Shown here: in pieces, positions 1-64,000 of the stretch
How positions within the stretch are numbered: position 1 is the first letter of the stretch
Layout of the letters: every line of letters begins with the position of its first letter
Source: an uncultured Lachnospiraceae bacterium
GTDB taxonomy: Bacteria; Bacillota; Clostridia; Lachnospirales; Lachnospiraceae
Assembly: GCA_947246015.1 (NCBI GenBank)
Contig: CAMXQE010000020.1
Span: 1 to 64,000, forward strand
Direction of reading: 5' to 3'
Length of the DNA stretch: 64,000 nt
The notes under the pieces: model-generated
Databases searched by the model: none
The model's input: only the letters and a program-made list of their open reading frames with translations
What the model was told of the DNA's origin: nothing
Translations under genes and position numbers: made by a program

Positions 1-2
1 AG

Positions 3-42
3 AATAAGTCTGTAAGCTGTTTTTCTTGCTTACAAACTTATT
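3..42. other. Stem-loop ahead of the first gene
   Basis: Inverted repeat 3-17 / 28-42 (AATAAGT-c-TGTAAGC pairing with GCTTACA-a-ACTTATT), 14 pairs plus one mismatch and a T-rich loop. No U-run follows on the + strand, so it is either the end of an upstream unit outside the window or a structured leader of the gene at 62. Confidence 0.5.
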
Positions 43-61
43 ATACGAGGAATAACTCGCT

Positions 62-328
62 ATGTTTCGATTATGGGCTAAGATTTTCAGGGACAACCAT
101 TTATTAAAGGACACGGTCGTCTGTGACGACAGTGATGACACCAGGACCCATAAGGTCTTCAGGGCCTTGGATGAGGTCATATATCAGTTTGATTTAGGAA
201 AACCTATCTGGCTGGACGCTACAGTCACGGAATTCAAGCGGCATGATAAAGCGCGGTTTACACAGGATAATTTTATTGAAAGCATAGATTTTGATTATCT
301 GGAAATCCATGTGATTGAAGAAGATTGA
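62..328 (+). CDS. Conserved hypothetical protein, 88 aa
   Basis: Small soluble protein rich in Asp and Glu, with no signal peptide or membrane segment. The start ATG follows a GAGGAAT ribosome binding site by about nine bases. I know short proteins of this look (MFRLWAKIF at the N-terminus, acidic C-terminus) from Lachnospiraceae chromosomes, where no function is assigned. It stands alone: the next gene has its own promoter at 378. Function unknown; the reading frame is supported by the RBS, the absence of a competing frame and codon usage like the neighbouring host genes. Confidence 0.7.
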   Translation: MFRLWAKIFRDNHLLKDTVVCDDSDDTRTHKVFRALDEVIYQFDLGKPIWLDATVTEFKRHDKARFTQDNFIESIDFDYLEIHVIEED

Positions 329-377
329 TGAAGTAACACGATTTTGGCATTTAAATTAATTCCTCTGCATATTTTTG

Positions 378-406
378 TTGACACCTCACATAATATGTTA
401 TAGTAT
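378..406 (+). promoter_or_regulatory. Promoter of the hemolysin III gene
   Basis: TTGACA (378-383), 17-bp spacer, TAGTAT (401-406). It lies 77 bp ahead of the ATG at 483, leaving an untranslated leader of about 70 bases. Confidence 0.7.
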
Positions 407-482
407 TTAAGTACATCATACGTAGTTTTTATTACTACATGACAGAGTCTTTTAATTTGTAACATAATCAGGAGGTATCAAT

Positions 483-1133
483 ATGCAGATAACGATTCGT
501 GAACCCGGAAGCGCCATTACACACTTTATCGGTATGATGATGGCAGTTTTCGCCGCTGTTCCCTTACTGGTAAAAGCGGCTGCCGAAACAGACGGCAACT
601 GCCTTATGGCAATGACGGTTTTTATAATAAGTATGGTACTGCTCTATGGGGCCAGCGCTACCTATCATTCCCTTAGTGTATCGGAAAAAGTAATACGGAT
701 TTTCCGTAAGATTGACCACATGATGATTTTTGTGCTGATTGCAGGTTCTTATACCCCCGTCTGCCTGATTGTTCTTGGCGGTCAGGTGGGATATACACTC
801 CTCGCTGTGGTTTGGGGCATTGCCATTTTAGGAATGACGATTAAGGCATTCTGGATTACCTGTCCGAAATGGTTTTCCTCCATCCTTTACATTGCTATGG
901 GCTGGGTATGCATCGCCGTATTCGGTCCGCTGTGGAACGTACTGCCGCACGCCGCTTTTCTCTGGCTTCTGGCAGGCGGTATTATTTATACGATTGGCGG
1001 CGTCATTTACGCTTTGAAGCTTCCCATCTTTAATTCCAGACACGAAAATTTTGGTTCTCACGAGATTTTCCACCTGTTTGTCATGGGAGGAAGCATCTGC
1101 CACTTTATCTTCATGTATCTGTATGTGGCATAG
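483..1133 (+). CDS. Hemolysin III family membrane protein (PAQR-like)
   Basis: 216-aa integral membrane protein with seven predicted hydrophobic segments, the usual size and layout of the HlyIII/YqfA branch of the PAQR superfamily. Family marks seen: N-terminal EPGSAITHFIG, a YHSL motif near residue 61, KIDHMMIF near residue 77 and a C-terminal GSHEIFHLFV with the paired histidines that, with the earlier His, would bind a metal ion. The RBS AGGAGG precedes the ATG by about seven bases, and the gene has its own promoter. Members are often called hemolysins from an old assay; in most bacteria the real role, probably in membrane lipid homeostasis, is not established. Confidence 0.9.
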   Translation: MQITIREPGSAITHFIGMMMAVFAAVPLLVKAAAETDGNCLMAMTVFIISMVLLYGASATYHSLSVSEKVIRIFRKIDHMMIFVLIAGSYTPVCLIVLGGQVGYTLLAVVWGIAILGMTIKAFWITCPKWFSSILYIAMGWVCIAVFGPLWNVLPHAAFLWLLAGGIIYTIGGVIYALKLPIFNSRHENFGSHEIFHLFVMGGSICHFIFMYLYVA

Positions 1134-1152
1134 CAGCCAATTTCCTTACACA

Positions 1153-1334
1153 CCCCTGTGCAATCGGGCAGGAAAGGTTTCTCTCCCTACCCGCCGCGCG
1201 GGGCATCCGTCAGCTCTGCTGACACACTTCCTTTGGATGCCCCTGTGCAATCGGGCAGGAAAGGTTTCTCTCCCTACCCGCCGCGCGGGGCATCCGTCAG
1301 CTTTGCTGACATACTTCCTTTGGATGCCCCTGTG
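1153..1334. repeat. 87-bp tandem intergenic repeat, two copies plus 8 bp of a third
   Basis: The unit begins CCCCTGTGCAATCGGGCAGG at 1153 and again at 1240 with period 87; the first eight bases recur at 1327. The two full copies differ at only two positions. Each unit contains short dyads, including GTCAGC-tctGCTGAC. It fills the space between convergent genes (hemolysin III and galE). Open frames across it on both strands show repeated peptides and are not credible genes. Confidence 0.85.
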
Positions 1335-1335
1335 C

Positions 1336-1361
1336 ATAAAAACGGCGGGATTTCTCCCGCC
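1336..1361 (-). terminator. Rho-independent terminator of galE
   Basis: On the minus strand GGCGGGA - GAAA - TCCCGCC followed by GTTTTTA, just downstream of the galE stop codon. The stem is 7 bp and GC-rich with a stable GNRA-type loop. Confidence 0.85.
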
Positions 1362-1369
1362 TAATTTTA

Positions 1370-2386
1370 TTAGTCCTCATATCCATTCGGATTGTTACTC
1401 TGCCATCTCCAGGAATCCGCACACATCTCTTTGATTCCATACTGCGCTTCCCAGCCAAGCTCTTCCTTCGCTTTCTTCGCATCGGAATAACAGGTTGCAA
1501 TATCACCCGGACGTCTGTCCTTAATCACATAGGGAATCTTTACTCCGGTAGCTTCCTCGAAATTCTTCACGATATCCAAAACACTGTATCCCGTTCCCGT
1601 ACCAAGGTTGTAGATGCACAGACCGGCTTTCTCTTCTATCTTCTTCAAAGCCTTCACATGTCCCACCGCAAGGTCTACCACATGGATATAATCCCTGACG
1701 CCGGTTCCGTCCGGAGTATCATAATCATTTCCAAATACACCCAGCTCTTTCAATTTACCTACTGCAACCTGCGTAATATACGGCATTAAATTGTTAGGGA
1801 TACCGTTAGGGTTTTCACCAATGGTACCGCTCTGATGCGCCCCAATCGGGTTAAAGTAGCGAAGCAGGATAACATTCCATTCCGGATCCGCTTTCTGCAT
1901 ATCCATCAGAATCTGCTCCAGCATAGACTTGGTCCAACCGTAAGGATTCGTACACTGGCCTTTCGGACATTCCTCCGTAATCGGGATAACGGCCGGGTCG
2001 CCGTACACCGTTGCCGAAGAGGAGAAAATAATATTCTTCACGCCATGCTGCCTCATCACATCCACCAACGTGAGTGTTCCTGCAATATTGTTCTCATAAT
2101 ATTCCCAGGGCTTCGCTACCGACTCACCTACTGCTTTTAATCCTGCAAAATGGATGCAGCTGTCAATTTTTTCCTTCTCGAAGATTTCGTTCAGGGCTGC
2201 CCTGTCCAAAATATCCGCTTTATAAAAGGGAACCTTCTTTCCCGTAATCGCTTCTACCCGTTGTAATGATTTTTCACTGGAGTTGCTCAGATTGTCCGCC
2301 ACCACTACATCATATCCTGCATTCTGTAATTCTACTACCGTATGGCTGCCAATATATCCGGCGCCGCCCGTCACTAAAATTGCCAT
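1370..2386 (-). CDS. galE: UDP-glucose 4-epimerase GalE
   Basis: 338-aa cytosolic short-chain dehydrogenase-type epimerase that interconverts UDP-glucose and UDP-galactose (Leloir pathway, also supply of UDP-galactose for surface polysaccharides). Seen: NAD-binding GGAGYIGSH at residues 7-15, substrate Ser in SSSATVYG (122-129), catalytic Tyr149 and Lys153 in YGWTK, and the C-terminal RRPGD motif. The ATG at 2386 is chosen over an upstream in-frame ATG because it follows AGGAGGTAGAGAA. It is followed by a terminator, and the UDP-sugar pyrophosphorylase gene lies upstream on the same strand. Confidence 0.97.
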
Positions 2387-2533
2387 TTCTCTACCTCCTG
2401 TTAAATTCAATGCTTGTTTCATATCTTTTCTGATATCGGATTTTCTTCCTTACCGTTACTCTTAGTTTACTCCAAGCTGTATTTATTACAATACTATAAT
2501 GTTACCAATGGCTGTCAAAATGTTAAATATGAC

Positions 2534-3757
2534 TTATAACTCTATTCCGTTCAAACGGCACAGCTCCCTTGCCGACTCTACCGAATCTATGCCGGTCGCA
2601 TTTTTAATCGGGGCAAATTCCCGGCTGCGTTCCACTTCATAGGGAAGACAGTTATCTACCTGATGAATCATGTCCAAAACAAGGGTTTCATATTTATAAC
2701 CGTTCGGTTCATCCGGCTCTACATAGTTTCCCTGCTCGTCCAGATAAGGGATTTTCTTTTCCACAATATGCAGCGGAAGCTGACCGTCCACGATTTTTTC
2801 CAGCATACTTTCCTTGAAAAGATAGTTCAGAATGACGCCGAAATTATACGCCGGTTGACCCTGTTCATCCTTTGCTTCTTTCATTTCATCGGTCAGTTCA
2901 TAATATTCCACAATGGAAGGTCTGCCGTCCTCCAAACACAGCGCCCCCACCCGCTCATCAGGAGAGACTTTCTTTACCACCTTTGCTCCTGCCACACAGC
3001 CGTTGGAGATGGTCGCCCCTACGAAACAGGGGTCTGCAATACGCTGGAGCACATTATCCACAGCAAATACGTTGAGCCATTCAATGCCGGCTTTTTTTAT
3101 CATGCCCAAAAGTCCCTCTTTATACATAGAAGAAAACCACCCTCCGTTTCCGTTTGGGGAAGTAGCAATCTTCCATTTTTCTTCCATATATACTTTCCCA
3201 TTGTAATCCGAAGCGGGAACCATATCCTGTACAAAAAAATGGACATATTCTTTTTTATAGCCAAAATAATCCTTTTCCTCAAAAAACTCCATCGTCATTT
3301 CATGATTCTTGTCACTGGTCATTACAAACAGATGAATCCATGCATCCGCCTGCCGTACCACATCCAGCATATTTTCTATCAGACGCTGGAAAATATACAC
3401 TTCCTTCGTAATACCAATATTATACATCCCTTTTGGCTCTTCGAAACCGAGCCTGGTTCCCATTCCCCCGGCCAGAAGAACTGCTGCCACTTTTCCCTGC
3501 CGGATAGTCTCCAGTCCGATTGCCGTATAATGCTCCCGTTCTTTCTCTATCTGTTCCAGCTGCATGGCGGCAAGAGAGGTGATTTTCCCTCTCCGGTTCG
3601 TAGTGTTGTCCTTACAGTATTTCAGGTTTTCGAAATCCGATGTCTCTATCTGCTCAAGAAGCGCCTGCTGCTGCTGCTGCGTCAGCTCCTCATAATAGTT
3701 CAATACGTGCTGCTGTCCATACCGTTCTAATTTTTCATACGCCTGCTTATAATCCAT
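2534..3757 (-). CDS. UDP-sugar pyrophosphorylase (UDPGP/UAP family)
   Basis: 407-aa nucleotidyltransferase of the eukaryote-like UDPGP type I family, which makes a UDP-sugar from UTP and a sugar 1-phosphate. The signature LLAGGMGTRLGFEEPKG lies at residues 94-110, followed by the PNGNGGWF loop and a C-terminal KYETLVLDM segment as in UDP-N-acetylhexosamine pyrophosphorylases. N-terminal 60 residues are helical and Gln-rich. The ATG at 3757 has the better spacing from GGAGG; the ATG two codons upstream overlaps the Shine-Dalgarno sequence. Next to galE, a role in UDP-Gal/UDP-GalNAc or UDP-Glc supply is likely; the exact sugar cannot be told from sequence. Confidence 0.88.
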   Translation of the reverse strand: MDYKQAYEKLERYGQQHVLNYYEELTQQQQQALLEQIETSDFENLKYCKDNTTNRRGKITSLAAMQLEQIEKEREHYTAIGLETIRQGKVAAVLLAGGMGTRLGFEEPKGMYNIGITKEVYIFQRLIENMLDVVRQADAWIHLFVMTSDKNHEMTMEFFEEKDYFGYKKEYVHFFVQDMVPASDYNGKVYMEEKWKIATSPNGNGGWFSSMYKEGLLGMIKKAGIEWLNVFAVDNVLQRIADPCFVGATISNGCVAGAKVVKKVSPDERVGALCLEDGRPSIVEYYELTDEMKEAKDEQGQPAYNFGVILNYLFKESMLEKIVDGQLPLHIVEKKIPYLDEQGNYVEPDEPNGYKYETLVLDMIHQVDNCLPYEVERSREFAPIKNATGIDSVESARELCRLNGIEL

Positions 3758-4667
3758 TTCCATCCCTCCAAAGATTGTAATCCCCGTTTTTCCCTATCAT
3801 AGCAAATTCCTGACTTTGACGCAACTGTTTCGCAGGAAATGTCCCGGAGCGTGTTTGAAAAGGCAAAGGAGAGGGACAATTGAGGCTTCACCGTACCGGA
3901 AACTCTGCATACCTTAATTTTAAGACGGCCGTTGCCTGCCGAAAAATTCAGGAGGTTTCCCCATGACCATATACACCGTAAAACCCGGCGATACCATTGA
4001 CGCCATTGCCGCTGCCTACGGCATAGGCGCCGACACCATCATCTATAACAACCAGCTCTCCTACCCCTACCGTCTGGCCGTCGGGCAGGCACTCCTGCTC
4101 AGCACCGGAACCTCCGGAACAGACAGAAGAATCATCACCGCCGGAGGATATGCCTATCCATTCATCCGCAGATTCACCCTTACGGAAACCCTGCCTTATC
4201 TCACCAACCTGTTCATCTTTTCCTACGGGTTCACTACTGCCGGAGAACTGATTCCTCCTGCCCTGGATGATGAATGGATGATTGCCCTTGCAAAAGAGAA
4301 TCATACGGCTCCCATCCTGACGCTCACTCCCTTCGGCCCTGACGGAATGTTTAATAACCACCTGATTACCGTCATGGTAAACAATATGGATGTACAGCAG
4401 ACTTTCATCTCTAATCTGCTGGAAGTCATAGTGGAAAAAGGATATGAGGGAGTGGATATTGATTTTGAATATATTCTCGCCGAAGACCGGGTTCCCTTCG
4501 CCGAATTCGTAGCAAAAGTCCGTGAAGCAGTTAACGGCCTCGGCTTTCCGGTCTCTGTGGCCCTTGCACCCAAAACCTCCGACAACCAGCCGGGACTGCT
4601 GTATGGAGGAAAAGATTACAGACTGCTGGGCGAGGCCGCCGATTCCGTACTGCTGATGACTTATGAA

Positions 4668-4681
4668 TGGGGATATACATA
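4668..4681. other. attL: attL core
   Basis: Copy of the 14-bp core within the GH18 gene (codons for W-G-Y-T-Y). The phage-side arm 4685-4697 (CCACGCAAGTCAT) is the right half of the reconstructed attP. Confidence 0.92.
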
Positions 4682-4732
4682 TTACCACGCAAGTCATATG
4701 CATTATGGGTGTATTCCTTCCATATATAATAT

Positions 4733-4761
4733 AAAAGAGCGGAGGCAAGTTCCGCTCTTTT
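4733..4761. terminator. Bidirectional terminator inside attL end
   Basis: Perfect 11-bp inverted repeat AAAAGAGCGGA / TCCGCTCTTTT with a 7-base loop. On the minus strand the right arm runs into TTTTATATTATA and would end the 62-aa gene at 4798; on the plus strand it lies in the readthrough tail of the cut GH18 gene and would also limit host transcription into the prophage. Confidence 0.85.
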
Positions 4762-4797
4762 ATCATTCTGACTTTTCTTTCTGCAATTATTTTTAAA

Positions 4798-4986
4798 CTA
4801 TACTTTTGATATTTTTTCATCTACGCACATTTCAATAAATGCCGACAGTGACATCCCTGCTGCCTTGGCAGCTGCCTGATACTCCGCTTTTTTTCCTTTA
4901 CCTGCCATAACCGTAATTCTGTCATATTTTTCCTTCTGATATTCGTTCACATACGCAAAAGCCGCCTTTTTATCTGCAAATGCCAT
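4798..4986 (-). CDS. Small ribbon-helix-helix (Arc/CopG-like) protein, 62 aa
   Basis: Basic, Ala/Lys-rich N-terminal 25 residues followed by a pattern typical of ribbon-helix-helix regulators: a short strand (YDRITVMAG) and two helices (AEYQAAAKAAG, SLSAFIEMCVDEKI). Such proteins bind DNA as dimers and act as antitoxins or phage regulators. RBS AGGAGGTGGCAG is ideal, the promoter lies at 5010-5038, and the terminator at 4733-4761 follows. It is the outermost gene at the attL end, a place where serine-integrase elements may encode an excision (directionality) factor, but nothing in the sequence proves that role. Confidence 0.75.
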   Translation of the reverse strand: MAFADKKAAFAYVNEYQKEKYDRITVMAGKGKKAEYQAAAKAAGMSLSAFIEMCVDEKISKV

Positions 4987-5009
4987 TCTGCCACCTCCTG
5001 TTTGATTTT

Positions 5010-5038
5010 ATATTATCATTTATTATAAAAAAATACAA
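5010..5038 (-). promoter_or_regulatory. Promoter of the ribbon-helix-helix gene
   Basis: Minus strand TTGTAT (5038-5033), 17-bp spacer, TAATAT (5015-5010), 24 bases ahead of the ATG at 4986. It diverges from the promoter at 5068. Confidence 0.6.
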
Positions 5039-5067
5039 GCATTTTTAAACTTTTTTATAAATATGTG

Positions 5068-5096
5068 TTGACAGCATATTTAAACTATGCTATACT
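5068..5096 (+). promoter_or_regulatory. Strong promoter of the attL-end small-gene cluster
   Basis: TTGACA (5068-5073), 17 bp, TATACT (5091-5096). The spacer starts GCATA and ends TATGC, a 5-bp dyad that could serve as operator, possibly for the divergently encoded ribbon-helix-helix protein. Confidence 0.75.
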
Positions 5097-5122
5097 AATA
5101 TCATCAAGAGAGGAAAGGAGGA

Positions 5123-5239
5123 ATGCAGATGGACAAGAAAATAGGCAAGCTGATAAAAGTGGTTCGGTCACTTACACAACTTGCCTTAGAGATTGGAACT
5201 CTCATAGCCGTTATCAAAATGATAATAGAGAGTATCTAA
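5123..5239 (+). CDS. Small hydrophobic peptide, 38 aa, type I toxin-like
   Basis: Begins MQMDKKIGKLIK, followed by an amphipathic then hydrophobic helix (LALEIGTLIAVIKMIIESI). RBS GGAAAGGAGG lies directly before the ATG. Size, the GTL motif and the basic N-terminus recall the holin-like type I toxins of Firmicutes prophages, but no antisense RNA was demonstrated. A GC-rich hairpin (GGGGAGG-gaaa-CCTCCCC, 5248-5265) follows the stop codon without a U-run. It is the first gene behind the strong promoter at 5068. A role as a small membrane peptide is inference. Confidence 0.55.
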   Translation: MQMDKKIGKLIKVVRSLTQLALEIGTLIAVIKMIIESI

Positions 5240-5302
5240 TCACAACGGGGGAGGGAAACCTCCCCTACCTAAAAAATATCACAGTCTGTCTGTAAAATCA
5301 AT

Positions 5303-5386
5303 ATGATAAAGAATATTTTGAAACTTGTGGTAGCGGTTATTTGGTTGCTTATTGTAGTGGTTGGACTTGTTTTACTGTTTATGTAA
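5303..5386 (+). CDS. Very small membrane peptide, 27 aa
   Basis: MIKNILKL then an uninterrupted hydrophobic stretch to the C-terminal Met, long enough for one transmembrane helix. No strong Shine-Dalgarno sequence is visible (only weak purines upstream), so translation may depend on the preceding gene. It lies 63 bp after the 38-aa peptide in the same transcript. It could be a partner of that peptide or a non-coding stretch; the steady run of hydrophobic codons argues for coding. Confidence 0.4.
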   Translation: MIKNILKLVVAVIWLLIVVVGLVLLFM

Positions 5387-5414
5387 ATTCTCAAAACAAA
5401 CGGAGGTGCGCAAA

Positions 5415-5639
5415 ATGGCAATGTATAAAACAATAGTTACTGATAAAACGAATGGCCGGAGAGTTATTATCGAAAGTGAATATAACACAAAAGCGGAATT
5501 TGTTCGTGATTTAAGGGCGAACGGATATGCGGTAAATCCAATTAAGGTCAAAACCAAAGAAGTGTTCGAGTACATCACAAAACATACAGATTGCACCCCT
5601 TGGGATTGGAAAGAAATAAAAGTAGTTCCAGCAGAATAA
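5415..5639 (+). CDS. Small phage protein of unknown function, 74 aa
   Basis: Soluble, mixed alpha/beta in appearance, starting MAMYKTIVTDKTNGRR. RBS CGGAGGTGCGC precedes the chosen ATG; the upstream ATG in this frame (5361) overlaps the tiny membrane gene and has no RBS. Third gene of the rightward cluster near attL, expressed from the promoter at 5068. Homologues with the pattern YxTxVTDKxxGRRVIIESEY seem familiar from Clostridia prophages, all without assigned function. Confidence 0.65.
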   Translation: MAMYKTIVTDKTNGRRVIIESEYNTKAEFVRDLRANGYAVNPIKVKTKEVFEYITKHTDCTPWDWKEIKVVPAE

Positions 5640-5687
5640 CCACACCACCCACCCGGCGGGGTTGCGCCGGGAGAAAGTGAGAAGGAT

Positions 5688-5855
5688 ATGAAAAATAGAT
5701 ATTGGTTTACAAATGAAGATGGAGAAAATATTTTGAGTGATTTCTGCGGAACAAAAAAAGAAGCTGTTAAATATGCAGAAGAGCAAGCTGAAATATCAGG
5801 CGGGGATATCTATATTAATTGCGGAGAAAATATTATTGACATTGCATTTGCATAG
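5688..5855 (+). CDS. Small acidic phage protein, 55 aa
   Basis: MKNRYWFTNEDGENIL, then a helix rich in Lys, Glu and Ala, ending DIAFA. RBS GAAGG lies five bases before the ATG. A 7-bp hairpin (CCCGGCG / CGCCGGG, 5652-5671) sits between it and the previous gene and may separate or stabilise transcripts. Last gene before the terminator at 5863. No function recognised. Confidence 0.6.
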   Translation: MKNRYWFTNEDGENILSDFCGTKKEAVKYAEEQAEISGGDIYINCGENIIDIAFA

Positions 5856-5862
5856 AATAGAC

Positions 5863-5893
5863 GGCGGCAGGATAACACCTGCCGCCTTTTTTT
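5863..5893. terminator. Terminator between the small-gene cluster and the lysis genes
   Basis: GGCGGCAGG - ataaca - CCTGCCGCC followed by seven T on the plus strand. It ends the rightward cluster and directly abuts the endolysin stop codon, so it can also mark the end of the leftward late operon. Confidence 0.88.
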
Positions 5894-6536
5894 ATCTTGC
5901 CTTATTCTCCAAAGCCGCCCACGTCTTCTGTCCGGCAATCCCGTCTATCACAAGACCATTTTCAGCCTGGAATGCCCTGACCGATTCAAGGGTCTTTACG
6001 CCGAATTTCCCGTCGATGGCACCCACTCCGTATCCCTTCGCGGTAAGGCGCTGCTGTAAATATGTAACGTCTGCGCCGCAGTTTCCCATTTTCAGGGTTG
6101 TCCGTCCCCGTGTCCCGGAACATGGTGCCAGGAACAGTTCCCGCTCCGCCTGTCTGCGCCGTGTCAGACCGGCAAGCACCCTCCCGCCTGCCTTATTATA
6201 CTGCAGCATTTTTTCCGCAATCACATTCCTGCTCCTTGTGCCATTGGCGGTCAGCTGGTCAATGCTTCCGACATTGTATGCAAAGGATACCATGGCGTCG
6301 AACTCGGACTGGTTCCAGCTGTATTTTTTGTTATATTTTTCCACCTTCCTTTCGAACTTTTCAAGGTCCACCCGCAGGTATGCTTCTGCCTGTGCCGCTG
6401 TTATCTTCTGTCCCTGCCTTACATCACCGGTATGCCCGTAACCAATTGTCCATACCCCGGCAGGACATTTGTAGGCATCCAGCCTGCATCCCTCAAATTC
6501 CTTGATTAACTTTATCCCGCTGTCTGATATCTTCAT
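5892..6536 (-). CDS. Phage endolysin: GH24 lysozyme with peptidoglycan-binding domain
   Basis: 214-aa muramidase that cleaves the glycan backbone at lysis. Residues 1-145 are a GH24 domain (IKEFEGCRLDAYKCPAGVWTIGYGHT) with the likely catalytic Glu15 in the FEG motif; residues 150-214 are a PG_binding_1 repeat (DVTYLQQRLTAKGYG, DGKFGVKTLESVRAFQ). No signal peptide, so release needs a holin. Start taken at 6536 because GGAGG lies eight bases upstream; the upstream in-frame ATG (6551) contains that GGAGG. Last gene of the late operon, next to holin-like genes. Confidence 0.93.
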   Translation of the reverse strand: MKISDSGIKLIKEFEGCRLDAYKCPAGVWTIGYGHTGDVRQGQKITAAQAEAYLRVDLEKFERKVEKYNKKYSWNQSEFDAMVSFAYNVGSIDQLTANGTRSRNVIAEKMLQYNKAGGRVLAGLTRRRQAERELFLAPCSGTRGRTTLKMGNCGADVTYLQQRLTAKGYGVGAIDGKFGVKTLESVRAFQAENGLVIDGIAGQKTWAALENKAR

Positions 6537-6554
6537 TCCCTGTACCTCCATCCA

Positions 6555-6707
6555 CTATATATTGCCGGTTATTAACCGTTCCATCTGCATCTGTTCATAA
6601 ACATCCCTGTATTCTTTCCTGCATTCCTGCCCGGCAGATGCGAGCAGAAGCAGGACACAGCATATGGCAGCAATAACAACCGCCGCCACAGCCACTTTTC
6701 CCCGCAT
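6555..6707 (-). CDS. Small membrane-anchored lysis-cassette protein, 50 aa
   Basis: MRGKVAVAA followed by a hydrophobic segment of about 18 residues with two Cys, then a charged tail (ECRKEYRDVYEQMQMERL). A Lys-Arg start, one membrane helix and a charged exterior tail fit a lysis accessory protein. The ATG lies three bases past the holin stop codon, with RBS GGAAAGGATGAGG inside the holin 3-prime end, so it is translationally coupled. Position between holin and endolysin supports the role; the family is not recognised. Confidence 0.55.
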   Translation of the reverse strand: MRGKVAVAAVVIAAICCVLLLLASAGQECRKEYRDVYEQMQMERLITGNI

Positions 6708-6710
6708 CCC

Positions 6711-7013
6711 TCATCCTTTCCCAATCTGCGCCACGGCCTGCTTCACCTTGTCATAGCCGACCATGGCACCTATCCAGTTGGCAATCCCCATCAGGGCCAG
6801 GTACACGCTGTTCAGTGCGGCGAAGGGTACCTGGAAATTCACATAATAAACCGCCGTCCCGCCGCACCCGACAACCACCGCAATGACAAGCACCACAATA
6901 TTAGTTGCATACCTTACCCCCAGCCCGTCCAGGAACTTTTTTACCGCCTCCGTCACAAGGGCCGTTACCGTTGCAAATGCTGTTAATAATACTAAAAATA
7001 CCGTTACCGTCAT
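6711..7013 (-). CDS. Putative holin, 100 aa
   Basis: Three hydrophobic segments (about residues 2-22, 35-60, 66-86) with a short charged C-terminus, the class I holin layout. It would form the membrane lesion that lets the GH24 endolysin reach the wall. It overlaps the previous gene by 4 bp (start codon in its stop) and is followed by the 50-aa gene and endolysin. Sequence such as AVKKFLDGLGVRYATNIV resembles holins of clostridial prophages from memory. It could instead be a holin antagonist if a neighbouring membrane gene is the true holin. Confidence 0.75.
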   Translation of the reverse strand: MTVTVFLVLLTAFATVTALVTEAVKKFLDGLGVRYATNIVVLVIAVVVGCGGTAVYYVNFQVPFAALNSVYLALMGIANWIGAMVGYDKVKQAVAQIGKG

Positions 7014-7291
7014 AAATCCGTTACCTCACTTTCCAGGCTTCCAAGCCTTCCCATGTCCTTATTTTTCCTACAGTTTTCCACTTTTGCCTTCCATACCACA
7101 AATCCTGTATGGATGCCAAGTTCCGCATAGGCGCACGGCGGTATGGCCGCAAGTGCGCTCATGTCCGTTATGCCGAGGATTCCGCTCAAGGCCGTCAGGA
7201 GCACTACTGCCCCGACGATTACATGTACCGCGACAAAATTGCAGTAGTACATCCTGTCCGTGAATCCCCGGCGGAAGGTTATCCTCTTCAC
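7010..7291 (-). CDS. Membrane protein of the lysis region, 93 aa
   Basis: N-terminal KRITFRRGFTDRMYYCNF then one long hydrophobic segment (about residues 20-43), a second weaker one near 50-68 and a charged tail beginning KAKVENCRK. This pattern is common beside holin genes in Clostridia phages, always without a proven role. The end overlaps the holin start by 4 bp and the start abuts the 115-aa gene. Alternatives: second holin or holin regulator. Confidence 0.65.
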   Translation of the reverse strand: MKRITFRRGFTDRMYYCNFVAVHVIVGAVVLLTALSGILGITDMSALAAIPPCAYAELGIHTGFVVWKAKVENCRKNKDMGRLGSLESEVTDL

Positions 7292-7639
7292 CTAATCGCC
7301 CTCCTGTTCGGCCACGATGCTCCTGTCGTGGTCTTTTATACGCTGCTCGGCTGCCTGAAAATCTTCAAAAGCCTGGGTCAGCTCCCCATTATGATTTCCC
7401 TTGATGACTGCCTGGTACAGCCAGAAAAGAAGCCGCCCCTGTGCGTGCTGCAGCGCGTCATTATAGGACGCACGCTTAATCCTGTTCGCCCTCCGCCTCC
7501 TTTCCTCTTCCTCCCTCCGGTCCAGCATCTGCTCCAGGTGCCGGCGGACGAAATAAAAGACGATGCCCACAATACCGGCACCGCCCACGACACTTGATAC
7601 GATTATTGTCACTACCTCAGAGGCTCCCATCCCTGTCAC
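7292..7639 (-). CDS. Single-pass membrane protein with long basic coiled-coil tail, 115 aa
   Basis: Residues 6-30 form a Gly-rich membrane helix (VVTIIVSSVVGGAGIVGIVF), followed by a strongly charged stretch (RRHLEQMLDRREEEERRRR) and a helical tail. RBS GGAGGTGACAGGG precedes the ATG by a short gap. It belongs to the lysis cassette by position. A helix-plus-cationic-tail layout would fit a holin partner or spanin-like protein, but no family was recognised. Confidence 0.6.
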   Translation of the reverse strand: MTGMGASEVVTIIVSSVVGGAGIVGIVFYFVRRHLEQMLDRREEEERRRRANRIKRASYNDALQHAQGRLLFWLYQAVIKGNHNGELTQAFEDFQAAEQRIKDHDRSIVAEQEGD

Positions 7640-7706
7640 CTCCCGCCACTGCCTCTACCAGCCGGTCCAGGTTTCCCCCGAGCAGCCAGTCTATAATCCT
7701 TTCCAT
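7617..7706 (-). CDS. Possible 29-aa peptide ahead of the lysis genes
   Basis: Starts MERIIDWLLGGNLDRLVEA behind the good RBS GGAGGAAAAAAGG and overlaps the start of the 115-aa gene by 23 bp, so it could act as a translational coupler. Short peptides of this kind occur at this place in related prophages, but the evidence is only the RBS and position. Confidence 0.35.
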   Translation of the reverse strand: MERIIDWLLGGNLDRLVEAVAGGDRDGSL

Positions 7707-7745
7707 TATTTTTCCCAACCTTTTTTCCTCCTTTCCGGACAGTCT

Positions 7746-8522
7746 TTACCGGATTATGAATACCGTGTACTTCAGGTTTATCTTCCCTTCATGCAGGTCA
7801 CCGCCGTCATCCGTGTAGTCAAGGTTAAGCCCCGCATTGCTTATGGTAAGCGTTCCCGTGGATGCATCGTAAGATTTGGCGACCATGATGTCGCTGAAAA
7901 GATTCAGGTTGATGCTGTTGCACCGGATATTTATTCCGTCCACCACGATGTAAAAATCATCCCTCGTCAACTCCCTGTAATCCTGATATGTGGTAACCTT
8001 TATGGTCGCATCCCCCGTATATGTACCGACTTCCACTGCGGTACCCCCGCTGCTTCCAATCTTTTTCATGATTTCATTCCCTCCGTTTCCGTATATTACA
8101 TAGACACTGTCCCCGTCCACCTGGAACCTCACCCCGCCAAAATTATCATTTACTGTTTTTACTGCCCTTGCATCCGCCACGTAACCGGCCTCGGTTATGT
8201 CCGTCCGCTGTGTTACCCCTTTGGCCGCCCCGTCGCCGAGGATAGGTTTCCGGAACCATGCATTGATTGCCGGGAAAAGTTCTCCAAGCGTTGAACCGCT
8301 CTTTAAGAGTGCCGGGGTCTTCGGTTCATTCCCAAACACAACTGTATTATTGCTCAAAGGGTCTGTCTTTCCCGGCTTCTCCTTCAGCTCCTTCTTTTCT
8401 GCGTCTGTCAGGAACTGGTGGTCATTGTCCGTTTCCACGTTCCTTGCCAGCACCCCGAGAGGGAATCTGAATTTCCTCCCGTTGTGCTCCTTCATGATTT
8501 CTTTTGTCACATACCTGTCCAT
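7746..8522 (-). CDS. Putative tail fibre / receptor-interacting protein, 258 aa
   Basis: No catalytic motif is visible. The N-terminal part is charged, the middle contains FGNEPKTPALLKSGSTLGELFPAIN and DITEAGYVADARAVKTVNDN, a phrase common in phage fibre or fibre-associated proteins, and the C-terminal half is beta-rich with many Thr, Asp and Gly. Start taken at 8522, 20 bases after the fibre gene stop and behind AAAGGGTG; the ATG at 8552 overlaps the previous gene and lacks an RBS. Position directly after the fibre gene suggests a baseplate or fibre-tip role. Confidence 0.6.
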   Translation of the reverse strand: MDRYVTKEIMKEHNGRKFRFPLGVLARNVETDNDHQFLTDAEKKELKEKPGKTDPLSNNTVVFGNEPKTPALLKSGSTLGELFPAINAWFRKPILGDGAAKGVTQRTDITEAGYVADARAVKTVNDNFGGVRFQVDGDSVYVIYGNGGNEIMKKIGSSGGTAVEVGTYTGDATIKVTTYQDYRELTRDDFYIVVDGINIRCNSINLNLFSDIMVAKSYDASTGTLTISNAGLNLDYTDDGGDLHEGKINLKYTVFIIR

Positions 8523-8542
8523 TCCATCACCCTTTCCATAAT

Positions 8543-9862
8543 TTATGTCCATTTTGACACATTCAGGTAGAACCCGTGGTTCCCAAAGTGGGATACGTCC
8601 TCAAAAGTCTGTCCGTATTTGATTGTGTAAGTCGTTTCATTCCGGCGTTCTCCACCGTTCTCACCGGCAACGGTCAGTATCACGGACGCCTTACTGCTTA
8701 ACGCCGCCACGCCTGCATTGTATCCGGCCTTGTAATTCGCACTATTGACATTGGTTCTTGCATCCGCCGCCGCAACTCCCGCATTATACCCTGCCTTATA
8801 ATTGGCACTGCTGGAATTTGCCCTGGCATCCGCTGCTGTGACGCCCGCATTGTATCCGGCCTTGTAATTTGCACTGTTTACATTCGCCCTGGCATCCGCT
8901 GCCGTGACACCTGCATTGTAGCTGGGACGGCTGTCCAGTGTGCCGCCGCTGTAATATCCTGCCGCCACCGTTTTTGTCGTATTGCTTCCGGACCAGTTTA
9001 AAGCACCGTTATTCGGCATGGAACCAGTTGCGCCCACACTGGATGCATTGGTAAAGGTATATCCCTTCAGAACCTGTGCGGCGGCAGCATTACCTTTTTT
9101 GGCCGCGGCCACACCTGCATTGTATCCGGACTTGTAATTTGCACTATTGACATTGGTTCTTGCATCTGCTGCCGTAATGCCTGCATTATATTTATTAGTG
9201 GCTATGGTTTCTATTGCCGACACAATATCGGCCGGACTGTTTGATGCGGGTGTGACTCCCTGCTTCCGGCATCCTTCCACGAGGCGGTCACACCCATCCG
9301 AAAAAGACGCGGCCAGACCGGCGCACTGTGCCACGGCACCGAACCACGCCTCCCGTTCGCTTTCCGTAATATGTACCGTCCCATTTGACATATGCGCCTG
9401 CAATTCCACGTCGCTTGCCCTGCTCCCGATGGCTTCCTGGAGTGCCGCGACCACATCCTCATTCTCCGCCATCGCGTCTGCTATCTCTTTCAGCGTATCC
9501 AGTGTTTCGGGCGCGCCGTTTACCAGCCCCGCAATCCTTTCATCCGTATAGCCCGTTGCCTGCCGGTATGTGGCATCGGCATAGTCCTTTGCGGTGGCCA
9601 GCGCAGTCTGTGCACTCCCGGCCGTGTCCGCACCAACTTCCCCTGCCGTATAAACAGGCTTCTCCGCTTTCTTTGCCCATTCCGCTATGTCCCCCCTTTC
9701 CAGCAGGCGGTTTATGATACGGTCTATAATCGCGTCCAGAAGGGACTGTACCGTGGTTTCCTTCCCTCCTGTCAGGCCGTGTGTATCCGTCGCACTGGTT
9801 GTCCCGGCTGCCGTCTCCGGCACGAACGGCTTCCCTCCTGAGTATAGCTGTTTTGGTTCCAT
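8543..9862 (-). CDS. Tail fibre protein with YNAG tandem repeats, 439 aa
   Basis: Residues 1-70 look like a fibre attachment region. Residues 70-150 contain ADTAGSAQTALATAKDYAD and ETLDTLKEIADAMAENEDVV, both typical fibre helices. From about 225 to 385 the chain is built of 22-residue repeats (YNAGVTAADARANVNSANYK) interrupted by a VGATGSMPNNGA insert common in fibre shafts. The C-terminus is a small beta domain (FEDVSHFGNHGFYLNVSKWT) probably exposed to the host. The repeats are encoded by nearly identical 66-bp DNA units, so length variation by recombination is easy. RBS GGAGG; preceded by the gpH-like gene. Confidence 0.85.
   Translation of the reverse strand: MEPKQLYSGGKPFVPETAAGTTSATDTHGLTGGKETTVQSLLDAIIDRIINRLLERGDIAEWAKKAEKPVYTAGEVGADTAGSAQTALATAKDYADATYRQATGYTDERIAGLVNGAPETLDTLKEIADAMAENEDVVAALQEAIGSRASDVELQAHMSNGTVHITESEREAWFGAVAQCAGLAASFSDGCDRLVEGCRKQGVTPASNSPADIVSAIETIATNKYNAGITAADARTNVNSANYKSGYNAGVAAAKKGNAAAAQVLKGYTFTNASSVGATGSMPNNGALNWSGSNTTKTVAAGYYSGGTLDSRPSYNAGVTAADARANVNSANYKAGYNAGVTAADARANSSSANYKAGYNAGVAAADARTNVNSANYKAGYNAGVAALSSKASVILTVAGENGGERRNETTYTIKYGQTFEDVSHFGNHGFYLNVSKWT
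8715..8912. repeat. 66-bp tandem repeats inside the fibre gene
   Basis: Units begin at 8715, 8781 and 8847 with exact period 66; the next unit start is at 8913 before the sequence diverges, and one more unit sits apart at 9117-9182. Each encodes 22 residues, so unit gain or loss keeps the frame. Confidence 0.9.
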
Positions 9863-9874
9863 ACAAACCTCCTT

Positions 9875-10468
9875 CTAATATGGCAACTCGTCCACTATGA
9901 AACGGATTTCGTTTTCCTCAAACTGTGCGGCGGCAGTGCCGATTGTGACCCTTCCATTCTCCCGAATTTTATTCCATATCTCCTCGATATCTTTTTTAGT
10001 TGCCGTAACAATGTAAGGGTCAACCAGCAGCTCCACGGAATCCCCGTTTATCAGGGCAATCTCCATCATAAGCCGCAGTTCGTTCACCACGCCATCCGTC
10101 ACCGTTACTTTCGGAGTGTCCGGAATATTTCCTACCGCTATCATATTATTATCCTGGTCAAATACTGCTATCTCCCTTATGGTAAATCCCCCTACCGTTC
10201 CCGGACACACTGCTGTCACGATTAAAATATTAGACGCTTCACTGCTTATTTCACAAGAATTGATTTTTCCCCTCCACAGCTCATTCTTCAGTTCCGTCAT
10301 TTCCGTTTCCGGACGGTAATACCCTCCGCCCCCGTCCCCCACTGCAAAATCCGTAATGATAACTTTTGTTCCGTTCTTCACTGCATTCATCATTAATGCA
10401 TTCCCTATGTCCGTTACTATTGATTCATATTTTTTTTCCGTTTCCTGTACCGTAACACTTCCTGCCAT
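9875..10468 (-). CDS. P2 gpH-like tail-collar fibre protein, 197 aa
   Basis: Starts MAGSVTVQETEKKYESIVTD and has the tail-fibre N-terminal pattern: ITDFAVGDGGGGYYRPETEMTEL, then GGFTIREIAVFDQDNNMIAVGNIP. This is the baseplate-attached half of P2/Mu-type side-tail fibres (DUF3751-like), which anchors the distal fibre to gpI/gpJ. Length matches the N-terminal module of the family only; the distal part is provided by the next gene. RBS AGGAGG. Lies between gpI and the repeat fibre. Confidence 0.85.
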   Translation of the reverse strand: MAGSVTVQETEKKYESIVTDIGNALMMNAVKNGTKVIITDFAVGDGGGGYYRPETEMTELKNELWRGKINSCEISSEASNILIVTAVCPGTVGGFTIREIAVFDQDNNMIAVGNIPDTPKVTVTDGVVNELRLMMEIALINGDSVELLVDPYIVTATKKDIEEIWNKIRENGRVTIGTAAAQFEENEIRFIVDELPY

Positions 10469-10494
10469 ACAATCCTCCTTATCTTCAAATTCTG

Positions 10495-11244
10495 TCAGTT
10501 ATCCCCTGCTTTTACCACGCTTCCGTTTCCCGTCAGCACACGTTTTTTTTCTCCTTCCTCCGTCAGCAGATACACATCATCCGGCATGACTTCATCCAGT
10601 GCCGCCACGTATACACTGTCTTCATAAACCGCCGCCACGGACGGCCTGCTTTCCGACACTGCCCCTACACTTTTTGCAAGCCTTGCCTTTATTTTTATTT
10701 CGCTCCCAATCCCTCCCGCAGCCACTGATTTTACCTCTGACCTTTTGTCGCACTGGAATATCAGTGCTTCCAGGTGTGACCTCGTATTTTTCACCCCGTA
10801 CATGGATTTCAGGAATTCCATGTAACCTTCCAGCGTAATGTCCTGGCTTATCACATGCACAATCAGGCGGAATAAATATGCATCCGCACCATACTCAAAC
10901 CACTCTTCCACCTCTGCCTTTTGGAAAACAAAATCCGCCAGTTCACGGACCGTAAACAGAGTTCCCGCCCGGCTGTACCACAGGAGGGTTTTCTTTATCA
11001 TGGTTCTTTTTTCTTCCAAGTCCAGCCACTGTCCATAGTATTTCGTCCTGAGCTCCACAGCCAGCAGGTCAAGGGCTTTTTCATCCAGCGAATCAATCAC
11101 CGCGTATACCCCGGCCTTCCCAGCATTCCGCACGATACCCTTTACTGCATTCGATATGGCATAACCCATGGCTTTTACCAGCGGGTCTCCTTTTATGCTG
11201 TCCGGAAGGATGTCCGTTATATGGCTGTCATAAAAACTAATCAC
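10495..11244 (-). CDS. P2 gpI-like baseplate tail protein
   Basis: 249-aa protein with the Tail_P2_I pattern: near the N-terminus DILPDSIKGDPLVKAMGYAI, in the middle EKRTMIKKTLLWYSRAGTLFTVRELADFVF. It links the baseplate ring to fibres. The C-terminal third is extra, with repeated VAAG/VAAL elements. A GTG start at 11244 is preferred since GGAGG lies eight bases ahead within the end of gene J; the ATG at 11265 overlaps J without RBS. Neighbours J upstream and H downstream keep P2 order. Confidence 0.85.
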   Translation of the reverse strand: MISFYDSHITDILPDSIKGDPLVKAMGYAISNAVKGIVRNAGKAGVYAVIDSLDEKALDLLAVELRTKYYGQWLDLEEKRTMIKKTLLWYSRAGTLFTVRELADFVFQKAEVEEWFEYGADAYLFRLIVHVISQDITLEGYMEFLKSMYGVKNTRSHLEALIFQCDKRSEVKSVAAGGIGSEIKIKARLAKSVGAVSESRPSVAAVYEDSVYVAALDEVMPDDVYLLTEEGEKKRVLTGNGSVVKAGDN

Positions 11245-12385
11245 GTTCGATTCCTCCATACACAATACTCTGGCTTTCCATCACTGCAAGCCCTGTATCC
11301 CCTACCACCGTAAATACAGGTTCCTCAATCTCCACCCTCTTTGCCCCTGCCTTAACCATCAGATAGCTTAAGTAGGACGGGTTGATGTCCCTCCCTATCT
11401 GTTTTTTCTGCCAGCAGGAAAAATCCCTCACCGCCTCTTCCACGTTTCTCTGAATCACTGCCTCTTTTGTTTTATCGCTTTCATTTATCCAGTATCTTCC
11501 CACCGCACGAAACCTGAATATTTCCGGAATGCCTACCGTGACCCTGTCAGTCAGCGGCCGGAGTTCGCCCCGCATCAGGAATTCCCCAACTTCTTCCACC
11601 ATGCCGGGTCCCGGTATCTCCCCGTCCCCGATAATGAACCGGATATCCACATCCCCCGGTGCTGGGGATGTCACTTTCACATCCGTAATTGACGGATTGT
11701 ATGTCTTTACCCAGTATTTATATGCATCATCCGGACCGGCTACGGAATACTTGGATGGTGCAAGGTAAATCCTCTCCGCAAGGTTTTCGTCACTTTCCGC
11801 TTCCGCTCCCATGTCCGTTTTCTCCACATTCCACACTTCTGACACAAAAGGGATTTTATCTACGAGCGTTTTTATGCTTCCTTCCCCATATCCGTTACCT
11901 GCTTCCCCCGCCTCCGCACATATTGCCGGAATATCCGCTGATATTTCCCCTGCGGGAATGATATATTCCTCCTCTGTATAAAAAAACATGTTCCCGCCCG
12001 GTGAAACACGGGTTCCTTTTGGTATTACCGTCGTTCCCGTCCTTGTCTCCGATAAGGTAAAACGCAGTACTGTCCTCGCGGCCGTTCCCGGATTCCGTGT
12101 AATCCCTTTTAAGGCGCCAAGATTTTCCAAAAAATCTCCGTAAGAATATTTCAGGAATGACTGTTTGGCCGCATTATCTATGTACTGCATTCCCTGATAT
12201 AGCTGCAATGCCGCCGCATATAATATAAGCCTTACCGGGTCTGCCTTTGCAAGCACAATTCCCTTCCCTGTTATTTCCTCATACTTCTCCTGAAAATCCC
12301 TTACCAGCTGTTCTTTCATGTCTTCCAGAGTCATATCTCCTATAAAACTGATATCCGGATAATTTTCCAGTACTTTCAGGCTCAT
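11237..12385 (-). CDS. Baseplate J-like protein (P2 gpJ)
   Basis: 382-aa baseplate wedge protein. Seen: the entry segment DPVRLILYAAALQLYQGMQYIDNAAKQSFLKYSYGDFL..., the GTTVIPKGTRVS motif near residue 120 and the GEAGNGYGEGSI motif typical of Baseplate_J. It forms the outer baseplate ring with gpW. An ATG at 12385 has the best spacing from GGGAGGG; upstream GTG and ATG codons are too close. Overlaps gp25 by a few bases upstream and gpI downstream. Confidence 0.93.
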   Translation of the reverse strand: MSLKVLENYPDISFIGDMTLEDMKEQLVRDFQEKYEEITGKGIVLAKADPVRLILYAAALQLYQGMQYIDNAAKQSFLKYSYGDFLENLGALKGITRNPGTAARTVLRFTLSETRTGTTVIPKGTRVSPGGNMFFYTEEEYIIPAGEISADIPAICAEAGEAGNGYGEGSIKTLVDKIPFVSEVWNVEKTDMGAEAESDENLAERIYLAPSKYSVAGPDDAYKYWVKTYNPSITDVKVTSPAPGDVDIRFIIGDGEIPGPGMVEEVGEFLMRGELRPLTDRVTVGIPEIFRFRAVGRYWINESDKTKEAVIQRNVEEAVRDFSCWQKKQIGRDINPSYLSYLMVKAGAKRVEIEEPVFTVVGDTGLAVMESQSIVYGGIERD

Positions 12386-12390
12386 CTGCA

Positions 12391-12696
12391 TCACCCTCCC
12401 TTCGTCAGTGTAATTACCGGCTTCATCTTTCCAATCATTCCGTCAAACACATACTTCACTTCCTGTACCTGTACCCTTGCTTCATATTCTCTCGTTTTCT
12501 TTATTACCTCAAAACTGTATTCCTGCTGTGCCACGGGCAGCGGCTTATCTATGAACTCCCAGTTCAGGCCGAAATTCCGGTCAAGCGGCTGGCTTCCCTC
12601 CCGTGTGGAATACAGTGTGTTCAGGCAGCGGAGGATATCCTCCCTCTCCGGCCCGTCATAATCAAACTGTATCTCTACATTTTCCCCTGAAAACAT
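12391..12696 (-). CDS. gp25/gpW-like baseplate wedge protein
   Basis: 101-aa protein with the gp25-like lysozyme-fold wedge pattern: DILRCLNTLYSTREGSQPLDRNFGLNWEFIDKPLP, where REG and PLDR-FG are the family marks, and a C-terminal REYEARVQVQEVKYV. It connects baseplate core and wedges. Start at 12696 follows AAGGAGGCAGAC; longer frames upstream overlap gpU. Gene order U - gp25 - J as in P2-like tails. Confidence 0.9.
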   Translation of the reverse strand: MFSGENVEIQFDYDGPEREDILRCLNTLYSTREGSQPLDRNFGLNWEFIDKPLPVAQQEYSFEVIKKTREYEARVQVQEVKYVFDGMIGKMKPVITLTKGG

Positions 12697-12709
12697 GTCT
12701 GCCTCCTTA

Positions 12710-13099
12710 TCATGTATATTCCTCCAGTGTGACCGATACCGTGGCCGAAGCCAGTTCACCGCCGCTGTATACCGTGTTCCATGCCTCACTCATGGATGTG
12801 ACCGCAAACCGGTTTTCACCCACTGCCCTCCCTCCCACCACAAGGTAATCCACTTCCCCCTTCTCGACCATGGTTTCCAGTTTTTCCAGCATTTCGCGCG
12901 GCCGGACCCCGTATATCGCGCGGAAGTCCATCTTGAACGTTATCTTCCGCTTCCCCGGTCCGTTGAATTCCATCTTTTCACGTTTTCCTATTATGCTGTG
13001 GTTCCCCCATCTCCCGCTCACATTCTGACTGAAATTCTGAAACGAAAGTATCCTTCTGTCGCTTGTTTCAAATATTATGTTCCCGTATTTTCCTATCAT
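12710..13099 (-). CDS. P2 gpU-like tail completion protein
   Basis: 129-aa protein. Typical gpU features: a start on IGKYGNIIFETSDRRILSF, then GKREKMEFNGPGKRKITFKMDF and a Leu/Glu helix ahead of a beta-rich end. In P2 gpU acts at tail completion or baseplate assembly. It sits between V and gp25 with a 10-bp gap to gpV. RBS is not strong (GGGGATGGCG), as expected for a gene coupled to its neighbour. Confidence 0.78.
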   Translation of the reverse strand: MIGKYGNIIFETSDRRILSFQNFSQNVSGRWGNHSIIGKREKMEFNGPGKRKITFKMDFRAIYGVRPREMLEKLETMVEKGEVDYLVVGGRAVGENRFAVTSMSEAWNTVYSGGELASATVSVTLEEYT

Positions 13100-13110
13100 G
13101 ACGCCATCCC

Positions 13111-13833
13111 CTACTTCCTTGCACTCCTGTCACCATCCAGCGCCTCCAGCCGTTCCAGCACACCGGAAACGGTCGTCCGGAATTTCCCGTCTTCCAGCCC
13201 GATATCCTGTCCGGCCAATATTTCCATATTTTCCCCGGCTTTTATTTCCAATGCTTCCACTGTCTCCAGCACAATCCCCTTTATCAGTGCCTCCAGCTGT
13301 CCGAGTTCCATAGTAATCTGCATATTGTTCACAATTTCGGTCAGGATGTCACTTCCCTCCATCCCCTCCATATGCACGCTGCCGATAACGGCCCTGTGCT
13401 CCGGACTTTCGAAACTTGTTCTGACATTTGCCGCTATGTTTACTTCCGGCCCTTCCAAATCCGTCCTTTCTATTCCATGGAGCAGGACGACCGGCACCCG
13501 AATCAGGTACTCCCCGCTGCTTTCATCAAAACGTATGTATGCAGCTCCCTGCTTCTTGGAAAGTTCTTTCCTGTACAATCCCCTCCCGCTTTCAGGCGGA
13601 ATATTTTTCTTATTCCATATGGTTCCAATTACCACGCCCCTGCTGCTTCCATTGGACATATGGCCGACAAGGACACTTTCCCCTATTTTTGGCATACAGT
13701 ATTCATTATTATAATTGGCATACGGCAGTTTCGCCGTCACTGCATCCCCCTTATCCGTATATACGACCTGAAGCATTCCGTTTTCATAATCGATGCTGGA
13801 GACCTTCCCAACCCTCAGTCCCGTTTTCTTCAT
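13111..13833 (-). CDS. gpV-like baseplate spike protein
   Basis: 240-aa spike: residues 5-75 are an OB-fold with VGKVSSIDYENGMLQVVYTDKGD and the mark MPKIGESVLVGHMSNG; a beta-helical tail follows with ESSGEYLIRVP repeats, and the C-terminus is a long Glu/Leu/Ile helix or beta-prism. Lacks the His-rich iron-binding tip of P2 gpV. RBS GGAGGTGGAGG. Its start overlaps the D gene stop by 4 bp. Confidence 0.85.
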   Translation of the reverse strand: MKKTGLRVGKVSSIDYENGMLQVVYTDKGDAVTAKLPYANYNNEYCMPKIGESVLVGHMSNGSSRGVVIGTIWNKKNIPPESGRGLYRKELSKKQGAAYIRFDESSGEYLIRVPVVLLHGIERTDLEGPEVNIAANVRTSFESPEHRAVIGSVHMEGMEGSDILTEIVNNMQITMELGQLEALIKGIVLETVEALEIKAGENMEILAGQDIGLEDGKFRTTVSGVLERLEALDGDRSARK

Positions 13834-15095
13834 TCCTCCACCTCCCCTGCCGGTATCACCAGTGTCGTGCCGGGATATATCCAGTGTCCGTGACTGGAAT
13901 CCTTTTTTCCCCTGCCCTTCGCGGTGCTTTCTATGGTTTCCATGTTTGCATTGTAAATATCCTCATATTTCATCCCGCTTCCGTAAAACTGTCCTGCTAT
14001 CCTCCACAGTGTATCCCCCTGCACTACCGTATACTGCGTTCCGGCAGTGCTGTCCGCAGCTTCCTGTTCCATGGTTCTGATGGATGCATCCTTTATACGC
14101 GGCACGACCCTGTGCAGTTCCAGTTTCGTCTGACAGGCGCCGCTTCCGCTTTTCTTCGTGGACGTTTTATCCACATAATATTTTCCGTTTATTTTCCCTC
14201 CCAGTCCGGTCACGTCAATGCACGTCCCTGCCAAAACCCTGATATCCGTCTTAACTGTTATTTCCATCGTAACCGCTTTTTTATTCTCATTATTCAGCTT
14301 CGCGATTCCCTTCCGCTCCGCATCACTGATACTGTCCGTGTTTTCATTTATCTCCAGAATACGGTTTCCGCCGCCTATCATCACTGAGTATTCTTCATCA
14401 TCATTCGGGTCCGTGAAACGTACCACTGCACCCGTATAAGTCCCGGCCATCGTCGAATTATAACTCCAGCCTGCCATATCCTCCTCATCAATGCTTCTTA
14501 CGCTCGCCCTTCCCTCATAAATTTCCTCATCGAAGATAATGACCTTATTGGCATATACCTTCATGGCAAGGCCGTAATCCCCGCATATGGAATACAGGAA
14601 TTTACAGTCTGTCTCTTCATTCTGTTCAATGATTTCCACCGGTATCTCCTCTGCCTCATAATAAAGTTCCACACCTGCACGTCCTGCTATTTCCTGTGCA
14701 ATCTGCCGGACTGTAATGCCCTCCCAGGTCTTTGTCCGCAACTGCGTATTGAACGGTTCATCCCTTGGAATGGATACCGCACCCATTTCACATCTTAACG
14801 GCCTGCCGCTGAATGACATGTCATCCACTTCAAAATCACCGCAGTAAAGCCGTTCCACCGTCCCGTCCGCGTCCCAGTTGTGCAGGATGAGCGTGCTGCT
14901 TATCCTGTCTCCCTTCGATGGCATCCACGCATCCATCCACTGTTTTCCCATGTCATGAAGGCTTATCTTTATCCGGTCGCTCTCTCCTGATGCAATGTCT
15001 TCATAAGTATAGCTTTCAAGATATTCATTAATCGGGGTGGTTATATTTTTCCCCTCATATGTGATTTCTACCTCTGCCCTTCTTGCCTCTGCCAT
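13830..15095 (-). CDS. gpD-like tail hub protein with C-terminal LysM
   Basis: 421-aa tail hub ('late control gene D' family): N-terminal VEITYEGKNITTPINEYLESYTYEDIASGESDRI, then MSFSGRPLRCEMGAVSIPRD and the IAQEIAGRAGVELYY segment. The trimer holds the spike (gpV) to the tube. Residues about 355-415 form a LysM module (YTVVQGDTLWRIAGQFYG ... GTTLVIP) that could bind peptidoglycan or act structurally, as in other Firmicutes phages. Neighbours X and V keep P2 order; 4-bp overlap with V. Confidence 0.9.
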   Translation of the reverse strand: MAEARRAEVEITYEGKNITTPINEYLESYTYEDIASGESDRIKISLHDMGKQWMDAWMPSKGDRISSTLILHNWDADGTVERLYCGDFEVDDMSFSGRPLRCEMGAVSIPRDEPFNTQLRTKTWEGITVRQIAQEIAGRAGVELYYEAEEIPVEIIEQNEETDCKFLYSICGDYGLAMKVYANKVIIFDEEIYEGRASVRSIDEEDMAGWSYNSTMAGTYTGAVVRFTDPNDDEEYSVMIGGGNRILEINENTDSISDAERKGIAKLNNENKKAVTMEITVKTDIRVLAGTCIDVTGLGGKINGKYYVDKTSTKKSGSGACQTKLELHRVVPRIKDASIRTMEQEAADSTAGTQYTVVQGDTLWRIAGQFYGSGMKYEDIYNANMETIESTAKGRGKKDSSHGHWIYPGTTLVIPAGEVEE

Positions 15096-15098
15096 GTC

Positions 15099-15287
15099 CT
15101 ACCTCCATGGTGGTAAATCTTTTCTTGATTCCGGAAGTTCCGGTGTCTTCAGCTCCGTTCCTGCGGAAAAAACAAAAATGCCTAAATATTGCGGATTACT
15201 CTGCATGAGATAATCCGCATGTGTTTCTTTCCCATATACTTCCTTTGCTATCTGGTCCCATGCCTGCCCCTGCCTGGTTATATACAT
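15099..15287 (-). CDS. gpX-like tail protein (LysM fold)
   Basis: 62 aa; ITRQGQAWDQIAKEVYGKETHADYLMQSNPQY matches the tail protein X family, a minimal LysM-like domain attaching near the hub. The ATG at 15287 follows TAAGGAGGGAATC; the frame upstream (15311) has no RBS. Sits between the tape measure and D genes. Confidence 0.9.
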   Translation of the reverse strand: MYITRQGQAWDQIAKEVYGKETHADYLMQSNPQYLGIFVFSAGTELKTPELPESRKDLPPWR

Positions 15288-15321
15288 GATTCCCTCCTTA
15301 ATGTATAACACACACTTTCTA

Positions 15322-18300
15322 TTAATAAAAATTGAACCTTTCCTTATTCCTGGCCGTTTCCTTTATTACGCCCTCCATCATCTCCTTCAGTTCGCCAAAC
15401 ATTCCCCTTATTGTTTTCTCAATTTCTTCCGTATTTCCGCCTCCTGCATGGATGTTAAATACCGGATTCAGCACAATGCTCCTGCTTTCCTCTGAATTGT
15501 CCACGGAGTTTAATGTACTGCCGCCTGATACATAGCTTTCCATCAGGTTTTCTTTCAGCTCCCGGATTCTGCTCTTTCCTCCAAACGCCCCGAGCATCTC
15601 ACCAGTCTTCTGCCACAGGTTCAGTGCGTTCCGTGAACCGTCAATGGGAATGACCGATTCCGGATATCCCCCTTCTGCAAGCCATGATATGGTCGGCCGG
15701 GTTACGAATCCGCCGTCGGCATGGGTTGCTATCTTTATTGCATCTGATGAAAAGGACTGCATTTTCAGGGGCTGTAAATCCCCCATCCGAATCTTCGGGT
15801 TTAACGTCATTTCCAAATCAATAGGGATGCCGAACTGGTCTTTCATCTGCTGCACCATATAGTCCCGCATACCCTGTACTGCCTCATCCACTGCAACCGT
15901 ATTTCCGCTTATAGATACCGCTATCTGTTCGGGAATATAAACTTCCCTCTCCTGTAGTTTTTTCATGATATCCGCATATTCTTTATTCCCATTTGCGGCG
16001 GCTCCCAAAGCAGGATATATACTTTCATAGTCTCCTGCAAGAACACCGATGGCACCGCCTTTTTTAACGGCTTCCTCCAGCTGTTTCGGAATGTCCCCAC
16101 CTGACTGCGCAATCTGCTGCATGGTTTTCACTGCCTGCATGTACATCGGCACCGCCAGTTCCCATAATTCCGCTACGGCTTCCCCGCTTGTCCCTTCCAG
16201 CTTCCCGCCCAAACTGCGCGCTATATTTCCCGCATCCCATGCAGTAATACCATTCCCCGCTATATCTGTCTGTTCTATTCCCGCTGCCAATACCTCGCCA
16301 AGCATGGCATCCATATCTTCCACACGTGTCCCGATTTCATCCCCATACTGACGCATGATGGTATTCATTACAAAATCGGTTGCTTTTATGTCCATCGTCC
16401 CGACCTGCTGCAGATAGCCCTCTTCCAGTTCCTTTACGTTGGAATCATACTGTTCCTTTGTGATGCTGCCGTCCTTCAATGCAGCCATTTCCGCCTGCTT
16501 TGCCGAGATATACGCCTCGTCATATTTCTGCCTTGCATCTTCCTGCTGTGTGCTGATTTCTGCCATGAGATTCTGAAAGCTTTCCGCATCCAGTTCCCCC
16601 GCGGAATATTTTAGTCCAAGCAGGTCAAGACTTGCTTCATAGCTCCCTTCCGCAAGGGAAGCCTTGACATTCGCCATCTGACGCTGGATATCCGCTATTG
16701 CCTGCGCTTCATTAAAATTCAGCAGCCCGTCGCTGAATGCTTCCGTCACAACCTCGTTCAGTTCCCTTCCCAGCCTTGCCAGCTCCGCATTCTTATCAGA
16801 ATAGAACTCATTCAGCTGGGTCACGATATTGCTTTCTTCCAGTTCGTCCCCTGTCAGGATGCCGACTGACAGGTTTATCCCGTACTGTTCCTGTTCTATG
16901 TACTGCTGCATATCCGCTATATATTCCGATATATGCTGCTGGTACTGTGCATTTTCCTCCTCTTTCAGCTTCATTCCTATCGAAATTTTCCAGTTCATCC
17001 GGTTCAGTTCCGATACGCTTTCGTTTATACTGTCGCTGACCCCGTCCAGTTTCCCCAGCTGACTCACCGCCTCTTCCAGCTGGCCGAAGCTGTTGTTCCG
17101 TACAATGTATGTCGCCACGTCTTCCAGTTCCCTCATGGAAAGTGTAATTTTTCCAAAATGCGCATCCAGATTCGCTTTTTTCGCTTCTGCTGACGCTTTC
17201 TTTACTGCAAGCGCCGTTCCGCTTATGACTGCGGCAGCCCCCGCAAGTCCAAGAATCGGAAGTGACGCCGCGCTTAGGGAGCCGAATGCCGTCGCCAGGG
17301 AGTTTATCCCGTTTACAATCTTATATGTAAGCAGTGCTGCACCGACGCCTGCAATGGTTCCTTCCAGCAGCCCCGGATTTTTCACCAGCCATCCCCCCAT
17401 GGAGAGGAACGGCGATGCCAGACTGCCGGCCGCATCCGCCAGCTGTCCCACCGTGCGCACTGCCGACGGAATCCAGTTCATAATCCCTTCTGCCAGATTT
17501 CCGGCATCCGCCGTGGCATTCTGTACCATCCCTGTAATCACGTCTATGCCATTCCTCAGGGGACCGTTAAACTGGTCATACATGGCAATGCCCATTTCCG
17601 TGAAACTGTTCTTCATAATGGCAATCTTGTTTTCTGTTGTATCATATTTCTGCGCTGCCTTTTCAGTAATTGCCGTGTTTTCTTCCCATGCACGGTTTGC
17701 CATTTCCACGGAATTCTGAAGAAGGTCCCCTGCATTGGCAAGGCTTAACAGGGTATTGCTGAGTCTCACTTCCGTAAGTCCCATTTCATCCAGGATAACA
17801 GTTGCGGACTTCCCGTTCCTCTCCACGTCATTCAGCCCGCTGATGAATGCCGCGACTGCCGAAAGCCCGTCCTTCTGAAATTCCTCCTTAAATTTACTGA
17901 CTGACATTCCTGCTACCCTTGCATAGTCTTTCAGGCTTTTATTCCCTGTTTCAACGGCAACCTGAACTTTCTTTATCATCTTGCTCATTGCGGAACCGCC
18001 GGCATCTGCTTCTATACCGACACTGGATATTGCCGTTGCAGTTGCCATAATCTGTGCTTCCGAAAAACCCGCCAGTTCCCCTGCCGATGCAAGTCTTGTT
18101 GCCATATCCACAATGACAGACTCCGTTGTCGCCGCATTGTTTCCAAGCTCCACGATGGTGGAACCCAGCCTCCCGTAATCTTCTGCACTCATACGCGTGA
18201 TGTTTGCAAATTTAGCAAGCGCCGTCGCCGCTTCTTCGGAGGAAAGGTCATTTGCCACATTCCCCAAATCCACCATTGTGCGGGTAAAGGAAAGCAGGTT

Positions 18301-18765
18301 TTCCTTCTCTATGCCGAGCTGTCCGGCAGCTTCCGCTACTGCGGAAATCTCAATCCCCGTCGCGGGGATTTCCCTTGTCATGCCTATGATTTCCTCACGC
18401 ATCCGGCTGTATTCCTCCGCCGTTGCATCTGTTGTCTTCTTTACCCCGGCGAATGCCGTTTCAAAAGATATGCCTGCCTGTGCGGATGCCGTGCCTATCC
18501 CTATGATGGTCGTGGTGGCGGCTGCCGCGGCCGCGGCAACTGCCTTGAAAGTCTTTTTTCCCAAACTTTCCAAACCATTAAAAAAAGGCTCCGTTTCCTT
18601 CAGGCCCTGACTGAATGTGCCTTTCGTCCTGGAGGAAGCCATAGCGGCTTCCTTCGCAATCTTATTCAGTTCTTTTCTTGTAAGGTCCGTACAGTTATAC
18701 AGGGATTTCTCCATTTCACCTGCAATTTTGATTGCCATACGGTATTCATTATTTTTCCCCGCCAT
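15322..18765 (-). CDS. Tail tape measure protein
   Basis: 1147-aa tape measure, TP901-like. Residues 20-480 contain the conserved head (FAGVKKTTDATAEEYSRMREEI, LGIEKENLLSFTRTMVDL, ATRLASAGELAGFSEAQIMATA); around 470-530 are membrane-like stretches (GVGAALLTYKIV, ILGLAGAAAVISGTALAV) as expected for DNA ejection; then long coiled coils; the C-terminus has WLAEGGYPESVIPID. By the usual ratio of about 1.5 angstrom per residue the tail would be roughly 170 nm; this is an estimate. Start at 18765 has AAGGAAG upstream and overlaps the -1 frame of the chaperone gene. Confidence 0.92.
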   Translation of the reverse strand: MAGKNNEYRMAIKIAGEMEKSLYNCTDLTRKELNKIAKEAAMASSRTKGTFSQGLKETEPFFNGLESLGKKTFKAVAAAAAAATTTIIGIGTASAQAGISFETAFAGVKKTTDATAEEYSRMREEIIGMTREIPATGIEISAVAEAAGQLGIEKENLLSFTRTMVDLGNVANDLSSEEAATALAKFANITRMSAEDYGRLGSTIVELGNNAATTESVIVDMATRLASAGELAGFSEAQIMATATAISSVGIEADAGGSAMSKMIKKVQVAVETGNKSLKDYARVAGMSVSKFKEEFQKDGLSAVAAFISGLNDVERNGKSATVILDEMGLTEVRLSNTLLSLANAGDLLQNSVEMANRAWEENTAITEKAAQKYDTTENKIAIMKNSFTEMGIAMYDQFNGPLRNGIDVITGMVQNATADAGNLAEGIMNWIPSAVRTVGQLADAAGSLASPFLSMGGWLVKNPGLLEGTIAGVGAALLTYKIVNGINSLATAFGSLSAASLPILGLAGAAAVISGTALAVKKASAEAKKANLDAHFGKITLSMRELEDVATYIVRNNSFGQLEEAVSQLGKLDGVSDSINESVSELNRMNWKISIGMKLKEEENAQYQQHISEYIADMQQYIEQEQYGINLSVGILTGDELEESNIVTQLNEFYSDKNAELARLGRELNEVVTEAFSDGLLNFNEAQAIADIQRQMANVKASLAEGSYEASLDLLGLKYSAGELDAESFQNLMAEISTQQEDARQKYDEAYISAKQAEMAALKDGSITKEQYDSNVKELEEGYLQQVGTMDIKATDFVMNTIMRQYGDEIGTRVEDMDAMLGEVLAAGIEQTDIAGNGITAWDAGNIARSLGGKLEGTSGEAVAELWELAVPMYMQAVKTMQQIAQSGGDIPKQLEEAVKKGGAIGVLAGDYESIYPALGAAANGNKEYADIMKKLQEREVYIPEQIAVSISGNTVAVDEAVQGMRDYMVQQMKDQFGIPIDLEMTLNPKIRMGDLQPLKMQSFSSDAIKIATHADGGFVTRPTISWLAEGGYPESVIPIDGSRNALNLWQKTGEMLGAFGGKSRIRELKENLMESYVSGGSTLNSVDNSEESRSIVLNPVFNIHAGGGNTEEIEKTIRGMFGELKEMMEGVIKETARNKERFNFY

Positions 18766-19272
18766 TCTTCGCTTCCTTCCATATTTCCGCCCATTCACCT
18801 GCAATCAGCATAGTTTCTGACAGCGGCTGGTTATAAAAGAAATCCAGTCCCGCGCCCGTGCTTTTTGATAATATAATCAGAATCCTCCGGATGTCCCCGA
18901 TATCCTCTGCGGATATCCCTAATACATTAAAAAATAGTTTACCCGCATCTTTACTTTAATACTATCTTTCATGGAAAGGTGCTGGATGAATTCCAGCGGG
19001 TATCCTGTTACCTTCATTGCCGTAAAAAATGCAAACTCCAGCGTAAATTCAGGAGACGCATCAACATTCCCCCGGCTCTTCATCATGCGGTTGATTGCAA
19101 GCATATCCGCCCCGTCAAGATCTTCTATCCCGTTCAAATCAATCTCGCTGATTTCCCTGCCGTCCAGTCTGTAAGTTTTTGACAGCTTAATATTCATGTA
19201 CTCTTTTATATCCACAATCCCCTCCTTTGTTTCCTCTGTTTCCTGCTCCTGTAACATTTTTTCGTTTTCCAT
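18749..19272 (-). CDS. Tail assembly chaperone, long form by -1 frameshift
   Basis: Predicted 174-aa fusion: 115 codons of frame 0, a slip on T-TTT-TTA (18934-18928), then 59 codons ending at TAA 18751-18749 inside the tape measure start. The second frame reads GISAEDIGDIRRIL ... GLDFFYNQPLSETM, a convincing protein with no start codon of its own. This matches the E/E+E' arrangement of P2 and G/GT of lambda, where the rare fusion escorts the tape measure. The position, directly upstream of the tape measure, is diagnostic. Confidence 0.85.
18919..19272 (-). CDS. Tail assembly chaperone, short form (gpE-like)
   Basis: 117-aa protein: acidic N-terminal 20 residues, then DIKEYMNIKLSKTYRLDGREISEIDLNG and DMLAINRMMKSRG, the pattern of phage TAC proteins. 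ATG at 19272 follows AGGAGGAAAAGG; two codons earlier frames (19329) overlap the space after the tube gene without RBS. It binds the tape measure during tail assembly. Its last codons hold the slippery site. Confidence 0.85.
   Translation of the reverse strand: MENEKMLQEQETEETKEGIVDIKEYMNIKLSKTYRLDGREISEIDLNGIEDLDGADMLAINRMMKSRGNVDASPEFTLEFAFFTAMKVTGYPLEFIQHLSMKDSIKVKMRVNYFLMY
18928..18934 (-). promoter_or_regulatory. -1 ribosomal slippery heptamer
   Basis: Minus strand T TTT TTA, in the frame X XXY YYZ, three codons ahead of the frame-0 stop TAG (18921-18919). No clear pseudoknot was worked out downstream, but CCGCAGAGGATATCGGGGAC can fold locally. Confidence 0.85.
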
Positions 19273-19378
19273 TTCCTTTTCCTCCTGATTAATTTTTATT
19301 TTTGCATATGAAAAGACGCCTGTTTCCAAGTGTCCTTCATTAACTGTTTTCTGTATTTATATATCTTTCCTTACCAGC

Positions 19379-19912
19379 CTAACAGTACTTCCTCATTTCC
19401 TCCATGATATCCTTACCGCCCACACGGTAGACCTGGTTCAGTTTATCCAGCTCCAGTTTCGTTTCCCCGTCAATTTCAATCAGTATGTAATGCATTTCCA
19501 GCGTGACGGACGCATTCATGAGACCTGCCTGTTTCAGCACGCCCGGCTTGAAGGATTTTAGTTTCCCCCGCACTGCAATGCGGATTCCCCTGTATCCTGC
19601 CGTTCCCCCTCCTTTGCTCAGGGTCTGCTGTGATGCACGCAGGTTCAGGTCGACGACCTCCAGAGGGTCTGCAAAGGAAAAAATGTCATCGTCCAGGTTC
19701 AGGAAGCCGATTTCCATTTCCTGGCTGTCAAAATGTCCCATGACTGCCTCCTGTATCTTCCCAAGCAGTCCGGAACCTGACATTTCCTCCGTTATCGCAG
19801 TGAAATCGGGAATCGTGATTTCACTGGACATCCCGATAAGCGCATTCCCCTTGTTGTATACGTTGAAAGTATTTGTTACCGTCGGTATATTATATCCGTT
19901 TACTGTCCTCAT
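19379..19912 (-). CDS. Tail tube protein (P2 FII-like)
   Basis: 177 aa. Beginning VNGYNIPTVTNTFNVYNKGNALIG, with MSSEITIPDFTAITEEMSGSGLLG and ADPLEVVDLNLRASQQTLS, typical of the P2 FII tube family. It polymerises inside the sheath. The ATG overlaps the sheath stop region by one base (19912). RBS GTTAGGAGGTAGC lies in the sheath 3-prime end. Confidence 0.92.
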   Translation of the reverse strand: MRTVNGYNIPTVTNTFNVYNKGNALIGMSSEITIPDFTAITEEMSGSGLLGKIQEAVMGHFDSQEMEIGFLNLDDDIFSFADPLEVVDLNLRASQQTLSKGGGTAGYRGIRIAVRGKLKSFKPGVLKQAGLMNASVTLEMHYILIEIDGETKLELDKLNQVYRVGGKDIMEEMRKYC

Positions 19913-21372
19913 TAATTGCTACCTCCTAACGAATTCTCCAGCAGTGCAGGGTCGAATGACAGGGTGTTCAGTATGTATTCCGCGGGCGTAAAAGGCGCAA
20001 GGTACTGTTTTACCTCTATCTTCCCTTCCAGCAGTTCCTCCAGGGTGTTGTCCTGTCCGTGGTATTCCATCCTGACCCCTGCAAACTTGCCCTGCTGCAC
20101 ATAACTGTTGCCGCGTATGTTCTCCGCATCCACAATGGATTCAATCAGCCTGTAATTTGCCGGGCTGTCCACTTTTTCACTGCATGTCACGATGAAAGTA
20201 TTGCCCCACCACGAAAATGCCCTGCGGCAGTTAATCCACCGTTCCTTCGTTTCCGTCACGTAAGGATAGGCTGCCGTGTTGTTCCCCCAGCTGCGCACCC
20301 CGCCGCTGTTCAGCACGGTCACAATCCCCTGCCCGTTCAGCATGTTTGCTTCCGGCTGGTCGAGCCATATTTCCGTTCCGTCAGCCAGTACCGCACCGTC
20401 CACATTCAGCAGACGGTTTGACGGCGACACGGAAGGTACGGAATCATTATCCGCATCCGTCTGCGCCGTCATTGCCCCGTATACTGCGGAGTAATAATAC
20501 TTCTTCCCTCCTGCCAGCACCATCGGGTACAGGACTATCATGGTCTCGCTTAACAGGCCGTTCTCTTCCTTCACCTTTCCGCAGTCCGTATACCGCCTTG
20601 CCGCTTCCGTATCCAGGTCTATCAGACACTCACAGCGGAACACACCGTTGATTTCCCTGCATTTTGCAGCCATGACTGCTGCCACGGCCTTTTTATGGCT
20701 CCATCCGGGCGCCATGATATAGCCGGGGAACCGGCCGCATTTCGGGTATACCCTCCGTACCAGTTCCATCCCTGTTTCCTTTCCAGTGTCCACATCCACG
20801 CCGCCGATAATGTTCGTTTCCGTTACCATCTCAGGGGCCACGCTCTCCGATATTACCATGAGGGACGTCGTCCCCGCCCCCTTTCCTGCGGAAAACAGTG
20901 TGATGGTCAGATTCCCTTCCCCGTCATAGGAAACGATGTAGTCCTCCTCCGGTACAAGGTCCGTGTTTTCCGCCGTCCTTACTTTCAGTGAGGAACGAAT
21001 GACTCCTTTTTCCTCCAGCAGTACCTGTCTGTTTACCACCTGGTACTCTTTTTCCCCGTTTTCCTTTTTGTGTTTCGCCGGGTCCAGCACATTGCAGAAT
21101 ACCACAGGCCCCACCGCAAACAGCCTGAAATATGCATCCATTGCCTGGCAGAGTGTATATTTCTCAAAATCCGCGGAATATCCCAGCTTTTCCACCGCCT
21201 CTTCAAAAGTGTTTGCCATGATAAGCTGGTTCACTGCCTTTTCCGGGTTTTCTGTCATGTTTACCGGCGCGGTTCCGAAAACCACATGCAGCCCCGTTTC
21301 GTTTGTCTTAGGCGCCGCAAGGCTGGAACCCACTTCCTCTACATATGCGCCATGCCTGTATTCCTTTACCAT
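19912..21372 (-). CDS. Contractile tail sheath protein (P2 FI-like)
   Basis: 486 aa. Seen: HGAYVEEVGSS near the N-terminus, the fold-defining stretches GRFPGYIMAPGWSHKKAVAAVMAAKCREINGVF and VNCRRAFSWWGNTFIV, and the C-terminal GVRMEYHGQDNTLEELLEGKIEVKQY. It makes the contractile outer tail, proving a myovirus. RBS AGGAGG precedes the ATG. First large tail gene of the operon. Confidence 0.95.
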   Translation of the reverse strand: MVKEYRHGAYVEEVGSSLAAPKTNETGLHVVFGTAPVNMTENPEKAVNQLIMANTFEEAVEKLGYSADFEKYTLCQAMDAYFRLFAVGPVVFCNVLDPAKHKKENGEKEYQVVNRQVLLEEKGVIRSSLKVRTAENTDLVPEEDYIVSYDGEGNLTITLFSAGKGAGTTSLMVISESVAPEMVTETNIIGGVDVDTGKETGMELVRRVYPKCGRFPGYIMAPGWSHKKAVAAVMAAKCREINGVFRCECLIDLDTEAARRYTDCGKVKEENGLLSETMIVLYPMVLAGGKKYYYSAVYGAMTAQTDADNDSVPSVSPSNRLLNVDGAVLADGTEIWLDQPEANMLNGQGIVTVLNSGGVRSWGNNTAAYPYVTETKERWINCRRAFSWWGNTFIVTCSEKVDSPANYRLIESIVDAENIRGNSYVQQGKFAGVRMEYHGQDNTLEELLEGKIEVKQYLAPFTPAEYILNTLSFDPALLENSLGGSN

Positions 21373-21384
21373 CCCATAATCCTC

Positions 21385-21684
21385 CTATTTCGTAACTACT
21401 TTTCCATAAATAACTGCCAGCGCGCTTCCCGGAACGGCAAGTTCCTTCTGTGCTGCTGCCAGCTCACTTACCGGCACAATCAGGTTCCTGATTACCGGCT
21501 GTTTTTCCGCTTCCTTCCTTAATGATTCCGGCAGGCCGTTATTGTACAGGGTTCCTGTTGTCACCACATTCCTGATGGTCGGCCCGATATACATGACCGT
21601 TTCTGTTTTTCCGGTCTCCTGCCTTGCCGCGGCTTTCCTTTTTGTTTCCTTCTGTACGGTTTCTTCTTTTTTTTCTTCACTCAT
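21385..21684 (-). CDS. Small protein ahead of the sheath gene, 99 aa
   Basis: Highly charged N-terminal 25 residues (Lys/Glu) followed by YIGPTIRNVVTTGTLYNNGLPESL and SELAAAQKELAVPGSALAVIYG. Small proteins with the phrase YIGP-I...GT-Y--G-P occur just upstream of sheath genes in many Firmicutes myoviruses, function unknown, possibly a head-tail completion or structural protein. Overlaps the upstream gene by 4 bp. Confidence 0.7.
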   Translation of the reverse strand: MSEEKKEETVQKETKRKAAARQETGKTETVMYIGPTIRNVVTTGTLYNNGLPESLRKEAEKQPVIRNLIVPVSELAAAQKELAVPGSALAVIYGKVVTK

Positions 21685-22154
21685 GCGTATCTGTTCTCCC
21701 TTCTGAATGTCGGAATGTTAAATGTCATCCATACCGCACCGTAGTGGTACGGGTATTCTTCTTCCGTGTCCACAACCCATTTTATTTCTTCATCCGCGTA
21801 ATACTTCCCGTCCAGCACCGGGTCTTTCAGGAACCGCCCGGATATGTCACTGATTATATTCAGTACATGTTTTTTTCCCTGATTGTCCGTGTTATCATCG
21901 TACACACCTATCAAAAGATATATATATACTGTTTGAGGTTCTGACCTCCCCCCTGTAATGTTTCCCTCCTGTGGAACAATAAGCACATATGGGAACTTTC
22001 GTTCACTTTCTTCTTCCGTTTTTTCTACCGGCAGGCCTAACTGGAAAATATTTATGTTTTTCCTTTCTCCTAATGGATTTGGAAGCTGCATATGGGAGAG
22101 TATGTTTTCCAATTCGCTTGCTAATTCCTCTACAAATATTACTGGTACCATCAT
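21681..22154 (-). CDS. Tail terminator / neck protein
   Basis: 157 aa; NPLGERKNINIFQLGLPVEKTEEESERKFPYVLIVPQEG followed by TVYIYLLIGVYDDNTDNQGKKHVLNIISDI, a pattern of phage tail completion proteins that cap the tube at the head end. No catalytic motif. RBS GGAGGG. It is flanked by the Z-like gene and the 99-aa gene, which is where tail terminators lie in mosaic lambda/P2 phages. Confidence 0.7.
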   Translation of the reverse strand: MMVPVIFVEELASELENILSHMQLPNPLGERKNINIFQLGLPVEKTEEESERKFPYVLIVPQEGNITGGRSEPQTVYIYLLIGVYDDNTDNQGKKHVLNIISDISGRFLKDPVLDGKYYADEEIKWVVDTEEEYPYHYGAVWMTFNIPTFRRENRYA

Positions 22155-22828
22155 AATCCCTCCATAACTGATGCAATATGTTTTTCCATACTAATACGTA
22201 ATTCTGTTATAATAGTATCTCTTACTATCGGGTACACTTTTTTGCTTTCTATCATTTGTGGTGCCGACAAGCTGTAAAGCTGTTTTATATATCTTTTTTT
22301 AAATTTCTTCCCCAATTTTTCTATTGTATTTTTATTTCCATTCTCCCCCTTCCGTCTTTCCTCATCCAGCCGTCCCCGTATCCTGTTCCGTTCATCCTTT
22401 CCAAGCCTTCGGAAAACACCATAATGTCCATTCTTCATTTTCTGCACAAAAGCCTTTAAATCTTTTCCATTTGTTTCCCCGCCTTTTAATGTCAGTTCCT
22501 TTAGCATGCCTGATGTTAATACCTGCCCCTGTGCTGCAGTTATTCCTCTATTCTTTTTGACTCTGAACTTATATAATGGTATCGGTCTTCCTTCCGAAAA
22601 AATGGTCGCCTGAAGATTCCTTGATGTTGCATTTTCAATTCTCACAGATTTATTAAACCCGCTATCTTTTACAAGGTACTTTTTTTGTACTTCCTCCAGC
22701 ATACTTTTCTTTGTAGACTTGGCAGTATCATTAACCGCGTCTTTCAACGTTTCCGGTATTTTTTCCGGAATATTTTTTAATCTCGTATACAGTCTGTCAT
22801 ACACATCCTGTGGTATATACACAATCAT
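22151..22828 (-). CDS. gpZ-like minor tail protein, 225 aa
   Basis: Lys/Arg-rich protein: IPEKIPETLKDAVNDTAKSTKKSMLEEVQKKYLVK followed by FNKSVRIENATSRNLQATIFSEGRPIPLYKFRVKK. This is the pattern of the minor tail protein Z (lambda gpZ/HK97 gp10-like) family used for tail completion. A second half rich in charged helices has no known motif. AT content here is higher than that of the neighbouring genes. Coupled by 4-bp overlaps to both neighbours. Confidence 0.75.
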   Translation of the reverse strand: MIVYIPQDVYDRLYTRLKNIPEKIPETLKDAVNDTAKSTKKSMLEEVQKKYLVKDSGFNKSVRIENATSRNLQATIFSEGRPIPLYKFRVKKNRGITAAQGQVLTSGMLKELTLKGGETNGKDLKAFVQKMKNGHYGVFRRLGKDERNRIRGRLDEERRKGENGNKNTIEKLGKKFKKRYIKQLYSLSAPQMIESKKVYPIVRDTIITELRISMEKHIASVMEGL

Positions 22829-23154
22829 GACTCATTCGCCTCCAGACTTATGGAATACATCCCCCCTTCGTCCGCCACATCCGTTACCACGTAATATTTC
22901 CTGTCCAGCTTCAGCAGCCTGCCGATAAGAGGAAGCTCTCCGAATTCCTCTCCGGAAACATAAATAAGGAGCTGCTTTGTATGCAGCCCCTCCGCCATTG
23001 TCTTATATTTTGCTTCCCTCCGCACCAGTTCATTTCCGTCGATGATAACGTCCATTTCCTTTCCATCCACGGTATGCCGTTCGCCAAATTCTTCCGGATT
23101 AAGGAATGCATTTCTGATATCCTGCTGTACCATATCCTTAAATCCCGTTCTCAT
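22825..23154 (-). CDS. Head-tail connector (lambda gpFII-like position)
   Basis: 109 aa starting MRTGFKDMVQQDIRNAFLNPEEFGERH, with VDGKEMDVIIDGNELVRREAK and a beta-rich end (KLDRKYYVVTDVADEGGMYSISLEA). This matches phage head-tail stopper proteins of the gpFII/ATP-binding-sugar-transporter-like family. The ATG at 23154 follows GGAAGGAGGTGCTG; the longer frame (23190) lies inside the upstream gene. Order capsid - 137 aa - connector - Z matches lambda E-FI-FII-Z. Confidence 0.75.
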   Translation of the reverse strand: MRTGFKDMVQQDIRNAFLNPEEFGERHTVDGKEMDVIIDGNELVRREAKYKTMAEGLHTKQLLIYVSGEEFGELPLIGRLLKLDRKYYVVTDVADEGGMYSISLEANES

Positions 23155-23551
23155 CAGCACCTCCTTCCACCTGTTCTTCCTGGAAATCAATGGTCATGTC
23201 CTGTAAGTCCTTCAGGCTCTTTTCCTCATAATTTTCCCCCAGGTCAAGACCGATTTTTTTTGCATATGCGGCAACCTCTTTCTTTGACCGGATTTTCCGG
23301 ATTTCATCCGGGCTTTTCATTCCGTCCGGCTCCATAACGTCAAAACCGGTGAAAACGCCCGTTTCCTGTCCCCTGTCCTCCCCGGGTCCGTCCTCCTGCT
23401 CCTCACAGGCGGCCGGTATATCCGCCGGTTCGACAAATTTCTTTGATTTCAGAAAAGCAAGGTCCGGCTTTGAAAAATCGTCTGGAAGAATGGAACCCGG
23501 CTTATAAATTTTTTCCTGTGTGACTACTGTCACTTTTGTTCTGTATCCCAT
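23138..23551 (-). CDS. Head completion protein (lambda FI position), 137 aa
   Basis: N-terminal KVTVVTQEKIYKPGSILPDDFSKPDLAFLKSKKFVEPA is a domain often seen after capsid genes of Firmicutes phages; the middle is a Gly/Glu/Asp-rich linker; the C-terminus (KEVAAYAKKIGLDLGENYEEKSLKDLQDMTIDF) looks like a HeH/SAP-type mini-helix pair. A role in DNA packaging or head completion like FI is inferred from position only. A run of nine C (23563-23571) just upstream of its start is a possible slippery or sequencing-sensitive spot. Confidence 0.65.
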   Translation of the reverse strand: MGYRTKVTVVTQEKIYKPGSILPDDFSKPDLAFLKSKKFVEPADIPAACEEQEDGPGEDRGQETGVFTGFDVMEPDGMKSPDEIRKIRSKKEVAAYAKKIGLDLGENYEEKSLKDLQDMTIDFQEEQVEGGADENGI

Positions 23552-23574
23552 TTTTTATTTTCCCCCCCCCCTCC

Positions 23575-24615
23575 TCAGACCGCTGCGCTCTTGTTTGCAT
23601 AGATGACTGCCCAGCTTTCCACATCAAACGGACGCGGAAGCGGTCTTGATGTCAGACGTACCTTTTTAACCTCATCTTTTTCGTCCGCCCATACTTTGGG
23701 AACCAGGCGCCCTTCATAGGACCGGAAGTCCTTATCTTCCATCTGTGTGACAAGGCCGTATTCAATCTGTCCTTCGCCCGTGGAATGCCCCATCAGAACG
23801 GTTCCGGGAGGGATAAGCGATTCCTCCTCCCCATCATCATTCAGGAACCACTCGTCATAGGTATAAATATCCATGTCAAGCTCCGAAATCCGGCCATAAA
23901 AAGTCAGCGCCGTATCCACGACGCGCGGCTCAATCACGACATTTTTCATTTTCAGGATGTCCATTGCCCTGATGATAAAAGGATTGTCCATGAAATCTTC
24001 TATTACGTCAGATGAAAAAATCATAATGTCCGGCGCCCTGCCCGTGTCTTTGATGATTTTCTTTCTGATTGGCCGGAGCGTCTTAAGCGGGTCCACAGTT
24101 GCCAGCGACCATGCTTCATTTGCCCCCAGCACATAAATATTTGTAAAGCCGAAATCGACCTGCACATCAACGCCTTCGTCTTCGTCCACAACATCCAGTT
24201 TCCCTTCGTAAAGCACCTGGCGGCACATCCATTCCTTTCTTCTGTCAATGGATTCTTCCAGGTCTGTAAAATCTTTCGATAAAAGCTCATCCTCGCGTTC
24301 TGCCGGCGTCCTCTGTGAATAAACATTTTCCCCCAGCGTCCTTTTCGTGATGTCGTCAACGGTCAGAACCCTTTCCGGCGCTATTTTCGGCGTTGTGAAC
24401 TGGTTTGTCTGGAATCCCTGGCGCGTGATTACCTTGCCGCCCTTGCGCGGGGAAACGAAAGGCGCCATAATGCGTTTCCCTTTCCGTACATCAAATTCAA
24501 CTTTTTCCGTGACATGCGTTTCATCCCCCGGAAAAAAAGTCTTTTGCAGAAAACTCCGCACCGGCGGCGTCTGGTCAATCGCCTGCATCATTTCAATAGT
24601 GGTATAGTCTGCCAT
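23575..24615 (-). CDS. Major capsid protein (lambda gpE family)
   Basis: 346 aa. N-terminus MADYTTIEMMQAIDQTPPVRSFLQKTFFPG, then VEFDVRKGKRIMAPFVSPRKGGKVI and APERVLTVDDITKRTLGENVYS: the Phage_cap_E signature. HK97-fold shell subunit stabilised by the decoration protein of the next gene upstream. RBS AGGGAGG. Operon order protease - decoration - capsid as in lambda C-D-E. Confidence 0.95.
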   Translation of the reverse strand: MADYTTIEMMQAIDQTPPVRSFLQKTFFPGDETHVTEKVEFDVRKGKRIMAPFVSPRKGGKVITRQGFQTNQFTTPKIAPERVLTVDDITKRTLGENVYSQRTPAEREDELLSKDFTDLEESIDRRKEWMCRQVLYEGKLDVVDEDEGVDVQVDFGFTNIYVLGANEAWSLATVDPLKTLRPIRKKIIKDTGRAPDIMIFSSDVIEDFMDNPFIIRAMDILKMKNVVIEPRVVDTALTFYGRISELDMDIYTYDEWFLNDDGEEESLIPPGTVLMGHSTGEGQIEYGLVTQMEDKDFRSYEGRLVPKVWADEKDEVKKVRLTSRPLPRPFDVESWAVIYANKSAAV

Positions 24616-24628
24616 TTTTAAACCTCCC

Positions 24629-25012
24629 TTATTCGTAATTCTGGACGCTACGAAGGTAGATATTAATCCCTTTTAAATCGTCCTCGTAAGTGTCAACAGC
24701 TGCACCCTCCCCGGAAACAAGCACGGCTTCCCAGTTGAACTCCCCACTCTGGTAGACAACGGCTGGGATATTTTCGGCCGTATTGTCCGTTCCCGTGTCC
24801 GTGTCGTCCGTAAGGATGCCGAAAACCTTCATCCCCTCGCCCGCCGTGCCTGCGATATATCCGGCCTTGTCAGTTCCTTTCATGATAAGGGAACCGCGTT
24901 TTAACACACCCTGCCCTGCTTTCAAACCAATCCCTTCTTTCAGAATAGGAAAATCCGGTGATACAATGAGGGAATCCGGTTTAAATTCCCCTGTCTTTTT
25001 GAACATTTCCAT
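24629..25012 (-). CDS. Capsid decoration protein (lambda gpD family)
   Basis: 127 aa: KAGQGVLKRGSLIMKGTDKAGYIAGTAGEGMKVFGILTDDTD and VVYQSGEFNWEAVLVSGEG match the head decoration D fold, which trimerises on the capsid surface. The gene begins in the stop of the protease gene (TAATG), with GGGGG as RBS. Confidence 0.9.
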   Translation of the reverse strand: MEMFKKTGEFKPDSLIVSPDFPILKEGIGLKAGQGVLKRGSLIMKGTDKAGYIAGTAGEGMKVFGILTDDTDTGTDNTAENIPAVVYQSGEFNWEAVLVSGEGAAVDTYEDDLKGINIYLRSVQNYE

Positions 25013-26214
25013 TATTTTTTCCCCCTTCTCTTATCTTTTCCAAGTGCCGCGGCTAATGCACTCACTTTTTCGGTGCTCTGCGCCCGCTGTTCCCCTTCCG
25101 GGTCGTAACCGGAATTTAGATTCCCGCCAACTGCTGCCGCTCCGGATGTTTCCAAATCCTTTTCCAAATCATCCATGAATTTCCGGCCGGCGCTGTTGTT
25201 GGCTTTCATCTGTGCCAGTGCAAGTTCGGCGGCCGTCACCGGCTCCGTATACTTTGCCTTTTCCAAAACATCAGCCGGGATTCCCTGTGCAATCCCGTCA
25301 ATGGCTTTCAGCCTTTCCCTCTCATTCTTTACAGCTTCCTCCGCAATCTGGGCGCACATTTCCGGATATGCCGCTTTCAGTCCTGCGGCGTCTCTGATTT
25401 CCGGCGTTACCACGTTTTCTTCTTCCATCTTTTTACTTCCTTTCTGTGAAATTGGTTTATTGGAAAAAGCCCCGGCACCCTTCTGTGGCGTTTTCGAAAG
25501 TGCCTGGACTTTTTTTCGTATTTCATCCGGAACGAATTTTTCCAGATAGTTTTTAAAACTATAGGAAGTTCCGTCCACCCTGAAACAGTTTTTAAATGCG
25601 CTGTTTGAAAAATCATCCTCAATCAGCCCGTCGCAAAATCCGGCGTCTATGGCTTCCTGCCCGACATACCAGCTTTCCGCATCCATAAGTTCCCCGATTT
25701 CGTCCTCTGTCTTGTCAAGGCGCTCCATATAAGCCGCGACAATGGATTTTTTAACCGTGTTTGTGACCTCTGCCAGCTTAATCAGCTCATCCGCCTGGTA
25801 AGACCCCCACAGGCTTACGGAAGGATTGTGGGCCATGAGGATTGCGTTTTTGGCAATCCTGCGGTTATCGCACGCCATAAGCACGATTGTTGCCGCACTC
25901 GCGCATATCCCCATTATGGTTCCAGTGACCATTGCAGCGTTCATTTTCAGCGCCGTATATATGGCGTTCGCCGCGAAAACATCCCCGCCCGCGCTGTTGA
26001 TGGAAACATTGATTGCCTTTTTGTTTCCAAGTCCGTTCAACTCGTCAATAAAGTTCCGGTATGTGGTGCAGTCATCATCCCACCAGCTTTCCTCGCTCTC
26101 AATTGTGCCGAAAAGCTGTAATTCCGCCGAATCCCCGTTGTCAATAAAATTCCAGAACCTGTTATTCCCCGGATTTGGCGCCGTCTTTGCCGCCACCTGA
26201 TTTTTTATCATCAT
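25012..26214 (-). CDS. Prohead protease (ClpP/S14-like) with scaffold tail
   Basis: 400 aa. Residues 20-215 are a Clp-type serine protease: INSAGGDVFAANAIYTALK, nucleophile in TIMGICASAATIVLMA, His in NAILMAHNPSVSLWG. Residues about 225-400 are a charged, helical scaffold-like region like lambda gpC/Nu3. It directs prohead assembly and trims scaffold. ATG at 26214 has AAAGGAGAGG just upstream; the ATG at 26238 has none. Sits between portal and decoration genes as in lambda B-C-D. Confidence 0.93.
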   Translation of the reverse strand: MMIKNQVAAKTAPNPGNNRFWNFIDNGDSAELQLFGTIESEESWWDDDCTTYRNFIDELNGLGNKKAINVSINSAGGDVFAANAIYTALKMNAAMVTGTIMGICASAATIVLMACDNRRIAKNAILMAHNPSVSLWGSYQADELIKLAEVTNTVKKSIVAAYMERLDKTEDEIGELMDAESWYVGQEAIDAGFCDGLIEDDFSNSAFKNCFRVDGTSYSFKNYLEKFVPDEIRKKVQALSKTPQKGAGAFSNKPISQKGSKKMEEENVVTPEIRDAAGLKAAYPEMCAQIAEEAVKNERERLKAIDGIAQGIPADVLEKAKYTEPVTAAELALAQMKANNSAGRKFMDDLEKDLETSGAAAVGGNLNSGYDPEGEQRAQSTEKVSALAAALGKDKRRGKK

Positions 26215-26271
26215 TCCTCTCCTTTCTGATTTTCCCATAAAAAGAACGCCCCTGATTAAAAGGCGTCCTGA

Positions 26272-27909
26272 TTATCTTTCTGTATCTGTCTCTTCCTCGT
26301 TTCTTTTCAGGTTTTCTTCCCCTGCACCCGCACCTCCGGAAGAAGTCTTTCCGGATGACAGGCCGGCGGCCAGCATAATCCGGTTTTCCCTGGCAAGCTG
26401 TGCCACATTGCTTTCAAAATCCCCGCCAAGAAGTTCCGTGGTTTCCCTCTGCCTCGTGGAAATGCCAATCTGAATGCGTTTTTCCGCGGCGGATACCTCT
26501 TTTACCGGATCAACCATCCCCTGTGCCGGCCCGTTCCACTGTGCGCCGCAGTATGCTGCGCGGACCAGCGGGTCCAGAAAAAAACCGGGCGCATGGAGCC
26601 GGCCCTTTGCGATTGCCTCGGAAAGGAAAAGTTCATACACCGGCTGGCAGAAATCGGCCGCTATCCATGCCCGCTTCATGCGGAAAGCTTTCCAGGCTTC
26701 CAGAAGCGCCGCCCTAGAAGCTGAATAACTGGACATGAAACTTTTCATAAGCACTTCCACGGGGATTTCAAGCGCCGCCCCTACATATTTGGCAAGGGAT
26801 GTTACAAAAGCATCAAAATTTGTGGAAGGGCGCTTTGCGTCCGCAATCTCGATTTTTTCCCCCGGATTCAGCATATTTACAAGTCCGGAACCAATCTCGT
26901 AATTCATGTCATCATCCGAAACACGGTCTTCTTCATCCACAACGCCGGTAAATCCAAACTCCGACGTTCCATTTTCGGACGTTATGAAAACCGTGAAAAT
27001 CCCATTGATAACGGCCGCCATCATTTCCGCTTCACTGTATCTTGTAAGCTGTTTTAATGATTCAATGACCGGCGCCAGATACGGAACCCCCCTGTACTGC
27101 TCTGCACGTTCCGTTTCAAAAATCATCAGCACACCGGGCGCGCCGGTGCGTTCCCCGAAAGCCCTGACCCTTTTCCATTCCTTTTTTGCATAAAGATTAC
27201 TGTTCGGGTATGTATTACAGACATAATAAGCCACAACCCGGTTGTTTTTATCCACTTCCACGCCGTTAAAAATCCGGTTTCCATTGTCCGGATTCGTCGT
27301 GTACAGGCAGACGTTGTTCCCCGACGTGTGCGGCGTAGAAACCCTGTCCGATTCTATCAGGTGTATCCGCAGCCCGTAAGGGAACACCCCGGAAGGTTTT
27401 TCATATTCCAAAAGGATGCAGGCATCCCCGTTCATCAGCCAGGACATACAGGCCACCTGCTGTATCTCATAAAAATTGTTTACCCTGGTGGAATCGCAAA
27501 ACTTTGACCCCGCCCAGAATTTAAACTCCCTTTCCGCCGCCTGCTGCCATTCCGTGGCCTGCTCCGGCGTAAGCCCTAAAAATTCCGCGTCAATTGCGCT
27601 TTTTAATTTCAGCCCTTCGCCTATGATATTTGTCCGGTTTGTCTTAATCGCAGACACCGCAAGCGGCGCAGACATATAAAGGCTCCGGCTCCGCTGCCGC
27701 AATATAGGGATATTCCTGTCTATATCTTCTTGCGGCGTCTTGCTGGATGCCAGCCACCCACGCATGGAATTTTTGTTTCTGGCCGCCCCGGATTCATCAT
27801 AACCGGAATTTCTGACTGACCGGATTGTCTGCAGTTTGAAACGGTCATGTTCCCTCCGCACGGCGGCGGCCGGACTTACCGCTTCAACGATTCTGTCAAA
27901 AATATTCAT
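26272..27909 (-). CDS. Portal protein (lambda gpB family)
   Basis: 545 aa. Family phrases: MRGWLASSKTPQEDIDRNIPILRQRSRSLYMSAPLAVSAIKTNRTNIIG at residues 50-100, NGDACILLEYE and GVPYLAPVIESLKQLTRYSEAEMMAAVI. Dodecameric DNA channel at the capsid vertex and docking site for the terminase. The C-terminal 30 residues are Gly/Ser/Glu-rich and variable. RBS GGAGGG. Next gene upstream is the gpW-position protein. Confidence 0.95.
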   Translation of the reverse strand: MNIFDRIVEAVSPAAAVRREHDRFKLQTIRSVRNSGYDESGAARNKNSMRGWLASSKTPQEDIDRNIPILRQRSRSLYMSAPLAVSAIKTNRTNIIGEGLKLKSAIDAEFLGLTPEQATEWQQAAEREFKFWAGSKFCDSTRVNNFYEIQQVACMSWLMNGDACILLEYEKPSGVFPYGLRIHLIESDRVSTPHTSGNNVCLYTTNPDNGNRIFNGVEVDKNNRVVAYYVCNTYPNSNLYAKKEWKRVRAFGERTGAPGVLMIFETERAEQYRGVPYLAPVIESLKQLTRYSEAEMMAAVINGIFTVFITSENGTSEFGFTGVVDEEDRVSDDDMNYEIGSGLVNMLNPGEKIEIADAKRPSTNFDAFVTSLAKYVGAALEIPVEVLMKSFMSSYSASRAALLEAWKAFRMKRAWIAADFCQPVYELFLSEAIAKGRLHAPGFFLDPLVRAAYCGAQWNGPAQGMVDPVKEVSAAEKRIQIGISTRQRETTELLGGDFESNVAQLARENRIMLAAGLSSGKTSSGGAGAGEENLKRNEEETDTER

Positions 27910-27919
27910 GCAGCCCTCC

Positions 27920-28156
27920 CTATAAATCCCGCGGAATGAACCGGACGGCCTTGTTTCTGCCTCCTGCCGCTTCCAAGGATTCCACCTGTTTTTCCATATC
28001 CCTGATTGCCGCCCTTATCGTGGATAAGTCAGCCCTTTTCAGACTCCTTGTGCCTATCGTGTATTCCTGGTTCAGAAGGACGGCCTCTTCTGCCTCGTAA
28101 TACATTTCCAGCCGCTTTTTATAGCGCTCCAGCCGCTTTTTCCTTAATTCGTTCAT
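27920..28156 (-). CDS. gpW-position head-tail joining protein (DUF6148-like)
   Basis: 78 aa: RLERYKKRLEMYYEAEEAVLLNQEYTIGTRSLKRADLSTIRAAIRDMEKQVESL. The pair YEAEEAVLLNQEYTIG and the second helix are the pattern of the gpW/DUF6148 family located between terminase and portal. In lambda gpW closes the portal after packaging. Start has weak RBS inside the terminase 3-prime region (GGGGGATAAAACC). Confidence 0.8.
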   Translation of the reverse strand: MNELRKKRLERYKKRLEMYYEAEEAVLLNQEYTIGTRSLKRADLSTIRAAIRDMEKQVESLEAAGGRNKAVRFIPRDL

Positions 28157-28168
28157 GGTTTTATCCCC

Positions 28169-30109
28169 CTATAACTGTATCCCGCGGTTCACGGTTCCGG
28201 CCTTCCTCTTTTTCTTTGCCGTGGATGCCGGCTTTTTTTTCATGTAATTTATACCGGCTTTCACTTTCTTTTCCAGAATGTCAAAATCCGGACGCAGGAT
28301 TTCGACTGCTGCCGTGTTGTAAACACGCAGATCCAGCGGTTCATTTCTGGTTCCAGATTTCTTTTTCCATTTAATGACGGCACGCCCGTTCTTTACCTCC
28401 GTGACCCTCTGTTCACTGTTCAGACCTTTTATATAGGTTTCATCGTAGCCGAGTTCCCTGTTTATGGGGAAATGGCAATAGCCGGGACCCTCATCCACCG
28501 CGGCAAGCCTGGTCATGACAATTTCCTTCCCGGAATCCACGCCCAGGATGAAAACCTTTACTTTGTACTGGTTGTTTGTAGATACCATATGGAGCAGGGG
28601 AATCCCTCCCCCGGCTTTATCCCGGCTCATGCCCTTTATGCCGAAAATCATTTTGCCCTTTTTCTCCATCTTCTTTAAAAACTGGTAACATTTTGTTGTA
28701 TAGTGGCCGCCCGTGTCTATACAGGTAGCCGCAATCAAAAGCCCTGCGCCGGATGAAAAGAAAAGTTCCCGCTCCAGGTATGCTTCCAGTTCATCCCATG
28801 TTTCGTCAAGTTCCAGATTTCCATAGAGTTTTTCAGTCTTAATCCCCCATGATTCATACCCGCGCCCCCATCCGACAATTTCAACCTCTAAACGGTCGTC
28901 TTGGACGTCCACGGATGCCGTCAGCAGCAGAACACCGTCCGGTATTTCGGCCATGTACCTTTCACGGCGGGCAAGAAGGGAATCATCATCCGCACCCCTG
29001 CCGCGTTCTTCCCACGGTTCTCCCAGCACGGTATTGACAAATGTCTGCAGTTTCGTTGTGTCGCCATAATCTTTGTAAACTTTGTTGGCGTCGCGCCACT
29101 CATGGACAATATCCTGCCAGTGGACCCACGGGGAAGCCAGCTCGTTCAAATGAAATGAGCGGCGCCTGTGCCGCTCCGGATGTTCCGCAATATATTTGTG
29201 TTCGCTCTGTTTCCAGTCAATTTCAGATATGTATTCATCACAATACATACACCGCATTGATACATCAGAAAAGCGTATCCGGCGCCATTCATATGGCTGG
29301 AACCTGCCGCAGCACGGGCATTTTACACACCATTCTTCCATTGTTCCAGAAAGATATTCCTCGTATATCTGGCTTGTTGCTTTCAGCACGGGCGTGGAAA
29401 CCTTGATTTTTTTCCGGTTCCAGAATGTCGTTGTCCTTTTCTCCGCCAGCTTGACCGGGTTTCCTTCCGTGCCGGCGGATGCCGGGTAGCGGTCGACCTC
29501 ATCCATAATCACAATCCGGATTGGCCTTGATGCAAGGGAAGAAGCCGAATTTGCCCCGCCTATCGTCACATGGCCGCCCGGAAATGTCTTGTGAAGGATT
29601 GTGTTTCCGGATGTCTTGGATTTCACATCATGCACCTTTCCGGAGAGGACCGGCGTATCCCGAATCATTGCGGCCAGCCTGTCCTTCGAAAAATCTTCGG
29701 CCATGGGTTTTACTGTCGGCTGTACGACCAGAATCGGCGCCGGATCGTAATCTATGTAATAGCCGATAATATTCAACAGGATTTCCGTCTTTCCTACCTG
29801 TGCCGAACTCATAACGATAATATGCTCGCACATGGGATCGTTTACGGCATCCATTATGGCCCGCTGATACGGCGCCCGGTCTGTATTCCATTGCCCCGGC
29901 TCCGCCGCGCTTTCCGCAGACAGTCGCCGGTAACGGTCCGCCCATTCGCTGACCGTCAGCGTAGGCGGCGGGGACAGGACTTTTGCAGCATTTGCAAACA
30001 GCTTCAGCGTCTTGTACTCAACCGTTCCGTCTTTTCTCTTTTTCGCCATGGCCACGCTGTCCGGGGAAAGGACGTTGGATTCCCGGACTGTTACTTTTTT
30101 AGTCTGCAT
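28169..30109 (-). CDS. Terminase large subunit (lambda GpA family)
   Basis: 646-aa packaging motor. Walker A-like SSAQVGKTEILLN near residue 95, Walker B VIMDEVDRYP near residue 180, zinc-binding CPCCGRF and MYCDEY, and a C-terminal nuclease region (TASVDVQDDRLEVEIVGWG, CIDTGGHYT) with the Asp residues of the RNase H-like fold. The ATG at 30109 follows GAGGGGGAAGAGG and overlaps the small subunit gene by 11 bp. GpA-type terminases cut at cos sites. Confidence 0.95.
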   Translation of the reverse strand: MQTKKVTVRESNVLSPDSVAMAKKRKDGTVEYKTLKLFANAAKVLSPPPTLTVSEWADRYRRLSAESAAEPGQWNTDRAPYQRAIMDAVNDPMCEHIIVMSSAQVGKTEILLNIIGYYIDYDPAPILVVQPTVKPMAEDFSKDRLAAMIRDTPVLSGKVHDVKSKTSGNTILHKTFPGGHVTIGGANSASSLASRPIRIVIMDEVDRYPASAGTEGNPVKLAEKRTTTFWNRKKIKVSTPVLKATSQIYEEYLSGTMEEWCVKCPCCGRFQPYEWRRIRFSDVSMRCMYCDEYISEIDWKQSEHKYIAEHPERHRRRSFHLNELASPWVHWQDIVHEWRDANKVYKDYGDTTKLQTFVNTVLGEPWEERGRGADDDSLLARRERYMAEIPDGVLLLTASVDVQDDRLEVEIVGWGRGYESWGIKTEKLYGNLELDETWDELEAYLERELFFSSGAGLLIAATCIDTGGHYTTKCYQFLKKMEKKGKMIFGIKGMSRDKAGGGIPLLHMVSTNNQYKVKVFILGVDSGKEIVMTRLAAVDEGPGYCHFPINRELGYDETYIKGLNSEQRVTEVKNGRAVIKWKKKSGTRNEPLDLRVYNTAAVEILRPDFDILEKKVKAGINYMKKKPASTAKKKRKAGTVNRGIQL

Positions 30110-30656
30110 CCTCTTCCCCCTCAATGTATTCATCCGAATAGAAATCTTTTGGATTATAGTCTTTCAATTCATTTAATACTTCCATAACCTCTTTTGTCAG
30201 GCAGTCTTTGATATATGGCGTATCCCGGTTTTCCAGTGCCGGCGCCACCTTTGACGGAATATTCATCAGCCGTGTTTTAAAGGACGCCAGCATATCCATC
30301 ATGACCCGTTCCACGTCCCCGGCTTTATGCAGATCGCCTTTCATGACCTGCAGTTTCAATTCTGATATATGGCGCTTGATTCTCTCATGCAGAGCCTTTT
30401 CCTCATCAATGTTGATTTCCCCGTCCGGATCATCCGTGTTCGCGCCCTCTGCCGCCAGTTTCAGACTCAGCATATAATTTTTTAAAGATTCCACCAGCTT
30501 ATACCGGCCCTTTGCCGCCCGGACAATAATCCCTTCCTCTGCCATCTGGCGGATCCGTCTGTCCGTCACGCTGAAAATATTCCCCAGCACCGCGGCAGAA
30601 ACCGTTGTGCTGTCTATGTCTGTCACCTTTGCAGATTCCGTGTCCTGCTTTGCCAT
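30099..30656 (-). CDS. Terminase small subunit (Nu1-like)
   Basis: 185 aa. Residues 15-60 form a winged-helix DNA-binding unit (VSAAVLGNIFSVTDRRIRQMAEEGIIVRAAKGRYKLVESL) as in lambda gpNu1; then a helical region (LHERIKRHISELKLQVMKGDLHKAGDVERVMMDMLASFKTRLMNIP) that contacts the large subunit. It recognises the packaging site, probably in the 360-bp gap just upstream. RBS AGGAGG. Confidence 0.88.
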   Translation of the reverse strand: MAKQDTESAKVTDIDSTTVSAAVLGNIFSVTDRRIRQMAEEGIIVRAAKGRYKLVESLKNYMLSLKLAAEGANTDDPDGEINIDEEKALHERIKRHISELKLQVMKGDLHKAGDVERVMMDMLASFKTRLMNIPSKVAPALENRDTPYIKDCLTKEVMEVLNELKDYNPKDFYSDEYIEGEEDAD

Positions 30657-30722
30657 ATGATATATGCCTCCTTTCAGCCGCCGAACGGAAACGGCAGCTT
30701 TTAAAATTTTTTATCAAAATCT

Positions 30723-30812
30723 AGCCAGATTATGCACTCGACCGGACCGCAATAGAATATATGTTCGCGGAAGAACCTACTAATCTTTTGCCGTCCGGCC
30801 CTCAATCTGGCT
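30723..30812. other. Candidate cos packaging site: nested inverted repeats
   Basis: Between the terminase and recombinase genes (30657-31019, no coding sequence). AGCCAGATT (30723-30731) pairs with AATCTGGCT (30804-30812), and inside it CCGGAC (30742-30747) with GTCCGG (30793-30798), around a GTTC-GAAC mini-hairpin. GpA/Nu1 terminases cleave at cos, which in lambda lies directly upstream of Nu1. The exact nick positions cannot be read. The rest of the gap holds only a possible late promoter (minus strand TTGACA at 30876-30871, 17 bp, weak AATACA). Confidence 0.45.
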
Positions 30813-31019
30813 GGTTCATGTCGCAATCGAACGTTTGTTCCCATCTTTGTATTGACTTATCTTCTAATTGTGTCAAGTGCCGTTCTGCCTGTTCTCTTTC
30901 AATTAAGTGCAGATAAAAAGTCACACCATTAGTTGACACGCTTATTATTATGACAAATCAAGGGCATAAAGGGATAAGACTTCCTATTATTGCCCATGTA
31001 TAAGCGCACAATAACCCCT

Positions 31020-31679
31020 CTATCTCCTGCCCCTGCCTGCCTTATGATAGCTCAGCCCTTTTATGCTCATGTCCTGTATGTCCTGGTTAATGCCTATATA
31101 TCTGGCTGTCACGGCTTCGCTTGAATGGTTGAATATCTCTTTGAGTGTTGCCAGCGATACCCCCTGCTGGTGCATATGATAGCCGAAAGTCTTTCTTAAT
31201 GTGTGCGTTCCTATGTTATCCCTGATACCCACCGCATCAGCCGCTGCATTCAGTATGTTATATGCCTGCTGCCTGGATATAGGCTTGTTGGGAAAATTGG
31301 GGCTTTTAAAAAGATACTCAAACTCCCGCCGCCCCCTGATAAAATCCACAATGACCGGTTTCAACTCATCATTTATGGCGAATCGTTTTTCCTTCCCCGT
31401 TTTTTTCTCCCTCATATAGACGGCGTCTTTTTCCTTTACATCCCGGACCCGTAATTTCAGAATATCAGAAATCCGCAAACCCGTATAAATCCCAAACATG
31501 AAAAGTACATAATCCCGGACGTTCCTGCCCTTTAAAAAATCCATCATGTCAAAAATCAAATCCATATCCCGGATTGGCTCAACCGTATTCACACAACAAC
31601 GCCCCCTTTCACGCAGAAAAAGCGCCGCCTGCTGACGACGCCTGAAATCCGGCCTTTGCATAATTTCCACTGATACCAT
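31020..31679 (-). CDS. Tyrosine recombinase lacking the N-terminal DNA-binding domain
   Basis: About 219 aa. Catalytic residues of the XerC/D family: Arg in GIYTGLRISDIL, a Lys in the beta-hairpin, HTLRKTF, a second His replaced in context by IFNHSS, and the Tyr in TARYIG. The usual core-binding N-terminal domain is missing. Starts considered: ATG 31679 (AAGGTG seven bases upstream) and ATG 31661; the -10 sequence below overlaps the first, so the second may be used in late transcripts. Located next to the terminase, not next to att; it is therefore not the integrase of this prophage. Possible roles: dimer resolution of phage DNA or inversion. Confidence 0.8.
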   Translation of the reverse strand: MVSVEIMQRPDFRRRQQAALFLRERGRCCVNTVEPIRDMDLIFDMMDFLKGRNVRDYVLFMFGIYTGLRISDILKLRVRDVKEKDAVYMREKKTGKEKRFAINDELKPVIVDFIRGRREFEYLFKSPNFPNKPISRQQAYNILNAAADAVGIRDNIGTHTLRKTFGYHMHQQGVSLATLKEIFNHSSEAVTARYIGINQDIQDMSIKGLSYHKAGRGRR

Positions 31680-31760
31680 TATAACACACCTTGATGCGAC
31701 ATTTCTACGACATATTTTGCGACATTTTTGCGACATAAAAGGCGACATAAAAAGCGACAT
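31678..31760 (-). promoter_or_regulatory. Likely activator-dependent late promoter with six phased repeats
   Basis: Minus strand extended -10 TGTTATAAT (31686-31678) without a recognisable -35. Upstream are six copies of GCGACAT (one ACGACAT, plus-strand reading) starting at 31696, 31707, 31719, 31730, 31742 and 31754, spaced 11-12 bp, that is one per helical turn. This looks like a multi-site activator array. The late regulator gene lies just upstream at 31867. Confidence 0.6.
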
Positions 31761-31866
31761 TGTATACAAGCCGAAAGACGCATAAAATAAGGATTTTCTT
31801 TAAAATCCGGCTCAAAAAACATGTAAATTTTCCCGTTAAAAAATGCGATTAAAAAAATTTACATTT

Positions 31867-32319
31867 TCAGATCAGTCCTTCATCCCTCATAGCGGATTCT
31901 ATCCGTTGAAGATGACGACGTGAAAACCCTGCTTCATCCGCTGCGGCTTCCTGTGTCATTTTCCGGATTACGCGCAAATAATATACCTGTGCTTCTGCTC
32001 CATCCAAACTTTTATAAATCTTTTCTATCCGTTTTTTCTGGCGGTACAAGTCCGACCGCTCCGCTTTCAGTTCCCGGATCCGCGTTTCGTCAAGCTCAAT
32101 CATCCGAAGCCCTTCAGCGAAGGAAATGTGGACACCGGACACCGGTTCCCGGCTGTAGTCAATACCGCTCACACCTGCCGGTCCGTTCCAGCCGGACATT
32201 CTCTTTGCTTTTTCAATTGATTTCTCATGATTTTTAATCCGTTCGTTAATCAGCATGATTTTCAGCTCGATTTCAGTAAAAATATTCCTTTCTGTGGTCT
32301 TTTTACCCGGTTTCGCCAT
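31867..32319 (-). CDS. ArpU/RinA-like late transcription regulator
   Basis: 150 aa. N-terminal helical half (MLINERIKNHEKSIEKAKRMSGWNGPAGVSGIDYSREPVSG), a coiled coil, then a sigma-70 region 4-like helix-turn-helix (LDGAEAQVYYLRVIRKMTQEAAADEAGFSRRHLQRIES). This is the layout of phage late-operon regulators in Firmicutes. RBS AAGGGGAAGC. It is the last early gene before the late promoter, as expected for a regulator that switches on packaging and structural genes. Confidence 0.8.
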   Translation of the reverse strand: MAKPGKKTTERNIFTEIELKIMLINERIKNHEKSIEKAKRMSGWNGPAGVSGIDYSREPVSGVHISFAEGLRMIELDETRIRELKAERSDLYRQKKRIEKIYKSLDGAEAQVYYLRVIRKMTQEAAADEAGFSRRHLQRIESAMRDEGLI

Positions 32320-32473
32320 TTTTCCAGCTTCCCCTTGCAATTATACCGCGCCAGCGATATAATTATTAAAGGTTGTGTGCGGGGCGCTGGAAACGGTGCT
32401 TCGTATTTTATATTTCAGGGTCGTTTTCTAGTTAAATTCTCAATATATGCCCACATATTCCCACTGCTTTCAT

Positions 32474-32680
32474 TCAGCTTTTAATTCCCACACTGAGTCT
32501 AATCATTTTTGCTTTCGGTGGTTCCTTAAATTTAATCTTCTGACTGCAGTACGGACAGCAGGTATAATCTTCACTTACGCTAAAACCGCACTTCTTATTA
32601 GGACATCGCCACTCATTAAACCTTTCTCCATGATAAAGTGTATATCCAACAAATTCTGCAAATTTACGAATTGCTCTCAT
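32474..32680 (-). CDS. Zinc-ribbon small protein, 68 aa
   Basis: CPNKKCGFSVSEDYTCCPYC gives two CxxC-type knuckles; the flanks are basic. Such zinc ribbons occur in phage early regions with no defined role. RBS GGAGT; the preceding gap (32341-32473) has no gene. Confidence 0.6.
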   Translation of the reverse strand: MRAIRKFAEFVGYTLYHGERFNEWRCPNKKCGFSVSEDYTCCPYCSQKIKFKEPPKAKMIRLSVGIKS

Positions 32681-32702
32681 TCTTTACTCCAATCTTCATG
32701 TA

Positions 32703-32867
32703 TCATACTGCTGTTTTTAAGTATCCACCCATATTATCCATACTTCTCCACACAATCCTGTGTACTGTCAAAACATAATACTCAACGCCTTTTTCCGCTC
32801 CCCATTCCTCTTTTTCTCCTGACAGAATCATGCAGAACCATTTTTTCTTGACTGGCAGAATTAACAC
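32703..32867 (-). pseudogene. Truncated ASCH-like domain protein, 54 aa
   Basis: Starts (GTG 32867) behind AGGAGGG with LILPVKKKWFCMILSGEKEEWG, the opening of phage ASCH-domain proteins (WFDMIL-GEKxxEYR). After about 20 residues the family pattern is lost (the EYREI part is missing) and the frame ends early, so it is probably a decayed copy. ASCH domains bind RNA or nucleotides. Confidence 0.45.
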
Positions 32868-33199
32868 GGCTGTTTCCCTCCTGTAGATTTTATCAGTTCG
32901 GGATTGTCGAAAATGTTTCCGCATACCTCCCAAAGCAGACTGTCCGCTTCTTCCATAACATCATCTTCCGTACTTTCTCTTATGCACCACGAAAGACCGT
33001 TCCAAACTACCTGTACATAGGTAATATCATTGGGATGCGAATCATCAAGGTGTGCTGAAAGTATATCCCCCTCAAAAATCTTCCTGCCGTTCTTTTCCCA
33101 AATGCTTCCGGCTGTTACAAATACGCATTCATTCGGAATTTCAAAACCATCATCATCGTATTTTTGCAGGCACATTCCTTTTATGCATTTATATTTCAT
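32861..33199 (-). CDS. Phage early protein of unknown function, 112 aa
   Basis: Begins MKYKCIKGMCLQKYDDDGFEI and contains VTAGSIWEKNGRKIFEGDILSAHL, which resembles the YopX-like phrase NGR-IFEGDI. RBS GGGAGGGAACGGC ahead of the ATG at 33199; longer frames overlap the next gene. It overlaps the DUF551 gene by 4 bp. Function unknown. Confidence 0.65.
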   Translation of the reverse strand: MKYKCIKGMCLQKYDDDGFEIPNECVFVTAGSIWEKNGRKIFEGDILSAHLDDSHPNDITYVQVVWNGLSWCIRESTEDDVMEEADSLLWEVCGNIFDNPELIKSTGGKQPC

Positions 33200-33585
33200 A
33201 TTGCCGTTCCCTCCCTGTAAGCTTCTGGTAATGACTGCCATGCGATAACTGTAAACGGTTTATATAACCTTTCACAATCATCATCAATGTGCCATCCAGC
33301 TTCGATTTCGCCGTCTGCTACTCCATAATACAGTTCATGACACTTTAATTCTTCATCATTATCAAATCTGTATGTAACAATGTAAAAACTTTCTTCTTCC
33401 GGCAACTGCTCACTGCACGGAATCCACTCGCCGATTTTGGGCTGTTTGCTAATTACATCTATTATGCTTTCATAATCCACCGCATCAACGGGATTATAAT
33501 CCGTACAACCGCAATGCGAATCAGAATCAAAAAGCGTATATTTTTCTTTTGCTATATCTTCAATCAATTTCTTTTCATCAATCAT
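33196..33585 (-). CDS. DUF551-containing phage protein, 129 aa
   Basis: C-terminal two-thirds match DUF551: GEWIPCSEQLPEEESFYIVTY, followed by an acidic middle and the closing VIAWQSLPEAYRE. The N-terminal 45 residues are an acidic lead. Very common in phage early regions; function unknown. 4-bp overlap with the next gene and 8-bp overlap with the previous one. Confidence 0.8.
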   Translation of the reverse strand: MIDEKKLIEDIAKEKYTLFDSDSHCGCTDYNPVDAVDYESIIDVISKQPKIGEWIPCSEQLPEEESFYIVTYRFDNDEELKCHELYYGVADGEIEAGWHIDDDCERLYKPFTVIAWQSLPEAYREGTAI

Positions 33586-33796
33586 CTTCCCTGTCCCCCC
33601 ATAGCTCTTCTATTTTTTCAAGCAAATCCATTTCCTCATGTTCCCTTTTCGGGTACTGCTGATATACAGCTTTGCACATCCTTCCCGAAACATAGTCATT
33701 ATGGTATTTCAGTGCCAGTTCAAGCGGTATATCCTTATGCTTTCCGGTCAATGTCATCCTGCTTTCATCGTCATATTCAATCTTGATTTTCCACAT
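33578..33796 (-). CDS. Small phage protein, 72 aa
   Basis: MWKIKIEYDDESRMTLTGKH, a small beta-strand start then a helix (LALKYHNDYVSG) and an acidic end. RBS AAAGGGATAGG. Unknown function; arranged head to tail with the DUF551 gene. Confidence 0.6.
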   Translation of the reverse strand: MWKIKIEYDDESRMTLTGKHKDIPLELALKYHNDYVSGRMCKAVYQQYPKREHEEMDLLEKIEELWGDREDD

Positions 33797-33870
33797 ATCC
33801 TATCCCTTTCAATTCGCAAACGCTTTCTGCTTCGGTGTAAGACCGTCCATGACTATTCTCCTTCAATATC

Positions 33871-34017
33871 TCACCAAGAAGCATCTAAATATCCTTCATA
33901 CCAATCATGAAAAATTTCAGATATTTCTTCATCTGGCGTGCCGTCTTCAAATTCCATAACTTCCTCATGTACAGCACTGGCAAATCCAGTCCCTAAATAA
34001 AATTTAACTTTCCTCAT
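33871..34017 (-). CDS. Very small phage protein, 48 aa (DUF7167-like)
   Basis: MRKVKFYLGTGFASAVHEEVMEF, then DGTPDEEISEIFHDWYEGYLDASW. The pattern [KR]VKxxLGTG(F/L)xxAxHE with a trailing acidic helix is a widespread phage mini-protein family. RBS AGAGGTAAATG precedes; it overlaps the 88-aa gene by 14 bp. Confidence 0.7.
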   Translation of the reverse strand: MRKVKFYLGTGFASAVHEEVMEFEDGTPDEEISEIFHDWYEGYLDASW

Positions 34018-34270
34018 TTTCATTTACCTCTTTCCACTTCTCCGCAAACCACTTCAACACTTCCACCTGTGAACACGTATTCAGCAATTCCACATCCTTC
34101 TTTGCCATTTCCCCATTCTTTTTCCTATATGGCTGTTTCTCCGTAATGCGGTAGCCTGTGATTAGTCGGTTCTGCTGTTCGCTGTAAAACTGGTATGTGT
34201 TTAGCTTATAGATATGCCCACAGTGAAGCAGGGCTTTCTGTAGTTTGGTTATGGTTTGTTTGATATTCAT
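34004..34270 (-). CDS. Phage protein of unknown function, 88 aa
   Basis: Basic protein: MNIKQTITKLQKALLHCGHIYKLNTYQFYSEQQNRLITGYRI then a helical C-terminus ending WFAEKWKEV. The stretch YKLNTYQFYSEQQNR recurs in early regions of Clostridia prophages from memory. 4-bp overlap with the Lar-like gene. No function known. Confidence 0.7.
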   Translation of the reverse strand: MNIKQTITKLQKALLHCGHIYKLNTYQFYSEQQNRLITGYRITEKQPYRKKNGEMAKKDVELLNTCSQVEVLKWFAEKWKEVNENEES

Positions 34271-34449
34271 GCTCTGTTATTCCATCTCTTTACCAGTTCT
34301 TCTTCTCCAATTTCCTCCATAATTTGAACTTTAGCACCGCAATCGCATTTTATATAAATATCTACTCCAAACGAGCAACCTCTGCTACCCATCCTAACAT
34401 TCTCGCTACCGCAAAACGGGCAAGGTTTTAATTCTTTGTTTTCTTCCAT
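34267..34449 (-). CDS. Lar-like zinc-binding protein, 60 aa
   Basis: LKPCPFCGSENVRMGS ... IKCDCGAKV ... LVKRWNNRA, the restriction alleviation protein (Lar) family pattern: two Cys pairs and the closing W-N-R. Lar of the Rac prophage modulates type I restriction; most phage relatives are untested. The ATG at 34449 has GGAGGG upstream; the earlier ATG contains that RBS. Confidence 0.85.
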   Translation of the reverse strand: MEENKELKPCPFCGSENVRMGSRGCSFGVDIYIKCDCGAKVQIMEEIGEEELVKRWNNRA

Positions 34450-34520
34450 ATTTCCCTCCACAATCCCCCTAAATCCCCTAATGATATTGTAATATGGATT
34501 CAGGAGGAAGTTGTACCATT

Positions 34521-34811
34521 TTAATCAGCTTCGTCATAGATATGTATTCCAAGTTGTTTCCCAAGCCAGTCCAATCCAGCGCGGGTAAGCCAGTATACAT
34601 ATCCTCCATGCTGATTCTTTTCTTTGTCTCTGCCTGCATATCCTGCTTGCTTCATTGTTTCCCAATCCCCATAATTCTTTCCAGTTGCAAAGAAGTTGCG
34701 ATATGGGCGATAAAACTTCTTTCCATGCCGAATATATGGCTTTTTATTATCAAGTCCTATACAATGCTTTGCCAAATCAACATAGTGATTTTTATTTGCT
34801 TCTGCAATCAT
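34521..34811 (-). CDS. Phage early protein, 96 aa
   Basis: KHCIGLDNKKPYIRHGKKFYRPYRNFFATG then GYVYWLTRAGLDWLGKQLG, the second part resembling a winged-helix C-terminal helix of small phage proteins. Basic and soluble. RBS AGGAGG within the previous tiny gene, with a TGA/ATG overlap. Unknown function, conserved in this phage group from memory. Confidence 0.7.
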   Translation of the reverse strand: MIAEANKNHYVDLAKHCIGLDNKKPYIRHGKKFYRPYRNFFATGKNYGDWETMKQAGYAGRDKEKNQHGGYVYWLTRAGLDWLGKQLGIHIYDEAD

Positions 34812-34912
34812 TTTCCAATCCTCCTTAACTCCAAATCAAATAAATGATAAAAATACCGCCTATACTCGTAAAAATCCGTCCTGACGTATACCATCCGAAT
34901 ACTTTTAGTCAT
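34808..34912 (-). CDS. Very small basic protein, 34 aa
   Basis: MTKSIRMVYVRTDFYEYRRYFYHLFDLEL..., Tyr/Arg-rich. It starts inside the previous gene (8-bp overlap) and its stop overlaps the next start, so it is fully coupled in the operon and carries the RBS of the next gene. Coding potential is suggested by the tight overlaps only. Confidence 0.45.
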   Translation of the reverse strand: MTKSIRMVYVRTDFYEYRRYFYHLFDLELRRIGK

Positions 34913-35105
34913 GATTTTCGTATTCTTCTCCGCATATCGGGCATTTCGACAGCAAAACCGGAATTGTCCTTTTCTTTTTCTGCCCCTTTTTATTTCCAGT
35001 AAACTCCAAATATAATCTTCCGCTCAATAATTCAATTGGTGCTTCCACATTCTCAAATCCCTTTTCTGTTATTTCGCTAATCATTTCCTGTATACAATTA
35101 CACAT
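34905..35105 (-). CDS. Small zinc-type phage protein, 66 aa
   Basis: MCNCIQEM near the start, VEAPIELLSGRLYLEFT in the middle and LLSKCPICGEEY near the end; the two Cys pairs could share a zinc ion. This phrase set is frequent in Clostridia phage early operons. ATG at 35105 follows AGGGAGAAAAG; the longer frame (35198) overlaps upstream genes. Confidence 0.7.
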   Translation of the reverse strand: MCNCIQEMISEITEKGFENVEAPIELLSGRLYLEFTGNKKGQKKKRTIPVLLSKCPICGEEYENHD

Positions 35106-35250
35106 TCTTTTCTCCCTGTCTTTTCTTATCCCATGGTTTAAGGTTTCTATCCGCTCTACAGATGTAAGCTGCATTTGGAATCTTCCTGTAACATGCATCT
35201 CTTTCCGTCCGGAATACTTTCGTAATCAAACGTAAAATATTTTCATACAC
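35098..35250 (-). CDS. Possible small gene with GTG start, 50 aa
   Basis: Reads VYENILRLITKVFRTERDACYRKIP..., Arg/Lys-rich. GTG at 35250 has GGAG seven bases upstream; it overlaps the stop of the preceding gene and the start of the next by 8 bp each, an arrangement like its neighbours. Evidence is otherwise weak. Confidence 0.4.
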   Translation of the reverse strand: MYENILRLITKVFRTERDACYRKIPNAAYICRADRNLKPWDKKRQGEKNV

Positions 35251-35413
35251 ACTCAAATTCTCCGCATCCTAGATGTATACATTCCCTGCAATATAGGCAC
35301 ATTTTTGTCCTTTCTCTTACATCACTTTCCCACTCTGCAATGCGTATGGCCTCTCTTTTATCCATTACCATGCAGCCATCATCCTTTCCCGTATCATTTC
35401 CAAATTCCTTCAT
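35243..35413 (-). CDS. Small Cys-containing phage protein, 56 aa
   Basis: Starts MKEFGNDTGKDDGCMVMDKREAI in an ATGA overlap with the preceding gene and ends with MCLYCRECIHLGCGEFECV, five Cys that suggest metal binding. No family recognised. Confidence 0.55.
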   Translation of the reverse strand: MKEFGNDTGKDDGCMVMDKREAIRIAEWESDVRERTKMCLYCRECIHLGCGEFECV

Positions 35414-35820
35414 CCACACATCATCCTGAACAGCTCCTGGTGCTTCTTTACGAGTCCCGCCATCAATTCCCTGTTGTAGTGGATAACTTTTCCAAACGAT
35501 ATTTCACAGGGCCTTGCAATATCGCCTTCAGGACTTCCAACCTCAAACAACAGATAGCTCCCAGCCCTCTTTCTGAAAACTATACTAAATTCAAATTTCC
35601 CATATTGCTTATGCTCTCCGCTGTTTCGGTAGTAGTAGCAAGATACCCGATTCCAATTCGTGCTATTTCCATCAATCTGGTATGTATTTGACGTATCCCG
35701 TCTTCTGCGGTCAAGCTTTCCCGCCCCGATTTCTTTCATATACCGTTCAAACAGTAATGCCAAATCTTTTGTGTCTTTGGTTCTGTAATAATTCTCCAAT
35801 ATTTTTACAACATCTTCCAT
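35410..35820 (-). CDS. Phage early protein, 136 aa
   Basis: MEDVVKILENYYRTKDTKDLALLF, then a basic linker (KLDRRRRDTSNTYQI) and a beta-rich half ending GKVIHYNRELMAGLVKKHQELFRMM. RBS AAGGGAAA. The preceding 100 bp (35821-35920) hold no convincing gene. Function unknown. Confidence 0.65.
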   Translation of the reverse strand: MEDVVKILENYYRTKDTKDLALLFERYMKEIGAGKLDRRRRDTSNTYQIDGNSTNWNRVSCYYYRNSGEHKQYGKFEFSIVFRKRAGSYLLFEVGSPEGDIARPCEISFGKVIHYNRELMAGLVKKHQELFRMMCG

Positions 35821-35920
35821 TTTCCCTTATCCTTATCAACAGGAAACTGATATAACAGCCATGGATATCATTTCATCCAGTCCCATAATCCTCAAATCTC
35901 TTTTCCCTGTCATCCTTTCA

Positions 35921-37123
35921 TTATCCCAAACCACCCGGCATGTCAAACAGGCTCATCTGCGCCGGTTCATTCTGTTTTTCCCTGCCTGCCTGCTGCCGCA
36001 TTTCCTCCAGCTCCGCAATCCGTTCTTCCCCAAGCCACCTGTCAGCATGTACCCGGTCAAGGCTGCATTCTTCCAGATTGTAATAACCAGTCTCCAAAAT
36101 CTTTTTTTCAAGCCTCTTTTTTTTAGTTTCCTGTGTCTGCTGCCTGCGCTGCTTTTTCTCCTCTTTCTGTCTCCTTTCCATATCCGAAGCATGGACGACT
36201 GTAATCCCTTCTTTTATGTCCTGTAAATCCTGCATCAAATCCCTGCCCGGCCTTGATTCCGCACGGATATTCACTATCTCTACTTCAATGGTTTCATCCC
36301 TCATCCTTTCCCACGAATGGTTGATTTCATAATCCCTGCGTATCTCATCACCCTGCATTTTTATGAATGCCCTGCAAATGTCCATGCTGACAGGCTTTTT
36401 GAAATACCGTATGCCTTTCTCCACATACACCGTTTTTTCCCCGTCGAACAGGGTGCCGTCACGTCGTATCCGACTTTTTTTCAGGTCATAATATACATTT
36501 CCCCTTTTCCTGTCCAACTGCCTGCCAAGCACCGGGCAGTAGCCGTCCTCCGCGAAACATTCGTGTGCACACCGCTTCGGCTCATACCTTAAATTCCACT
36601 GCCTGACGCGTTCGTCATAATACATATGGTTCCTGCATACCCTGCCATCGTGGGCATCCGAATATTCCTGATACTTTCTTTCCTTTTCTTCCCTGCGCTC
36701 CCTGTCGGCTTTTTCTATACTGTCCTCATAGTCATACGGGATTCCCGTCCTGTGGCAGACGCAGAAACACTGGATACACAACCCGCCTCCACTCGCCCCG
36801 TATAATCTCGGGTCATTGTCAGGACATTCCGGCCTGTCATACGGGCACCTGATAACCGGGTTATCGTTTTCATGCATCCATTCGATACCCATTGTTCCCA
36901 TCTCCATGACATTTTCTCCCCTGACAAATTTACCGCACCCCGTCATGTAAACAAACTTCCCGGCATACTGCCTTTTATACACAAAACCATGTGACAGATT
37001 GCGGAGCGGGTCAGTTCCCGTCAGGCGGCTTGTATCTATCCGGACATAATCAGGATAATTTTCAACTGTATATCCTTCCGACAGAAGCCGTTTTGTCAGC
37101 TCATTATACTCAAAATCTTCCAT
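35921..37123 (-). CDS. Large Cys-rich phage protein, 400 aa
   Basis: Residues 85-130 contain CPYDRPECPDNDP and CIQCFCVCH, residues 165-205 contain CRNH...CAHECFAEDGYCPVLGRQ, so several metal-binding Cys/His clusters are likely. The C-terminal third is a long charged helix (RRQKEEKKQRRQQTQETKKKRLEKK) ending in a PCNA/clamp-like QMSLFDM motif, which may tether the protein to the sliding clamp. Proteins of this build occur in early operons of Clostridia phages; activity unknown. Confidence 0.65.
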   Translation of the reverse strand: MEDFEYNELTKRLLSEGYTVENYPDYVRIDTSRLTGTDPLRNLSHGFVYKRQYAGKFVYMTGCGKFVRGENVMEMGTMGIEWMHENDNPVIRCPYDRPECPDNDPRLYGASGGGLCIQCFCVCHRTGIPYDYEDSIEKADRERREEKERKYQEYSDAHDGRVCRNHMYYDERVRQWNLRYEPKRCAHECFAEDGYCPVLGRQLDRKRGNVYYDLKKSRIRRDGTLFDGEKTVYVEKGIRYFKKPVSMDICRAFIKMQGDEIRRDYEINHSWERMRDETIEVEIVNIRAESRPGRDLMQDLQDIKEGITVVHASDMERRQKEEKKQRRQQTQETKKKRLEKKILETGYYNLEECSLDRVHADRWLGEERIAELEEMRQQAGREKQNEPAQMSLFDMPGGLG

Positions 37124-37130
37124 GTCCGCC

Positions 37131-37463
37131 TCACAGTCCCTGGCATGGACGCATCCCGAAATAGTCCTCCATCCTTTCCCTTAAGGCGCCCACATCCATA
37201 TCGTATTCCTTTGCAATACACTCCTCGCATACGGGTATTTTATATGCCAGTGTCTTTGACAGCCTAACATCCCATGTATTCAGCCCGTCCCCGCACATGT
37301 TACAGCATTTATCCGTCATCCTTGCTTTTGCCCTGCTCCCAGGGATACTTCTATTACCATCTTTCATTTTCTGATTTTCCAGCCTCCCCACATAGTATCC
37401 ATCCCGTTTTACGCAAACCGCATCTGCCCGTTTTCTTCTGTCACGGAATTTTTTATCTGCCAT
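37131..37463 (-). CDS. Zinc-finger phage protein, 110 aa
   Basis: Basic N-terminus (KKFRDRRKRADAVCVKRDGYYVG) and CCNMCGDGLNTWD ... VCEECIAKEYDMD, a four-Cys zinc site like that of recombination or transcription accessory proteins. It starts within the last 55 bp of the methyltransferase gene in another frame. Function unknown. Confidence 0.6.
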   Translation of the reverse strand: MADKKFRDRRKRADAVCVKRDGYYVGRLENQKMKDGNRSIPGSRAKARMTDKCCNMCGDGLNTWDVRLSKTLAYKIPVCEECIAKEYDMDVGALRERMEDYFGMRPCQGL

Positions 37464-38932
37464 ACCGGCATCCGTTCCCCCACTTTCAGGTACCCGCAGT
37501 TTGCCTCCACCAGTTTCCGCGCCATGACCGGAACAACACTGTTCCCAATCCTGGCCACCTGCTTGCTGGCCGGATACCTGTTCCCGTTATAATCCCTGTC
37601 AATGACATAATCTTCCGGAAATCCCTGCCCCCGCTTCAGTTCTTCCGGAGTCAGCATCCGCAGGAAGATATCCAGCATCACATATTCATCCCCAAGGACT
37701 GTTACCAGTGCAAACCTGTCTTTCGTCACGATGGTATGCAGGGGTTCCCCCAGTGCCTGTCCCGTACCGCATCCGTAGTATTCCTCTATGAACTGGCTCA
37801 CCCATGTGCATTTCCGTGCTATTTCCCCGTCAATCCCCGCTTCTTTCAGTTTTTCCCATTCCACACTCATGACCGATACGGTACCGAAATGTCCGGGGGA
37901 TGTGGTAATGGTATGCACCGGCTCCGCCACCCCCTGGCATGTACCGCTTTTATAAAACTTTGTCATATACTGCATAACAAGACCGTAACGGTTACTGGTA
38001 TCAATTGTATGGACTGGTTCCGCGACCTGCTGCCCCCTTACACCATTCCCTGTCGTTTCCGAATGGTACTGGATTATATACGGTGTCACCATCCCGAAGC
38101 CGTGCTTCTGCGTGATTGTCGGCAGCGGTTCGCCCATGCCCTGCCCGCGGAAATTATCACCTCCATGGTTCACCTGTACAATAAACGGCTCCGGACAACC
38201 GAATACGAACTTCCCAAGTCCCCTTGCTATCCGTTTCATGGTATTTTCGGCCAGCGGTTTTTTCCGTCCAAAGATTGATTTCCCGAAATCCTGCAAGTCC
38301 AGGTACCTGTAAATCGGTTCCCACGGCTTTAACCCGTCCGTCCCTCCCCTGCCGTGGGTCTGTGCCGGCCATGCAATATCCCGCCCGTCCCTGCGGAATA
38401 CCGCATACCAGCGCTTCCTTGTTGTCGGCGCCCCGTAATCCGCCGCAACCAGTTCCCGGCTGTCAAACATGTATCCAAGCGTTTTCATGGCCGTGATGAA
38501 TTTCCTGTAATCCTCCCCCTTCCTCTCCGGTATGGGATGCCCGGAACCATCCAGCGGCCCCCACTGCTGTATTTCCTCCACGTTTTCCATGATGATTACA
38601 TCCGGGAGGATGGTTTTTGCATGTTTGTATACTGCCCACGGAAGGATGCGCAGGCCCTGCTTCCTCGGTTTCCCGCCTTTTGCCTTGCTGTGGCTTGTGC
38701 AGTCCGGGCTTGCCCACATCAGTGACACATGCCGACCCTTTACATATTTCTGCAGGTCAACCGTGAAAATATCTTCTGTCAGGTGCAGCGTGTCCGGATG
38801 GTTCGTCCTGTGCATCAGGATAGCATCCGGGTCATGGTTCACCGCTATGTCCACATGGCGGCCCAGCGCCATTTCTATTCCGACCGATGCCCCGCCTCCC
38901 CCGGCAAAACAGTCAATAATCAGTCCGTTCAT
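37409..38932 (-). CDS. DNA cytosine-C5 methyltransferase
   Basis: 507 aa, acts on phage DNA, probably against restriction. Motif I DCFAGGGGASVGIE (7-20); motif IV ASPDCTSHS with the catalytic Cys78, an SPDC variant of the usual PC; motif VI ENV (116-118); motif VIII APTTRKRWY. The target-recognition half contains four copies of an (A/G)EP(L/V)xTIxT element spaced 40-60 residues. Motifs IX-X near the C-terminus (LTPEELKRGQGFP, GNSVVPVMARKL). ATG at 38932 follows GGGGGTGG. No partner restriction gene is present. Confidence 0.93.
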   Translation of the reverse strand: MNGLIIDCFAGGGGASVGIEMALGRHVDIAVNHDPDAILMHRTNHPDTLHLTEDIFTVDLQKYVKGRHVSLMWASPDCTSHSKAKGGKPRKQGLRILPWAVYKHAKTILPDVIIMENVEEIQQWGPLDGSGHPIPERKGEDYRKFITAMKTLGYMFDSRELVAADYGAPTTRKRWYAVFRRDGRDIAWPAQTHGRGGTDGLKPWEPIYRYLDLQDFGKSIFGRKKPLAENTMKRIARGLGKFVFGCPEPFIVQVNHGGDNFRGQGMGEPLPTITQKHGFGMVTPYIIQYHSETTGNGVRGQQVAEPVHTIDTSNRYGLVMQYMTKFYKSGTCQGVAEPVHTITTSPGHFGTVSVMSVEWEKLKEAGIDGEIARKCTWVSQFIEEYYGCGTGQALGEPLHTIVTKDRFALVTVLGDEYVMLDIFLRMLTPEELKRGQGFPEDYVIDRDYNGNRYPASKQVARIGNSVVPVMARKLVEANCGYLKVGERMPVWQIKNSVTEENGQMRFA

Positions 38933-39037
38933 GTTTCCACCCCCAAATCCTCCATTGTCATCTGCGTGTTGTGCTCGTAGTTCATCCACACCACTTCCAC
39001 CGCCCGTCATTACGGGCGGCAGTTTTTTGTGGTATAT

Positions 39038-39103
39038 TCAAAATTTTCCAAAAGACCTGCTATTCTGTTCCGCGAAATTCTCGCGTATTACCGGCTCTTC
39101 CAT
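39038..39103 (-). CDS. Possible 21-aa peptide
   Basis: MEEPVIRENFAEQNSRSFGKF with GGAGG seven bases upstream of the ATG at 39103; a longer 31-residue form could start at 39133 overlapping the previous stop. Too short for a firm call. The gap 38933-39037 otherwise holds an 8-bp hairpin at 39000-39019 ahead of the methyltransferase. Confidence 0.3.
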   Translation of the reverse strand: MEEPVIRENFAEQNSRSFGKF

Positions 39104-39125
39104 GACTTTTCCTCCGTCTATCCAT

Positions 39126-39629
39126 TTATTCATGATTTTTCGTCTCCTTCCATTTCCACGCATCCAGCATATATGCAGCATGAAGTGCCTTTTCCATTCT
39201 CCTGAATGCCGCCGTTGCTTCTGCCGCATCATGGGCGATACTATCCTCATCCTGTGCAAACATTCTAACCGCATAATCGGCTTCGTCTACTCCAACGCCA
39301 AACACCGACACGATTGTTCCAATCGTCTGCCGGAACTCCACCAAATCCGCCAGATACTTTCCAGCCGAACAATGCAGTTCTCCGGCACGCTCCATAATCC
39401 TCCCCATTAAATCATCCGGTATGCTGAAAATAACTATTCCGTAATTTTTAGAAAGTGCAATCATATATTGACAATCAAGCTCAAACCCTGTTTCGTATAT
39501 AGACAATAGTTCCGCCTGCGCCATTGTAAACCGTTCCGGCCCGAAGTCAAATTCAATCGCATCAATGGCCGCCAAAATTTCCGAGTCCGCATCTTTACCC
39601 ACCATTACGGCCGGTTGCGCGAAAGACAT
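39126..39629 (-). CDS. Phage early protein, 167 aa
   Basis: MSFAQPAVMVGKDADSEILAAIDAIEFDFGPERFTM, mostly helical, acidic; no motif recognised. The ATG at 39629 has GGGGGAAAG upstream and overlaps the 56-aa gene by 35 bp; longer versions of the frame run through that gene and are unlikely. Confidence 0.6.
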   Translation of the reverse strand: MSFAQPAVMVGKDADSEILAAIDAIEFDFGPERFTMAQAELLSIYETGFELDCQYMIALSKNYGIVIFSIPDDLMGRIMERAGELHCSAGKYLADLVEFRQTIGTIVSVFGVGVDEADYAVRMFAQDEDSIAHDAAEATAAFRRMEKALHAAYMLDAWKWKETKNHE

Positions 39630-39765
39630 AGATTTTCTTTCCCCCACAATGCTTTGACAGTTTTTTCCGCTTTCTTTCTGCCGCTTCTTCAGTATCGCGG
39701 ACAACCGCCCTTTCATCCCCTTCCACAATAACAAAATACTTTTCTTTGCATTTATCAAAATCCAT
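39595..39765 (-). CDS. Small charged phage protein, 56 aa
   Basis: MDFDKCKEKYFVIVEGDERAVV then a Lys/Arg/Glu helix and KIYVFRATGRNGG. RBS GGAAGGTGG. It overlaps the next gene by 35 bp. No function recognised. Confidence 0.55.
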   Translation of the reverse strand: MDFDKCKEKYFVIVEGDERAVVRDTEEAAERKRKKLSKHCGGKKIYVFRATGRNGG

Positions 39766-39785
39766 CAAGCCACCTTCCCGCAGTT

Positions 39786-40481
39786 TCATATACCCGCCAG
39801 TTTTTCCTTGTCGCCTGCATTCTGGAAAGCCTTTCCGTCAACGTACCCAGTGCGGCGCAATAATGTATTTTCCCGGTTCCGCTCATACCTGAAAGTTTCA
39901 TTCAGTTCCAAACCGGGAAGCACATTGACGTAATTATTGACCGCTTCCGGAACAACCAGCGCAAGCGCGAAGGACTGGCTTTGTTTTTTCTGTTCTTCAA
40001 AATTTCGGTCAAGCCCATGACAGAAGCCATCTATGTAATTCATTTTTTCATTTCTCCGGAACTCCCTTCCGGCTTCAGCGTATATGGCCCGTAAAGTGAC
40101 AAACCGGTTCCGGACCACCTTGACCGCATAATTAAAAATGTTGATGCAGATTTCCGCATCCTCTTCATAACCGTAAAACCGGATTCGGAAAGAACCACCG
40201 GTTTTCCGTCTTTTTACCGTTATGCAACGGCAACGGAAATTTTCAGCAATCACGGTCGCAACCATATTTACCCACTCATCCCTGAATGGCCCGCCGGAAA
40301 GATATATGACTTGTCTTTCCCTCTGTTCTCTGCCCTGGATCCTTTCCCGGTCAATCTCATATTTGGCCATAAGCTCCTGCGCCTTTACCATTGCAGACCT
40401 CGCTTCGTTTTCATTGTCCGAACCGGCCAGTGCCAGCAATTTCTCTATTTTGTCAACAACCTTGCTTTCCTTTTCATTCAT
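39786..40481 (-). CDS. DUF2786-family phage protein, 231 aa
   Basis: Residues 8-45 match DUF2786 (KIEKLLALAGSDNENEARSAMVKAQELMAKY), followed by a DUF7168-like region with GPFRDEWVNMVATVIAENF and FYGYEEDAEICINIFNYA. Such proteins appear in phages and mobile elements, possibly with nucleic-acid functions, none demonstrated. Start at 40481 follows AAAGGGGGCAAAG. Overlaps the HAD gene by 8 bp. Confidence 0.8.
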   Translation of the reverse strand: MNEKESKVVDKIEKLLALAGSDNENEARSAMVKAQELMAKYEIDRERIQGREQRERQVIYLSGGPFRDEWVNMVATVIAENFRCRCITVKRRKTGGSFRIRFYGYEEDAEICINIFNYAVKVVRNRFVTLRAIYAEAGREFRRNEKMNYIDGFCHGLDRNFEEQKKQSQSFALALVVPEAVNNYVNVLPGLELNETFRYERNRENTLLRRTGYVDGKAFQNAGDKEKLAGI

Positions 40482-40803
40482 CAGCTTTGCCCCCTTTAAA
40501 CTCCACACGGGCCGCCTTATCGTCAATATAAAGATCCGCTGTCACTTTCGGACCATCATCCTTGAAACGTTCAATAATTCCGGGAAGATTTTTATTCACG
40601 GTATCAAATTCAAGCCCCTGTTCCCTGCAAAAAGCAACCGCATTTTCCAGCGCGGCTCCCGTGCGGTTCGTCCACAAGATAAGTTTCCCGCCCAGCTCTT
40701 TATAAAATTTCAGCCAGTCAAACAGCTTTGTATTTGGCTCCCCTACATCCGGCCAGTGGCCGTTCGGCGTCAAAACGCCGTCAAAATCTACGGCAATAAT
40801 CAT
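40474..40803 (-). CDS. HAD-like phosphatase, 109 aa
   Basis: Motif I VDFDGVLT (Asp6, Asp8), motif II TNRTG, motif III Lys, motif IV YIDDKA. A cap-less HAD of this size is typical of phage nucleotidase/phosphatase-like proteins. Substrate unknown; phage HADs may process nucleotides or DNA ends. 4-bp overlap with the helicase-loader gene. Confidence 0.85.
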   Translation of the reverse strand: MIIAVDFDGVLTPNGHWPDVGEPNTKLFDWLKFYKELGGKLILWTNRTGAALENAVAFCREQGLEFDTVNKNLPGIIERFKDDGPKVTADLYIDDKAARVEFKGGKADE

Positions 40804-41687
40804 ATTCCCAACAGACGATTCAAAAGATCGTCATTCTCCTTTCCTGCTATTACTGCCCGGATTGATTCCGCCGGAAACTCAATGGGCAGTGCCATTTTAT
40901 TTATGCGGTCAATAATCCTGTCATCCAGCCGCAATTCATTTATGCGGAAATTGCTTGTAAATATTGTGATCCGCTTTTCATTCATGCGGCCGCCCAGAAT
41001 ATTATAAAACCGCTCATTAATCCAGCCTTTGGGTTGTTCAACCCCTATATCATCAATAACCAGTACAGGAACCGAAACAATGTCCTGTATTAGCCGCGTT
41101 TCCGTGGATGTCTGCCCGTCCTGTCCATTTTCCTGCCTGCACCACGTTTCCCGGATTTGGTCCAGTATCTGGATTGTGGTACAAAACTTTGCAACCACCA
41201 GATTTTTTTTAATCAAATCATTTGCAATTGACACGGCAAGCCGCGTCTTTCCGCTGCCCTTTGTGTTGGAGTGGAAATACAGCCCTTTCCCAAGCTCCTG
41301 TATTTCCGGAAACTTTTCAACATACCGTTTGGCCACCATCTTCGCCATTTTTGCCAGTTCCTGCGCCTGCGGTGTGGAATAACAGTCCGTCCGGAAATTA
41401 TCGACTGTCTGCCCATGGAACTCTTTTGGGATGGTTGCAAACTTCAATTTTCTTTCTATCCGCTCACGTTGCACCTTTCCGCACTCACATTCTTTCATGA
41501 ACGTGTATCCGTCTTTTTCAATCTCATAATACCCTGTATCCCTACACCTTTGGCAATCATAGATATTCTGCGGCTCCTGCGTTCCTCCGGAACCGTTCGA
41601 GTGCGCCAAGCGTAGTTCCTTCAAGCGGTCTATTGTCTGCATTGCCAGATTCCCCATTGTTTCCGGCTCCCGTGTCATCCCTTGCAT
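40800..41687 (-). CDS. DnaC-like helicase loader ATPase
   Basis: 295 aa AAA+ protein. Zinc-like Cys pairs CQRC (45-48) and CEC near 67-69, Walker A in NTKGSGKT (141-148), Walker B VLVIDDIG near 209, sensor I FTSNF near 240. It would load the host replicative helicase onto phage DNA with the upstream replisome organiser. The start (41687 or 41642) lies inside the organiser gene, overlapping up to 131 bp. Confidence 0.9.
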   Translation of the reverse strand: MQGMTREPETMGNLAMQTIDRLKELRLAHSNGSGGTQEPQNIYDCQRCRDTGYYEIEKDGYTFMKECECGKVQRERIERKLKFATIPKEFHGQTVDNFRTDCYSTPQAQELAKMAKMVAKRYVEKFPEIQELGKGLYFHSNTKGSGKTRLAVSIANDLIKKNLVVAKFCTTIQILDQIRETWCRQENGQDGQTSTETRLIQDIVSVPVLVIDDIGVEQPKGWINERFYNILGGRMNEKRITIFTSNFRINELRLDDRIIDRINKMALPIEFPAESIRAVIAGKENDDLLNRLLGI

Positions 41688-42609
41688 TTCTCATGCCCCT
41701 CTCATTCCCATAATTTCCTTCAAGGATTTTCAACGCATTTTTTTTATTAACAATCCAGTCAAACGAACATTTCCCCCATTTGCCGGACCGCCCGGTCAGA
41801 AAATCGCTTTCCTGCACCATCAGAAAAATATTCCTCAATTTGTCGTAAGGCGAAACTGCAGGCATGAACCCCAGGCTGTCAAGCTCCGCCAAAAGCGTCC
41901 TGACCGCTCTTTTCCTTGCGTCAGACATTGCCTTGACTTCCGGAAGGTCTTTGCAGATTGAGTTAAAAGCGCACTTGATTATGTCGTACCTCAGGTTTTC
42001 CCGTTTCACTTCCTGAAATTCAGCGCCGACAATATCTATATTCCCGTCAGGGGATATAGATATATTATTATCTATTTCTTTCTCTTCTTCTTCTCTCTGT
42101 TGCGTGACTTCACGCGACATGTCACGTGACATTCCTGTGACTTCATCCGTGACGCGTTCTTTTTCTGTCGCCTGTGCACCCGGAGGGACAGGGATGCAGG
42201 AATCAGACGTTTCCAGCCCCAAAGTCTTTTTCTTTGCCCGTTCCCGCTGTTTTCTGATCCGGTTCTGCTCCCGGATTTTGTCCATCCCCTCGACATTCTG
42301 ATGCCTGCCAAAATTTGTGATATAAAACCCTTTTTCGGTGCTTTCAATCATGCGGAATTTCTCAAAAGTTTTGAGTGCAAGCCGGACGGTTGCCAGCGGC
42401 TTTCCGAAAATTACAGAAAGCATTTCATCCGTGTAGGGAAATTCATCCTCAATCAAAACCAGCCCACCGGCGTTGCATTTCCCCGCCAGCGCAATGATCC
42501 GAATCCAAATAACAAGTATTGCATCCCCTTCCGGCATGGACTGAATCATCTTGATTTTTTCGTCATCGAACATATCAATCCGCAATTTTATCCAGCGTAT
42601 TTCAGCCAT
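41557..42609 (-). CDS. Phage replisome organiser (DnaD/N-terminal type)
   Basis: 350 aa. N-terminal Phage_rep_org winged helix: IRWIKLRIDMFDDEKIKMIQSMPEGDAILVIWIRIIALAG; a basic linker; C-terminal DnaD-like segment (FLTGRSGKWGKCSFDWIVNKKNALKILEGNYG). It binds the phage origin and recruits the loader. An A/T-poor origin could not be located in the gene. ATG at 42609 has GGAGGTGG. Followed by dnaC-like, preceded by tubZ. Confidence 0.9.
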   Translation of the reverse strand: MAEIRWIKLRIDMFDDEKIKMIQSMPEGDAILVIWIRIIALAGKCNAGGLVLIEDEFPYTDEMLSVIFGKPLATVRLALKTFEKFRMIESTEKGFYITNFGRHQNVEGMDKIREQNRIRKQRERAKKKTLGLETSDSCIPVPPGAQATEKERVTDEVTGMSRDMSREVTQQREEEEKEIDNNISISPDGNIDIVGAEFQEVKRENLRYDIIKCAFNSICKDLPEVKAMSDARKRAVRTLLAELDSLGFMPAVSPYDKLRNIFLMVQESDFLTGRSGKWGKCSFDWIVNKKNALKILEGNYGNERGMRNARDDTGAGNNGESGNADNRPLEGTTLGALERFRRNAGAAEYL

Positions 42610-42629
42610 GATAACCACCTCCAAAAAAA

Positions 42630-43661
42630 CTATAAATATTTGCTCATAATATCACGCCTTGACTGTGGATTTTTGGTTTCCTGCTTCTTTGCCGCCGGCT
42701 CCATCCCGTCTAAGAAATTGACATCCTTTTTCATACCGGATTCCCTGGCGGCCGCAAGGTTTTTCCTGATTACGTCCTTATTGTCCGCAACCTTTGCATA
42801 AACCAGGCCAAGCCGCGCCTGTGGGTATGTAAGGCCGGAAACGCAGCAGACCGTTTCTTCGCCGTTGAAGGTCTGGAAATTATCAACCGGTGTTCCTATG
42901 GCCTTTTCAATATCGGTCATGCAGACAGAACCGGCCATTGATGCCGCAATGTATTTTACGGCCCCATCCTGCTCCATGGGCGCGAAAACGCCGTCTTTTA
43001 ATGCCTGGATAATACCGGCGCTGTCTTTGCCCTTATCCCTTGCCAGAACAGCCATTCCGTGTGCTTTCAGCGTTTCCATGATTTCTGCCTTGTCAATGTT
43101 GCCCTTTACACTTTTATGCTTTTCCGGTATCTCAAGAAAAGCCGTGAAAGCATCAGCAAAAGCCGTGTTCAGCTCCAGTTTATCCCCCTTTTCGTTGTCC
43201 AGGATGAAGCAGGCTGCTGTCTGTGAAATTTCGGTCAGCTCTGAAAAGCACTCGTATGAATTGATATGGGATTTCACGCTTTCATCCGATGCCGGAATAA
43301 CTGTAACCGCACCAACCGTTTTTCCCTCACCGGTCAGAAGATCAATCAGCATGGGGCCTGCCCCGGAACCCGTTCCGCCTCCGCTGGCGAAAATAACCAG
43401 CATCATATCCGCCCTGACCTTTGATTCTATTTCCCCGGCAATGTTGTCGAAGTCGTCAATAATAAGCTGCTTCGCCTTATGCCTGTCCTTGTTACAGCCT
43501 TCCCCGTCCGGAACATGGTATTTGTATTTTGCTTTTTCCAGTGTGTCCAAATCTTCCTGCGAAGTGTTGACGTAAAGCACGGGGAACCCTTTTTCCTCAA
43601 ACAGCTGTCCGATGTTGCCCCCGGCCTGCCCTACTGCGATAAACGAAATCTTTTTTTTCAT
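42630..43661 (-). CDS. tubZ: TubZ-like tubulin/FtsZ-family GTPase
   Basis: 343 aa. GTP-binding signature GGGTGSG at 94-100 (T4 loop), an N-terminal nucleotide loop VGQAGGNIG (10-18), and the T7 loop GNIDKAE (187-193) with the acidic residues that trigger GTP hydrolysis. From memory its N-terminal part (YVNTSQEDLDTLEKAKY...H-P--EGC-K-R) resembles TubZ of the botulinum phage c-st more than FtsZ, and the basic C-terminal tail ends ISKYL-like (IMSKYL). Filaments would move phage DNA. It follows tubR by a 4-bp overlap and the iteron array, the TubZRC order. Confidence 0.92.
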   Translation of the reverse strand: MKKKISFIAVGQAGGNIGQLFEEKGFPVLYVNTSQEDLDTLEKAKYKYHVPDGEGCNKDRHKAKQLIIDDFDNIAGEIESKVRADMMLVIFASGGGTGSGAGPMLIDLLTGEGKTVGAVTVIPASDESVKSHINSYECFSELTEISQTAACFILDNEKGDKLELNTAFADAFTAFLEIPEKHKSVKGNIDKAEIMETLKAHGMAVLARDKGKDSAGIIQALKDGVFAPMEQDGAVKYIAASMAGSVCMTDIEKAIGTPVDNFQTFNGEETVCCVSGLTYPQARLGLVYAKVADNKDVIRKNLAAARESGMKKDVNFLDGMEPAAKKQETKNPQSRRDIMSKYL

Positions 43662-43912
43662 GATATGCCCCTTTCTTTTTCCAGCATTTCCAACCCTTCC
43701 GGCGTTATGAAAAACGTGTCAGCATGACCTTCTTTTAAGCCTTTCCCGACATATCCGGATGTTTGGAAATCTTTTATTTTCTTGAAAATAGTGTTTTCTT
43801 TCAACCCGAAATCTTCAGCCGCCGCAATTTCCCGAAGCGTCATGGAAGATAGCTTGTTTTCTGCACCGCTCTGCTTTAGGATCGAAAGGACAATAAACCC
43901 TGCTCTGTTCAA
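43658..43912 (-). CDS. tubR: TubR-like centromere-binding protein
   Basis: 84 aa winged-helix protein: SILKQSGAENKLSSMTLREIAAAEDFGLKENTIFKKIKDFQTSGYVGKGLKEGHADTFFITPEGLEML. The helix-turn-helix plus wing and the closing FFITPEG pattern match TubR adaptors. The TTG start at 43912 is preferred because AAGGAAGGTGG lies just upstream; the ATG at 43933 has no RBS. It overlaps tubZ by 4 bp and sits directly beside the iterons, so it probably binds them and autoregulates. Confidence 0.82.
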   Translation of the reverse strand: MNRAGFIVLSILKQSGAENKLSSMTLREIAAAEDFGLKENTIFKKIKDFQTSGYVGKGLKEGHADTFFITPEGLEMLEKERGIS

Positions 43913-43940
43913 AGTTCCACCTTCCTTCCACATTTACGGA

Positions 43941-44000
43941 AACTCTGATTTATTCTGATTTACTCTGATAAACTCTGACGAACTCTGATAAACTCTGATT
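43941..44000. repeat. tubC: tubC-like centromere: six 10-bp iterons
   Basis: Six head-to-tail units of exactly 10 bp (43941, 43951, 43961, 43971, 43981, 43991), consensus AACTCTGATT (minus strand WATCAGAGTT). They fill the gap between tubR and the next gene. Spacing near one helical turn lets several TubR dimers load on one face. The array also overlaps the tubRZ leader, so binding should repress or tune the operon. Confidence 0.88.
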
Positions 44001-44225
44001 TTATCTCATCGGTTCGCTGCGCTCCGCAATAATTTGTCCGTAGGGGATGCCGCCAAGCTCCCGCAGGACATCCGGCGCCCCGCAATTGGAACAATCCTCC
44101 GTACATAGGACTGACCAGAATTTATATCCGCATTTCTGGCAGGTATTCAGCCAGAACGGGTCGGAAATCCGCGTGATTCCATCCCCGTTCGGGTATAGCC
44201 TGTTTTTATAATCAAACCTTGACAT
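44001..44225 (-). CDS. Zinc-ribbon protein ahead of the tubRC region, 74 aa
   Basis: SRFDYKNRLYPNGDGITRISDPFW then CQKCGYKFWSVLCTEDCSNCGAP, a four to five Cys zinc ribbon. The stop lies directly at the first iteron. The start could be 44225 (GGAAG upstream) or 44240. Unknown function; by position it may belong to the same early transcript. Confidence 0.55.
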   Translation of the reverse strand: MSRFDYKNRLYPNGDGITRISDPFWLNTCQKCGYKFWSVLCTEDCSNCGAPDVLRELGGIPYGQIIAERSEPMR

Positions 44226-44285
44226 TTTGGCTTCCAGCATTTAAAATTACTAAAGGCTTTTGTTCAGGCAATAAGCCAGACAATG

Positions 44286-44322
44286 GGTGCAACGTGGAGG
44301 CTCAAATCTTTAGCGTTGCGCC
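44286..44322. other. 9-bp hairpin in the gap 44226-44397
   Basis: GGTGCAACG (44286-44294) pairs with CGTTGCGCC (44314-44322), one G-U pair, followed by TTTTCTTT on the plus strand. It has terminator shape for + transcription but no + gene lies near; on the minus strand it may be a leader structure. No gene was found in this gap. Confidence 0.4.
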
Positions 44323-44397
44323 TTTTCTTTATGCAGACGTACGGAGCGCCGGACTGGTCATGATACCGGCTGCCGGAACATAACCGTAATATTTCAT

Positions 44398-45135
44398 TTA
44401 TGACAGTACGACGATATTTCCCACGCCTCCCAGCTCTTTCTTCAGATACTCCTCTATGCTATGCACGGTCCGGAATTTCCACGCACCGCCATCCGCTTCA
44501 AACAACGCACAGGAAACGCCACACGCCCCATTTTTCATACGGAATACAAAATCAATTACCGGCTGCTCTATTTCATGGAAAGTCCGGAAAGGTTTCAGTC
44601 TGACCGGATTCGGAACGAACACATCTTCCACATTTGCAAGCCCGGTTTTAATCGTGGCCTTCTGCGTTACGCCATCATCCCCGTAATTCGCAATGGTTTT
44701 ATCTTCCACATTCCCGGCTACCTGCATGACGATTGCTTTATCATCCGTCTGCTGGAACATGGACTGCATCTGAATGATGAATGATTCCTGGTCAAGAAAT
44801 TTATTCAATTCGATATCGGGAACCCTTGCCTTGACATGTGCAAGCTCCCATCTGTCCATATCATCATTAAAGACGGTAACAAGCCGGACTTCCGTTTCTG
44901 ATTCCACATGGACAATCATTTGCGGAAGTTCTCCGGTTCCGTTAAAATCGTATGCCATGCGTTCTTTGATATACTCCACAAGGGAAGTCAGCGTTGAAAT
45001 CTCCAGTGGTCTGCACCTGCGGCAGCTGTTTACCAGTATGGGAGTATCATTATGGAAATAATAGCTTTCCCCGTTAATTTCTTCGATTTTCGGCTGCTGA
45101 AGCCCTATGATGTACTGCAATGCTTCTTTAATCAT
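44398..45135 (-). CDS. Conserved phage early protein, 245 aa
   Basis: ALQYIIGLQQPKIEEINGESYYFHNDTPILVNSCRRCRPLEISTLTSLVEYIKERM, later AIVMQVAGNVEDKTIANYGDDGVTQKATIKTGLA. This family (some members called DUF2303-like) is common beside replication genes of Clostridia phages. Acidic/beta-rich, no catalytic motif. The start has a weak RBS (AGGATAAAAG). It precedes the smaller 130-aa gene in the same operon. Confidence 0.7.
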   Translation of the reverse strand: MIKEALQYIIGLQQPKIEEINGESYYFHNDTPILVNSCRRCRPLEISTLTSLVEYIKERMAYDFNGTGELPQMIVHVESETEVRLVTVFNDDMDRWELAHVKARVPDIELNKFLDQESFIIQMQSMFQQTDDKAIVMQVAGNVEDKTIANYGDDGVTQKATIKTGLANVEDVFVPNPVRLKPFRTFHEIEQPVIDFVFRMKNGACGVSCALFEADGGAWKFRTVHSIEEYLKKELGGVGNIVVLS

Positions 45136-45158
45136 TTTCTTTTATCCTCTCTTTCTTT

Positions 45159-45551
45159 TTATTGTGTGCCTGCCTTTAATGCCCGCGGCATGGATGCAAT
45201 TTTCGGCCGTTCGTCTTTTTCTTCCACTTCCGGCATATCGGAAAATGACATCTGCCCCGGAATCTGTTTTCCATACTCACGGACAAGCACATCACCGGTT
45301 TCTAAATTTTTACCCATTGCAAAATTCGTCTTTGCAGAAATGACACTTGCCAGTTTTGACTTCACAGAAATTTCAACTTTTGCATCATCCCGAAGTTCCG
45401 TCTGCTGGAAAGATATGTTAATCGTGATACTGCGCTTCTCACTGCATGGCGTGTTCGGATCCTGCATATTCTCAATAACCCGCGTGATTTCCCGGTCAAA
45501 TTTTTCCTGCAATGTGCCGCCGGCCAGTTTTCCCAAATCAACGTGCAGCAT
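45159..45551 (-). CDS. Conserved phage protein (sometimes named replication terminator), 130 aa
   Basis: DLGKLAGGTLQEKFDREITRVIENMQDPNTPCSEKRSITINISFQQTELRDDAKVEISVKSKLAS. Proteins of this build are annotated as replication terminator protein in some Firmicutes phages, without experimental proof known to me. Its C-terminus is acidic and ends in a charged stretch. RBS AGGAGGTATCTGAAA. Member of the early leftward operon. Confidence 0.65.
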   Translation of the reverse strand: MLHVDLGKLAGGTLQEKFDREITRVIENMQDPNTPCSEKRSITINISFQQTELRDDAKVEISVKSKLASVISAKTNFAMGKNLETGDVLVREYGKQIPGQMSFSDMPEVEEKDERPKIASMPRALKAGTQ

Positions 45552-45553
45552 TT

Positions 45554-45664
45554 TCAGATACCTCCTTTCATTAATTTTCCGCTTTCAAAAAGCCCGTCCA
45601 TCATTTCTGCAAAACTTTCATTTAGGGAATCTTGTTTGATTCCTTTTCTCTTTGTCTCATTCAT
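45554..45664 (-). CDS. Small phage protein, 36 aa
   Basis: MNETKRKGIKQDSLNESFAEMMDGLFESGKLM with RBS AGGAGAAGCAGGC. It ends three bases before the ATG of the 130-aa gene and overlaps the TTG-start gene above by 8 bp; the tight packing supports translation. Confidence 0.5.
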   Translation of the reverse strand: MNETKRKGIKQDSLNESFAEMMDGLFESGKLMKGGI

Positions 45665-45821
45665 GCCTGCTTCTCCTCTCCCTTTCCTGTATCACTGCTT
45701 CCCTTATCAGAATCTCATCCACTTTTCTCCAGCCTTTTTTCTGCTCCTCCGGAGGAAGGAGCCTGTCATCTTCCACCTTTACCCTGCACGTCCCGAACTG
45801 GTACTCCGCTATGACAGCCAA
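45657..45821 (-). CDS. Small phage protein with TTG start, 54 aa
   Basis: VIAEYQFGTCRVKVEDDRLLPPEEQKKGWRKVDEILIREAV; the phrase A-EY-FG-C-V-V-DD is known from small phage proteins of Clostridia. TTG at 45821 has GGGAGGGGAAGGCA directly upstream. Lies in the early operon between the 50-aa and 36-aa genes. Confidence 0.55.
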   Translation of the reverse strand: MAVIAEYQFGTCRVKVEDDRLLPPEEQKKGWRKVDEILIREAVIQERERRSRHE

Positions 45822-45918
45822 TGCCTTCCCCTCCCTTCTTTTTCCATTTCCATGGATATGGTATGCGGTACCGGCTGTCCATGATTCCGGTACCCTTTAT
45901 TGCAGAATAGATATTCAT
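45766..45918 (-). CDS. Possible 50-aa protein, competing frame
   Basis: MNIYSAIKGTGIMDSRYRIPYPWKWKKKGG... starting in an ATGA overlap with the coiled-coil gene. Its last third overlaps the TTG-start gene in another frame, so only one may be real; the first 30 residues, Trp/Lys-rich, look more protein-like than the rest. Confidence 0.35.
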   Translation of the reverse strand: MNIYSAIKGTGIMDSRYRIPYPWKWKKKGGEGIGCHSGVPVRDVQGKGGR

Positions 45919-46172
45919 ATCTTCTTCTGAATGAAATATTTGCATGTTTCTCCCGCTTTTCGGCTTTTAAACCTGCTTCCGGCTACACAGTGGCCGTCAC
46001 AGGTTACGGCATATACCGTTCCGCATTTAACATAATGCTGTATAAAATTACCGCAGTATTCACAGTTCTTTGGCAATTCCGCGCGGTCACTGTAACGCTC
46101 CTGAAGCTCTTCCAGCTGTGCCTTTAAGGAATTGTTTTCATATTCCAGTTCTTTTACTTTGTCTGCCAGCAT
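45915..46172 (-). CDS. First gene of the leftward early operon: coiled-coil Cys protein, 85 aa
   Basis: MLADKVKELEYENNSLKAQLEELQERY forms a coiled coil; the second half has CEYCGNFIQHY, CGTVY and CDGHC, a probable zinc site. ATG at 46172 follows AGGGAGGAAAAGAC. Promoter at 46256-46284 lies just upstream, so this is the first product after induction. Role unknown. Confidence 0.65.
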   Translation of the reverse strand: MLADKVKELEYENNSLKAQLEELQERYSDRAELPKNCEYCGNFIQHYVKCGTVYAVTCDGHCVAGSRFKSRKAGETCKYFIQKKI

Positions 46173-46229
46173 TGTCTTTTCCTCCCTAATTGTGATAAAA
46201 TAAAATATTATTATTATTTTCAATGTTTT

Positions 46230-46246
46230 ACGTAGCTTAACTTCGT
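46230..46246. promoter_or_regulatory. Operator 1 of the early switch
   Basis: 17-bp dyad ACGtAGcTtAaCTtCGT. A near-identical site (46263-46279) lies 33 bp away, three helical turns. Between them is the -10 of the early promoter. Confidence 0.7.
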
Positions 46247-46255
46247 ATTTTCTTT

Positions 46256-46284
46256 ATTATATACGTAGCTTAGCTTCGTGTCAA
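46256..46284 (-). promoter_or_regulatory. Early leftward promoter with operator 2 in its spacer
   Basis: Minus strand TTGACA (46284-46279), 17 bp, TATAAT (46261-46256), a perfect consensus promoter. Operator 2 (46263-46279, ACGTAGCTTAGCTTCGT) fills the spacer, so a bound repressor would block it. Drives the early operon from 46172 leftwards. The rightward XRE gene at 46303 is divergent. Confidence 0.82.
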
Positions 46285-46302
46285 CACTTTTAGGAGGTTT
46301 CC

Positions 46303-46503
46303 ATGAAGTTTAATGAACGTTTAAAAGCCGAACGCAAATCCCATAAATATACCCAGCAATATGTTGCCAATGAAATAGGTGTAACCTTACGGGCATATCA
46401 GCAATATGAACAGGGTAAATATGAACCCAATATTGAAAAATTAATTAAATTAGCAAATTTATTTGGTATTACTGTTGATTTCCTTATCTGTCGTGAGGAA
46501 TAA
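46303..46503 (+). CDS. XRE-family repressor (Cro/CI-like), 66 aa
   Basis: Single HTH_3 domain: MKFNERLKAERKSHKYTQQYVANEIGVTLRAYQQYEQGKYEPNIEKLIKLANLF. RBS AGGAGG. Divergent from the early operon across the two 17-bp dyads, so it is the natural candidate to bind them. No clear own promoter was found; the spacer operators would also control it. Its end overlaps the convergent XRE gene by 45 bp. Confidence 0.85.
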   Translation: MKFNERLKAERKSHKYTQQYVANEIGVTLRAYQQYEQGKYEPNIEKLIKLANLFGITVDFLICREE

Positions 46504-46686
46504 TTCCCGCAGTTTTCTTTGATGTATTCCAAATAAATCCTCTAATTTATCCCAATGCTCTATTTTCCCTTGGTAATCACCCGATTCTATCTGCTGATAA
46601 GCCCTAACTGTTATTCCAAGATATTCCGCCATCTGCTGTTGTGTCATGCCTGCCTTTTGGCGGGCTTCTTTCAGGTTCTTTCTCAT
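46459..46686 (-). CDS. XRE-family regulator, 75 aa
   Basis: MRKNLKEARQKAGMTQQQMAEYLGITVRAYQQIESGDYQGKIEHWDKLEDLFGI, HTH_3 domain followed by a short tail. Convergent with and overlapping the repressor at 46303 by 45 bp. RBS ATAGGAAATG is weak. The first 19 codons are duplicated at 47578-47635. Possibly a Cro-type counterpart read from the leftward transcript starting near 50.3 kb. Confidence 0.8.
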   Translation of the reverse strand: MRKNLKEARQKAGMTQQQMAEYLGITVRAYQQIESGDYQGKIEHWDKLEDLFGIHQRKLRELFLTTDKEINSNTK

Positions 46687-46817
46687 TTCCTATTTCTCTC
46701 CTTCTTACAGGAACCTTTCCAGCTCCCCGTTCCTGCCGAGGCTTTCCTTTGCAAAACGCCTCTGTTTTTCTCACTTTTCGGAAAAGTGTTCCCACTGTAT
46801 ATTGCCGCTAAATTTTC

Positions 46818-46899
46818 TTGCCCCTCTCACCTTCCTGTCCTATACTGAATGCACAGGCTGCGCCAACAGCCGAGTACACAAGAAAGGAGAATGGTCACT
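46818..46899 (+). promoter_or_regulatory. Promoter-hairpin cassette, copy 1
   Basis: TTGCCC (46818-46823), 17 bp, TATACT (46841-46846), then four bases and the dyad GCAC-a-GGCTG-cgccaa-CAGCC-ga-GTAC (46851-46877), then AAAGGAGA and the ATG at 46900. Same layout as copies at 47752, 48436 and 49191. Preceded by CACTTTTCGGAAAAGTG (46772-46788), which recurs partly ahead of copy 3. Confidence 0.8.
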
Positions 46900-47082
46900 A
46901 TGGATTACAACAAATTACGCTATGATTTGGCATTGCAGACCGCCACAATACGGTTCATGAAAAATGGAAAACTCGACGCAAGCATAACTGATTCCGAGGA
47001 GCTTTTGGGAATATTCGCAGTATGCTATAAAGAAGCCCGTTCAATATCTGACCAAACAATCAGGGATTATCTTCGAGACTAG
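46900..47082 (+). CDS. Accessory gene of cassette 1, 60 aa
   Basis: MDYNKLRYDLALQTATIRFMKNGKLDASITDSEELLGIFAVCYKEARSISDQTIRDYL. Soluble, helical, unknown family. ATG chosen for its ten-base distance from AAAGGAG; an upstream in-frame ATG is too close. Its last 23 bp overlap the convergent gene at 47060. It has its own promoter, typical of a prophage moron. Confidence 0.65.
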   Translation: MDYNKLRYDLALQTATIRFMKNGKLDASITDSEELLGIFAVCYKEARSISDQTIRDYLRD

Positions 47083-47245
47083 GCAGTACCATCCGCCTTG
47101 CCTGACGCATTAAATCAGCGCTCACGGACTGTTTACGCATTGTGATGTAATGTACAAACAGTCCGAAATCCTCATGCGTCATCCCTTTGTCAACGCATTT
47201 CTCATACACCTTATCAGCGAAAGACTTTATTTTTTCTGCTTTCAT
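47060..47245 (-). CDS. Small protein of the leftward accessory set, 61 aa
   Basis: MKAEKIKSFADKVYEKCVDKGMTHEDFGLFVHYITMRKQSVSADLMRQA. Helical, basic, no recognised family. Weak RBS GGGTGAG. Convergent overlap with the cassette 1 gene. Confidence 0.55.
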   Translation of the reverse strand: MKAEKIKSFADKVYEKCVDKGMTHEDFGLFVHYITMRKQSVSADLMRQARRMVLPSLEDNP

Positions 47246-47379
47246 ACTTATCTCACCCATTTCTCCTTCTTCTCCGTATTCATGAAATATACTGATATGT
47301 TAAAAATCTGACCGATTTTTATTTCAATGTCTACAACAGTGCAAAAATTCAAATTGAACACCATTAGGAACAATACAGA

Positions 47380-47496
47380 TTAAATTTTTTCTTGTGCGGC
47401 TACCGAATCGATTTCACTTAAAGTGGCTTCAAGTACCCACCTGCAGTCACACACAGAAAAACCATATGTTTTCAGAAGTTCTATCACCTCAAACAT
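47380..47496 (-). CDS. Small protein, 38 aa
   Basis: MFEVIELLKTYGFSVCDCRWVLEATLSEIDSVAA... behind AAAAAGG, reminiscent of short phage helix proteins (V---L---G-S------A). It overlaps the 25-aa gene above by 13 bp. The adjoining stretch 47246-47379 carries no gene. Confidence 0.5.
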   Translation of the reverse strand: MFEVIELLKTYGFSVCDCRWVLEATLSEIDSVAAQEKI

Positions 47497-47561
47497 TGCC
47501 TTTTTTCCGATTCATCCAAACTCTTTCCCTTGATGCTTATTGGTTCAAATCCAAAAATCAT
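47484..47561 (-). CDS. Very small peptide, 25 aa
   Basis: MIFGFEPISIKGKSLDESEKR... behind the excellent RBS AGGAGGTGAGAGC. Its ATG overlaps the stop of the XRE fragment (ATGA) and its end overlaps the 38-aa gene. May act mainly as a translational coupler. Confidence 0.4.
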   Translation of the reverse strand: MIFGFEPISIKGKSLDESEKRQCLR

Positions 47562-47635
47562 GCTCTCACCTCCTCCTGCATCTGCTGCTGTGTCATGCCT
47601 GCCTTTTGGCGGGCTTCTCTCAGGTTCTTTCTCAT
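47558..47635 (-). pseudogene. Truncated duplicate of the XRE regulator start, 25 aa
   Basis: Reads MRKNLREARQKAGMTQQQM and then stops after six unrelated residues. The first 19 residues match the regulator at 46459-46686 at all but one position, and the DNA is nearly identical, so it is a recent partial duplication lacking the recognition helix. Confidence 0.75.
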
Positions 47636-47651
47636 TTTCTGTTCCTTTCTG

Positions 47652-47751
47652 TCCGGTACCCTTCATGCAGCGCACGGCTTTTCACCGTGCACCACTATAC
47701 GAAAGAAGGTTCTGGCCCTGCGGTGCCATGCACCGCATGAAAGGTACCGGA
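47652..47751. repeat. 100-bp element with 17-bp inverted ends
   Basis: TCCGGTACC-c-TTCATGC (47652-47668) pairs with GCATGAA-a-GGTACCGGA (47735-47751). Inside are two more hairpins, GCACGG / CCGTGC (47672-47690) and GCGGTGC-cat-GCACCGC (47720-47736). It ends exactly where the -35 of cassette 2 begins. Could be a MITE-like insertion, a strong terminator-like block or a structured RNA; no ORF inside. Confidence 0.7.
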
Positions 47752-47831
47752 TTGTTTTTTCCTTGTTTCCCCCTTATAATGCTGGTACAGGCTGTTGCCG
47801 CAGCCTAGTACGAAAGAAAGGAGAATCGCCT
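47752..47831 (+). promoter_or_regulatory. Promoter-hairpin cassette, copy 2
   Basis: TTGTTT (47752-47757), 17 bp, TATAAT (47775-47780), four bases, GTAC-a-GGCTG-ttgccg-CAGCC-ta-GTAC (47785-47811), GAAAGAAAGGAGA, ATG at 47832. Confidence 0.82.
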
Positions 47832-48092
47832 ATGTTTTTCTTGCCTGCTCCGGTGGGAATGCTTTTTTCTGATTTCCCTACAGAAGTATCCATGTACACT
47901 ATTTCCGGCTCACATACCTGTAAAGGCTTTTACGACAACATGGAAAAATACATTGTTTTTCCCCTAAATGACTGTCCGGAAATTGTAAAAGGAACTGAAA
48001 TCAAATCCCAGGATGGTTCTGTTTTTGTTGCAAAAAGCATTGAGACCGGCGGAATGGGCACCAAGGCTGATGCACTGGTAGTCCATGTTTAA
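47832..48092 (+). CDS. Accessory gene of cassette 2, 86 aa
   Basis: MFFLPAPVGMLFSDFPTEVSMYTISGSHTC, then FPLNDCPEIVKGTEIKSQDGSVFVAKSIETGGMGTKADALVV. Beta-rich, no recognised family, no clear signal peptide although the first ten residues are hydrophobic. Ends 17 bp before the convergent gene at 48110. Confidence 0.6.
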   Translation: MFFLPAPVGMLFSDFPTEVSMYTISGSHTCKGFYDNMEKYIVFPLNDCPEIVKGTEIKSQDGSVFVAKSIETGGMGTKADALVVHV

Positions 48093-48109
48093 CTATCAGC
48101 TGGCCGTTA

Positions 48110-48349
48110 TCATTCTGCGGCCAGCTGCTTTATTTCATCCTGTACTGCAGTGCCATATCTCATCTTATTTCCCAAATTAATGTATGCAGATTTCGATAAC
48201 TGGGCGAAACTCCCTAATATCTCCAGTATATTTCCTTCTGTCCGCTCCGCATCTATGGAAAAACAAAATTCACACTTTGAGCCATCAGTTAAAGTTTTCG
48301 AATATCTTATTTCTGCTTTTTTGGCATTATCAGCAAAATTTATTCCCAT
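48110..48349 (-). CDS. Small protein of the leftward accessory set, 79 aa
   Basis: MGINFADNAKKAEIRYSKTLTDGSKCEFCFSIDAERTEGNILEILGSFAQLSKSAYINLG. Soluble, one CxxC. RBS GAGAAGGAAG. Unknown function, conserved look. Confidence 0.6.
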   Translation of the reverse strand: MGINFADNAKKAEIRYSKTLTDGSKCEFCFSIDAERTEGNILEILGSFAQLSKSAYINLGNKMRYGTAVQDEIKQLAAE

Positions 48350-48435
48350 TTTCTTCCTTCTCCTTTATCAGACAATTTTTAATTTCGGAAAAGTGTTCCC
48401 ACTATATAAAGCCTCCACCATGCAGTTTATCAGCG

Positions 48436-48517
48436 TTGTCTTTTCCCACCATCCCCCTTATACTGTTTGTACAGGCACCCGCCAGTGCCGAGTACATATG
48501 AAAGGGGGACTTTATAT
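48436..48517 (+). promoter_or_regulatory. Promoter-hairpin cassette, copy 3
   Basis: TTGTCT (48436-48441), 17 bp, TATACT (48459-48464), four bases, GTAC-a-GGCAC-ccgcca-GTGCC-ga-GTAC (48469-48495), GAAAGGGGGA, ATG at 48518. A 21-bp match to sequence ahead of copy 1 lies upstream at 48383-48403. Confidence 0.82.
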
Positions 48518-48739
48518 ATGGCACAAATGTTTCGTATTGACTTATCCTCGCTCCCTACCCATAAAGAGCGCTATGAGGTTCGTAATATCCTTGATTGTCA
48601 TGGCTTCGATATCAGTGAACATTGGATATCTATAGATGAAACACACAAAACCATTGATTATCTTCAGGCATTTTGGGGTTATACATCCTCACCCAAATTC
48701 CCTGTACTTCCAAAAGAAGTCAAAATCACTTCTTTATAA
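48518..48739 (+). CDS. Accessory gene of cassette 3, 73 aa
   Basis: MAQMFRIDLSSLPTHKERYEVRNILDCHGFDISEHWISIDETHKTIDYLQAFWG. Mixed alpha/beta, unknown family. Overlaps the convergent gene at 48726 by 14 bp. Confidence 0.6.
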   Translation: MAQMFRIDLSSLPTHKERYEVRNILDCHGFDISEHWISIDETHKTIDYLQAFWGYTSSPKFPVLPKEVKITSL

Positions 48740-48947
48740 CTCTTGTGACAATATATGGAAAGCCCGCTTCGTAATCGATAATAATGCGGGCTTTTCTTAC
48801 CCCGTCCGATTCACATTTTAATATGGCATCAATTCCTAATACTCTTCTCATATTTCCTGTATTTCCGGATATCCAAAAGCCTTTTCTGACTTTTTTATTT
48901 GAAATTCCAAAGTGCCCCAATACCTCCTGAACCTCTTTTTCTTCCAT
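48726..48947 (-). CDS. Small protein of the leftward accessory set, 73 aa
   Basis: MEEKEVQEVLGHFGISNKKVRKGFWISGNTGNMRRVLGIDAILKCESDGVRKARIIIDYEAGFPYIVTRVI. ATG at 48947 sits nine bases after GGGAGG. A GTG at 48965 is possible but less likely. Unknown function. Confidence 0.55.
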   Translation of the reverse strand: MEEKEVQEVLGHFGISNKKVRKGFWISGNTGNMRRVLGIDAILKCESDGVRKARIIIDYEAGFPYIVTRVIKK

Positions 48948-48954
48948 ACCTTCT

Positions 48955-49128
48955 TTACCTCCCACCTAAGTCTGCTTCAAGGTATGCATCCCTGATTGAT
49001 TTTTTAGCCAAATTAATCATATCCTCTACATATTTATCAATTATGTTTAACGTTACTTTCGAAGATATATTGCAGCAGATTACAGAAACGATAGTTGCTG
49101 TAACTGCTGCCACTATAGCCGTTTGCAT
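48955..49128 (-). CDS. Small membrane protein, 57 aa
   Basis: N-terminal hydrophobic helix MQTAIVAAVTATIVSVICC, then a polar tail with MINLAKKSIRDAYLEADLGG. RBS GGGGAGAGGTGAG. Lies just above the 73-aa gene in the same leftward transcript. Confidence 0.55.
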   Translation of the reverse strand: MQTAIVAAVTATIVSVICCNISSKVTLNIIDKYVEDMINLAKKSIRDAYLEADLGGR

Positions 49129-49190
49129 TTTTTCTCACCTCTCCCCTGTTGTGCTGTTTTCGTTTTTCCCATTAATCGTTCCATTTGTCC

Positions 49191-49270
49191 TTGCCTTTTC
49201 TCCCCATCCCCTCTTATACTGTATGTACAGGCACCCGCCAGTGCCGAGTACGAAAGAAAGGGGGATTTCT
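49191..49270 (+). promoter_or_regulatory. Promoter-hairpin cassette, copy 4
   Basis: TTGCCT (49191-49196), 18 bp, TATACT (49215-49220), four bases, GTAC-a-GGCAC-ccgcca-GTGCC-ga-GTAC (49225-49251), GAAAGAAAGGGGGA, ATG at 49271. Hairpin identical to copy 3. Confidence 0.82.
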
Positions 49271-49468
49271 ATGTCTGATTACATTCCTGAACCCACAATA
49301 AAAACTGTTTGTAAAGATAGCCGATATAATTTCAAACTAGTCATTTATGCTTACCGCAAACTTTCACATTCAGAGGCTAATTTCATATATCAGCAATATC
49401 TTTCCGAAAACCACTTAAAATGTCCGCCACGCGACAAAACTGTTATTGTCAAAAAGTTTCTTGAATAG
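49271..49468 (+). CDS. Accessory gene of cassette 4, 65 aa
   Basis: MSDYIPEPTIKTVCKDSRYNFKLVIYAYRKLSHSEANFIYQQYLSENHLKCPP. Soluble, unknown family. Overlaps the convergent gene at 49449 by 20 bp. Confidence 0.6.
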   Translation: MSDYIPEPTIKTVCKDSRYNFKLVIYAYRKLSHSEANFIYQQYLSENHLKCPPRDKTVIVKKFLE

Positions 49469-49661
49469 TTTCTTTTAACACTTTAATAAAATGCCATGCT
49501 TCCTGTGCCCCACGTAACGATATGCAACCATCGTTGCCGGGGCGTATCGCAATTATTTTCTTTTTCAAATCAAGTTCTATGCACCATAATGTTTTCATTT
49601 TCTTTATTTCTTCCAAATCTACTTCTGGTACCTTCTCTGACAGTTCTATTGCACTTTCCAC
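49449..49661 (-). CDS. Small protein, GTG start, 70 aa
   Basis: Reads ESAIELSEKVPEVDLEEIKKMKTLWCIELDLKKKIIAIRPGNDGCISLRGAQEAWHFIKVLKE. GTG at 49661 behind GAGAGGCGAG. Unknown function; leftward accessory set. Confidence 0.55.
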   Translation of the reverse strand: MESAIELSEKVPEVDLEEIKKMKTLWCIELDLKKKIIAIRPGNDGCISLRGAQEAWHFIKVLKETIQETF

Positions 49662-49712
49662 TTTCTCGCCTCTCTTTTCCCATTATGATAAGGAATGCAC
49701 TCGTTTCTAATC

Positions 49713-50051
49713 CTAAACAGAAACCTTTTGATGTCTTTTATATTCACGGGGTTCTAATTTTTCACATACAGCAGAGAAGTTTTCATGGTTCACTATTCTG
49801 TTTATGTCCCCCTCTATCTCTGCCAGTACAGCAACGATTAACCCAATATGCATTTTCTGGCCATATTCTTTCACTGTTTTAAGAACCTCATTATATAAAA
49901 TATCACGCTCATTTAATTCTCCCATCCTTCTCACATCCTTCTTTTCATGACTTTTTTCCCATAAAGAGCGAAATGATTTCTTTCTTTTTTCATCAACTTC
50001 CCGCTGCCATGCAGTATTTCCTGTTAGACTGTATGCATTTCCTTCTTTCAT
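49713..50051 (-). CDS. Protein of the leftward accessory set, up to 112 aa
   Basis: The second part, from MGELNERDILYNEVLKTVKEYG at 49925 (behind GAAGG), looks like a compact helical protein with GLIVAVLAEIEGDINRIVN; the first 42 residues are basic and may be a separate or non-coding lead. Both starts are possible. No family recognised. Confidence 0.5.
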   Translation of the reverse strand: MKEGNAYSLTGNTAWQREVDEKRKKSFRSLWEKSHEKKDVRRMGELNERDILYNEVLKTVKEYGQKMHIGLIVAVLAEIEGDINRIVNHENFSAVCEKLEPREYKRHQKVSV

Positions 50052-50075
50052 CTCTTCACCATTTCTATCCGCCTC

Positions 50076-50261
50076 TTATTCGCTTGCAGCTTCCAACTTT
50101 ATATCCGTTCCACATGCCCTTGCCATCCCAATAACAATCCCGATGTTTACCCCGCTTTGAAACTTCAGGAGACCTTCCATGAACTCTTCATCCGTTTCTG
50201 CCAGTGCTTTTCCTATCTCCATCAAATTCTTTTTATCCTTTGCAGTTACCATCACCGACAT
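50076..50261 (-). CDS. First gene of the leftward accessory transcript, 61 aa
   Basis: MSVMVTAKDKKNLMEIGKALAETDEEFMEGLLKFQSGVNIGIVIGMARACG. ATG at 50261 behind GAGGTGAAC. The promoter at 50308-50336 lies just upstream, so this is the first product of that transcript. Helical; function unknown. Confidence 0.6.
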   Translation of the reverse strand: MSVMVTAKDKKNLMEIGKALAETDEEFMEGLLKFQSGVNIGIVIGMARACGTDIKLEAASE

Positions 50262-50307
50262 AATGTTCACCTCACTTTCCAATTACGTTTTATCGCTTTG
50301 TATTATT

Positions 50308-50336
50308 AAAATACTACATAGAAGTATTTTTGTCAA
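50308..50336 (-). promoter_or_regulatory. Leftward promoter with operator dyad
   Basis: Minus strand TTGACA (50336-50331), 17 bp, TATTTT (50313-50308). The spacer is covered by the inverted repeat AAAATACT / AGTATTTT (50308-50330), a likely binding site of the divergent cI-like regulator. Confidence 0.7.
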
Positions 50337-50344
50337 TATTTTTT

Positions 50345-50375
50345 TATTGCAATGCAATATTTTTTATGTTATATT
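50345..50375 (+). promoter_or_regulatory. Promoter of the cI-like gene with palindromic operator
   Basis: TTGCAA (50347-50352), 17 bp, TATATT (50370-50375). The -35 lies inside the perfect 15-bp palindrome TATTGCAATGCAATA (50345-50359), fit for autoregulation. Confidence 0.72.
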
Positions 50376-50394
50376 CCATTTAGGAGGTGATACT

Positions 50395-50805
50395 TTGGAA
50401 AATATAGGTGAAAGAATTAAATTAATCAGGCGACACCTAAACTTAAACCAAACAGAATTTGGCTTACCAATAGGCTTAAAGCAGGCTACTGTTGGGCAAA
50501 TGGAAAATGGTTCCCGCAACGTTACAGAACGTTCCATCATTTTTATTTGTGAAAAATATAATATAAACGAAACATGGCTTCGCACAGGTGAAGGAAATAT
50601 GTTCGTAGAACTTCCTCCTGAAGATGAAGTAGCTGCCGCTATATCAGAGGTTCTAGAAGATATAGAGTGTAAAAACGCCATGTATACCCTGATTAAAGAA
50701 TTTTTAATTAACTACCAAAAAAGCGATACAAAAACAAAAAATGCACTGGATACATACCTGAATAATGTATTGAATGGATACAAAAAAAGAAAAGAAGGCA
50801 ATTAA
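50395..50805 (+). CDS. CI-like XRE repressor, 136 aa
   Basis: HTH_3 domain at the N-terminus (IGERIKLIRRHLNLNQTEFGLPIGLKQATVGQMENGSRNVT), then INETWLRTGEGNMF, a phrase common in phage repressors, and an acidic helical C-terminus without a LexA-type protease domain. The TTG start at 50395 follows TTAGGAGGTG. It lies divergent to the leftward operon with dyads between them, so it is the best candidate for the maintenance repressor. The ImmA/IrrE peptidase at 53324 could be its inactivator. Confidence 0.85.
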   Translation: MENIGERIKLIRRHLNLNQTEFGLPIGLKQATVGQMENGSRNVTERSIIFICEKYNINETWLRTGEGNMFVELPPEDEVAAAISEVLEDIECKNAMYTLIKEFLINYQKSDTKTKNALDTYLNNVLNGYKKRKEGN

Positions 50806-50817
50806 ACCTTCTTTTTT
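50792..50817 (+). terminator. Terminator of the cI-like gene
   Basis: AAGAAGG - caattaaa - CCTTCTT followed by TTTT, overlapping the stop codon. Confidence 0.78.
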
Positions 50818-50819
50818 CT

Positions 50820-50848
50820 TTGACATTTTATCCCACATTTTTTATACT
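50820..50848 (+). promoter_or_regulatory. Promoter of the DUF4041/GIY-YIG gene
   Basis: TTGACA (50820-50825), 17 bp, TATACT (50843-50848), 37 bases ahead of the ATG. The gene is thus independent of the repressor transcript. Confidence 0.78.
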
Positions 50849-50884
50849 ATACAATAATCTAATATAAGAAAGGGGATTCTATTT

Positions 50885-52300
50885 ATGGATAATAATTTAG
50901 ACAAAAAAATCATTTCTAAATTTTTTCTCCGCACATGGTTCATTGGAATTGTATTTGCTTTATCTGCTCTTCATCCAATATTTTTTATTGCCGGTTCCAT
51001 TCTTGCATTTATTCAACACATACTTTTTAAACCTTATATTGAAAAATATGGAAAATGTGAAGATATAGATACTAATCTAGAATATCTAGAAAAAGAGCAC
51101 AAAGGACACCTGAAAAAGCTTGATGAAGATTATGAACAGTATCGCCAAGAATTACAAGATTCTTACTCCGTCTCTGCCCAACAAATTGAGCAGGAAAAAG
51201 AAAGTCTTCGCAAAGTCCTGAACGAACTCAATGATAAAATAGAGAGTACTAGAAACGAATTGGAGAATCTTCAGGCAGAAGTCATTGTTGAACACTACAA
51301 ATTTTCTGATTACGACGGACTTGCCTCCGAAGACTGTAAAAATAAACTTGCTTTACTAAAAAATGAAGAACAGGATTTTATTAAATCCGGCAAAGCACTT
51401 GCTCTTCATTCTGACAAACCTAAAAAAATAACCAACGATTACTCAAAACAAATACTTCGTTGCTTTAATTCTGAATGTGATAATGTGTTAATCAATTTAT
51501 CATCAAAAAATATTGACAATATGAGAAGCAAAATAATGAAATCATTTGAAACAATAAACAAAATATTTGCTGTAAATGAAATTTCAATTCAGAAAAAATT
51601 ATTAGAATTAAAATTAGAAGAACTGAATTTAGTTTATACTTATGAGGTAAAAAAGGAGCAGGAACGCGAATTACAAAAAGCCATAAAAGAACAAATGATT
51701 GAAGAAGAAAAAGTCCGACGCGAAATCGAAGCCCAAAAAGCTAAAATAGAAAAAGATTTGATGCAATGTTCCAAAGAAATAAACAAGCTCATGACGTATT
51801 TACAAAAATCTCAAAATGACACTGAAAAACAACTATATATTGATAAAATCAAAGAATTAGAAGAAAAAATAAAAGAATTAGAACAATCAAAATCATCAGT
51901 TCTTGAAAGGGAGATGAATGCAAAAGCCGGCTTTGTCTACATAATTTCCAATATAGGTTCCTTTGGTGATAATGTATATAAAATAGGTATGACAAGACGC
52001 TTGGAACCAATGGACCGTATCAAAGAATTAAGCAGTGCATCTGTTCCTTTTGAATTCGATGTTCATGCAATGATTTTTTCCGACGACGCTCCTTCTCTTG
52101 AAACAGCACTCCACCAGCATTTTGAAAAGCAAAGTGTAAACCGAGTTAATCTACGTAAAGAATTTTTTAAAGTTTCTTTAGATGAAATTGAACAGATTGT
52201 AAAAGATAACTTCAATAATACAGTTGAATTTACAAAAATACCAGTTGCAAAGGAATATCGACAAACACTGAGTATTCTGAACTCTGAACAAGTTTCTTAA
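50885..52300 (+). CDS. Membrane-anchored DUF4041 / GIY-YIG-like (T5orf172) protein
   Basis: 471 aa. Residues 13-47 hold one or two membrane helices; 55-130 and 255-345 are long coiled coils (Lys/Glu-rich); between them is a DUF4041-like region (FSDYDGLASEDCKNKLALLKNEEQDFI). The C-terminal 115 residues are a T5orf172/Mug113 GIY-YIG module: GFVYIISNIGSFGDNVYKIGMTRRLEPMDRIKELSSASVP with the paired Tyr and catalytic-type Arg, then LETALHQHFEKQSVNRVN. Much more A+T-rich than the structural genes. Own promoter and terminator; placed beside the repressor, so probably expressed in the lysogen, perhaps as phage exclusion. Function unproven. Confidence 0.82.
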   Translation: MDNNLDKKIISKFFLRTWFIGIVFALSALHPIFFIAGSILAFIQHILFKPYIEKYGKCEDIDTNLEYLEKEHKGHLKKLDEDYEQYRQELQDSYSVSAQQIEQEKESLRKVLNELNDKIESTRNELENLQAEVIVEHYKFSDYDGLASEDCKNKLALLKNEEQDFIKSGKALALHSDKPKKITNDYSKQILRCFNSECDNVLINLSSKNIDNMRSKIMKSFETINKIFAVNEISIQKKLLELKLEELNLVYTYEVKKEQERELQKAIKEQMIEEEKVRREIEAQKAKIEKDLMQCSKEINKLMTYLQKSQNDTEKQLYIDKIKELEEKIKELEQSKSSVLEREMNAKAGFVYIISNIGSFGDNVYKIGMTRRLEPMDRIKELSSASVPFEFDVHAMIFSDDAPSLETALHQHFEKQSVNRVNLRKEFFKVSLDEIEQIVKDNFNNTVEFTKIPVAKEYRQTLSILNSEQVS

Positions 52301-52302
52301 TA

Positions 52303-52335
52303 AAAAGGAAAAGCCCCTTACCGGCTTTTCCTTTT
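52303..52335. terminator. Terminator after the DUF4041 gene
   Basis: Perfect 13-bp stem AAAAGGAAAAGCC / GGCTTTTCCTTTT, loop of seven, followed by TT. On the minus strand it covers the end of the 39-aa gene. Confidence 0.85.
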
Positions 52336-52437
52336 TTCAATGTGGCGCTTCAGCAACGTATATATCTGGCTCAGGAATATGATGTCATCATCCCCTATCT
52401 CTTCCAGCAGTTCCGCCACTCTTCTTTTGTAGTCCAT
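52318..52437 (-). CDS. Small phage protein, 39 aa
   Basis: MDYKRRVAELLEEIGDDDIIFLSQIYTLLKRHIEKRKSR, an acidic then basic helix pair common in Lachnospiraceae prophages (DYKR--IELLE-I-DE-IL--IYT--KR). RBS GGGGAAGCGGGGAA. Function unknown. Confidence 0.6.
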   Translation of the reverse strand: MDYKRRVAELLEEIGDDDIIFLSQIYTLLKRHIEKRKSR

Positions 52438-52517
52438 GTAATTCCCCGCTTCCCCTTTCCTTCTTTTTTCTGCCTATAATTTAGCATATTTTTCCACTGC
52501 ATTCCATGCTTTGGAAA

Positions 52518-52541
52518 ATATTTCCCGATATCGGGAAATAT
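52518..52541. promoter_or_regulatory. Perfect 24-bp palindrome, probable operator
   Basis: ATATTTCCCGATATCGGGAAATAT reads the same on both strands. It lies 33 bp upstream of the promoter at 52574 and 81 bp upstream of the 39-aa gene start; no gene covers it. Confidence 0.65.
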
Positions 52542-52573
52542 GAAGGATGGGTATTGACAAATACATATTTCAG

Positions 52574-52602
52574 TTGACGGTGCGCATATTATATTCTATA
52601 AT
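52574..52602 (+). promoter_or_regulatory. Strong promoter of a short RNA unit
   Basis: TTGACG (52574-52579), 17 bp, TATAAT (52597-52602). Confidence 0.72.
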
Positions 52603-52608
52603 AACACT

Positions 52609-52728
52609 GTCAGATGGATTTATTCCAAACTGTGCCTACAGGGCATCAAAAGAGGCCGTAATTATTATAACAATCATCATGTGTACACCAATAGAAAACC
52701 CCCGGACAAAATTCCGGAGGTTTTCTTT
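52609..52728 (+). ncRNA. Candidate small RNA, about 120 nt
   Basis: Starts about seven bases after the strong -10 and ends in a terminator: GAAAACC-c-CCGGA / TCCGG-a-GGTTTTC (52694-52725) followed by TTTG. Within it no ORF has a Shine-Dalgarno sequence; the longest from an ATG is 15 codons. It could be a regulatory RNA or the RNA of a type I toxin pair. Boundaries are predicted. Confidence 0.5.
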
Positions 52729-52797
52729 GTATTATTTTGTTATATCCTTAATGACTGGCCACATGCATACGTAATAGACTATTCTTCTGCCAACTCT

Positions 52798-53313
52798 TTA
52801 TTCACTCTCATGCTGCTTTGACATAATATCCCTTATCTTTGCATCATTCTCCTGCATTCCTTTTACCATTTCAATCATAGTCCGTTCTTCATCAACTGGA
52901 AATAAATGCTCTGCTATAATTTTGGGAACCACCAGCAAAGCCGAAATAATTCCCGCCACTCCACCAGCGACGGCACCAATATCAGATATGCTTCCCGTCC
53001 CCGAAACAGCTACATAAGAAATTATCCCTATTCCTACCGCTACCAACAGGATAAACAATACCATCGTTATTATAAAAAATACAAGCTTGTACTCATCTTT
53101 TTGTTTTGCTTTCTCTGTATATATTGCAATGTAACTACTCAGAAGATCCGTATACAGCTTATTCCTGCTATCATATTCACCATCCCCGTCCCATCTTCTC
53201 ACTGTCTGATTCATGGATTCATCATTTGTACCAAATATTGAACCCGCATTTTCTTCCAAAACGGAGTCATGAAGCACCTGTAGCAAATCCTGATTGCTAA
53301 AATTATCCGCCAT
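52798..53313 (-). CDS. Two-TM membrane protein, 171 aa
   Basis: Residues 1-75 soluble and acidic; membrane helices about 77-104 (LVFFIITMVLFILLVAVGIGII) and 113-138 (GAVAGGVAGIISALLVVPKIIAEHLF); then a charged tail. The helical hairpin with a cytosolic N-domain resembles membrane modules of bacterial immunity proteins (TRADD-N-associated type) but the match is by impression only. It lies 10 bp downstream of immA. Possibly superinfection exclusion or abortive infection. Confidence 0.6.
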   Translation of the reverse strand: MADNFSNQDLLQVLHDSVLEENAGSIFGTNDESMNQTVRRWDGDGEYDSRNKLYTDLLSSYIAIYTEKAKQKDEYKLVFFIITMVLFILLVAVGIGIISYVAVSGTGSISDIGAVAGGVAGIISALLVVPKIIAEHLFPVDEERTMIEMVKGMQENDAKIRDIMSKQHESE

Positions 53314-53323
53314 TCCTTCCCCC

Positions 53324-53857
53324 CTAGAATAACTTTAGCTGCTTAAGCCTTACCTCTGCCGCAGCCTCACTTACTAAAAATATATCTGCTATTTCTTTTA
53401 CCAGCATAAGCCCCGGCATCTTATACAGGGAACGTCCCTCTATTTCCCTCACCGCAAACCGCATGATATCTTCCGGCATCAGCACATTAGCGGCAAAAAA
53501 ATTGGCCTCCGACTCTACCCTGTCTATCCTGCTTCCTCCCTGAACGGTATCCCTGTGTGCATACAGCTTTCCTTCATCCCTATGCAATACATAATGCGCC
53601 AGCTCATGTGCAATGGTAAACCGTCTCCTCGCCGGATTCTCCATTAAATTAATCAATATAAATTTCTGTGCATTTTCATAGCGTTCCCAAGGTTTATCAT
53701 CCACTATAATCAGGCCTGATACATCACTCTTTAAATACGTCTCAAAAACTTTTATTCCCAAATCATTGCAAATCTTTATGATTTCAACAGGAGCCGAATT
53801 GATATTATGTTTCTTGCAAAACTCTTTTGCCTTTTTTTCTATTATCCCATATTCCAT
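53324..53857 (-). CDS. ImmA/IrrE-family metallopeptidase
   Basis: 177 aa; zinc motif HELAH at 84-88 (TIAHELAHYVLH), a second acidic ligand in RVESEANFFAANVLMP, the typical order for ImmA/IrrE. In ICEBs1 and related elements ImmA cleaves the ImmR repressor to induce the element. ATG at 53857 follows AGGAGGGATTGGT; longer frame lacks RBS. The likely substrate is the XRE repressor at 50395 or 55174. Confidence 0.92.
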   Translation of the reverse strand: MEYGIIEKKAKEFCKKHNINSAPVEIIKICNDLGIKVFETYLKSDVSGLIIVDDKPWERYENAQKFILINLMENPARRRFTIAHELAHYVLHRDEGKLYAHRDTVQGGSRIDRVESEANFFAANVLMPEDIMRFAVREIEGRSLYKMPGLMLVKEIADIFLVSEAAAEVRLKQLKLF

Positions 53858-53970
53858 ACCAATCCCTCCTTCCTTAGTTATATTATACCATGGCTCAAAT
53901 ATTGGTTCAACATCCAACCCCTAATAATTCCTTCTTGGTATCCGTATTAAATATAATTTTCACGGGTATA

Positions 53971-53999
53971 TTGCAAGAATGGTTTGCATATGCTATAAT
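53971..53999 (+). promoter_or_regulatory. Promoter of the structured RNA candidate
   Basis: TTGCAA (53971-53976), 17 bp, TATAAT (53994-53999). No ORF with RBS follows for 260 bases. Confidence 0.7.
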
Positions 54000-54005
54000 G
54001 CCGTT

Positions 54006-54150
54006 AGGCAAAAGGATTTGAGTGCTCATGAAGCATAACAAAGAGTGAACCCCCGGAAGTATTCCCAGTACTTTCGAGGGTTCTCCTTCTTTTACGGAGA
54101 AGTCAACCGTTTGGGTTAGGTTACCGACTACTCATCACCGTCTAACCTAA
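54006..54150 (+). ncRNA. Candidate structured RNA, about 145 nt
   Basis: The 407-bp gap 53858-54264 holds no gene, but behind the promoter at 53971 the sequence folds well: a 15-bp hairpin with one mismatch (54047-54061 / 54069-54083), a competing stem TTCTCC / GGAGAA (54081-54086 / 54096-54101) and TTAGGTT / AACCTAA (54116-54122 / 54144-54150). The mutually exclusive stems suggest a switch or antisense-type RNA. No U-run terminator is clear at the 3-prime end. I could not assign a known RNA family. Confidence 0.5.
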
Positions 54151-54264
54151 TGAAACTCCTGCCAAGTCTGATTTTCATTCCCCCATCCCTTTCTGCATCA
54201 ATGTCGGAAGATTTTACCGCCCCATTCGGATATACTCCCACAACCGCTTCTCCCGACCGGCACC

Positions 54265-54600
54265 CTAATCCCCGCTTTCCTTTCGCGCAAACAGGTACCC
54301 GCTTAAAGTAAACAACAGTGTCTTCACTATCTCAATTACATTGTCCGTTACCCGGCTGGCATCGTTTTTCAGCACGACACCAACAATGGTTTCAATCACA
54401 TATATAATCAGGAGAAACACAAGGCATCCAACTATCAGGCGGAATGCGCTGAAGTATCTTTTATCCTTCCTCTGCTTTTCCTTTTCTTCCGCTTTCAGCT
54501 TGAATTCTTCCAGCCTGTCCACTGACGATTCCCGGTCAAGCGGTTCCTCTTCCTCCGTTTCCGCTGCCCCGTAGAGGAACCCAAAATCATCATCCATCAC
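54265..54600 (-). CDS. Membrane protein paired with the Panacea gene (putative toxin), 111 aa
   Basis: Residues 1-45 are highly charged and acidic to mixed; two membrane helices follow (about 50-76, RLIVGCLVFLLIIYVIETIVGV, and 90-106, IVKTLLFTLSGYLFA). Its start overlaps the stop of the Panacea gene by 4 bp, the arrangement of a toxin-antitoxin operon. Panacea (PanA) antitoxins are known to pair with varied toxins, some membrane-active; so a membrane-depolarising toxin is a reasonable guess, not shown. Confidence 0.6.
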   Translation of the reverse strand: MMDDDFGFLYGAAETEEEEPLDRESSVDRLEEFKLKAEEKEKQRKDKRYFSAFRLIVGCLVFLLIIYVIETIVGVVLKNDASRVTDNVIEIVKTLLFTLSGYLFARKESGD

Positions 54601-55052
54601 TTAACAAATTCCCCCTCAGTCTTTATCTCCTCATCAGAAAGGAACTCACTGCCCTCGACCGCCGCCTTGTACCATGCCGTTCCATTCCTGTGTGTCATCT
54701 GCGACAGCACTATCCCGTCATATGCCTTGTAAACATCCCATACATAATCAAGTGTCTGGCGGAAGACGGAAGACGCATCCTCATTTACCACATAAACGGC
54801 GCCATCCGCCTCCATGGCATATTCCCTTATCGCATTTGCTTTCCTGTGCTTGAAAGCATCATAAATACTCCTCAGAACAGGACCGTATTTCCAGACCTCA
54901 AACCTTTCACTGAACAGGGAATTCCCCGTTCTTTTCAGATATTCCTTGTATACAATATAAACCAGTTTCTGAAGCTTCATAGGCGTAACATCAATATCTT
55001 CCGCAAATGCCCTTTTCAAAACAGTATTTCCCACACTGATTGCCGATACCAT
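54597..55052 (-). CDS. Panacea-domain (SocA/GepA-like) antitoxin candidate, 151 aa
   Basis: VTPMKLQKLVYIVYKEYLKRTGNSLFSERFEVWKYGPVLRSIYDAFKHR is the DUF4065/Panacea core; the C-terminal half with LSQMTHRNGTAWYKA continues the fold. Panacea domains act as antitoxins that neutralise neighbouring toxins. It has its own promoter (55086-55114) and is coupled to the membrane gene at 54265. Confidence 0.88.
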   Translation of the reverse strand: MVSAISVGNTVLKRAFAEDIDVTPMKLQKLVYIVYKEYLKRTGNSLFSERFEVWKYGPVLRSIYDAFKHRKANAIREYAMEADGAVYVVNEDASSVFRQTLDYVWDVYKAYDGIVLSQMTHRNGTAWYKAAVEGSEFLSDEEIKTEGEFVK

Positions 55053-55085
55053 ACTGCCACCACCCTTCCACCCTTTTGTAATATA

Positions 55086-55114
55086 ATATTATCATGAAAA
55101 CACATCCGTGTCAA
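55086..55114 (-). promoter_or_regulatory. Promoter of the Panacea operon
   Basis: Minus strand TTGACA (55114-55109), 17 bp, TAATAT (55091-55086), about 35 bases before the ATG at 55052. Confidence 0.72.
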
Positions 55115-55173
55115 TTTATTCGAACATACATTCTCCTTTCATATCCCCCGGTCCATACAGGAAAAACAACATC

Positions 55174-55377
55174 CTACCTGTCATACTCCGACCTGACCAG
55201 TTCCCTGAACGTCACCCCCATTCCCCTGCATATCTTCTCTACCTCATCGATGGTCGGGGACACCCGGCCATTTTCAATATTGTTCAGCGTGGTCTTCCCC
55301 AGCCCCGTCATCTTCTCCAGTTCCACCAGTGTAATTCCCCTTTCGTGCCTTATCTTCCACAAAAGGATTTCTGCCAT
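55174..55377 (-). CDS. XRE-family regulator next to the integrase, 67 aa
   Basis: MAEILLWKIRHERGITLVELEKMTGLGKTTLNNIENGRVSPTIDEVEKICRGMGV, a single HTH_3 domain. RBS GGAGGTGG. Divergent from the integrase gene (171-bp gap), so it may control integration or excision. The gap contains GGTTA-tatag-TAACC (55391-55405) as a possible operator. Confidence 0.85.
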   Translation of the reverse strand: MAEILLWKIRHERGITLVELEKMTGLGKTTLNNIENGRVSPTIDEVEKICRGMGVTFRELVRSEYDR

Positions 55378-55476
55378 GTACCACCTCCATGGTTATATAG
55401 TAACCCACATACTCCCTTCTTTGTACTGGCAAATCAAGGAAGACGGGCAATACCCGCAACCATCCCCATTTTTTTA

Positions 55477-55504
55477 TTGACTCCAAAGCAGCATACAGTA
55501 TAGT
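55477..55504 (+). promoter_or_regulatory. Integrase promoter
   Basis: TTGACT (55477-55482), 16 bp, TATAGT (55499-55504); TAGTAT two bases on gives an 18-bp alternative. About 45 bases ahead of the ATG at 55549, which has AAGGAGG. Confidence 0.6.
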
Positions 55505-55548
55505 ATATATAATCATAAAACAACAGCACATGAACCAAGGAGGATGCC

Positions 55549-57147
55549 ATGAAACAGAACCAGCCACCACAATACTGCGCCTACCTGCGCAAAAGCCGCG
55601 CGGACCGCGACGCCGAACTGCGCGGGGAAGGGGATACGCTCGCACGCCATAAAAGGCTCCTGGCGGAACTCTCCGCCAAGATGAAACTCCCCATCCGGAA
55701 GTTTTATGCCGAAGTGGTTTCCGGCGACACCATCGCCGACCGCCCCGTCATGCAGGAACTCCTCCGTGACGTGGAGGCCGGACTGTGGGCAGGCGTCTTT
55801 GTCGTGGAAGTGGAAAGGCTTGCCCGCGGCAACACGCGCGACCAGGGAATCGTCTCCGACCACTTCAAGTACTCCGGCACGAAAATCATAACCCCAATCA
55901 AAACGTATGACCCGGAAAACGAGTTCGATGAGGAATATTTTGAATTCGGTCTTTTCATGGCACGGAGGGAATACAAAACCATCAACCGCCGTCTCCAGCG
56001 CGGCCGCATCGCATCCGTGAAGGAAGGGAAATACATATCCAGCACCGCGCCCTACGGCTATAAGCGGGTCAGGGTACAGGACGGGAAAGGATATACGCTT
56101 GAATTTGAGGAAAAAGAAGCAGAAGCGGTCCGCATGGTTTTTGACTGGTACTGCAACGGAGTCATCCTCGAAGACGGGAGCCATGTGCGGCTCGGCGCCG
56201 ACGGCATCGCCCGCCGTCTTGATTCCCTCGGCATCCGTCCCCGGATATCATCCCACTGGTCAAGGGCCACCATCAGGGATATGCTCCAAAATCCCACCTA
56301 CTGCGGGGACGTGCGCTTCGGATACCGTGCATGTGTGAAGGACATCCGGGACAGCAGGGTCACGCAGTCACGCAGAACCAATGAGAACTGCCAGTTCAAT
56401 CCCGGAATCCATCCTGCCATTATCAGCCGTGAACTCTTTCAAAGGGCACAGGAAATAAAGACCGAGAACCGGAAATATACGGTTCCTTCCCCCACTGCCC
56501 TGCAGAATCCCCTTTCCGGCCTTATATACTGCAAAAAATGCGGCTCGATGATGACTCGGCTCGCGCCCAACAGCCGCAACAGGTATGCCACGCTCAAATG
56601 TCCGAATAAGTACTGTGGCAATGTTTCTTCCCCCATTTTTCTTATTGAGGAACAGATTATCTCCTTCCTGGAAGAATGGCTGGAAGATTACCAGGTTGTC
56701 CCACAGCCTTCCGACTACAGTTCCCCCGTTGACAGGGAAATCGAACGGCTCGAAGCTTCCATCAACAGCACCGACGCCGAACTTGCAAAACTGCATGGCC
56801 AGCTTGACAGAACCTTTTCCCTGCTGGAACAGGGAATCTATACACCGGAAATCTTTCAAAAAAGGCAGCACTCACTAAACCATGAAATAGAAGGGCTGAC
56901 ACAGCTAAGTGAAAAATATAAGATAGAGCTGGAAAAGTATGAGGAATTAAAGTATTCCGACGAGCAGTTTGTACCACGTATCATCCGTCTGCTTGAAGTG
57001 TATCCTTCCAGTGGCCCCGCGGCCAAAAACGAACTCCTTAAGGAAGTCATCGACCGGATTGAATACCTTAAGGAGCAGCCAAACCGCCGCGGCGGGCTTA
57101 ATAATGCAAGTTTCGAACTGACCATACACCCAAAACTTTCCCACTAA
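55549..57147 (+). CDS. int: Large serine recombinase (integrase)
   Basis: 532 aa. Catalytic domain residues 8-150: YLRKSRADRD with nucleophile Ser16, VSGDTIADRPVMQELL, ERLARG. Recombinase domain about 165-290 (APYGYKRVRV, ATIRDMLQNPTYCGDVRFG), zinc ribbon about 325-356 (CKKCGSMM, CPNKYCG), coiled coil about 395-465 for synapsis control, C-terminal tail. It catalyses attP x attB insertion; excision would need a directionality factor. The stop lies 16 bp before attR, and the reconstructed attP is dyad-symmetric as these enzymes require. Confidence 0.96.
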   Translation: MKQNQPPQYCAYLRKSRADRDAELRGEGDTLARHKRLLAELSAKMKLPIRKFYAEVVSGDTIADRPVMQELLRDVEAGLWAGVFVVEVERLARGNTRDQGIVSDHFKYSGTKIITPIKTYDPENEFDEEYFEFGLFMARREYKTINRRLQRGRIASVKEGKYISSTAPYGYKRVRVQDGKGYTLEFEEKEAEAVRMVFDWYCNGVILEDGSHVRLGADGIARRLDSLGIRPRISSHWSRATIRDMLQNPTYCGDVRFGYRACVKDIRDSRVTQSRRTNENCQFNPGIHPAIISRELFQRAQEIKTENRKYTVPSPTALQNPLSGLIYCKKCGSMMTRLAPNSRNRYATLKCPNKYCGNVSSPIFLIEEQIISFLEEWLEDYQVVPQPSDYSSPVDREIERLEASINSTDAELAKLHGQLDRTFSLLEQGIYTPEIFQKRQHSLNHEIEGLTQLSEKYKIELEKYEELKYSDEQFVPRIIRLLEVYPSSGPAAKNELLKEVIDRIEYLKEQPNRRGGLNNASFELTIHPKLSH

Positions 57148-57153
57148 TTACTT

Positions 57154-57177
57154 ATGGCTTGCGTGGGGATATACATA
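57154..57177. other. attR: attR core with left attP arm
   Basis: Core 57164-57177. The phage-side arm ATGGCTTGCGTGG (57154-57166) is the inverted partner of CCACGCAAGTCAT at 4685-4697 (12 of 13 match); joined they leave 14 bp between the arms with AC in the centre. Confidence 0.9.
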
Positions 57178-57598
57178 CGGTCCGCCCATGGCCGTCGCGC
57201 CCATCCACAAAGTCCGCGAAGTCGTAAACTATGCCCTCACCCGGATTCCCCCGGAAAAAATTAACCTCGGTATCCCAAACTACGGCTATGACTGGACACT
57301 CCCCTATGAACAGGGTGTCAGCAAAGCACGTACCATCAGCAATACCGAGGCCATTGAAATAGCCATAGCCAATAACGCCGTTATTCAGTTTGATCAGACC
57401 GCAATGTCCCCTTACTTCCATTATGAACTGGACGGTCTCACCCATGAAGTATGGTTTGAAGATGTGCGCAGCCTGCGGGAAAAATTCTCACTCATACAGG
57501 AATATAACCTGCGGGGTGCGGATTACTGGCAGATTATGAATTTATTCCGTGCCAACTGGCTGCTGCTGGCAGATACTTTCTATATTTCAGGAACATAA
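57164..57598 (+). pseudogene. C-terminal part of the split LysM-GH18 gene
   Basis: Open frame from the core (WGYTYGPPMAVAPIHKVREVV) through NYGYDWTLPYEQG, the substrate-cleft strands and GADYWQIMNLF to the stop at 57598, 144 residues. It lacks a start signal of its own in the lysogen (the internal ATG 57188 has no RBS). Fused to codons 1-235 at 3963-4667 it completes a normal GH18 barrel, including the WGYTYG/PPMAVAP motif that is typical of the YaaH/SleL group. Confidence 0.93.
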
Positions 57599-57625
57599 TC
57601 TTCTCTAATCCGGGCCGATACCGTA

Positions 57626-58324
57626 TCATCCTGCCTCTTCCGAATGATCCTCCTCCTGCAGACGCATACCCGCGGTACTTGTAACCGGAAGGGAAAATAC
57701 AATGGACTTCGCTTTGCTTCCCATACCCGCCTGTTCCATAATTGCTTTCATAATCGCATTTTTATCCTTTGTTTTCGTTACAATGAAAATCATTTCCTTT
57801 TCCGCCGCGATGGAGACGCCGAGAAACTTTTCCGCTTTCTCCATCCCTGTCCCTTTGGCATTGAGAACCGTACCGCCTCCGGCTCCCTGCTCCCTTGCTG
57901 CATCCATTACCAGATTATTGTAACCCTGATTTGCTATTACGATAATCAGTTCATATTCCGTATCCTTCAATACAGTCTCCTCCTCTTTTTCAAAATCCTG
58001 CTCCATCGTCAAAAACTGCAGCGCCTTTTTTCCGCCTATGCTGGACATTGGAATGAGGAAAGCAATCCCGGTTCCCGGCACATCTATATTCATCTCTTTC
58101 TGCAGTCCCTTTTTCAGTTCCTTCCAGCGCTCCCGTGTTACAACAGAAAGCATCACGGCTTTTTCCGTTGCCTCCAGCCCGAAATAATCCAGCATCTCGC
58201 TGTTTGCAGTTCCCGTTCCCAATGTGCTCAGAATCAGATTCTGCCCATGCTTCTTATAAAACGTCAGCATCCTGGAGCCTATACTTCGGTTCGCAATCGT
58301 TACCATCATATATACCTTACTCAT
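57626..58324 (-). CDS. Tandem P-II-like signal protein, 232 aa
   Basis: Two P-II (GlnB-like) halves: residues 1-105 (VYMMVTIANRSIGSRMLTFYKKHGQNL) and 120-215 (ELIIVIANQGYNNLVMDAAREQGAGGGTVLNAKGTGMEKAEKFLGVSIAAEKEMIFIVT). Such du-P-II proteins accompany DUF1538 transporters, and would bind a nucleotide or small ligand to regulate the membrane partner encoded just upstream (58606-60159). The tandem DNA repeat 58348-58605 lies between them. Confidence 0.85.
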   Translation of the reverse strand: MSKVYMMVTIANRSIGSRMLTFYKKHGQNLILSTLGTGTANSEMLDYFGLEATEKAVMLSVVTRERWKELKKGLQKEMNIDVPGTGIAFLIPMSSIGGKKALQFLTMEQDFEKEEETVLKDTEYELIIVIANQGYNNLVMDAAREQGAGGGTVLNAKGTGMEKAEKFLGVSIAAEKEMIFIVTKTKDKNAIMKAIMEQAGMGSKAKSIVFSLPVTSTAGMRLQEEDHSEEAG

Positions 58325-58347
58325 ACTGGATTCCTTTCTTTATTCCA

Positions 58348-58605
58348 ATTCCAGTCCCGCATCTGCCTCCCGGTACCGTTTCGGCAGAACAATTTCCGTC
58401 CGTACTTCATGTCCGTAAATTGTTCTGGGCACTGTCCGGCAGCTGCTGTTTATTCCAGTTCCGCATCTGCCTCCCGGTACCGTTTCGGCAGAACAATTTC
58501 CGTCCGTACTTCATGTCCGTAAATTGTTCTGGGCACCGTCCGGCAGCTGCTGTTTATTCCAGTTCCGCATCTGCCTCCCGGTACCACATCGGCAGAACGC
58601 ATTTC
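58348..58605. repeat. 104-bp intergenic tandem repeat with hairpins
   Basis: Units start at 58348, 58452 and 58556 (period 104; the third is cut after about 40 bp). Copies 1 and 2 differ at very few sites. Each full unit contains CAGAACAATTT / AAATTGTTCTG, an 11-bp inverted repeat with a 21-base loop. It lies between the DUF1538 gene and the P-II-like gene and could process or attenuate their shared transcript. Confidence 0.85.
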
Positions 58606-60159
58606 CTACAATTCTATAATCTCATCATCCCCCAGCAGTTCAAACGCTGCCTGTGCACCGGACATTTCCACTGCAAATGCACCTGCAGTACGTCCCATCC
58701 GCGCAGAGCGGATTCTGCTCGCCAGCCCTAATATCTGTATGGTAATCAAAGGTGTCATCGCAACCATGGCCACTACGCCAAAAGCATCCGTTACAATATT
58801 TCCCCCTACGCTGACGCAGGCTCCCATGGCAAAAGGAAGCAGGAAGGTAGCTGTCATCGGTCCCGATGCCACGCCGCCGGAGTCAAAAGCAATCGCCGTA
58901 AAAATCTTAGGTACGAAGAAAGAGCCAAGCAGCGCAATGGCATACCCCGGAATAATGAACCAGAGAATCGAAATACCGGTCAGCACACGAATCATCGCAA
59001 GTCCAAGCGATACGGCCACACCTATGGACAGACTCATTCCCATCGCACCCGCAGACACCGCTCCCGAAGTAATCTCCTCTACCTGCTTTGTCAGCACATA
59101 AACCGCCGGCTCCGCCCGTACGATAAAGTAACCAATCAGCATACCGACAGGCACGATGACCCACCGGTAAGGAAGCGCCGCCATCACCTGTCCCAGATAA
59201 TTTCCTGCCGGCATGAAACCAACATTCACTCCGGTAAGAAACAATACCAAACCCACATATGTATAGACAAGACCTATCCCGATACGAATCAGCTTCCTCT
59301 GACTCAGTCCTTTGAATATAAGAAGGAAAATTCCGAAAAACAAAATAATCGGCAGAATGGAAAGCGCCATCTCTTTCATATAAGTAGGAAATCCATGGGC
59401 AAACAAATCCCATAATTCCACCGAAGTATCGATATCCGGCATCGTCGGGGGTTCATAAGCCCCTCCCTGCGGATGATAAATCAGTCCCAGTACCAGTACG
59501 GAAAGAATCGGCCCGATGGAACAAAGCGCTACCAAACCGAAGCTGTCATCCGATGCATGTTTATCGCTTCGTATTGCAGAAATACCTACACCAAGCGCCA
59601 TAATGAACGGCACTGTCATCGGCCCCGTCGTTACACCGCCGGAATCAAAGGCAACCGCCAGAAAATCCTTCGGAACGAAAAGTGCAAGTACAAATGCTGC
59701 TCCGTAAAAAACCAGAAGCATAGGCGGCAGCGGAACCGCAAACAGCATACGCAGCAGAGCCACCACCAAAAACATCCCTACCCCGCCGGCTACTGCTAGA
59801 ATCAGCGCCATATTGGGAATGGACGGCACCTGCCCTGCCAGCACCTGCAAATCCGGTTCCGAGACGGTAATGATAAACCCCATTACAAATCCCAGAAACA
59901 CCATGACTGCCAGATTCTTTGACTTTGTCATACAGGTACCGACCCGTTCGCCCATCGGCGTCATGGAAAGTTCTACGCCCAAAGTAAAAAACATCATTCC
60001 GATAATCAGAAGCACGGCTCCCGCCAGAAACGCCAGCAGGATTCCCGGCGACACCGGGGCTATGGTAAAACAAAGCACCAGTACAATACCGATAATCGGA
60101 AGCACGGCCTCTAATGCCTCTTTTAACTTCTCCTGTAATTTTGTACGATACAGTCTCAA
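58606..60159 (-). CDS. DUF1538 membrane protein (putative transporter)
   Basis: 517 aa with about twelve membrane helices in two homologous halves. The repeat phrase VAFDSGGVTTGPMTVPFIMALGVG / IAFDSGGVASGPMTATFLLPFAMG appears once per half, a pattern of an inverted or parallel repeat transporter. It is the upstream partner of the P-II-like gene. Substrate unknown. Confidence 0.88.
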   Translation of the reverse strand: MRLYRTKLQEKLKEALEAVLPIIGIVLVLCFTIAPVSPGILLAFLAGAVLLIIGMMFFTLGVELSMTPMGERVGTCMTKSKNLAVMVFLGFVMGFIITVSEPDLQVLAGQVPSIPNMALILAVAGGVGMFLVVALLRMLFAVPLPPMLLVFYGAAFVLALFVPKDFLAVAFDSGGVTTGPMTVPFIMALGVGISAIRSDKHASDDSFGLVALCSIGPILSVLVLGLIYHPQGGAYEPPTMPDIDTSVELWDLFAHGFPTYMKEMALSILPIILFFGIFLLIFKGLSQRKLIRIGIGLVYTYVGLVLFLTGVNVGFMPAGNYLGQVMAALPYRWVIVPVGMLIGYFIVRAEPAVYVLTKQVEEITSGAVSAGAMGMSLSIGVAVSLGLAMIRVLTGISILWFIIPGYAIALLGSFFVPKIFTAIAFDSGGVASGPMTATFLLPFAMGACVSVGGNIVTDAFGVVAMVAMTPLITIQILGLASRIRSARMGRTAGAFAVEMSGAQAAFELLGDDEIIEL

Positions 60160-60170
60160 ATTTTCACCGC

Positions 60171-61532
60171 CTATCCACGTTCCTCAATATTCCTGTATTC
60201 GCGTTCCGGCATGATGCTCTTATATGCCGGACGAATAATTTTATCCACATTAATCAGCTCTTCCAGCCTGTGCGCACTCCATCCGACGATACGCGCCATG
60301 GCAAAAATCGGAGTATACAGCTCCAACGGAATATCCATCATACTGTATACAAAACCGCTGTAAAAATCCACGTTGGCGCTGACACCCTTGTAAATATTCC
60401 GTTTCTCCCCGATGACCTGCGGCGCCAGCCGTTCTATCATGGAATACAGCCTGAAATCTTCATCCCGTCCTTTATTTAACGCTAATTTTTCTACGAAGCT
60501 TTTGAAAATCGTTGCCCTTGGATCAGAAATAGAATATACCGCATGTCCCATCCCGTAAATCAGACCGCTCTTGTCAAATACTTCTTTATTCAACATCCTG
60601 GCAAGATAATCCCTGACCATATCTTCATCTTCCAAATCCTTCACGTTCTTCTTGATATTCGCCATCATTTCAACGACTTTGATATTTGCGCCGCCATGCT
60701 TCGGCCCCTTTAAGGAAGACAATGCCGCCGCTATAACCGAATACGTATCGGAGCCGGAAGATGTGACGACTCTCGTAGTAAACGTGGAATTGTTTCCGCC
60801 GCCATGCTCCATATGCAGAACAAGCGCGATATCCAGCACCTTAGCCTCCAGTTCCGTATACTTCATATCCGGCCGCAGCAGACGCAGAATGTTCTGGGCC
60901 GTTGAAAGCTTCGGGTCCGGCCTGTGTATGTATAAACTGTCATCTCTGTCATAGTGGTTGTATGCCTGATATCCATATACAGAAAGCATGGGGAATACGC
61001 TGATTAGCATGATACACTGCCGGAGCACATTGGGGATACTCAGGTCCGCCGCATGTTTATCATAAGATGCCAGCGTCAGCACACTCTTGGTCAGGGAATT
61101 CATGATATCCTTACTGGTCGCTTTCATGATGACATCCCTCGTAAAGTTCGTCGGAAGCGTCCGCATCATACTGAGCATTTCCTTGAATTCCGCCAGTTCG
61201 CTTTTTTTCGGAAGGTCCCCATATAAAAGCAGATAAGCAATTTCCTCGAAACCGGACCGGTGTTCAAATCCTTTTACCAAATCCATCACATCATATCCGC
61301 GGTACAGCAGCCGTCCCTCACAAGGCACACGTTTTCCATCCACCATCTCCGACGACTTTATGAAAGAAATATTCGTAAGCCCTGTCAGCACACCTTCTCC
61401 GTTCATATCGCGAAGTCCGCGTTTCACGCCGTACTCCGCATATAAGGCCGTATCGATGTTGTTGTTCTCCACGCAGATATCTCCGTATTTTTTTGTATAG
61501 TTTTCCAACATTTCTTTTTTACTGTTCTTCAT
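60171..61532 (-). CDS. gltA: Citrate synthase
   Basis: 453 aa. Catalytic residues: His in LHMEHGGGNNSTFTTRVV, His in GMGHAVYSISDPRA and Asp in NVDFYSGFVYSMMDIP. It condenses acetyl-CoA and oxaloacetate, feeding the oxidative branch to glutamate in anaerobes. Length slightly above the Gram-positive type because of an N-terminal extension of about 60 residues, common in this family in Clostridia. RBS AAAGGAGTGAC. 11 bp from the DUF1538 gene, so cotranscribed. Confidence 0.95.
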   Translation of the reverse strand: MKNSKKEMLENYTKKYGDICVENNNIDTALYAEYGVKRGLRDMNGEGVLTGLTNISFIKSSEMVDGKRVPCEGRLLYRGYDVMDLVKGFEHRSGFEEIAYLLLYGDLPKKSELAEFKEMLSMMRTLPTNFTRDVIMKATSKDIMNSLTKSVLTLASYDKHAADLSIPNVLRQCIMLISVFPMLSVYGYQAYNHYDRDDSLYIHRPDPKLSTAQNILRLLRPDMKYTELEAKVLDIALVLHMEHGGGNNSTFTTRVVTSSGSDTYSVIAAALSSLKGPKHGGANIKVVEMMANIKKNVKDLEDEDMVRDYLARMLNKEVFDKSGLIYGMGHAVYSISDPRATIFKSFVEKLALNKGRDEDFRLYSMIERLAPQVIGEKRNIYKGVSANVDFYSGFVYSMMDIPLELYTPIFAMARIVGWSAHRLEELINVDKIIRPAYKSIMPEREYRNIEERG

Positions 61533-61571
61533 TTCAAGTCACTCCTTTTCTGCTTTGATTTACTTTGCCAG

Positions 61572-62042
61572 TCATCCCTTTGCCAATTCTTCATCTATAT
61601 TGCGGGCAATCTTACCAGCCACCTGCCGCATGACCCGCTTCTCCTCTTCTGTAATATCCCGATAAATGGCTTCCATAAGCCTTTTTCGAAGTTCCGCCAG
61701 TTCCGCACACACCGGTTCCGCCGCTCCCGTCAGTCTCAGATGGACGCACCTCCTGTCCTGCGCGTCCGGACTGCCCGTCAGATAACCGCACTCCATCAGA
61801 TGTTCAATGGCGCGGGAAACATGTGCCTTGGAAAAATATTTCATTTCCACGATATCCCTCGCCGTATCCCATTCGCCTTGTTTCAGGAACAGAAGTATCT
61901 CGATTTCGATCTTATGAAGACCGTAATTCACCGTAATGAAATTGCTCATCTTTTCGTAAAGTTTTTTAAACTGCTGCCCATATAGCAACGCTTCAAATTC
62001 AGTATCCACATCCAGCCCTCTTATTCGTTCATAATCAAACAA
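61572..62042 (-). CDS. MarR-family transcriptional regulator
   Basis: 156 aa winged helix: IEIEILLFLKQGEWDTARDIVEMKYFSKAHVSRAIEHLMECGYLTGSPDAQDRRCVHLRLT, the MarR core with the DxRxxxLxLT wing. Just upstream of citrate synthase on the same strand, so it may control that operon. Own promoter with a candidate operator at 62057-62070. Confidence 0.9.
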   Translation of the reverse strand: MFDYERIRGLDVDTEFEALLYGQQFKKLYEKMSNFITVNYGLHKIEIEILLFLKQGEWDTARDIVEMKYFSKAHVSRAIEHLMECGYLTGSPDAQDRRCVHLRLTGAAEPVCAELAELRKRLMEAIYRDITEEEKRVMRQVAGKIARNIDEELAKG

Positions 62043-62056
62043 TCCACTTATGAACT

Positions 62057-62100
62057 GTTTACTTTTAAACTATATTCTCATATTTTTTGTTTTATGTCAA
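62057..62100 (-). promoter_or_regulatory. marR promoter and candidate operator
   Basis: Minus strand TTGACA (62100-62095), 17 bp, GAATAT (62077-62072). Near the start point lies GTTTA-cttt-TAAAC (62057-62070), suited to autoregulation. Confidence 0.6.
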
Positions 62101-62223
62101 GCTTCCGCCAGTTAAGATTATGTTAAAGAAGTATAAAAACTATTTTCACATCTGCTGACGCCGCTTATAATAAAGCCGTTTTAAATGCATTATGAATAAA
62201 TATCACGAACGGAGGAGTTTATT

Positions 62224-62367
62224 ATGAACATCGGAATTTTATTGATTGCGCTTATCGGAGGCGCTGTAGGCGTTGCCGCCACTTTTTATCTCGTTATCAG
62301 TTTCCCTGCAGTCATTATATGGAAAATATACCGCAGAATCAGTAAGGGAATCCCCATGACCATGTAA
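62224..62367 (+). CDS. Small membrane protein, 47 aa
   Basis: MNIGILLIALIGGAVGVAATFYLVISFPAVIIWKIYRRISKG: one long membrane helix or hairpin and a basic tail, a mini-protein found in many Lachnospiraceae. RBS ACGGAGGAG. A promoter TTTTCA - 17 - TATAAT lies upstream (-10 near 62167). Unknown function. Confidence 0.65.
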   Translation: MNIGILLIALIGGAVGVAATFYLVISFPAVIIWKIYRRISKGIPMTM

Positions 62368-62377
62368 AAGATGAACC

Positions 62378-62403
62378 GGGCAGGGAAAAACATTTCCCTG
62401 CCC
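62378..62403. terminator. Convergent-gene hairpin
   Basis: Perfect 11-bp stem GGGCAGGGAAA / TTTCCCTGCCC with loop of four between the small membrane gene and the convergent HIT gene. No long U-run on either strand, so termination strength is uncertain. Confidence 0.6.
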
Positions 62404-62409
62404 CCCAGA

Positions 62410-62829
62410 CTAAAGACATGCCTTGATTTTCTCTATCATCTCTTCGTATTCTGCTTCACTCAGGTATTTTTTATCGGGATTCATCTGGAATGTCCCGCCC
62501 CATTCATCCTGGTCCCTGTACTTCGGTACCAGATGCATATGTAAATGGCATCCGGTATCGCCGTATGCGCCGTAATTAAGTTTATCCGGCGCAAAAGCCT
62601 TATGAATAGCCTTTGCCGCTTTCGTCACATCCGCAAAGAAACGGTTTCTTTCTTCCTCACTGATATCCACGATTTCGCTGACATGATCCTTATAAGCCAC
62701 AATACATCTGCCGGGCTTGCTCTGCTCTTTAAATAAAATCAGTTGGCTCACATCCAAATCACAGATTTTAATACCGAACTTTGCCAGCGGTTCTCCGCCG
62801 GCACAATATCCGCAATTACTGTCTTTCAC
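62410..62829 (-). CDS. HIT-family nucleotide hydrolase
   Basis: 139 aa; histidine triad HLHMH at 95-99, followed by LVPKY; N-terminal CGYC (6-9) may bind zinc; INYGAYG motif before the triad. Hydrolyses or transfers nucleotides from small phosphoramidate or dinucleotide substrates. RBS GGAGGGAAAACG. Stands alone. Confidence 0.92.
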   Translation of the reverse strand: MKDSNCGYCAGGEPLAKFGIKICDLDVSQLILFKEQSKPGRCIVAYKDHVSEIVDISEEERNRFFADVTKAAKAIHKAFAPDKLNYGAYGDTGCHLHMHLVPKYRDQDEWGGTFQMNPDKKYLSEAEYEEMIEKIKACL

Positions 62830-62910
62830 TTCGTTTTCCCTCCGTTTTCTTTTTCATGAAATGGTTGTATCTGTCATTATCTTACAATTATTCATGCACC
62901 GTGTCAAACC

Positions 62911-64000
62911 TCATCTTCCGTTTATCCCCTGAAAATACTTCATCAGTATTTCTTTGATATAATAATACCTCCGCACATAGGAATTCTCTACCTGTATCAG
63001 TTCGAATCCATGTTCCCTGCATACGGCATTTTTCCTCCTGTCCTTTTCCCTCACATATTTGTTTTCTTCCTGTTCCATTCCGCCCAGTTCAATTGCCAGT
63101 ATCGGCGTCTTCTCTTTATTGCGCTCCCTTTCATACACTACGAAATCAAACCGCCCTGAGCGGAACAGGTCAGGGTATCTGCCCTCCCCGCCCAGAATAT
63201 CGCTGATGCCGACGTCCTTGCGCACCACGCATCTTCGCTGTGTATTCAGTACATTATCCAATGCATGGTTCAATGTGGACAGAAATGCCTCCTCCGTCTC
63301 GCTGCTATAAGGTTTAATGCCAAGCGCACGGGAGGCGCTGCCTCTCGGCGTCACTTCCGATGTACCGTTCGTCCGTACATATTGAACCAGTTCATAAAGG
63401 TCATCCTGCCCTTCCCCGTGCAGCCGTTCCAGCACATCCCGGTTGGAAAGGATTACCAGCTGCTCCTTTGCACGGGAAGTGGCCACATTGATGAGTTCCT
63501 TATTGTTTTTCAGCCATCCGTAAGTCGCATGTCCCGTCTGCTCCGTCAGCGCCAGCGAAAAAAGCACCACATCCTTTTCATCTCCCTGAAAAGCATGTAC
63601 CGTACCGCAGGTCACATGCTCCATTCCGTTCTTTTTCAGTACATCGTTTATCAAGTCCTTCTGATTGGCAAAAGGTGTTATAACACCTATATCCTTATCC
63701 CTGTTCGCTTTTGCAAATTCCAGTATTTCCTCTGCTTCTGCAGGCGACGTATTCCTCCGGCCGGAAATATTATCAGGAATATCCTTAAATATCAGCGGCT
63801 GCTCTTCCCCGCTGATGCTGTCTATGACCAGCTTGTTATTATAATATTTCCGGTTATTGAAATGGATAATCTGCCTGTTGCACCGGTAATGATGGCTGAG
63901 CAAAACCTCTTCGCTGACCGGGTCGCAGGAAAGATACGTCTTATAGACCGAGTTCCTGATATAATCATATTCCTCCGTCACTCCATAAATCCTGCGCAGC
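62911..64000 (-). CDS. Superfamily 1 helicase C-terminal part with DUF2726 (partial)
   Basis: The frame is open to the window edge; no start is seen. From its first visible residues it has AAA_12-type helicase motifs: LSHHYRCNRQIIHF, GVITPFANQK, GTVHAFQGDEKDVVLFSLA, NVATSRAKEQLVIL (motifs IV-VI), then a DUF2726-like domain (CVVRKDVGISDILGG, RFDFVVYERERNKEKTPILAIELGG, KDRRKNAVCREHGFELIQV), a restriction-endonuclease-like fold. Probably a large DNA-repair or defence-type helicase-nuclease. Confidence 0.85.
   Translation of the reverse strand, partial: LRRIYGVTEEYDYIRNSVYKTYLSCDPVSEEVLLSHHYRCNRQIIHFNNRKYYNNKLVIDSISGEEQPLIFKDIPDNISGRRNTSPAEAEEILEFAKANRDKDIGVITPFANQKDLINDVLKKNGMEHVTCGTVHAFQGDEKDVVLFSLALTEQTGHATYGWLKNNKELINVATSRAKEQLVILSNRDVLERLHGEGQDDLYELVQYVRTNGTSEVTPRGSASRALGIKPYSSETEEAFLSTLNHALDNVLNTQRRCVVRKDVGISDILGGEGRYPDLFRSGRFDFVVYERERNKEKTPILAIELGGMEQEENKYVREKDRRKNAVCREHGFELIQVENSYVRRYYYIKEILMKYFQGINGR

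Follow-up and report, generated by a model that had tools for sequence, protein, structure and literature searches.

Why should a prophage repeat the same promoter, dyad and ribosome-binding site in front of genes that have little else in common? In our window, the whole 64-kb stretch of DNA that was analyzed, such a cassette was read four times within a prophage, each time ahead of a dissimilar small gene.

Four cassettes in one prophage

The four sites reported in the initial annotation are all present with the shared layout described there, except for one mismatch in the first copy, in which GCAC replaces the first GTAC of the dyad. In each case, the -10 box is followed by four bases, the dyad, a purine-rich Shine-Dalgarno (SD) sequence and ATG. 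Cassette 1 has the promoter TTGCCC-17-TATACT (46818..46846), which is supported by the consensus of 167 copies. Its hairpin element (46851..46877) has a predicted RNA 5' end near A46853, and the gene behind it (46900..47082) encodes a tiny LAxxxA-type protein of 60 aa. Cassette 2 (TTGTTT-17-TATAAT, 47752..47780; element, 47785..47811) precedes a gene for an 86-aa protein (47832..48092) with homologues that also lie behind cassettes in L060, L062, L073 and L099. Cassette 3 (TTGTCT-17-TATACT, 48436..48464; element, 48469..48495) precedes a gene for a 73-aa protein (48518..48739) that has no relative among the cassette proteins compared and no Pfam or PHROGs family. Cassette 4 (TTGCCT-18-TATACT, 49191..49220) carries an element (49225..49251) whose 27 bases are identical to those of element 3, and its 65-aa gene product (49271..49468) has a homologue behind the L048 cassette (53% over 34 aa). 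All of these features are on the + strand. The promoters were read from the sequence, and those of cassettes 1, 3 and 4 were also recovered by a sigma-70 scan; all four elements were located by pattern and covariance model.

The dyad pattern GTACNGGCN10GCCNNGTAC, with up to two mismatches, has four matches in the window, compared with 0.13 expected from dinucleotide shuffles. A covariance model applied to the whole assembly (3.93 Mb, 83.75% complete) retrieved only these four copies at E ≤ 1, and a looser pattern matched seven further places in the assembly, with two mismatches each, versus ten for a reversed control pattern. A generic sigma-70 scan of 46200-50900 yielded 12 promoter-like sites versus 14.6 in shuffles, and the promoter of cassette 2 is absent from its listing. 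Because the scan shows no excess and omits this promoter, it is the dyad, with its constant spacing, and not the hexamers that gives the cassette its significance. The outer GTAC originally assigned to the dyad proved too strict, since its first and last bases vary in copies collected without fixing them.

Occurrence among Lachnospiraceae prophages

Confinement of the motif to this locus, which the initial annotation regarded as damaging to its proposal, is not what was found: the motif is also present in other Lachnospiraceae genomes and in IMG/VR contigs. From these sources, 168 cassettes were collected, including the window's four, with a pairing filter and a pattern requiring a -10 box four or five bases before the element. 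The closed ORFs behind them, called by a simple script of our own so that some may be wrong, number 158 and fall into 95 BLAST clusters (median 74 aa), which agrees with the earlier view that the cassette rather than the gene is conserved. The prophage setting proposed at the same time is likewise supported. Some of the genome searches contributed 23 regions, one per positive genome; several of these genomes have additional copies elsewhere, on contigs outside the collection. After removal of 8 ORFs that were doubtful or very short, 87 of the 95 cluster representatives remained in set A2, and set A3 contains 80 of 138 large proteins. That the same promoter and small RNA hairpin start tiny, mostly unrelated genes in many Lachnospiraceae prophages suggests a shared control switch for virus-borne genes that are largely uncharacterized as a set.

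BLAST searches against named phages gave no records for the cassette region or for protein 2, and three for one cassette, namely two unannotated human-faecal phage records and one Klebsiella phage. One cassette searched against plasmids gave no records.

The geometry of the cassette is nearly constant. When two to six bases were allowed between the -10 box and the element, four were found in 119 of 121 copies; these copies are what remained of 127 pattern rows after L023, L024, L035, L037, L044 and L047 were removed by eye as chance matches. A further 36 stretches had this spacing fixed at four by the search. The placement of the element, behind the -10 box and ahead of the SD, is what would be expected if it were transcribed as part of the 5' UTR. 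The start codon lies 20 nt beyond the end of the element (quartiles 19-21), and the whole stretch from the -35 box to the SD is alike among copies. Such likeness, together with the inheritance of modules as units, would also result if the cassette were a recombination linker, conserved mainly because modules exchange through it. This explanation predicts identical sequence and not the compensatory stem changes described below, and we consider it very improbable.

Pairing and loop of the hairpin

The stem is selected for pairing, as had been proposed from the four copies alone. In a set of 138 copies collected with no pairing filter (spacing fixed at four, and length fixed to the 5-bp class), positions 10 and 17 pair in 135, compared with a mean of 55.7 and a maximum of 74 in shuffles, and these columns hold only 0.1 bit each. 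Pair 6/21 is not above shuffles in this set (136 versus a shuffled maximum of 136). Rare copies show coordinated changes even in the GGC/GCC part (GGGTA/TACCC, GGATA/TATCC and GGTAT/ATACC), and stems of both 4 and 5 bp are found. In alignment A1 (86 of 117 dereplicated copies, hand-picked for variety), 94 cells are changed on both sides versus 28 in shuffles, and the covariation score is 0.311 versus 0.072, with the removal of near-identical leaders as the sole correction for relatedness. Compensatory base changes across relatives, as for a cis-acting structured RNA leader, are found by three of five A1 measures. The other two are not above shuffles (both-side-change pairs, 3 versus 3.0; further pair types, 11 versus 10.3), because five of the nine pairs never vary in A1, whose copies were found with patterns prescribing GGC/GCC and most of TAC/GTA. 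An earlier start site might have been argued from covariation of the outermost pair, 1/27, but this evidence was set aside, because two patterns fixed G1 and C27 and the unfixed subset is weak (19 of 56 Watson-Crick versus 12.2 shuffled).

Phage repressor operators and stoperators consist of one symmetric sequence per phage, recognized by its repressor. A DNA operator of this kind, with a dimeric repressor bound to the dyad, would fit both the position of the dyad over the expected start site and the nearby HTH repressor-like genes. However, the stem arms differ inside 24 of 43 multi-cassette loci, so that no single symmetric sequence per phage is found. Moreover, symmetrically placed stem positions pair although their sequence is unconstrained, 17 rather than 19 nt separate the flanks in 19 of 168 copies, and the flanks themselves are asymmetric (A versus RA). 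An operator is thus distinctly improbable. The initial annotation had left RNA and operator side by side; pairing, loop and arm variation largely favor RNA, and on these comparative grounds the dyad is most probably an RNA hairpin.

The hexaloop is conserved, with G13 and C14 each present in 125 of 138 copies (~1.4 bits each) at positions fixed by no search pattern. Among 5' stabilizer leaders, we are aware of no conserved family whose loop is invariant. In the parts of the source consulted, such leaders, for example aprE and ermC, resemble the present one in a structured mRNA 5' end and/or a strong SD, and differ from it in being single-gene leaders (PMC3997798). A passive stabilizer, in which a terminal stem-loop and a strong SD keep short mRNAs from decaying at the 5' end and no specific ligand is involved, would account for a hairpin where the RNA is predicted to begin (its median fold energy is -8.2 kcal/mol) and for an SD at a nearly fixed distance. 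Yet it does not need a conserved loop, and the outer AC/GU pairs form in the minimum-energy fold of only one of the four window copies, the other three having their first three nucleotides unpaired. We regard a passive stabilizer as possible but doubtful. Loop conservation can also stem from fold stability without a ligand.

Rfam 15 has no match in the window at the gathering threshold. At a permissive threshold, 46780-49300 yielded three matches, all scoring far below the gathering level: mir-135 (47659-47744), TeloSII_ncR30 (47205-47334) and, with an E value of 2, mir-4867 (48404-48481, - strand), which overlaps part of element 3.

Convergent modules and a proposed role

All 58 of 58 adjacent cassette pairs lie on one strand, and 70 of 87 repressor-like HTH proteins are encoded on the cassette strand, versus 17 on the other. 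The cassettes share their direction with repressor-like and recombinase genes and are opposed to early genes. In the window, these companions are an HTH repressor-like gene of BLAST cluster c0 (50395..50805, + strand; TTG start assigned by eye) and a 532-aa recombinase-like gene (55549..57147, + strand; named by eye). An opposite-strand ORF lies between cassettes in 47 of the 58 adjacent pairs, and 103 of 143 cassette genes meet such an ORF tail to tail. This partner is often inherited together with the cassette gene. Cassette gene and opposite-strand ORF form a convergent two-gene module, which the initial annotation had missed. The window's four partners, on the - strand, are at 47060..47260 (23-bp overlap with its cassette gene; leftward, as are the early genes), 48110..48349 (17-bp gap), 48726..48965 (14-bp overlap; start codon uncertain) and 49449..49661 (20-bp overlap). 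A same-strand ORF follows 53 of 158 cassette genes; therefore, some may be operons.

The modules vary between phages, and the cassette genes have their own promoter-like sequence. Phage morons are accessory genes with their own promoter, located among phage operons and missing from the corresponding position in relatives. The present modules differ from morons in their one shared leader RNA and co-inherited convergent partner.

A possible leftward early promoter (TTGACA-17-TATTTT, 50308..50336, - strand) is a consensus match in the sigma-70 scan, and a transcript from it would pass antisense through all four cassettes. Given the opposite-strand ORFs between cassettes, the leftward transcript should carry the complement of the hairpin, and this might have a processing or regulatory function there, for instance between early genes. 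In such RNA, the commonest loop-closing pair at 11/16, C.A (99 of 138 copies), would be U.G. The element is, however, tied in position to both the -10 box and the sense start codon, neither of which an antisense RNA needs, and G.U pairs are not fewer than A.C pairs in the sense stem (13 versus 9), although these wobbles do not settle the strand. We consider an antisense role unlikely.

The reading that we prefer, with a probability of about 0.5, is that a sigma-A-type promoter and a conserved mRNA 5' leader would together provide a shared post-transcriptional handle, read by a factor, on lysogeny-phase genes. Transcription would start at the A seven bases downstream of the -10 box; the mRNA would thus begin ACA-[4-5 bp stem]-YYGCMR loop-[stem]-RA-GU, and a strong SD and a start codon about 20 nt past the element would follow. 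Lachnospiraceae prophages place this cassette ahead of many dissimilar small accessory genes. The orientation of these genes, shared with the repressor-like gene and opposite to that of the early genes, makes expression in lysogeny probable, as well as silencing through antisense transcripts once the prophage is induced. Within the mRNA, the hairpin would act through its conserved loop and flanks, which a common RNA-binding factor would presumably recognize, thereby setting translation or mRNA lifetime for the whole gene set, with a direction of effect that is likewise putative. Both lysogenic expression and a one-factor regulon are suggested by the orientation and sharing of the cassettes.

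This putative factor more likely comes from the host than from the phage. No protein family was found in all 14 cassette phages compared, which favors a host factor or none. The commonest family, an HTH group, is present in 10; HTH proteins can bind RNA, and this group could still be the factor.

In the one open-access library searched, preprints excluded, no description of the hairpin element was found. Cluster K phages have hosts of a phylum other than that of Lachnospiraceae, and their 13-bp SAS repeat GGGATAGGAGCCC at the start codon is absent from the present leaders as read by eye rather than by pattern search; these leaders instead have GTA, a few bases and then a GAAAGGAG-like SD. In the passages available on them, the SAS/ESAS elements of Cluster K are similar in being a repeated phage element just 5' of the start codons of many different genes, in part with an inverted repeat and an SD-like portion, mostly in one phage group and of unknown function. 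They differ in sequence, and those passages mention no promoter at a fixed distance. In addition, according to the authors who described it, changes in the arms of ESAS generally do not support RNA pairing, whereas the present hairpin pairs compensatorily and strongly.

An early-gene regulatory sequence of the archaeal virus SIRV2, which led to anti-defence genes, likewise stands ahead of many small, mostly single, dissimilar genes (PMC11065993). In the parts of that source consulted, it is an archaeal promoter with no RNA hairpin mentioned, and its genes are early after infection, whereas the cassette orientation here suggests lysogeny. The AbiF RNA motif (RF03085) likewise consists of a small, conserved hairpin, located in a leader of a clostridial prophage and bound there by protein; as described in the portion consulted, it is tied to abiF (PMC12373285). 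Neither the window nor 46780-49300 gave a match to it. The 3161 RNA candidates that PMC8040213 reports from the human microbiome may include the present element.

About a hundred dissimilar families of tiny genes, in prophages of a single bacterial family, carry this one sequence tag, which permits the direct listing of phage accessory genes that are invisible to homology searches. It also raises the questions of what reads one hairpin before many genes, and why an early gene in opposing orientation accompanies them. As a speculative and rather doubtful extension, defence and counter-defence modules of Lachnospiraceae prophages might together form a common RNA-tagged regulon. In each tail-to-tail pair, a hairpin-tagged lysogeny gene, its hairpin read by one conserved RNA-binding factor, would be opposed on induction by a lytic-direction antagonist, through overlapping antisense transcription and perhaps through its product. 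If this is true, the hairpin could serve as bait for hundreds of unknown phage-host interaction genes. A defence-domain search of the 87 cluster representatives gave one Abi_alpha match (E = 2.4e-44) and one PDC-S47 match (E = 6.3e-45), which are probably the same protein, and two more, weak PADLOC matches (E about 4e-4).

Four cassettes and their promoter

The initial annotation described one promoter-hairpin-Shine-Dalgarno layout in front of four unrelated small genes of the window, and all four sites are present as described. The 27-bp dyad pattern matches four times in the window versus 0.13 times expected by chance. A covariance model of the element (R1, built from 86 copies) detects no further copies in the 3.93-Mb source assembly at E <= 1. 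The prophage that carries the cassettes spans roughly 6.7-57 kb of the 64-kb window. By eye, or by profile scans where these were made, the minus strand was assigned structural and replication-type genes, and the plus strand a recombinase-like gene (55.5 kb) and a repressor-like helix-turn-helix (HTH) gene (near 50.4 kb). The cassettes are sited among the leftward genes and themselves point rightward. Adjoining the repressor-like gene is a T5orf172/MUG113/DUF4041 protein (50885-52300), a homologue of which lies next to an HTH gene in another cassette locus, L099.

The cassette promoter is distinctive. Among 167 copies, 139 have TTG and 146 have a 17-bp spacer; the spacer is 84% pyrimidine, versus 57% at 216 other TTG...TATAMT sites of the same loci. 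Four bases separate the -10 box from the element in 119 of 121 copies, a count in which 2-6 bases were allowed but in which 36 GTDB stretches had four fixed by the search. The distance from element to start codon is 20 nt (quartiles 19-21). The natural transcription start would be the A seven bases past the -10 box, and with this start the mRNA would begin with the hairpin. A perfect match to the consensus TTGACA-17-TATAAT also occurs in the window, at 46256-46284 on the minus strand, directed left to a gene at 45915-46223.

A pairing stem and a conserved loop

Pairing was assessed in 138 element copies, collected without a pairing filter, against shuffles. Positions 10 and 17 of the element carry ~0.1 bit each, yet pair in 135 copies (shuffled mean 55.7, maximum 74). 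Pairs 9/18 and 8/19 are formed in 136 (mean 85.6, maximum 99) and 138 copies (mean 125.5, maximum 131), and pair 6/21, formed in 136, is not above chance (mean 134.2, maximum 136). In the 86-sequence alignment, 94 cells are changed on both sides, versus 28 in shuffles, and 96.6% of cells are paired, dropping to at most 42.4% for slid structures. Neither the number of pairs with two-sided change nor the number of pair types exceeds shuffles there, because five of the nine pairs never vary in this alignment. In rarer copies, the GGC/GCC part too varies in step, and 4-bp stems are present among copies.

The loop, Y-Y-G-C-M-R, is kept, with G13 and C14 each found in 125 of 138 copies and with ends C.A or U.G in 127 (85.8 in shuffles). 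Of 43 multi-cassette loci, 24 contain unlike stem arms. These features are as expected for an RNA recognized by its loop and flanks, with a stem that need only pair. A sequence-specific DNA operator does not fit such differing arms, or stem pairing without base conservation.

We favor a reading in which the element is a putative RNA handle that the cassette genes share and a common factor recognizes. A passive 5' stabilizer is the main competing explanation, with known precedents (PMC3997798); however, that function leaves the conserved loop unexplained, and the outer pairs appear in the minimum-energy fold of only one of the four window copies. As for the reader of the putative handle, no protein family common to all 14 cassette phages compared (13 contigs plus the window) was found, the commonest being an HTH group in 10 of 14; a phage-encoded factor is thus not apparent among them. 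A host RNA-binding protein would explain why dissimilar phages of a single host family use the element.

Rfam yields no family at its threshold, and no description of this element was found in searches of one open-access library, preprints not included. The closest analogue found is the SAS/ESAS of Cluster K mycobacteriophages, although the authors saw little support for RNA pairing there (PMC3203893). A functional parallel is the shared regulatory sequence of SIRV2, which governs small single genes (PMC11065993).

Cassette genes and convergent modules

The 168 cassettes lead to 158 closed ORFs of 25-262 aa (median 74), which form 95 BLAST clusters, the largest having six members. Scans of 87 cluster representatives matched 20 Pfam families with one or two members each (including Abi_alpha, DUF2321, KTSC, DUF2513, YozE, and zinc ribbons) and 30 PHROGs families, 23 of 25 among the matches listed lacking a named function. 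PADLOC gave one strong candidate, PDC-S47, and NCBIfam gave weak matches only (best E 1.5e-4). An iterative profile at a permissive E < 0.02 unites 21 of 155 cassette proteins, including window gene 1 (46900-47082), into a very diverged group of tiny proteins (51-86 aa) with an LAxxxA start.

Convergent modules are new relative to the initial annotation. An opposite-strand ORF with a Shine-Dalgarno sequence, its 3' end overlapping or at most 30 bp away, accompanies 103 of the 143 distinct cassette genes having enough sequence behind, versus 113 of 715 random places. In the window, pairs 1, 3, and 4 overlap by 23, 14, and 20 bp, and pair 2 is separated by 17 bp. Among 104 cassettes with a convergent partner, 56 pairs have homologous plus-strand genes; their minus-strand partners are also homologous in 31 (0.53 expected) and non-homologous in 25, mostly more distant pairs. 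In 20 further pairs, the partners are homologous and the plus-strand genes are not. Therefore, the unit moving between phages is often a two-gene, tail-to-tail module, in which a gene with an RNA-tagged promoter runs in the repressor direction and the other in the early-gene direction. On induction, overlapping antisense transcription could switch the cassette gene off.

Other repeats lie around these modules. Part of a small HTH gene (46459-46686) is nearly repeated, by eye, at about 46630-46688 and 47580-47638, as if a gene remnant lay between modules 1 and 2. A long inverted repeat with GGTACC ends, also seen by eye, directly precedes cassette 2 (about 47655-47747). A second shared repeat between modules, GGAACACTTTTCC, occurs at 46780-46793 and 48387-48400 (-) and in loci L056/L158, L057, L065, L076, and L099; it had nine copies in the loci scanned, of which those of L056 and L158 may be one place. 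It is a possible operator of the leftward genes.

Distribution and mobile-element setting

Scanning IMG/VR with GTACAGGCN10GCCNAGTAC produced 37 stretches, 15 with a TATANT box just upstream; a second element pattern produced 61, of which 14 were already found. A pattern including the -10 box produced 36 stretches in GTDB species genomes. Their titles name Lachnospiraceae in 15 cases, genera that we take to belong to this family in 10, and other or unspecific groups in 11 (for example, Oscillospiraceae, Eubacteriaceae, Bacillota, and Bacteroidales). The Bacteroidales title, on a stretch of 28,444 bases, is probably wrong.

The covariance model finds the element in 22 genomes among 200 from the window's family, its own included. 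It occurs in 3 of 291 genomes of a class-level sample (its own, one more of the family, and one of another family) and in 2 of 199 of a phylum-level sample (its own and one other), all at E <= 0.001. The two copies outside the family look genuine by eye.

Each of 23 genomic regions from the positive genomes of these searches has 3-18 ORFs in common with viral contigs. Scans of 80 of their large proteins gave 13 matches to a single integrase family and further matches to phage primases, polymerases, and exonucleases. Orientation was counted for neighbor proteins of 110 loci. Of 87 HTH repressor-like proteins, 70 lie in the same orientation as the nearest cassette, as do all 12 relatives of the window recombinase; the 20 members of the largest non-HTH cluster, from 20 loci, all face the other way. 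Therefore, the element belongs to prophages or prophage-like elements; some of the 23 regions could be other mobile elements.

Of 158 cassette genes, 96 are followed by an ORF on the opposite strand and 53 by one on their own strand. Adjacent cassettes share one strand in all 58 pairs, at a median distance of 692 bp, with an opposite-strand ORF in between in 47. Five loci (L049, L068, L069, L070, and L076) each have four hairpin matches inside a few kb.
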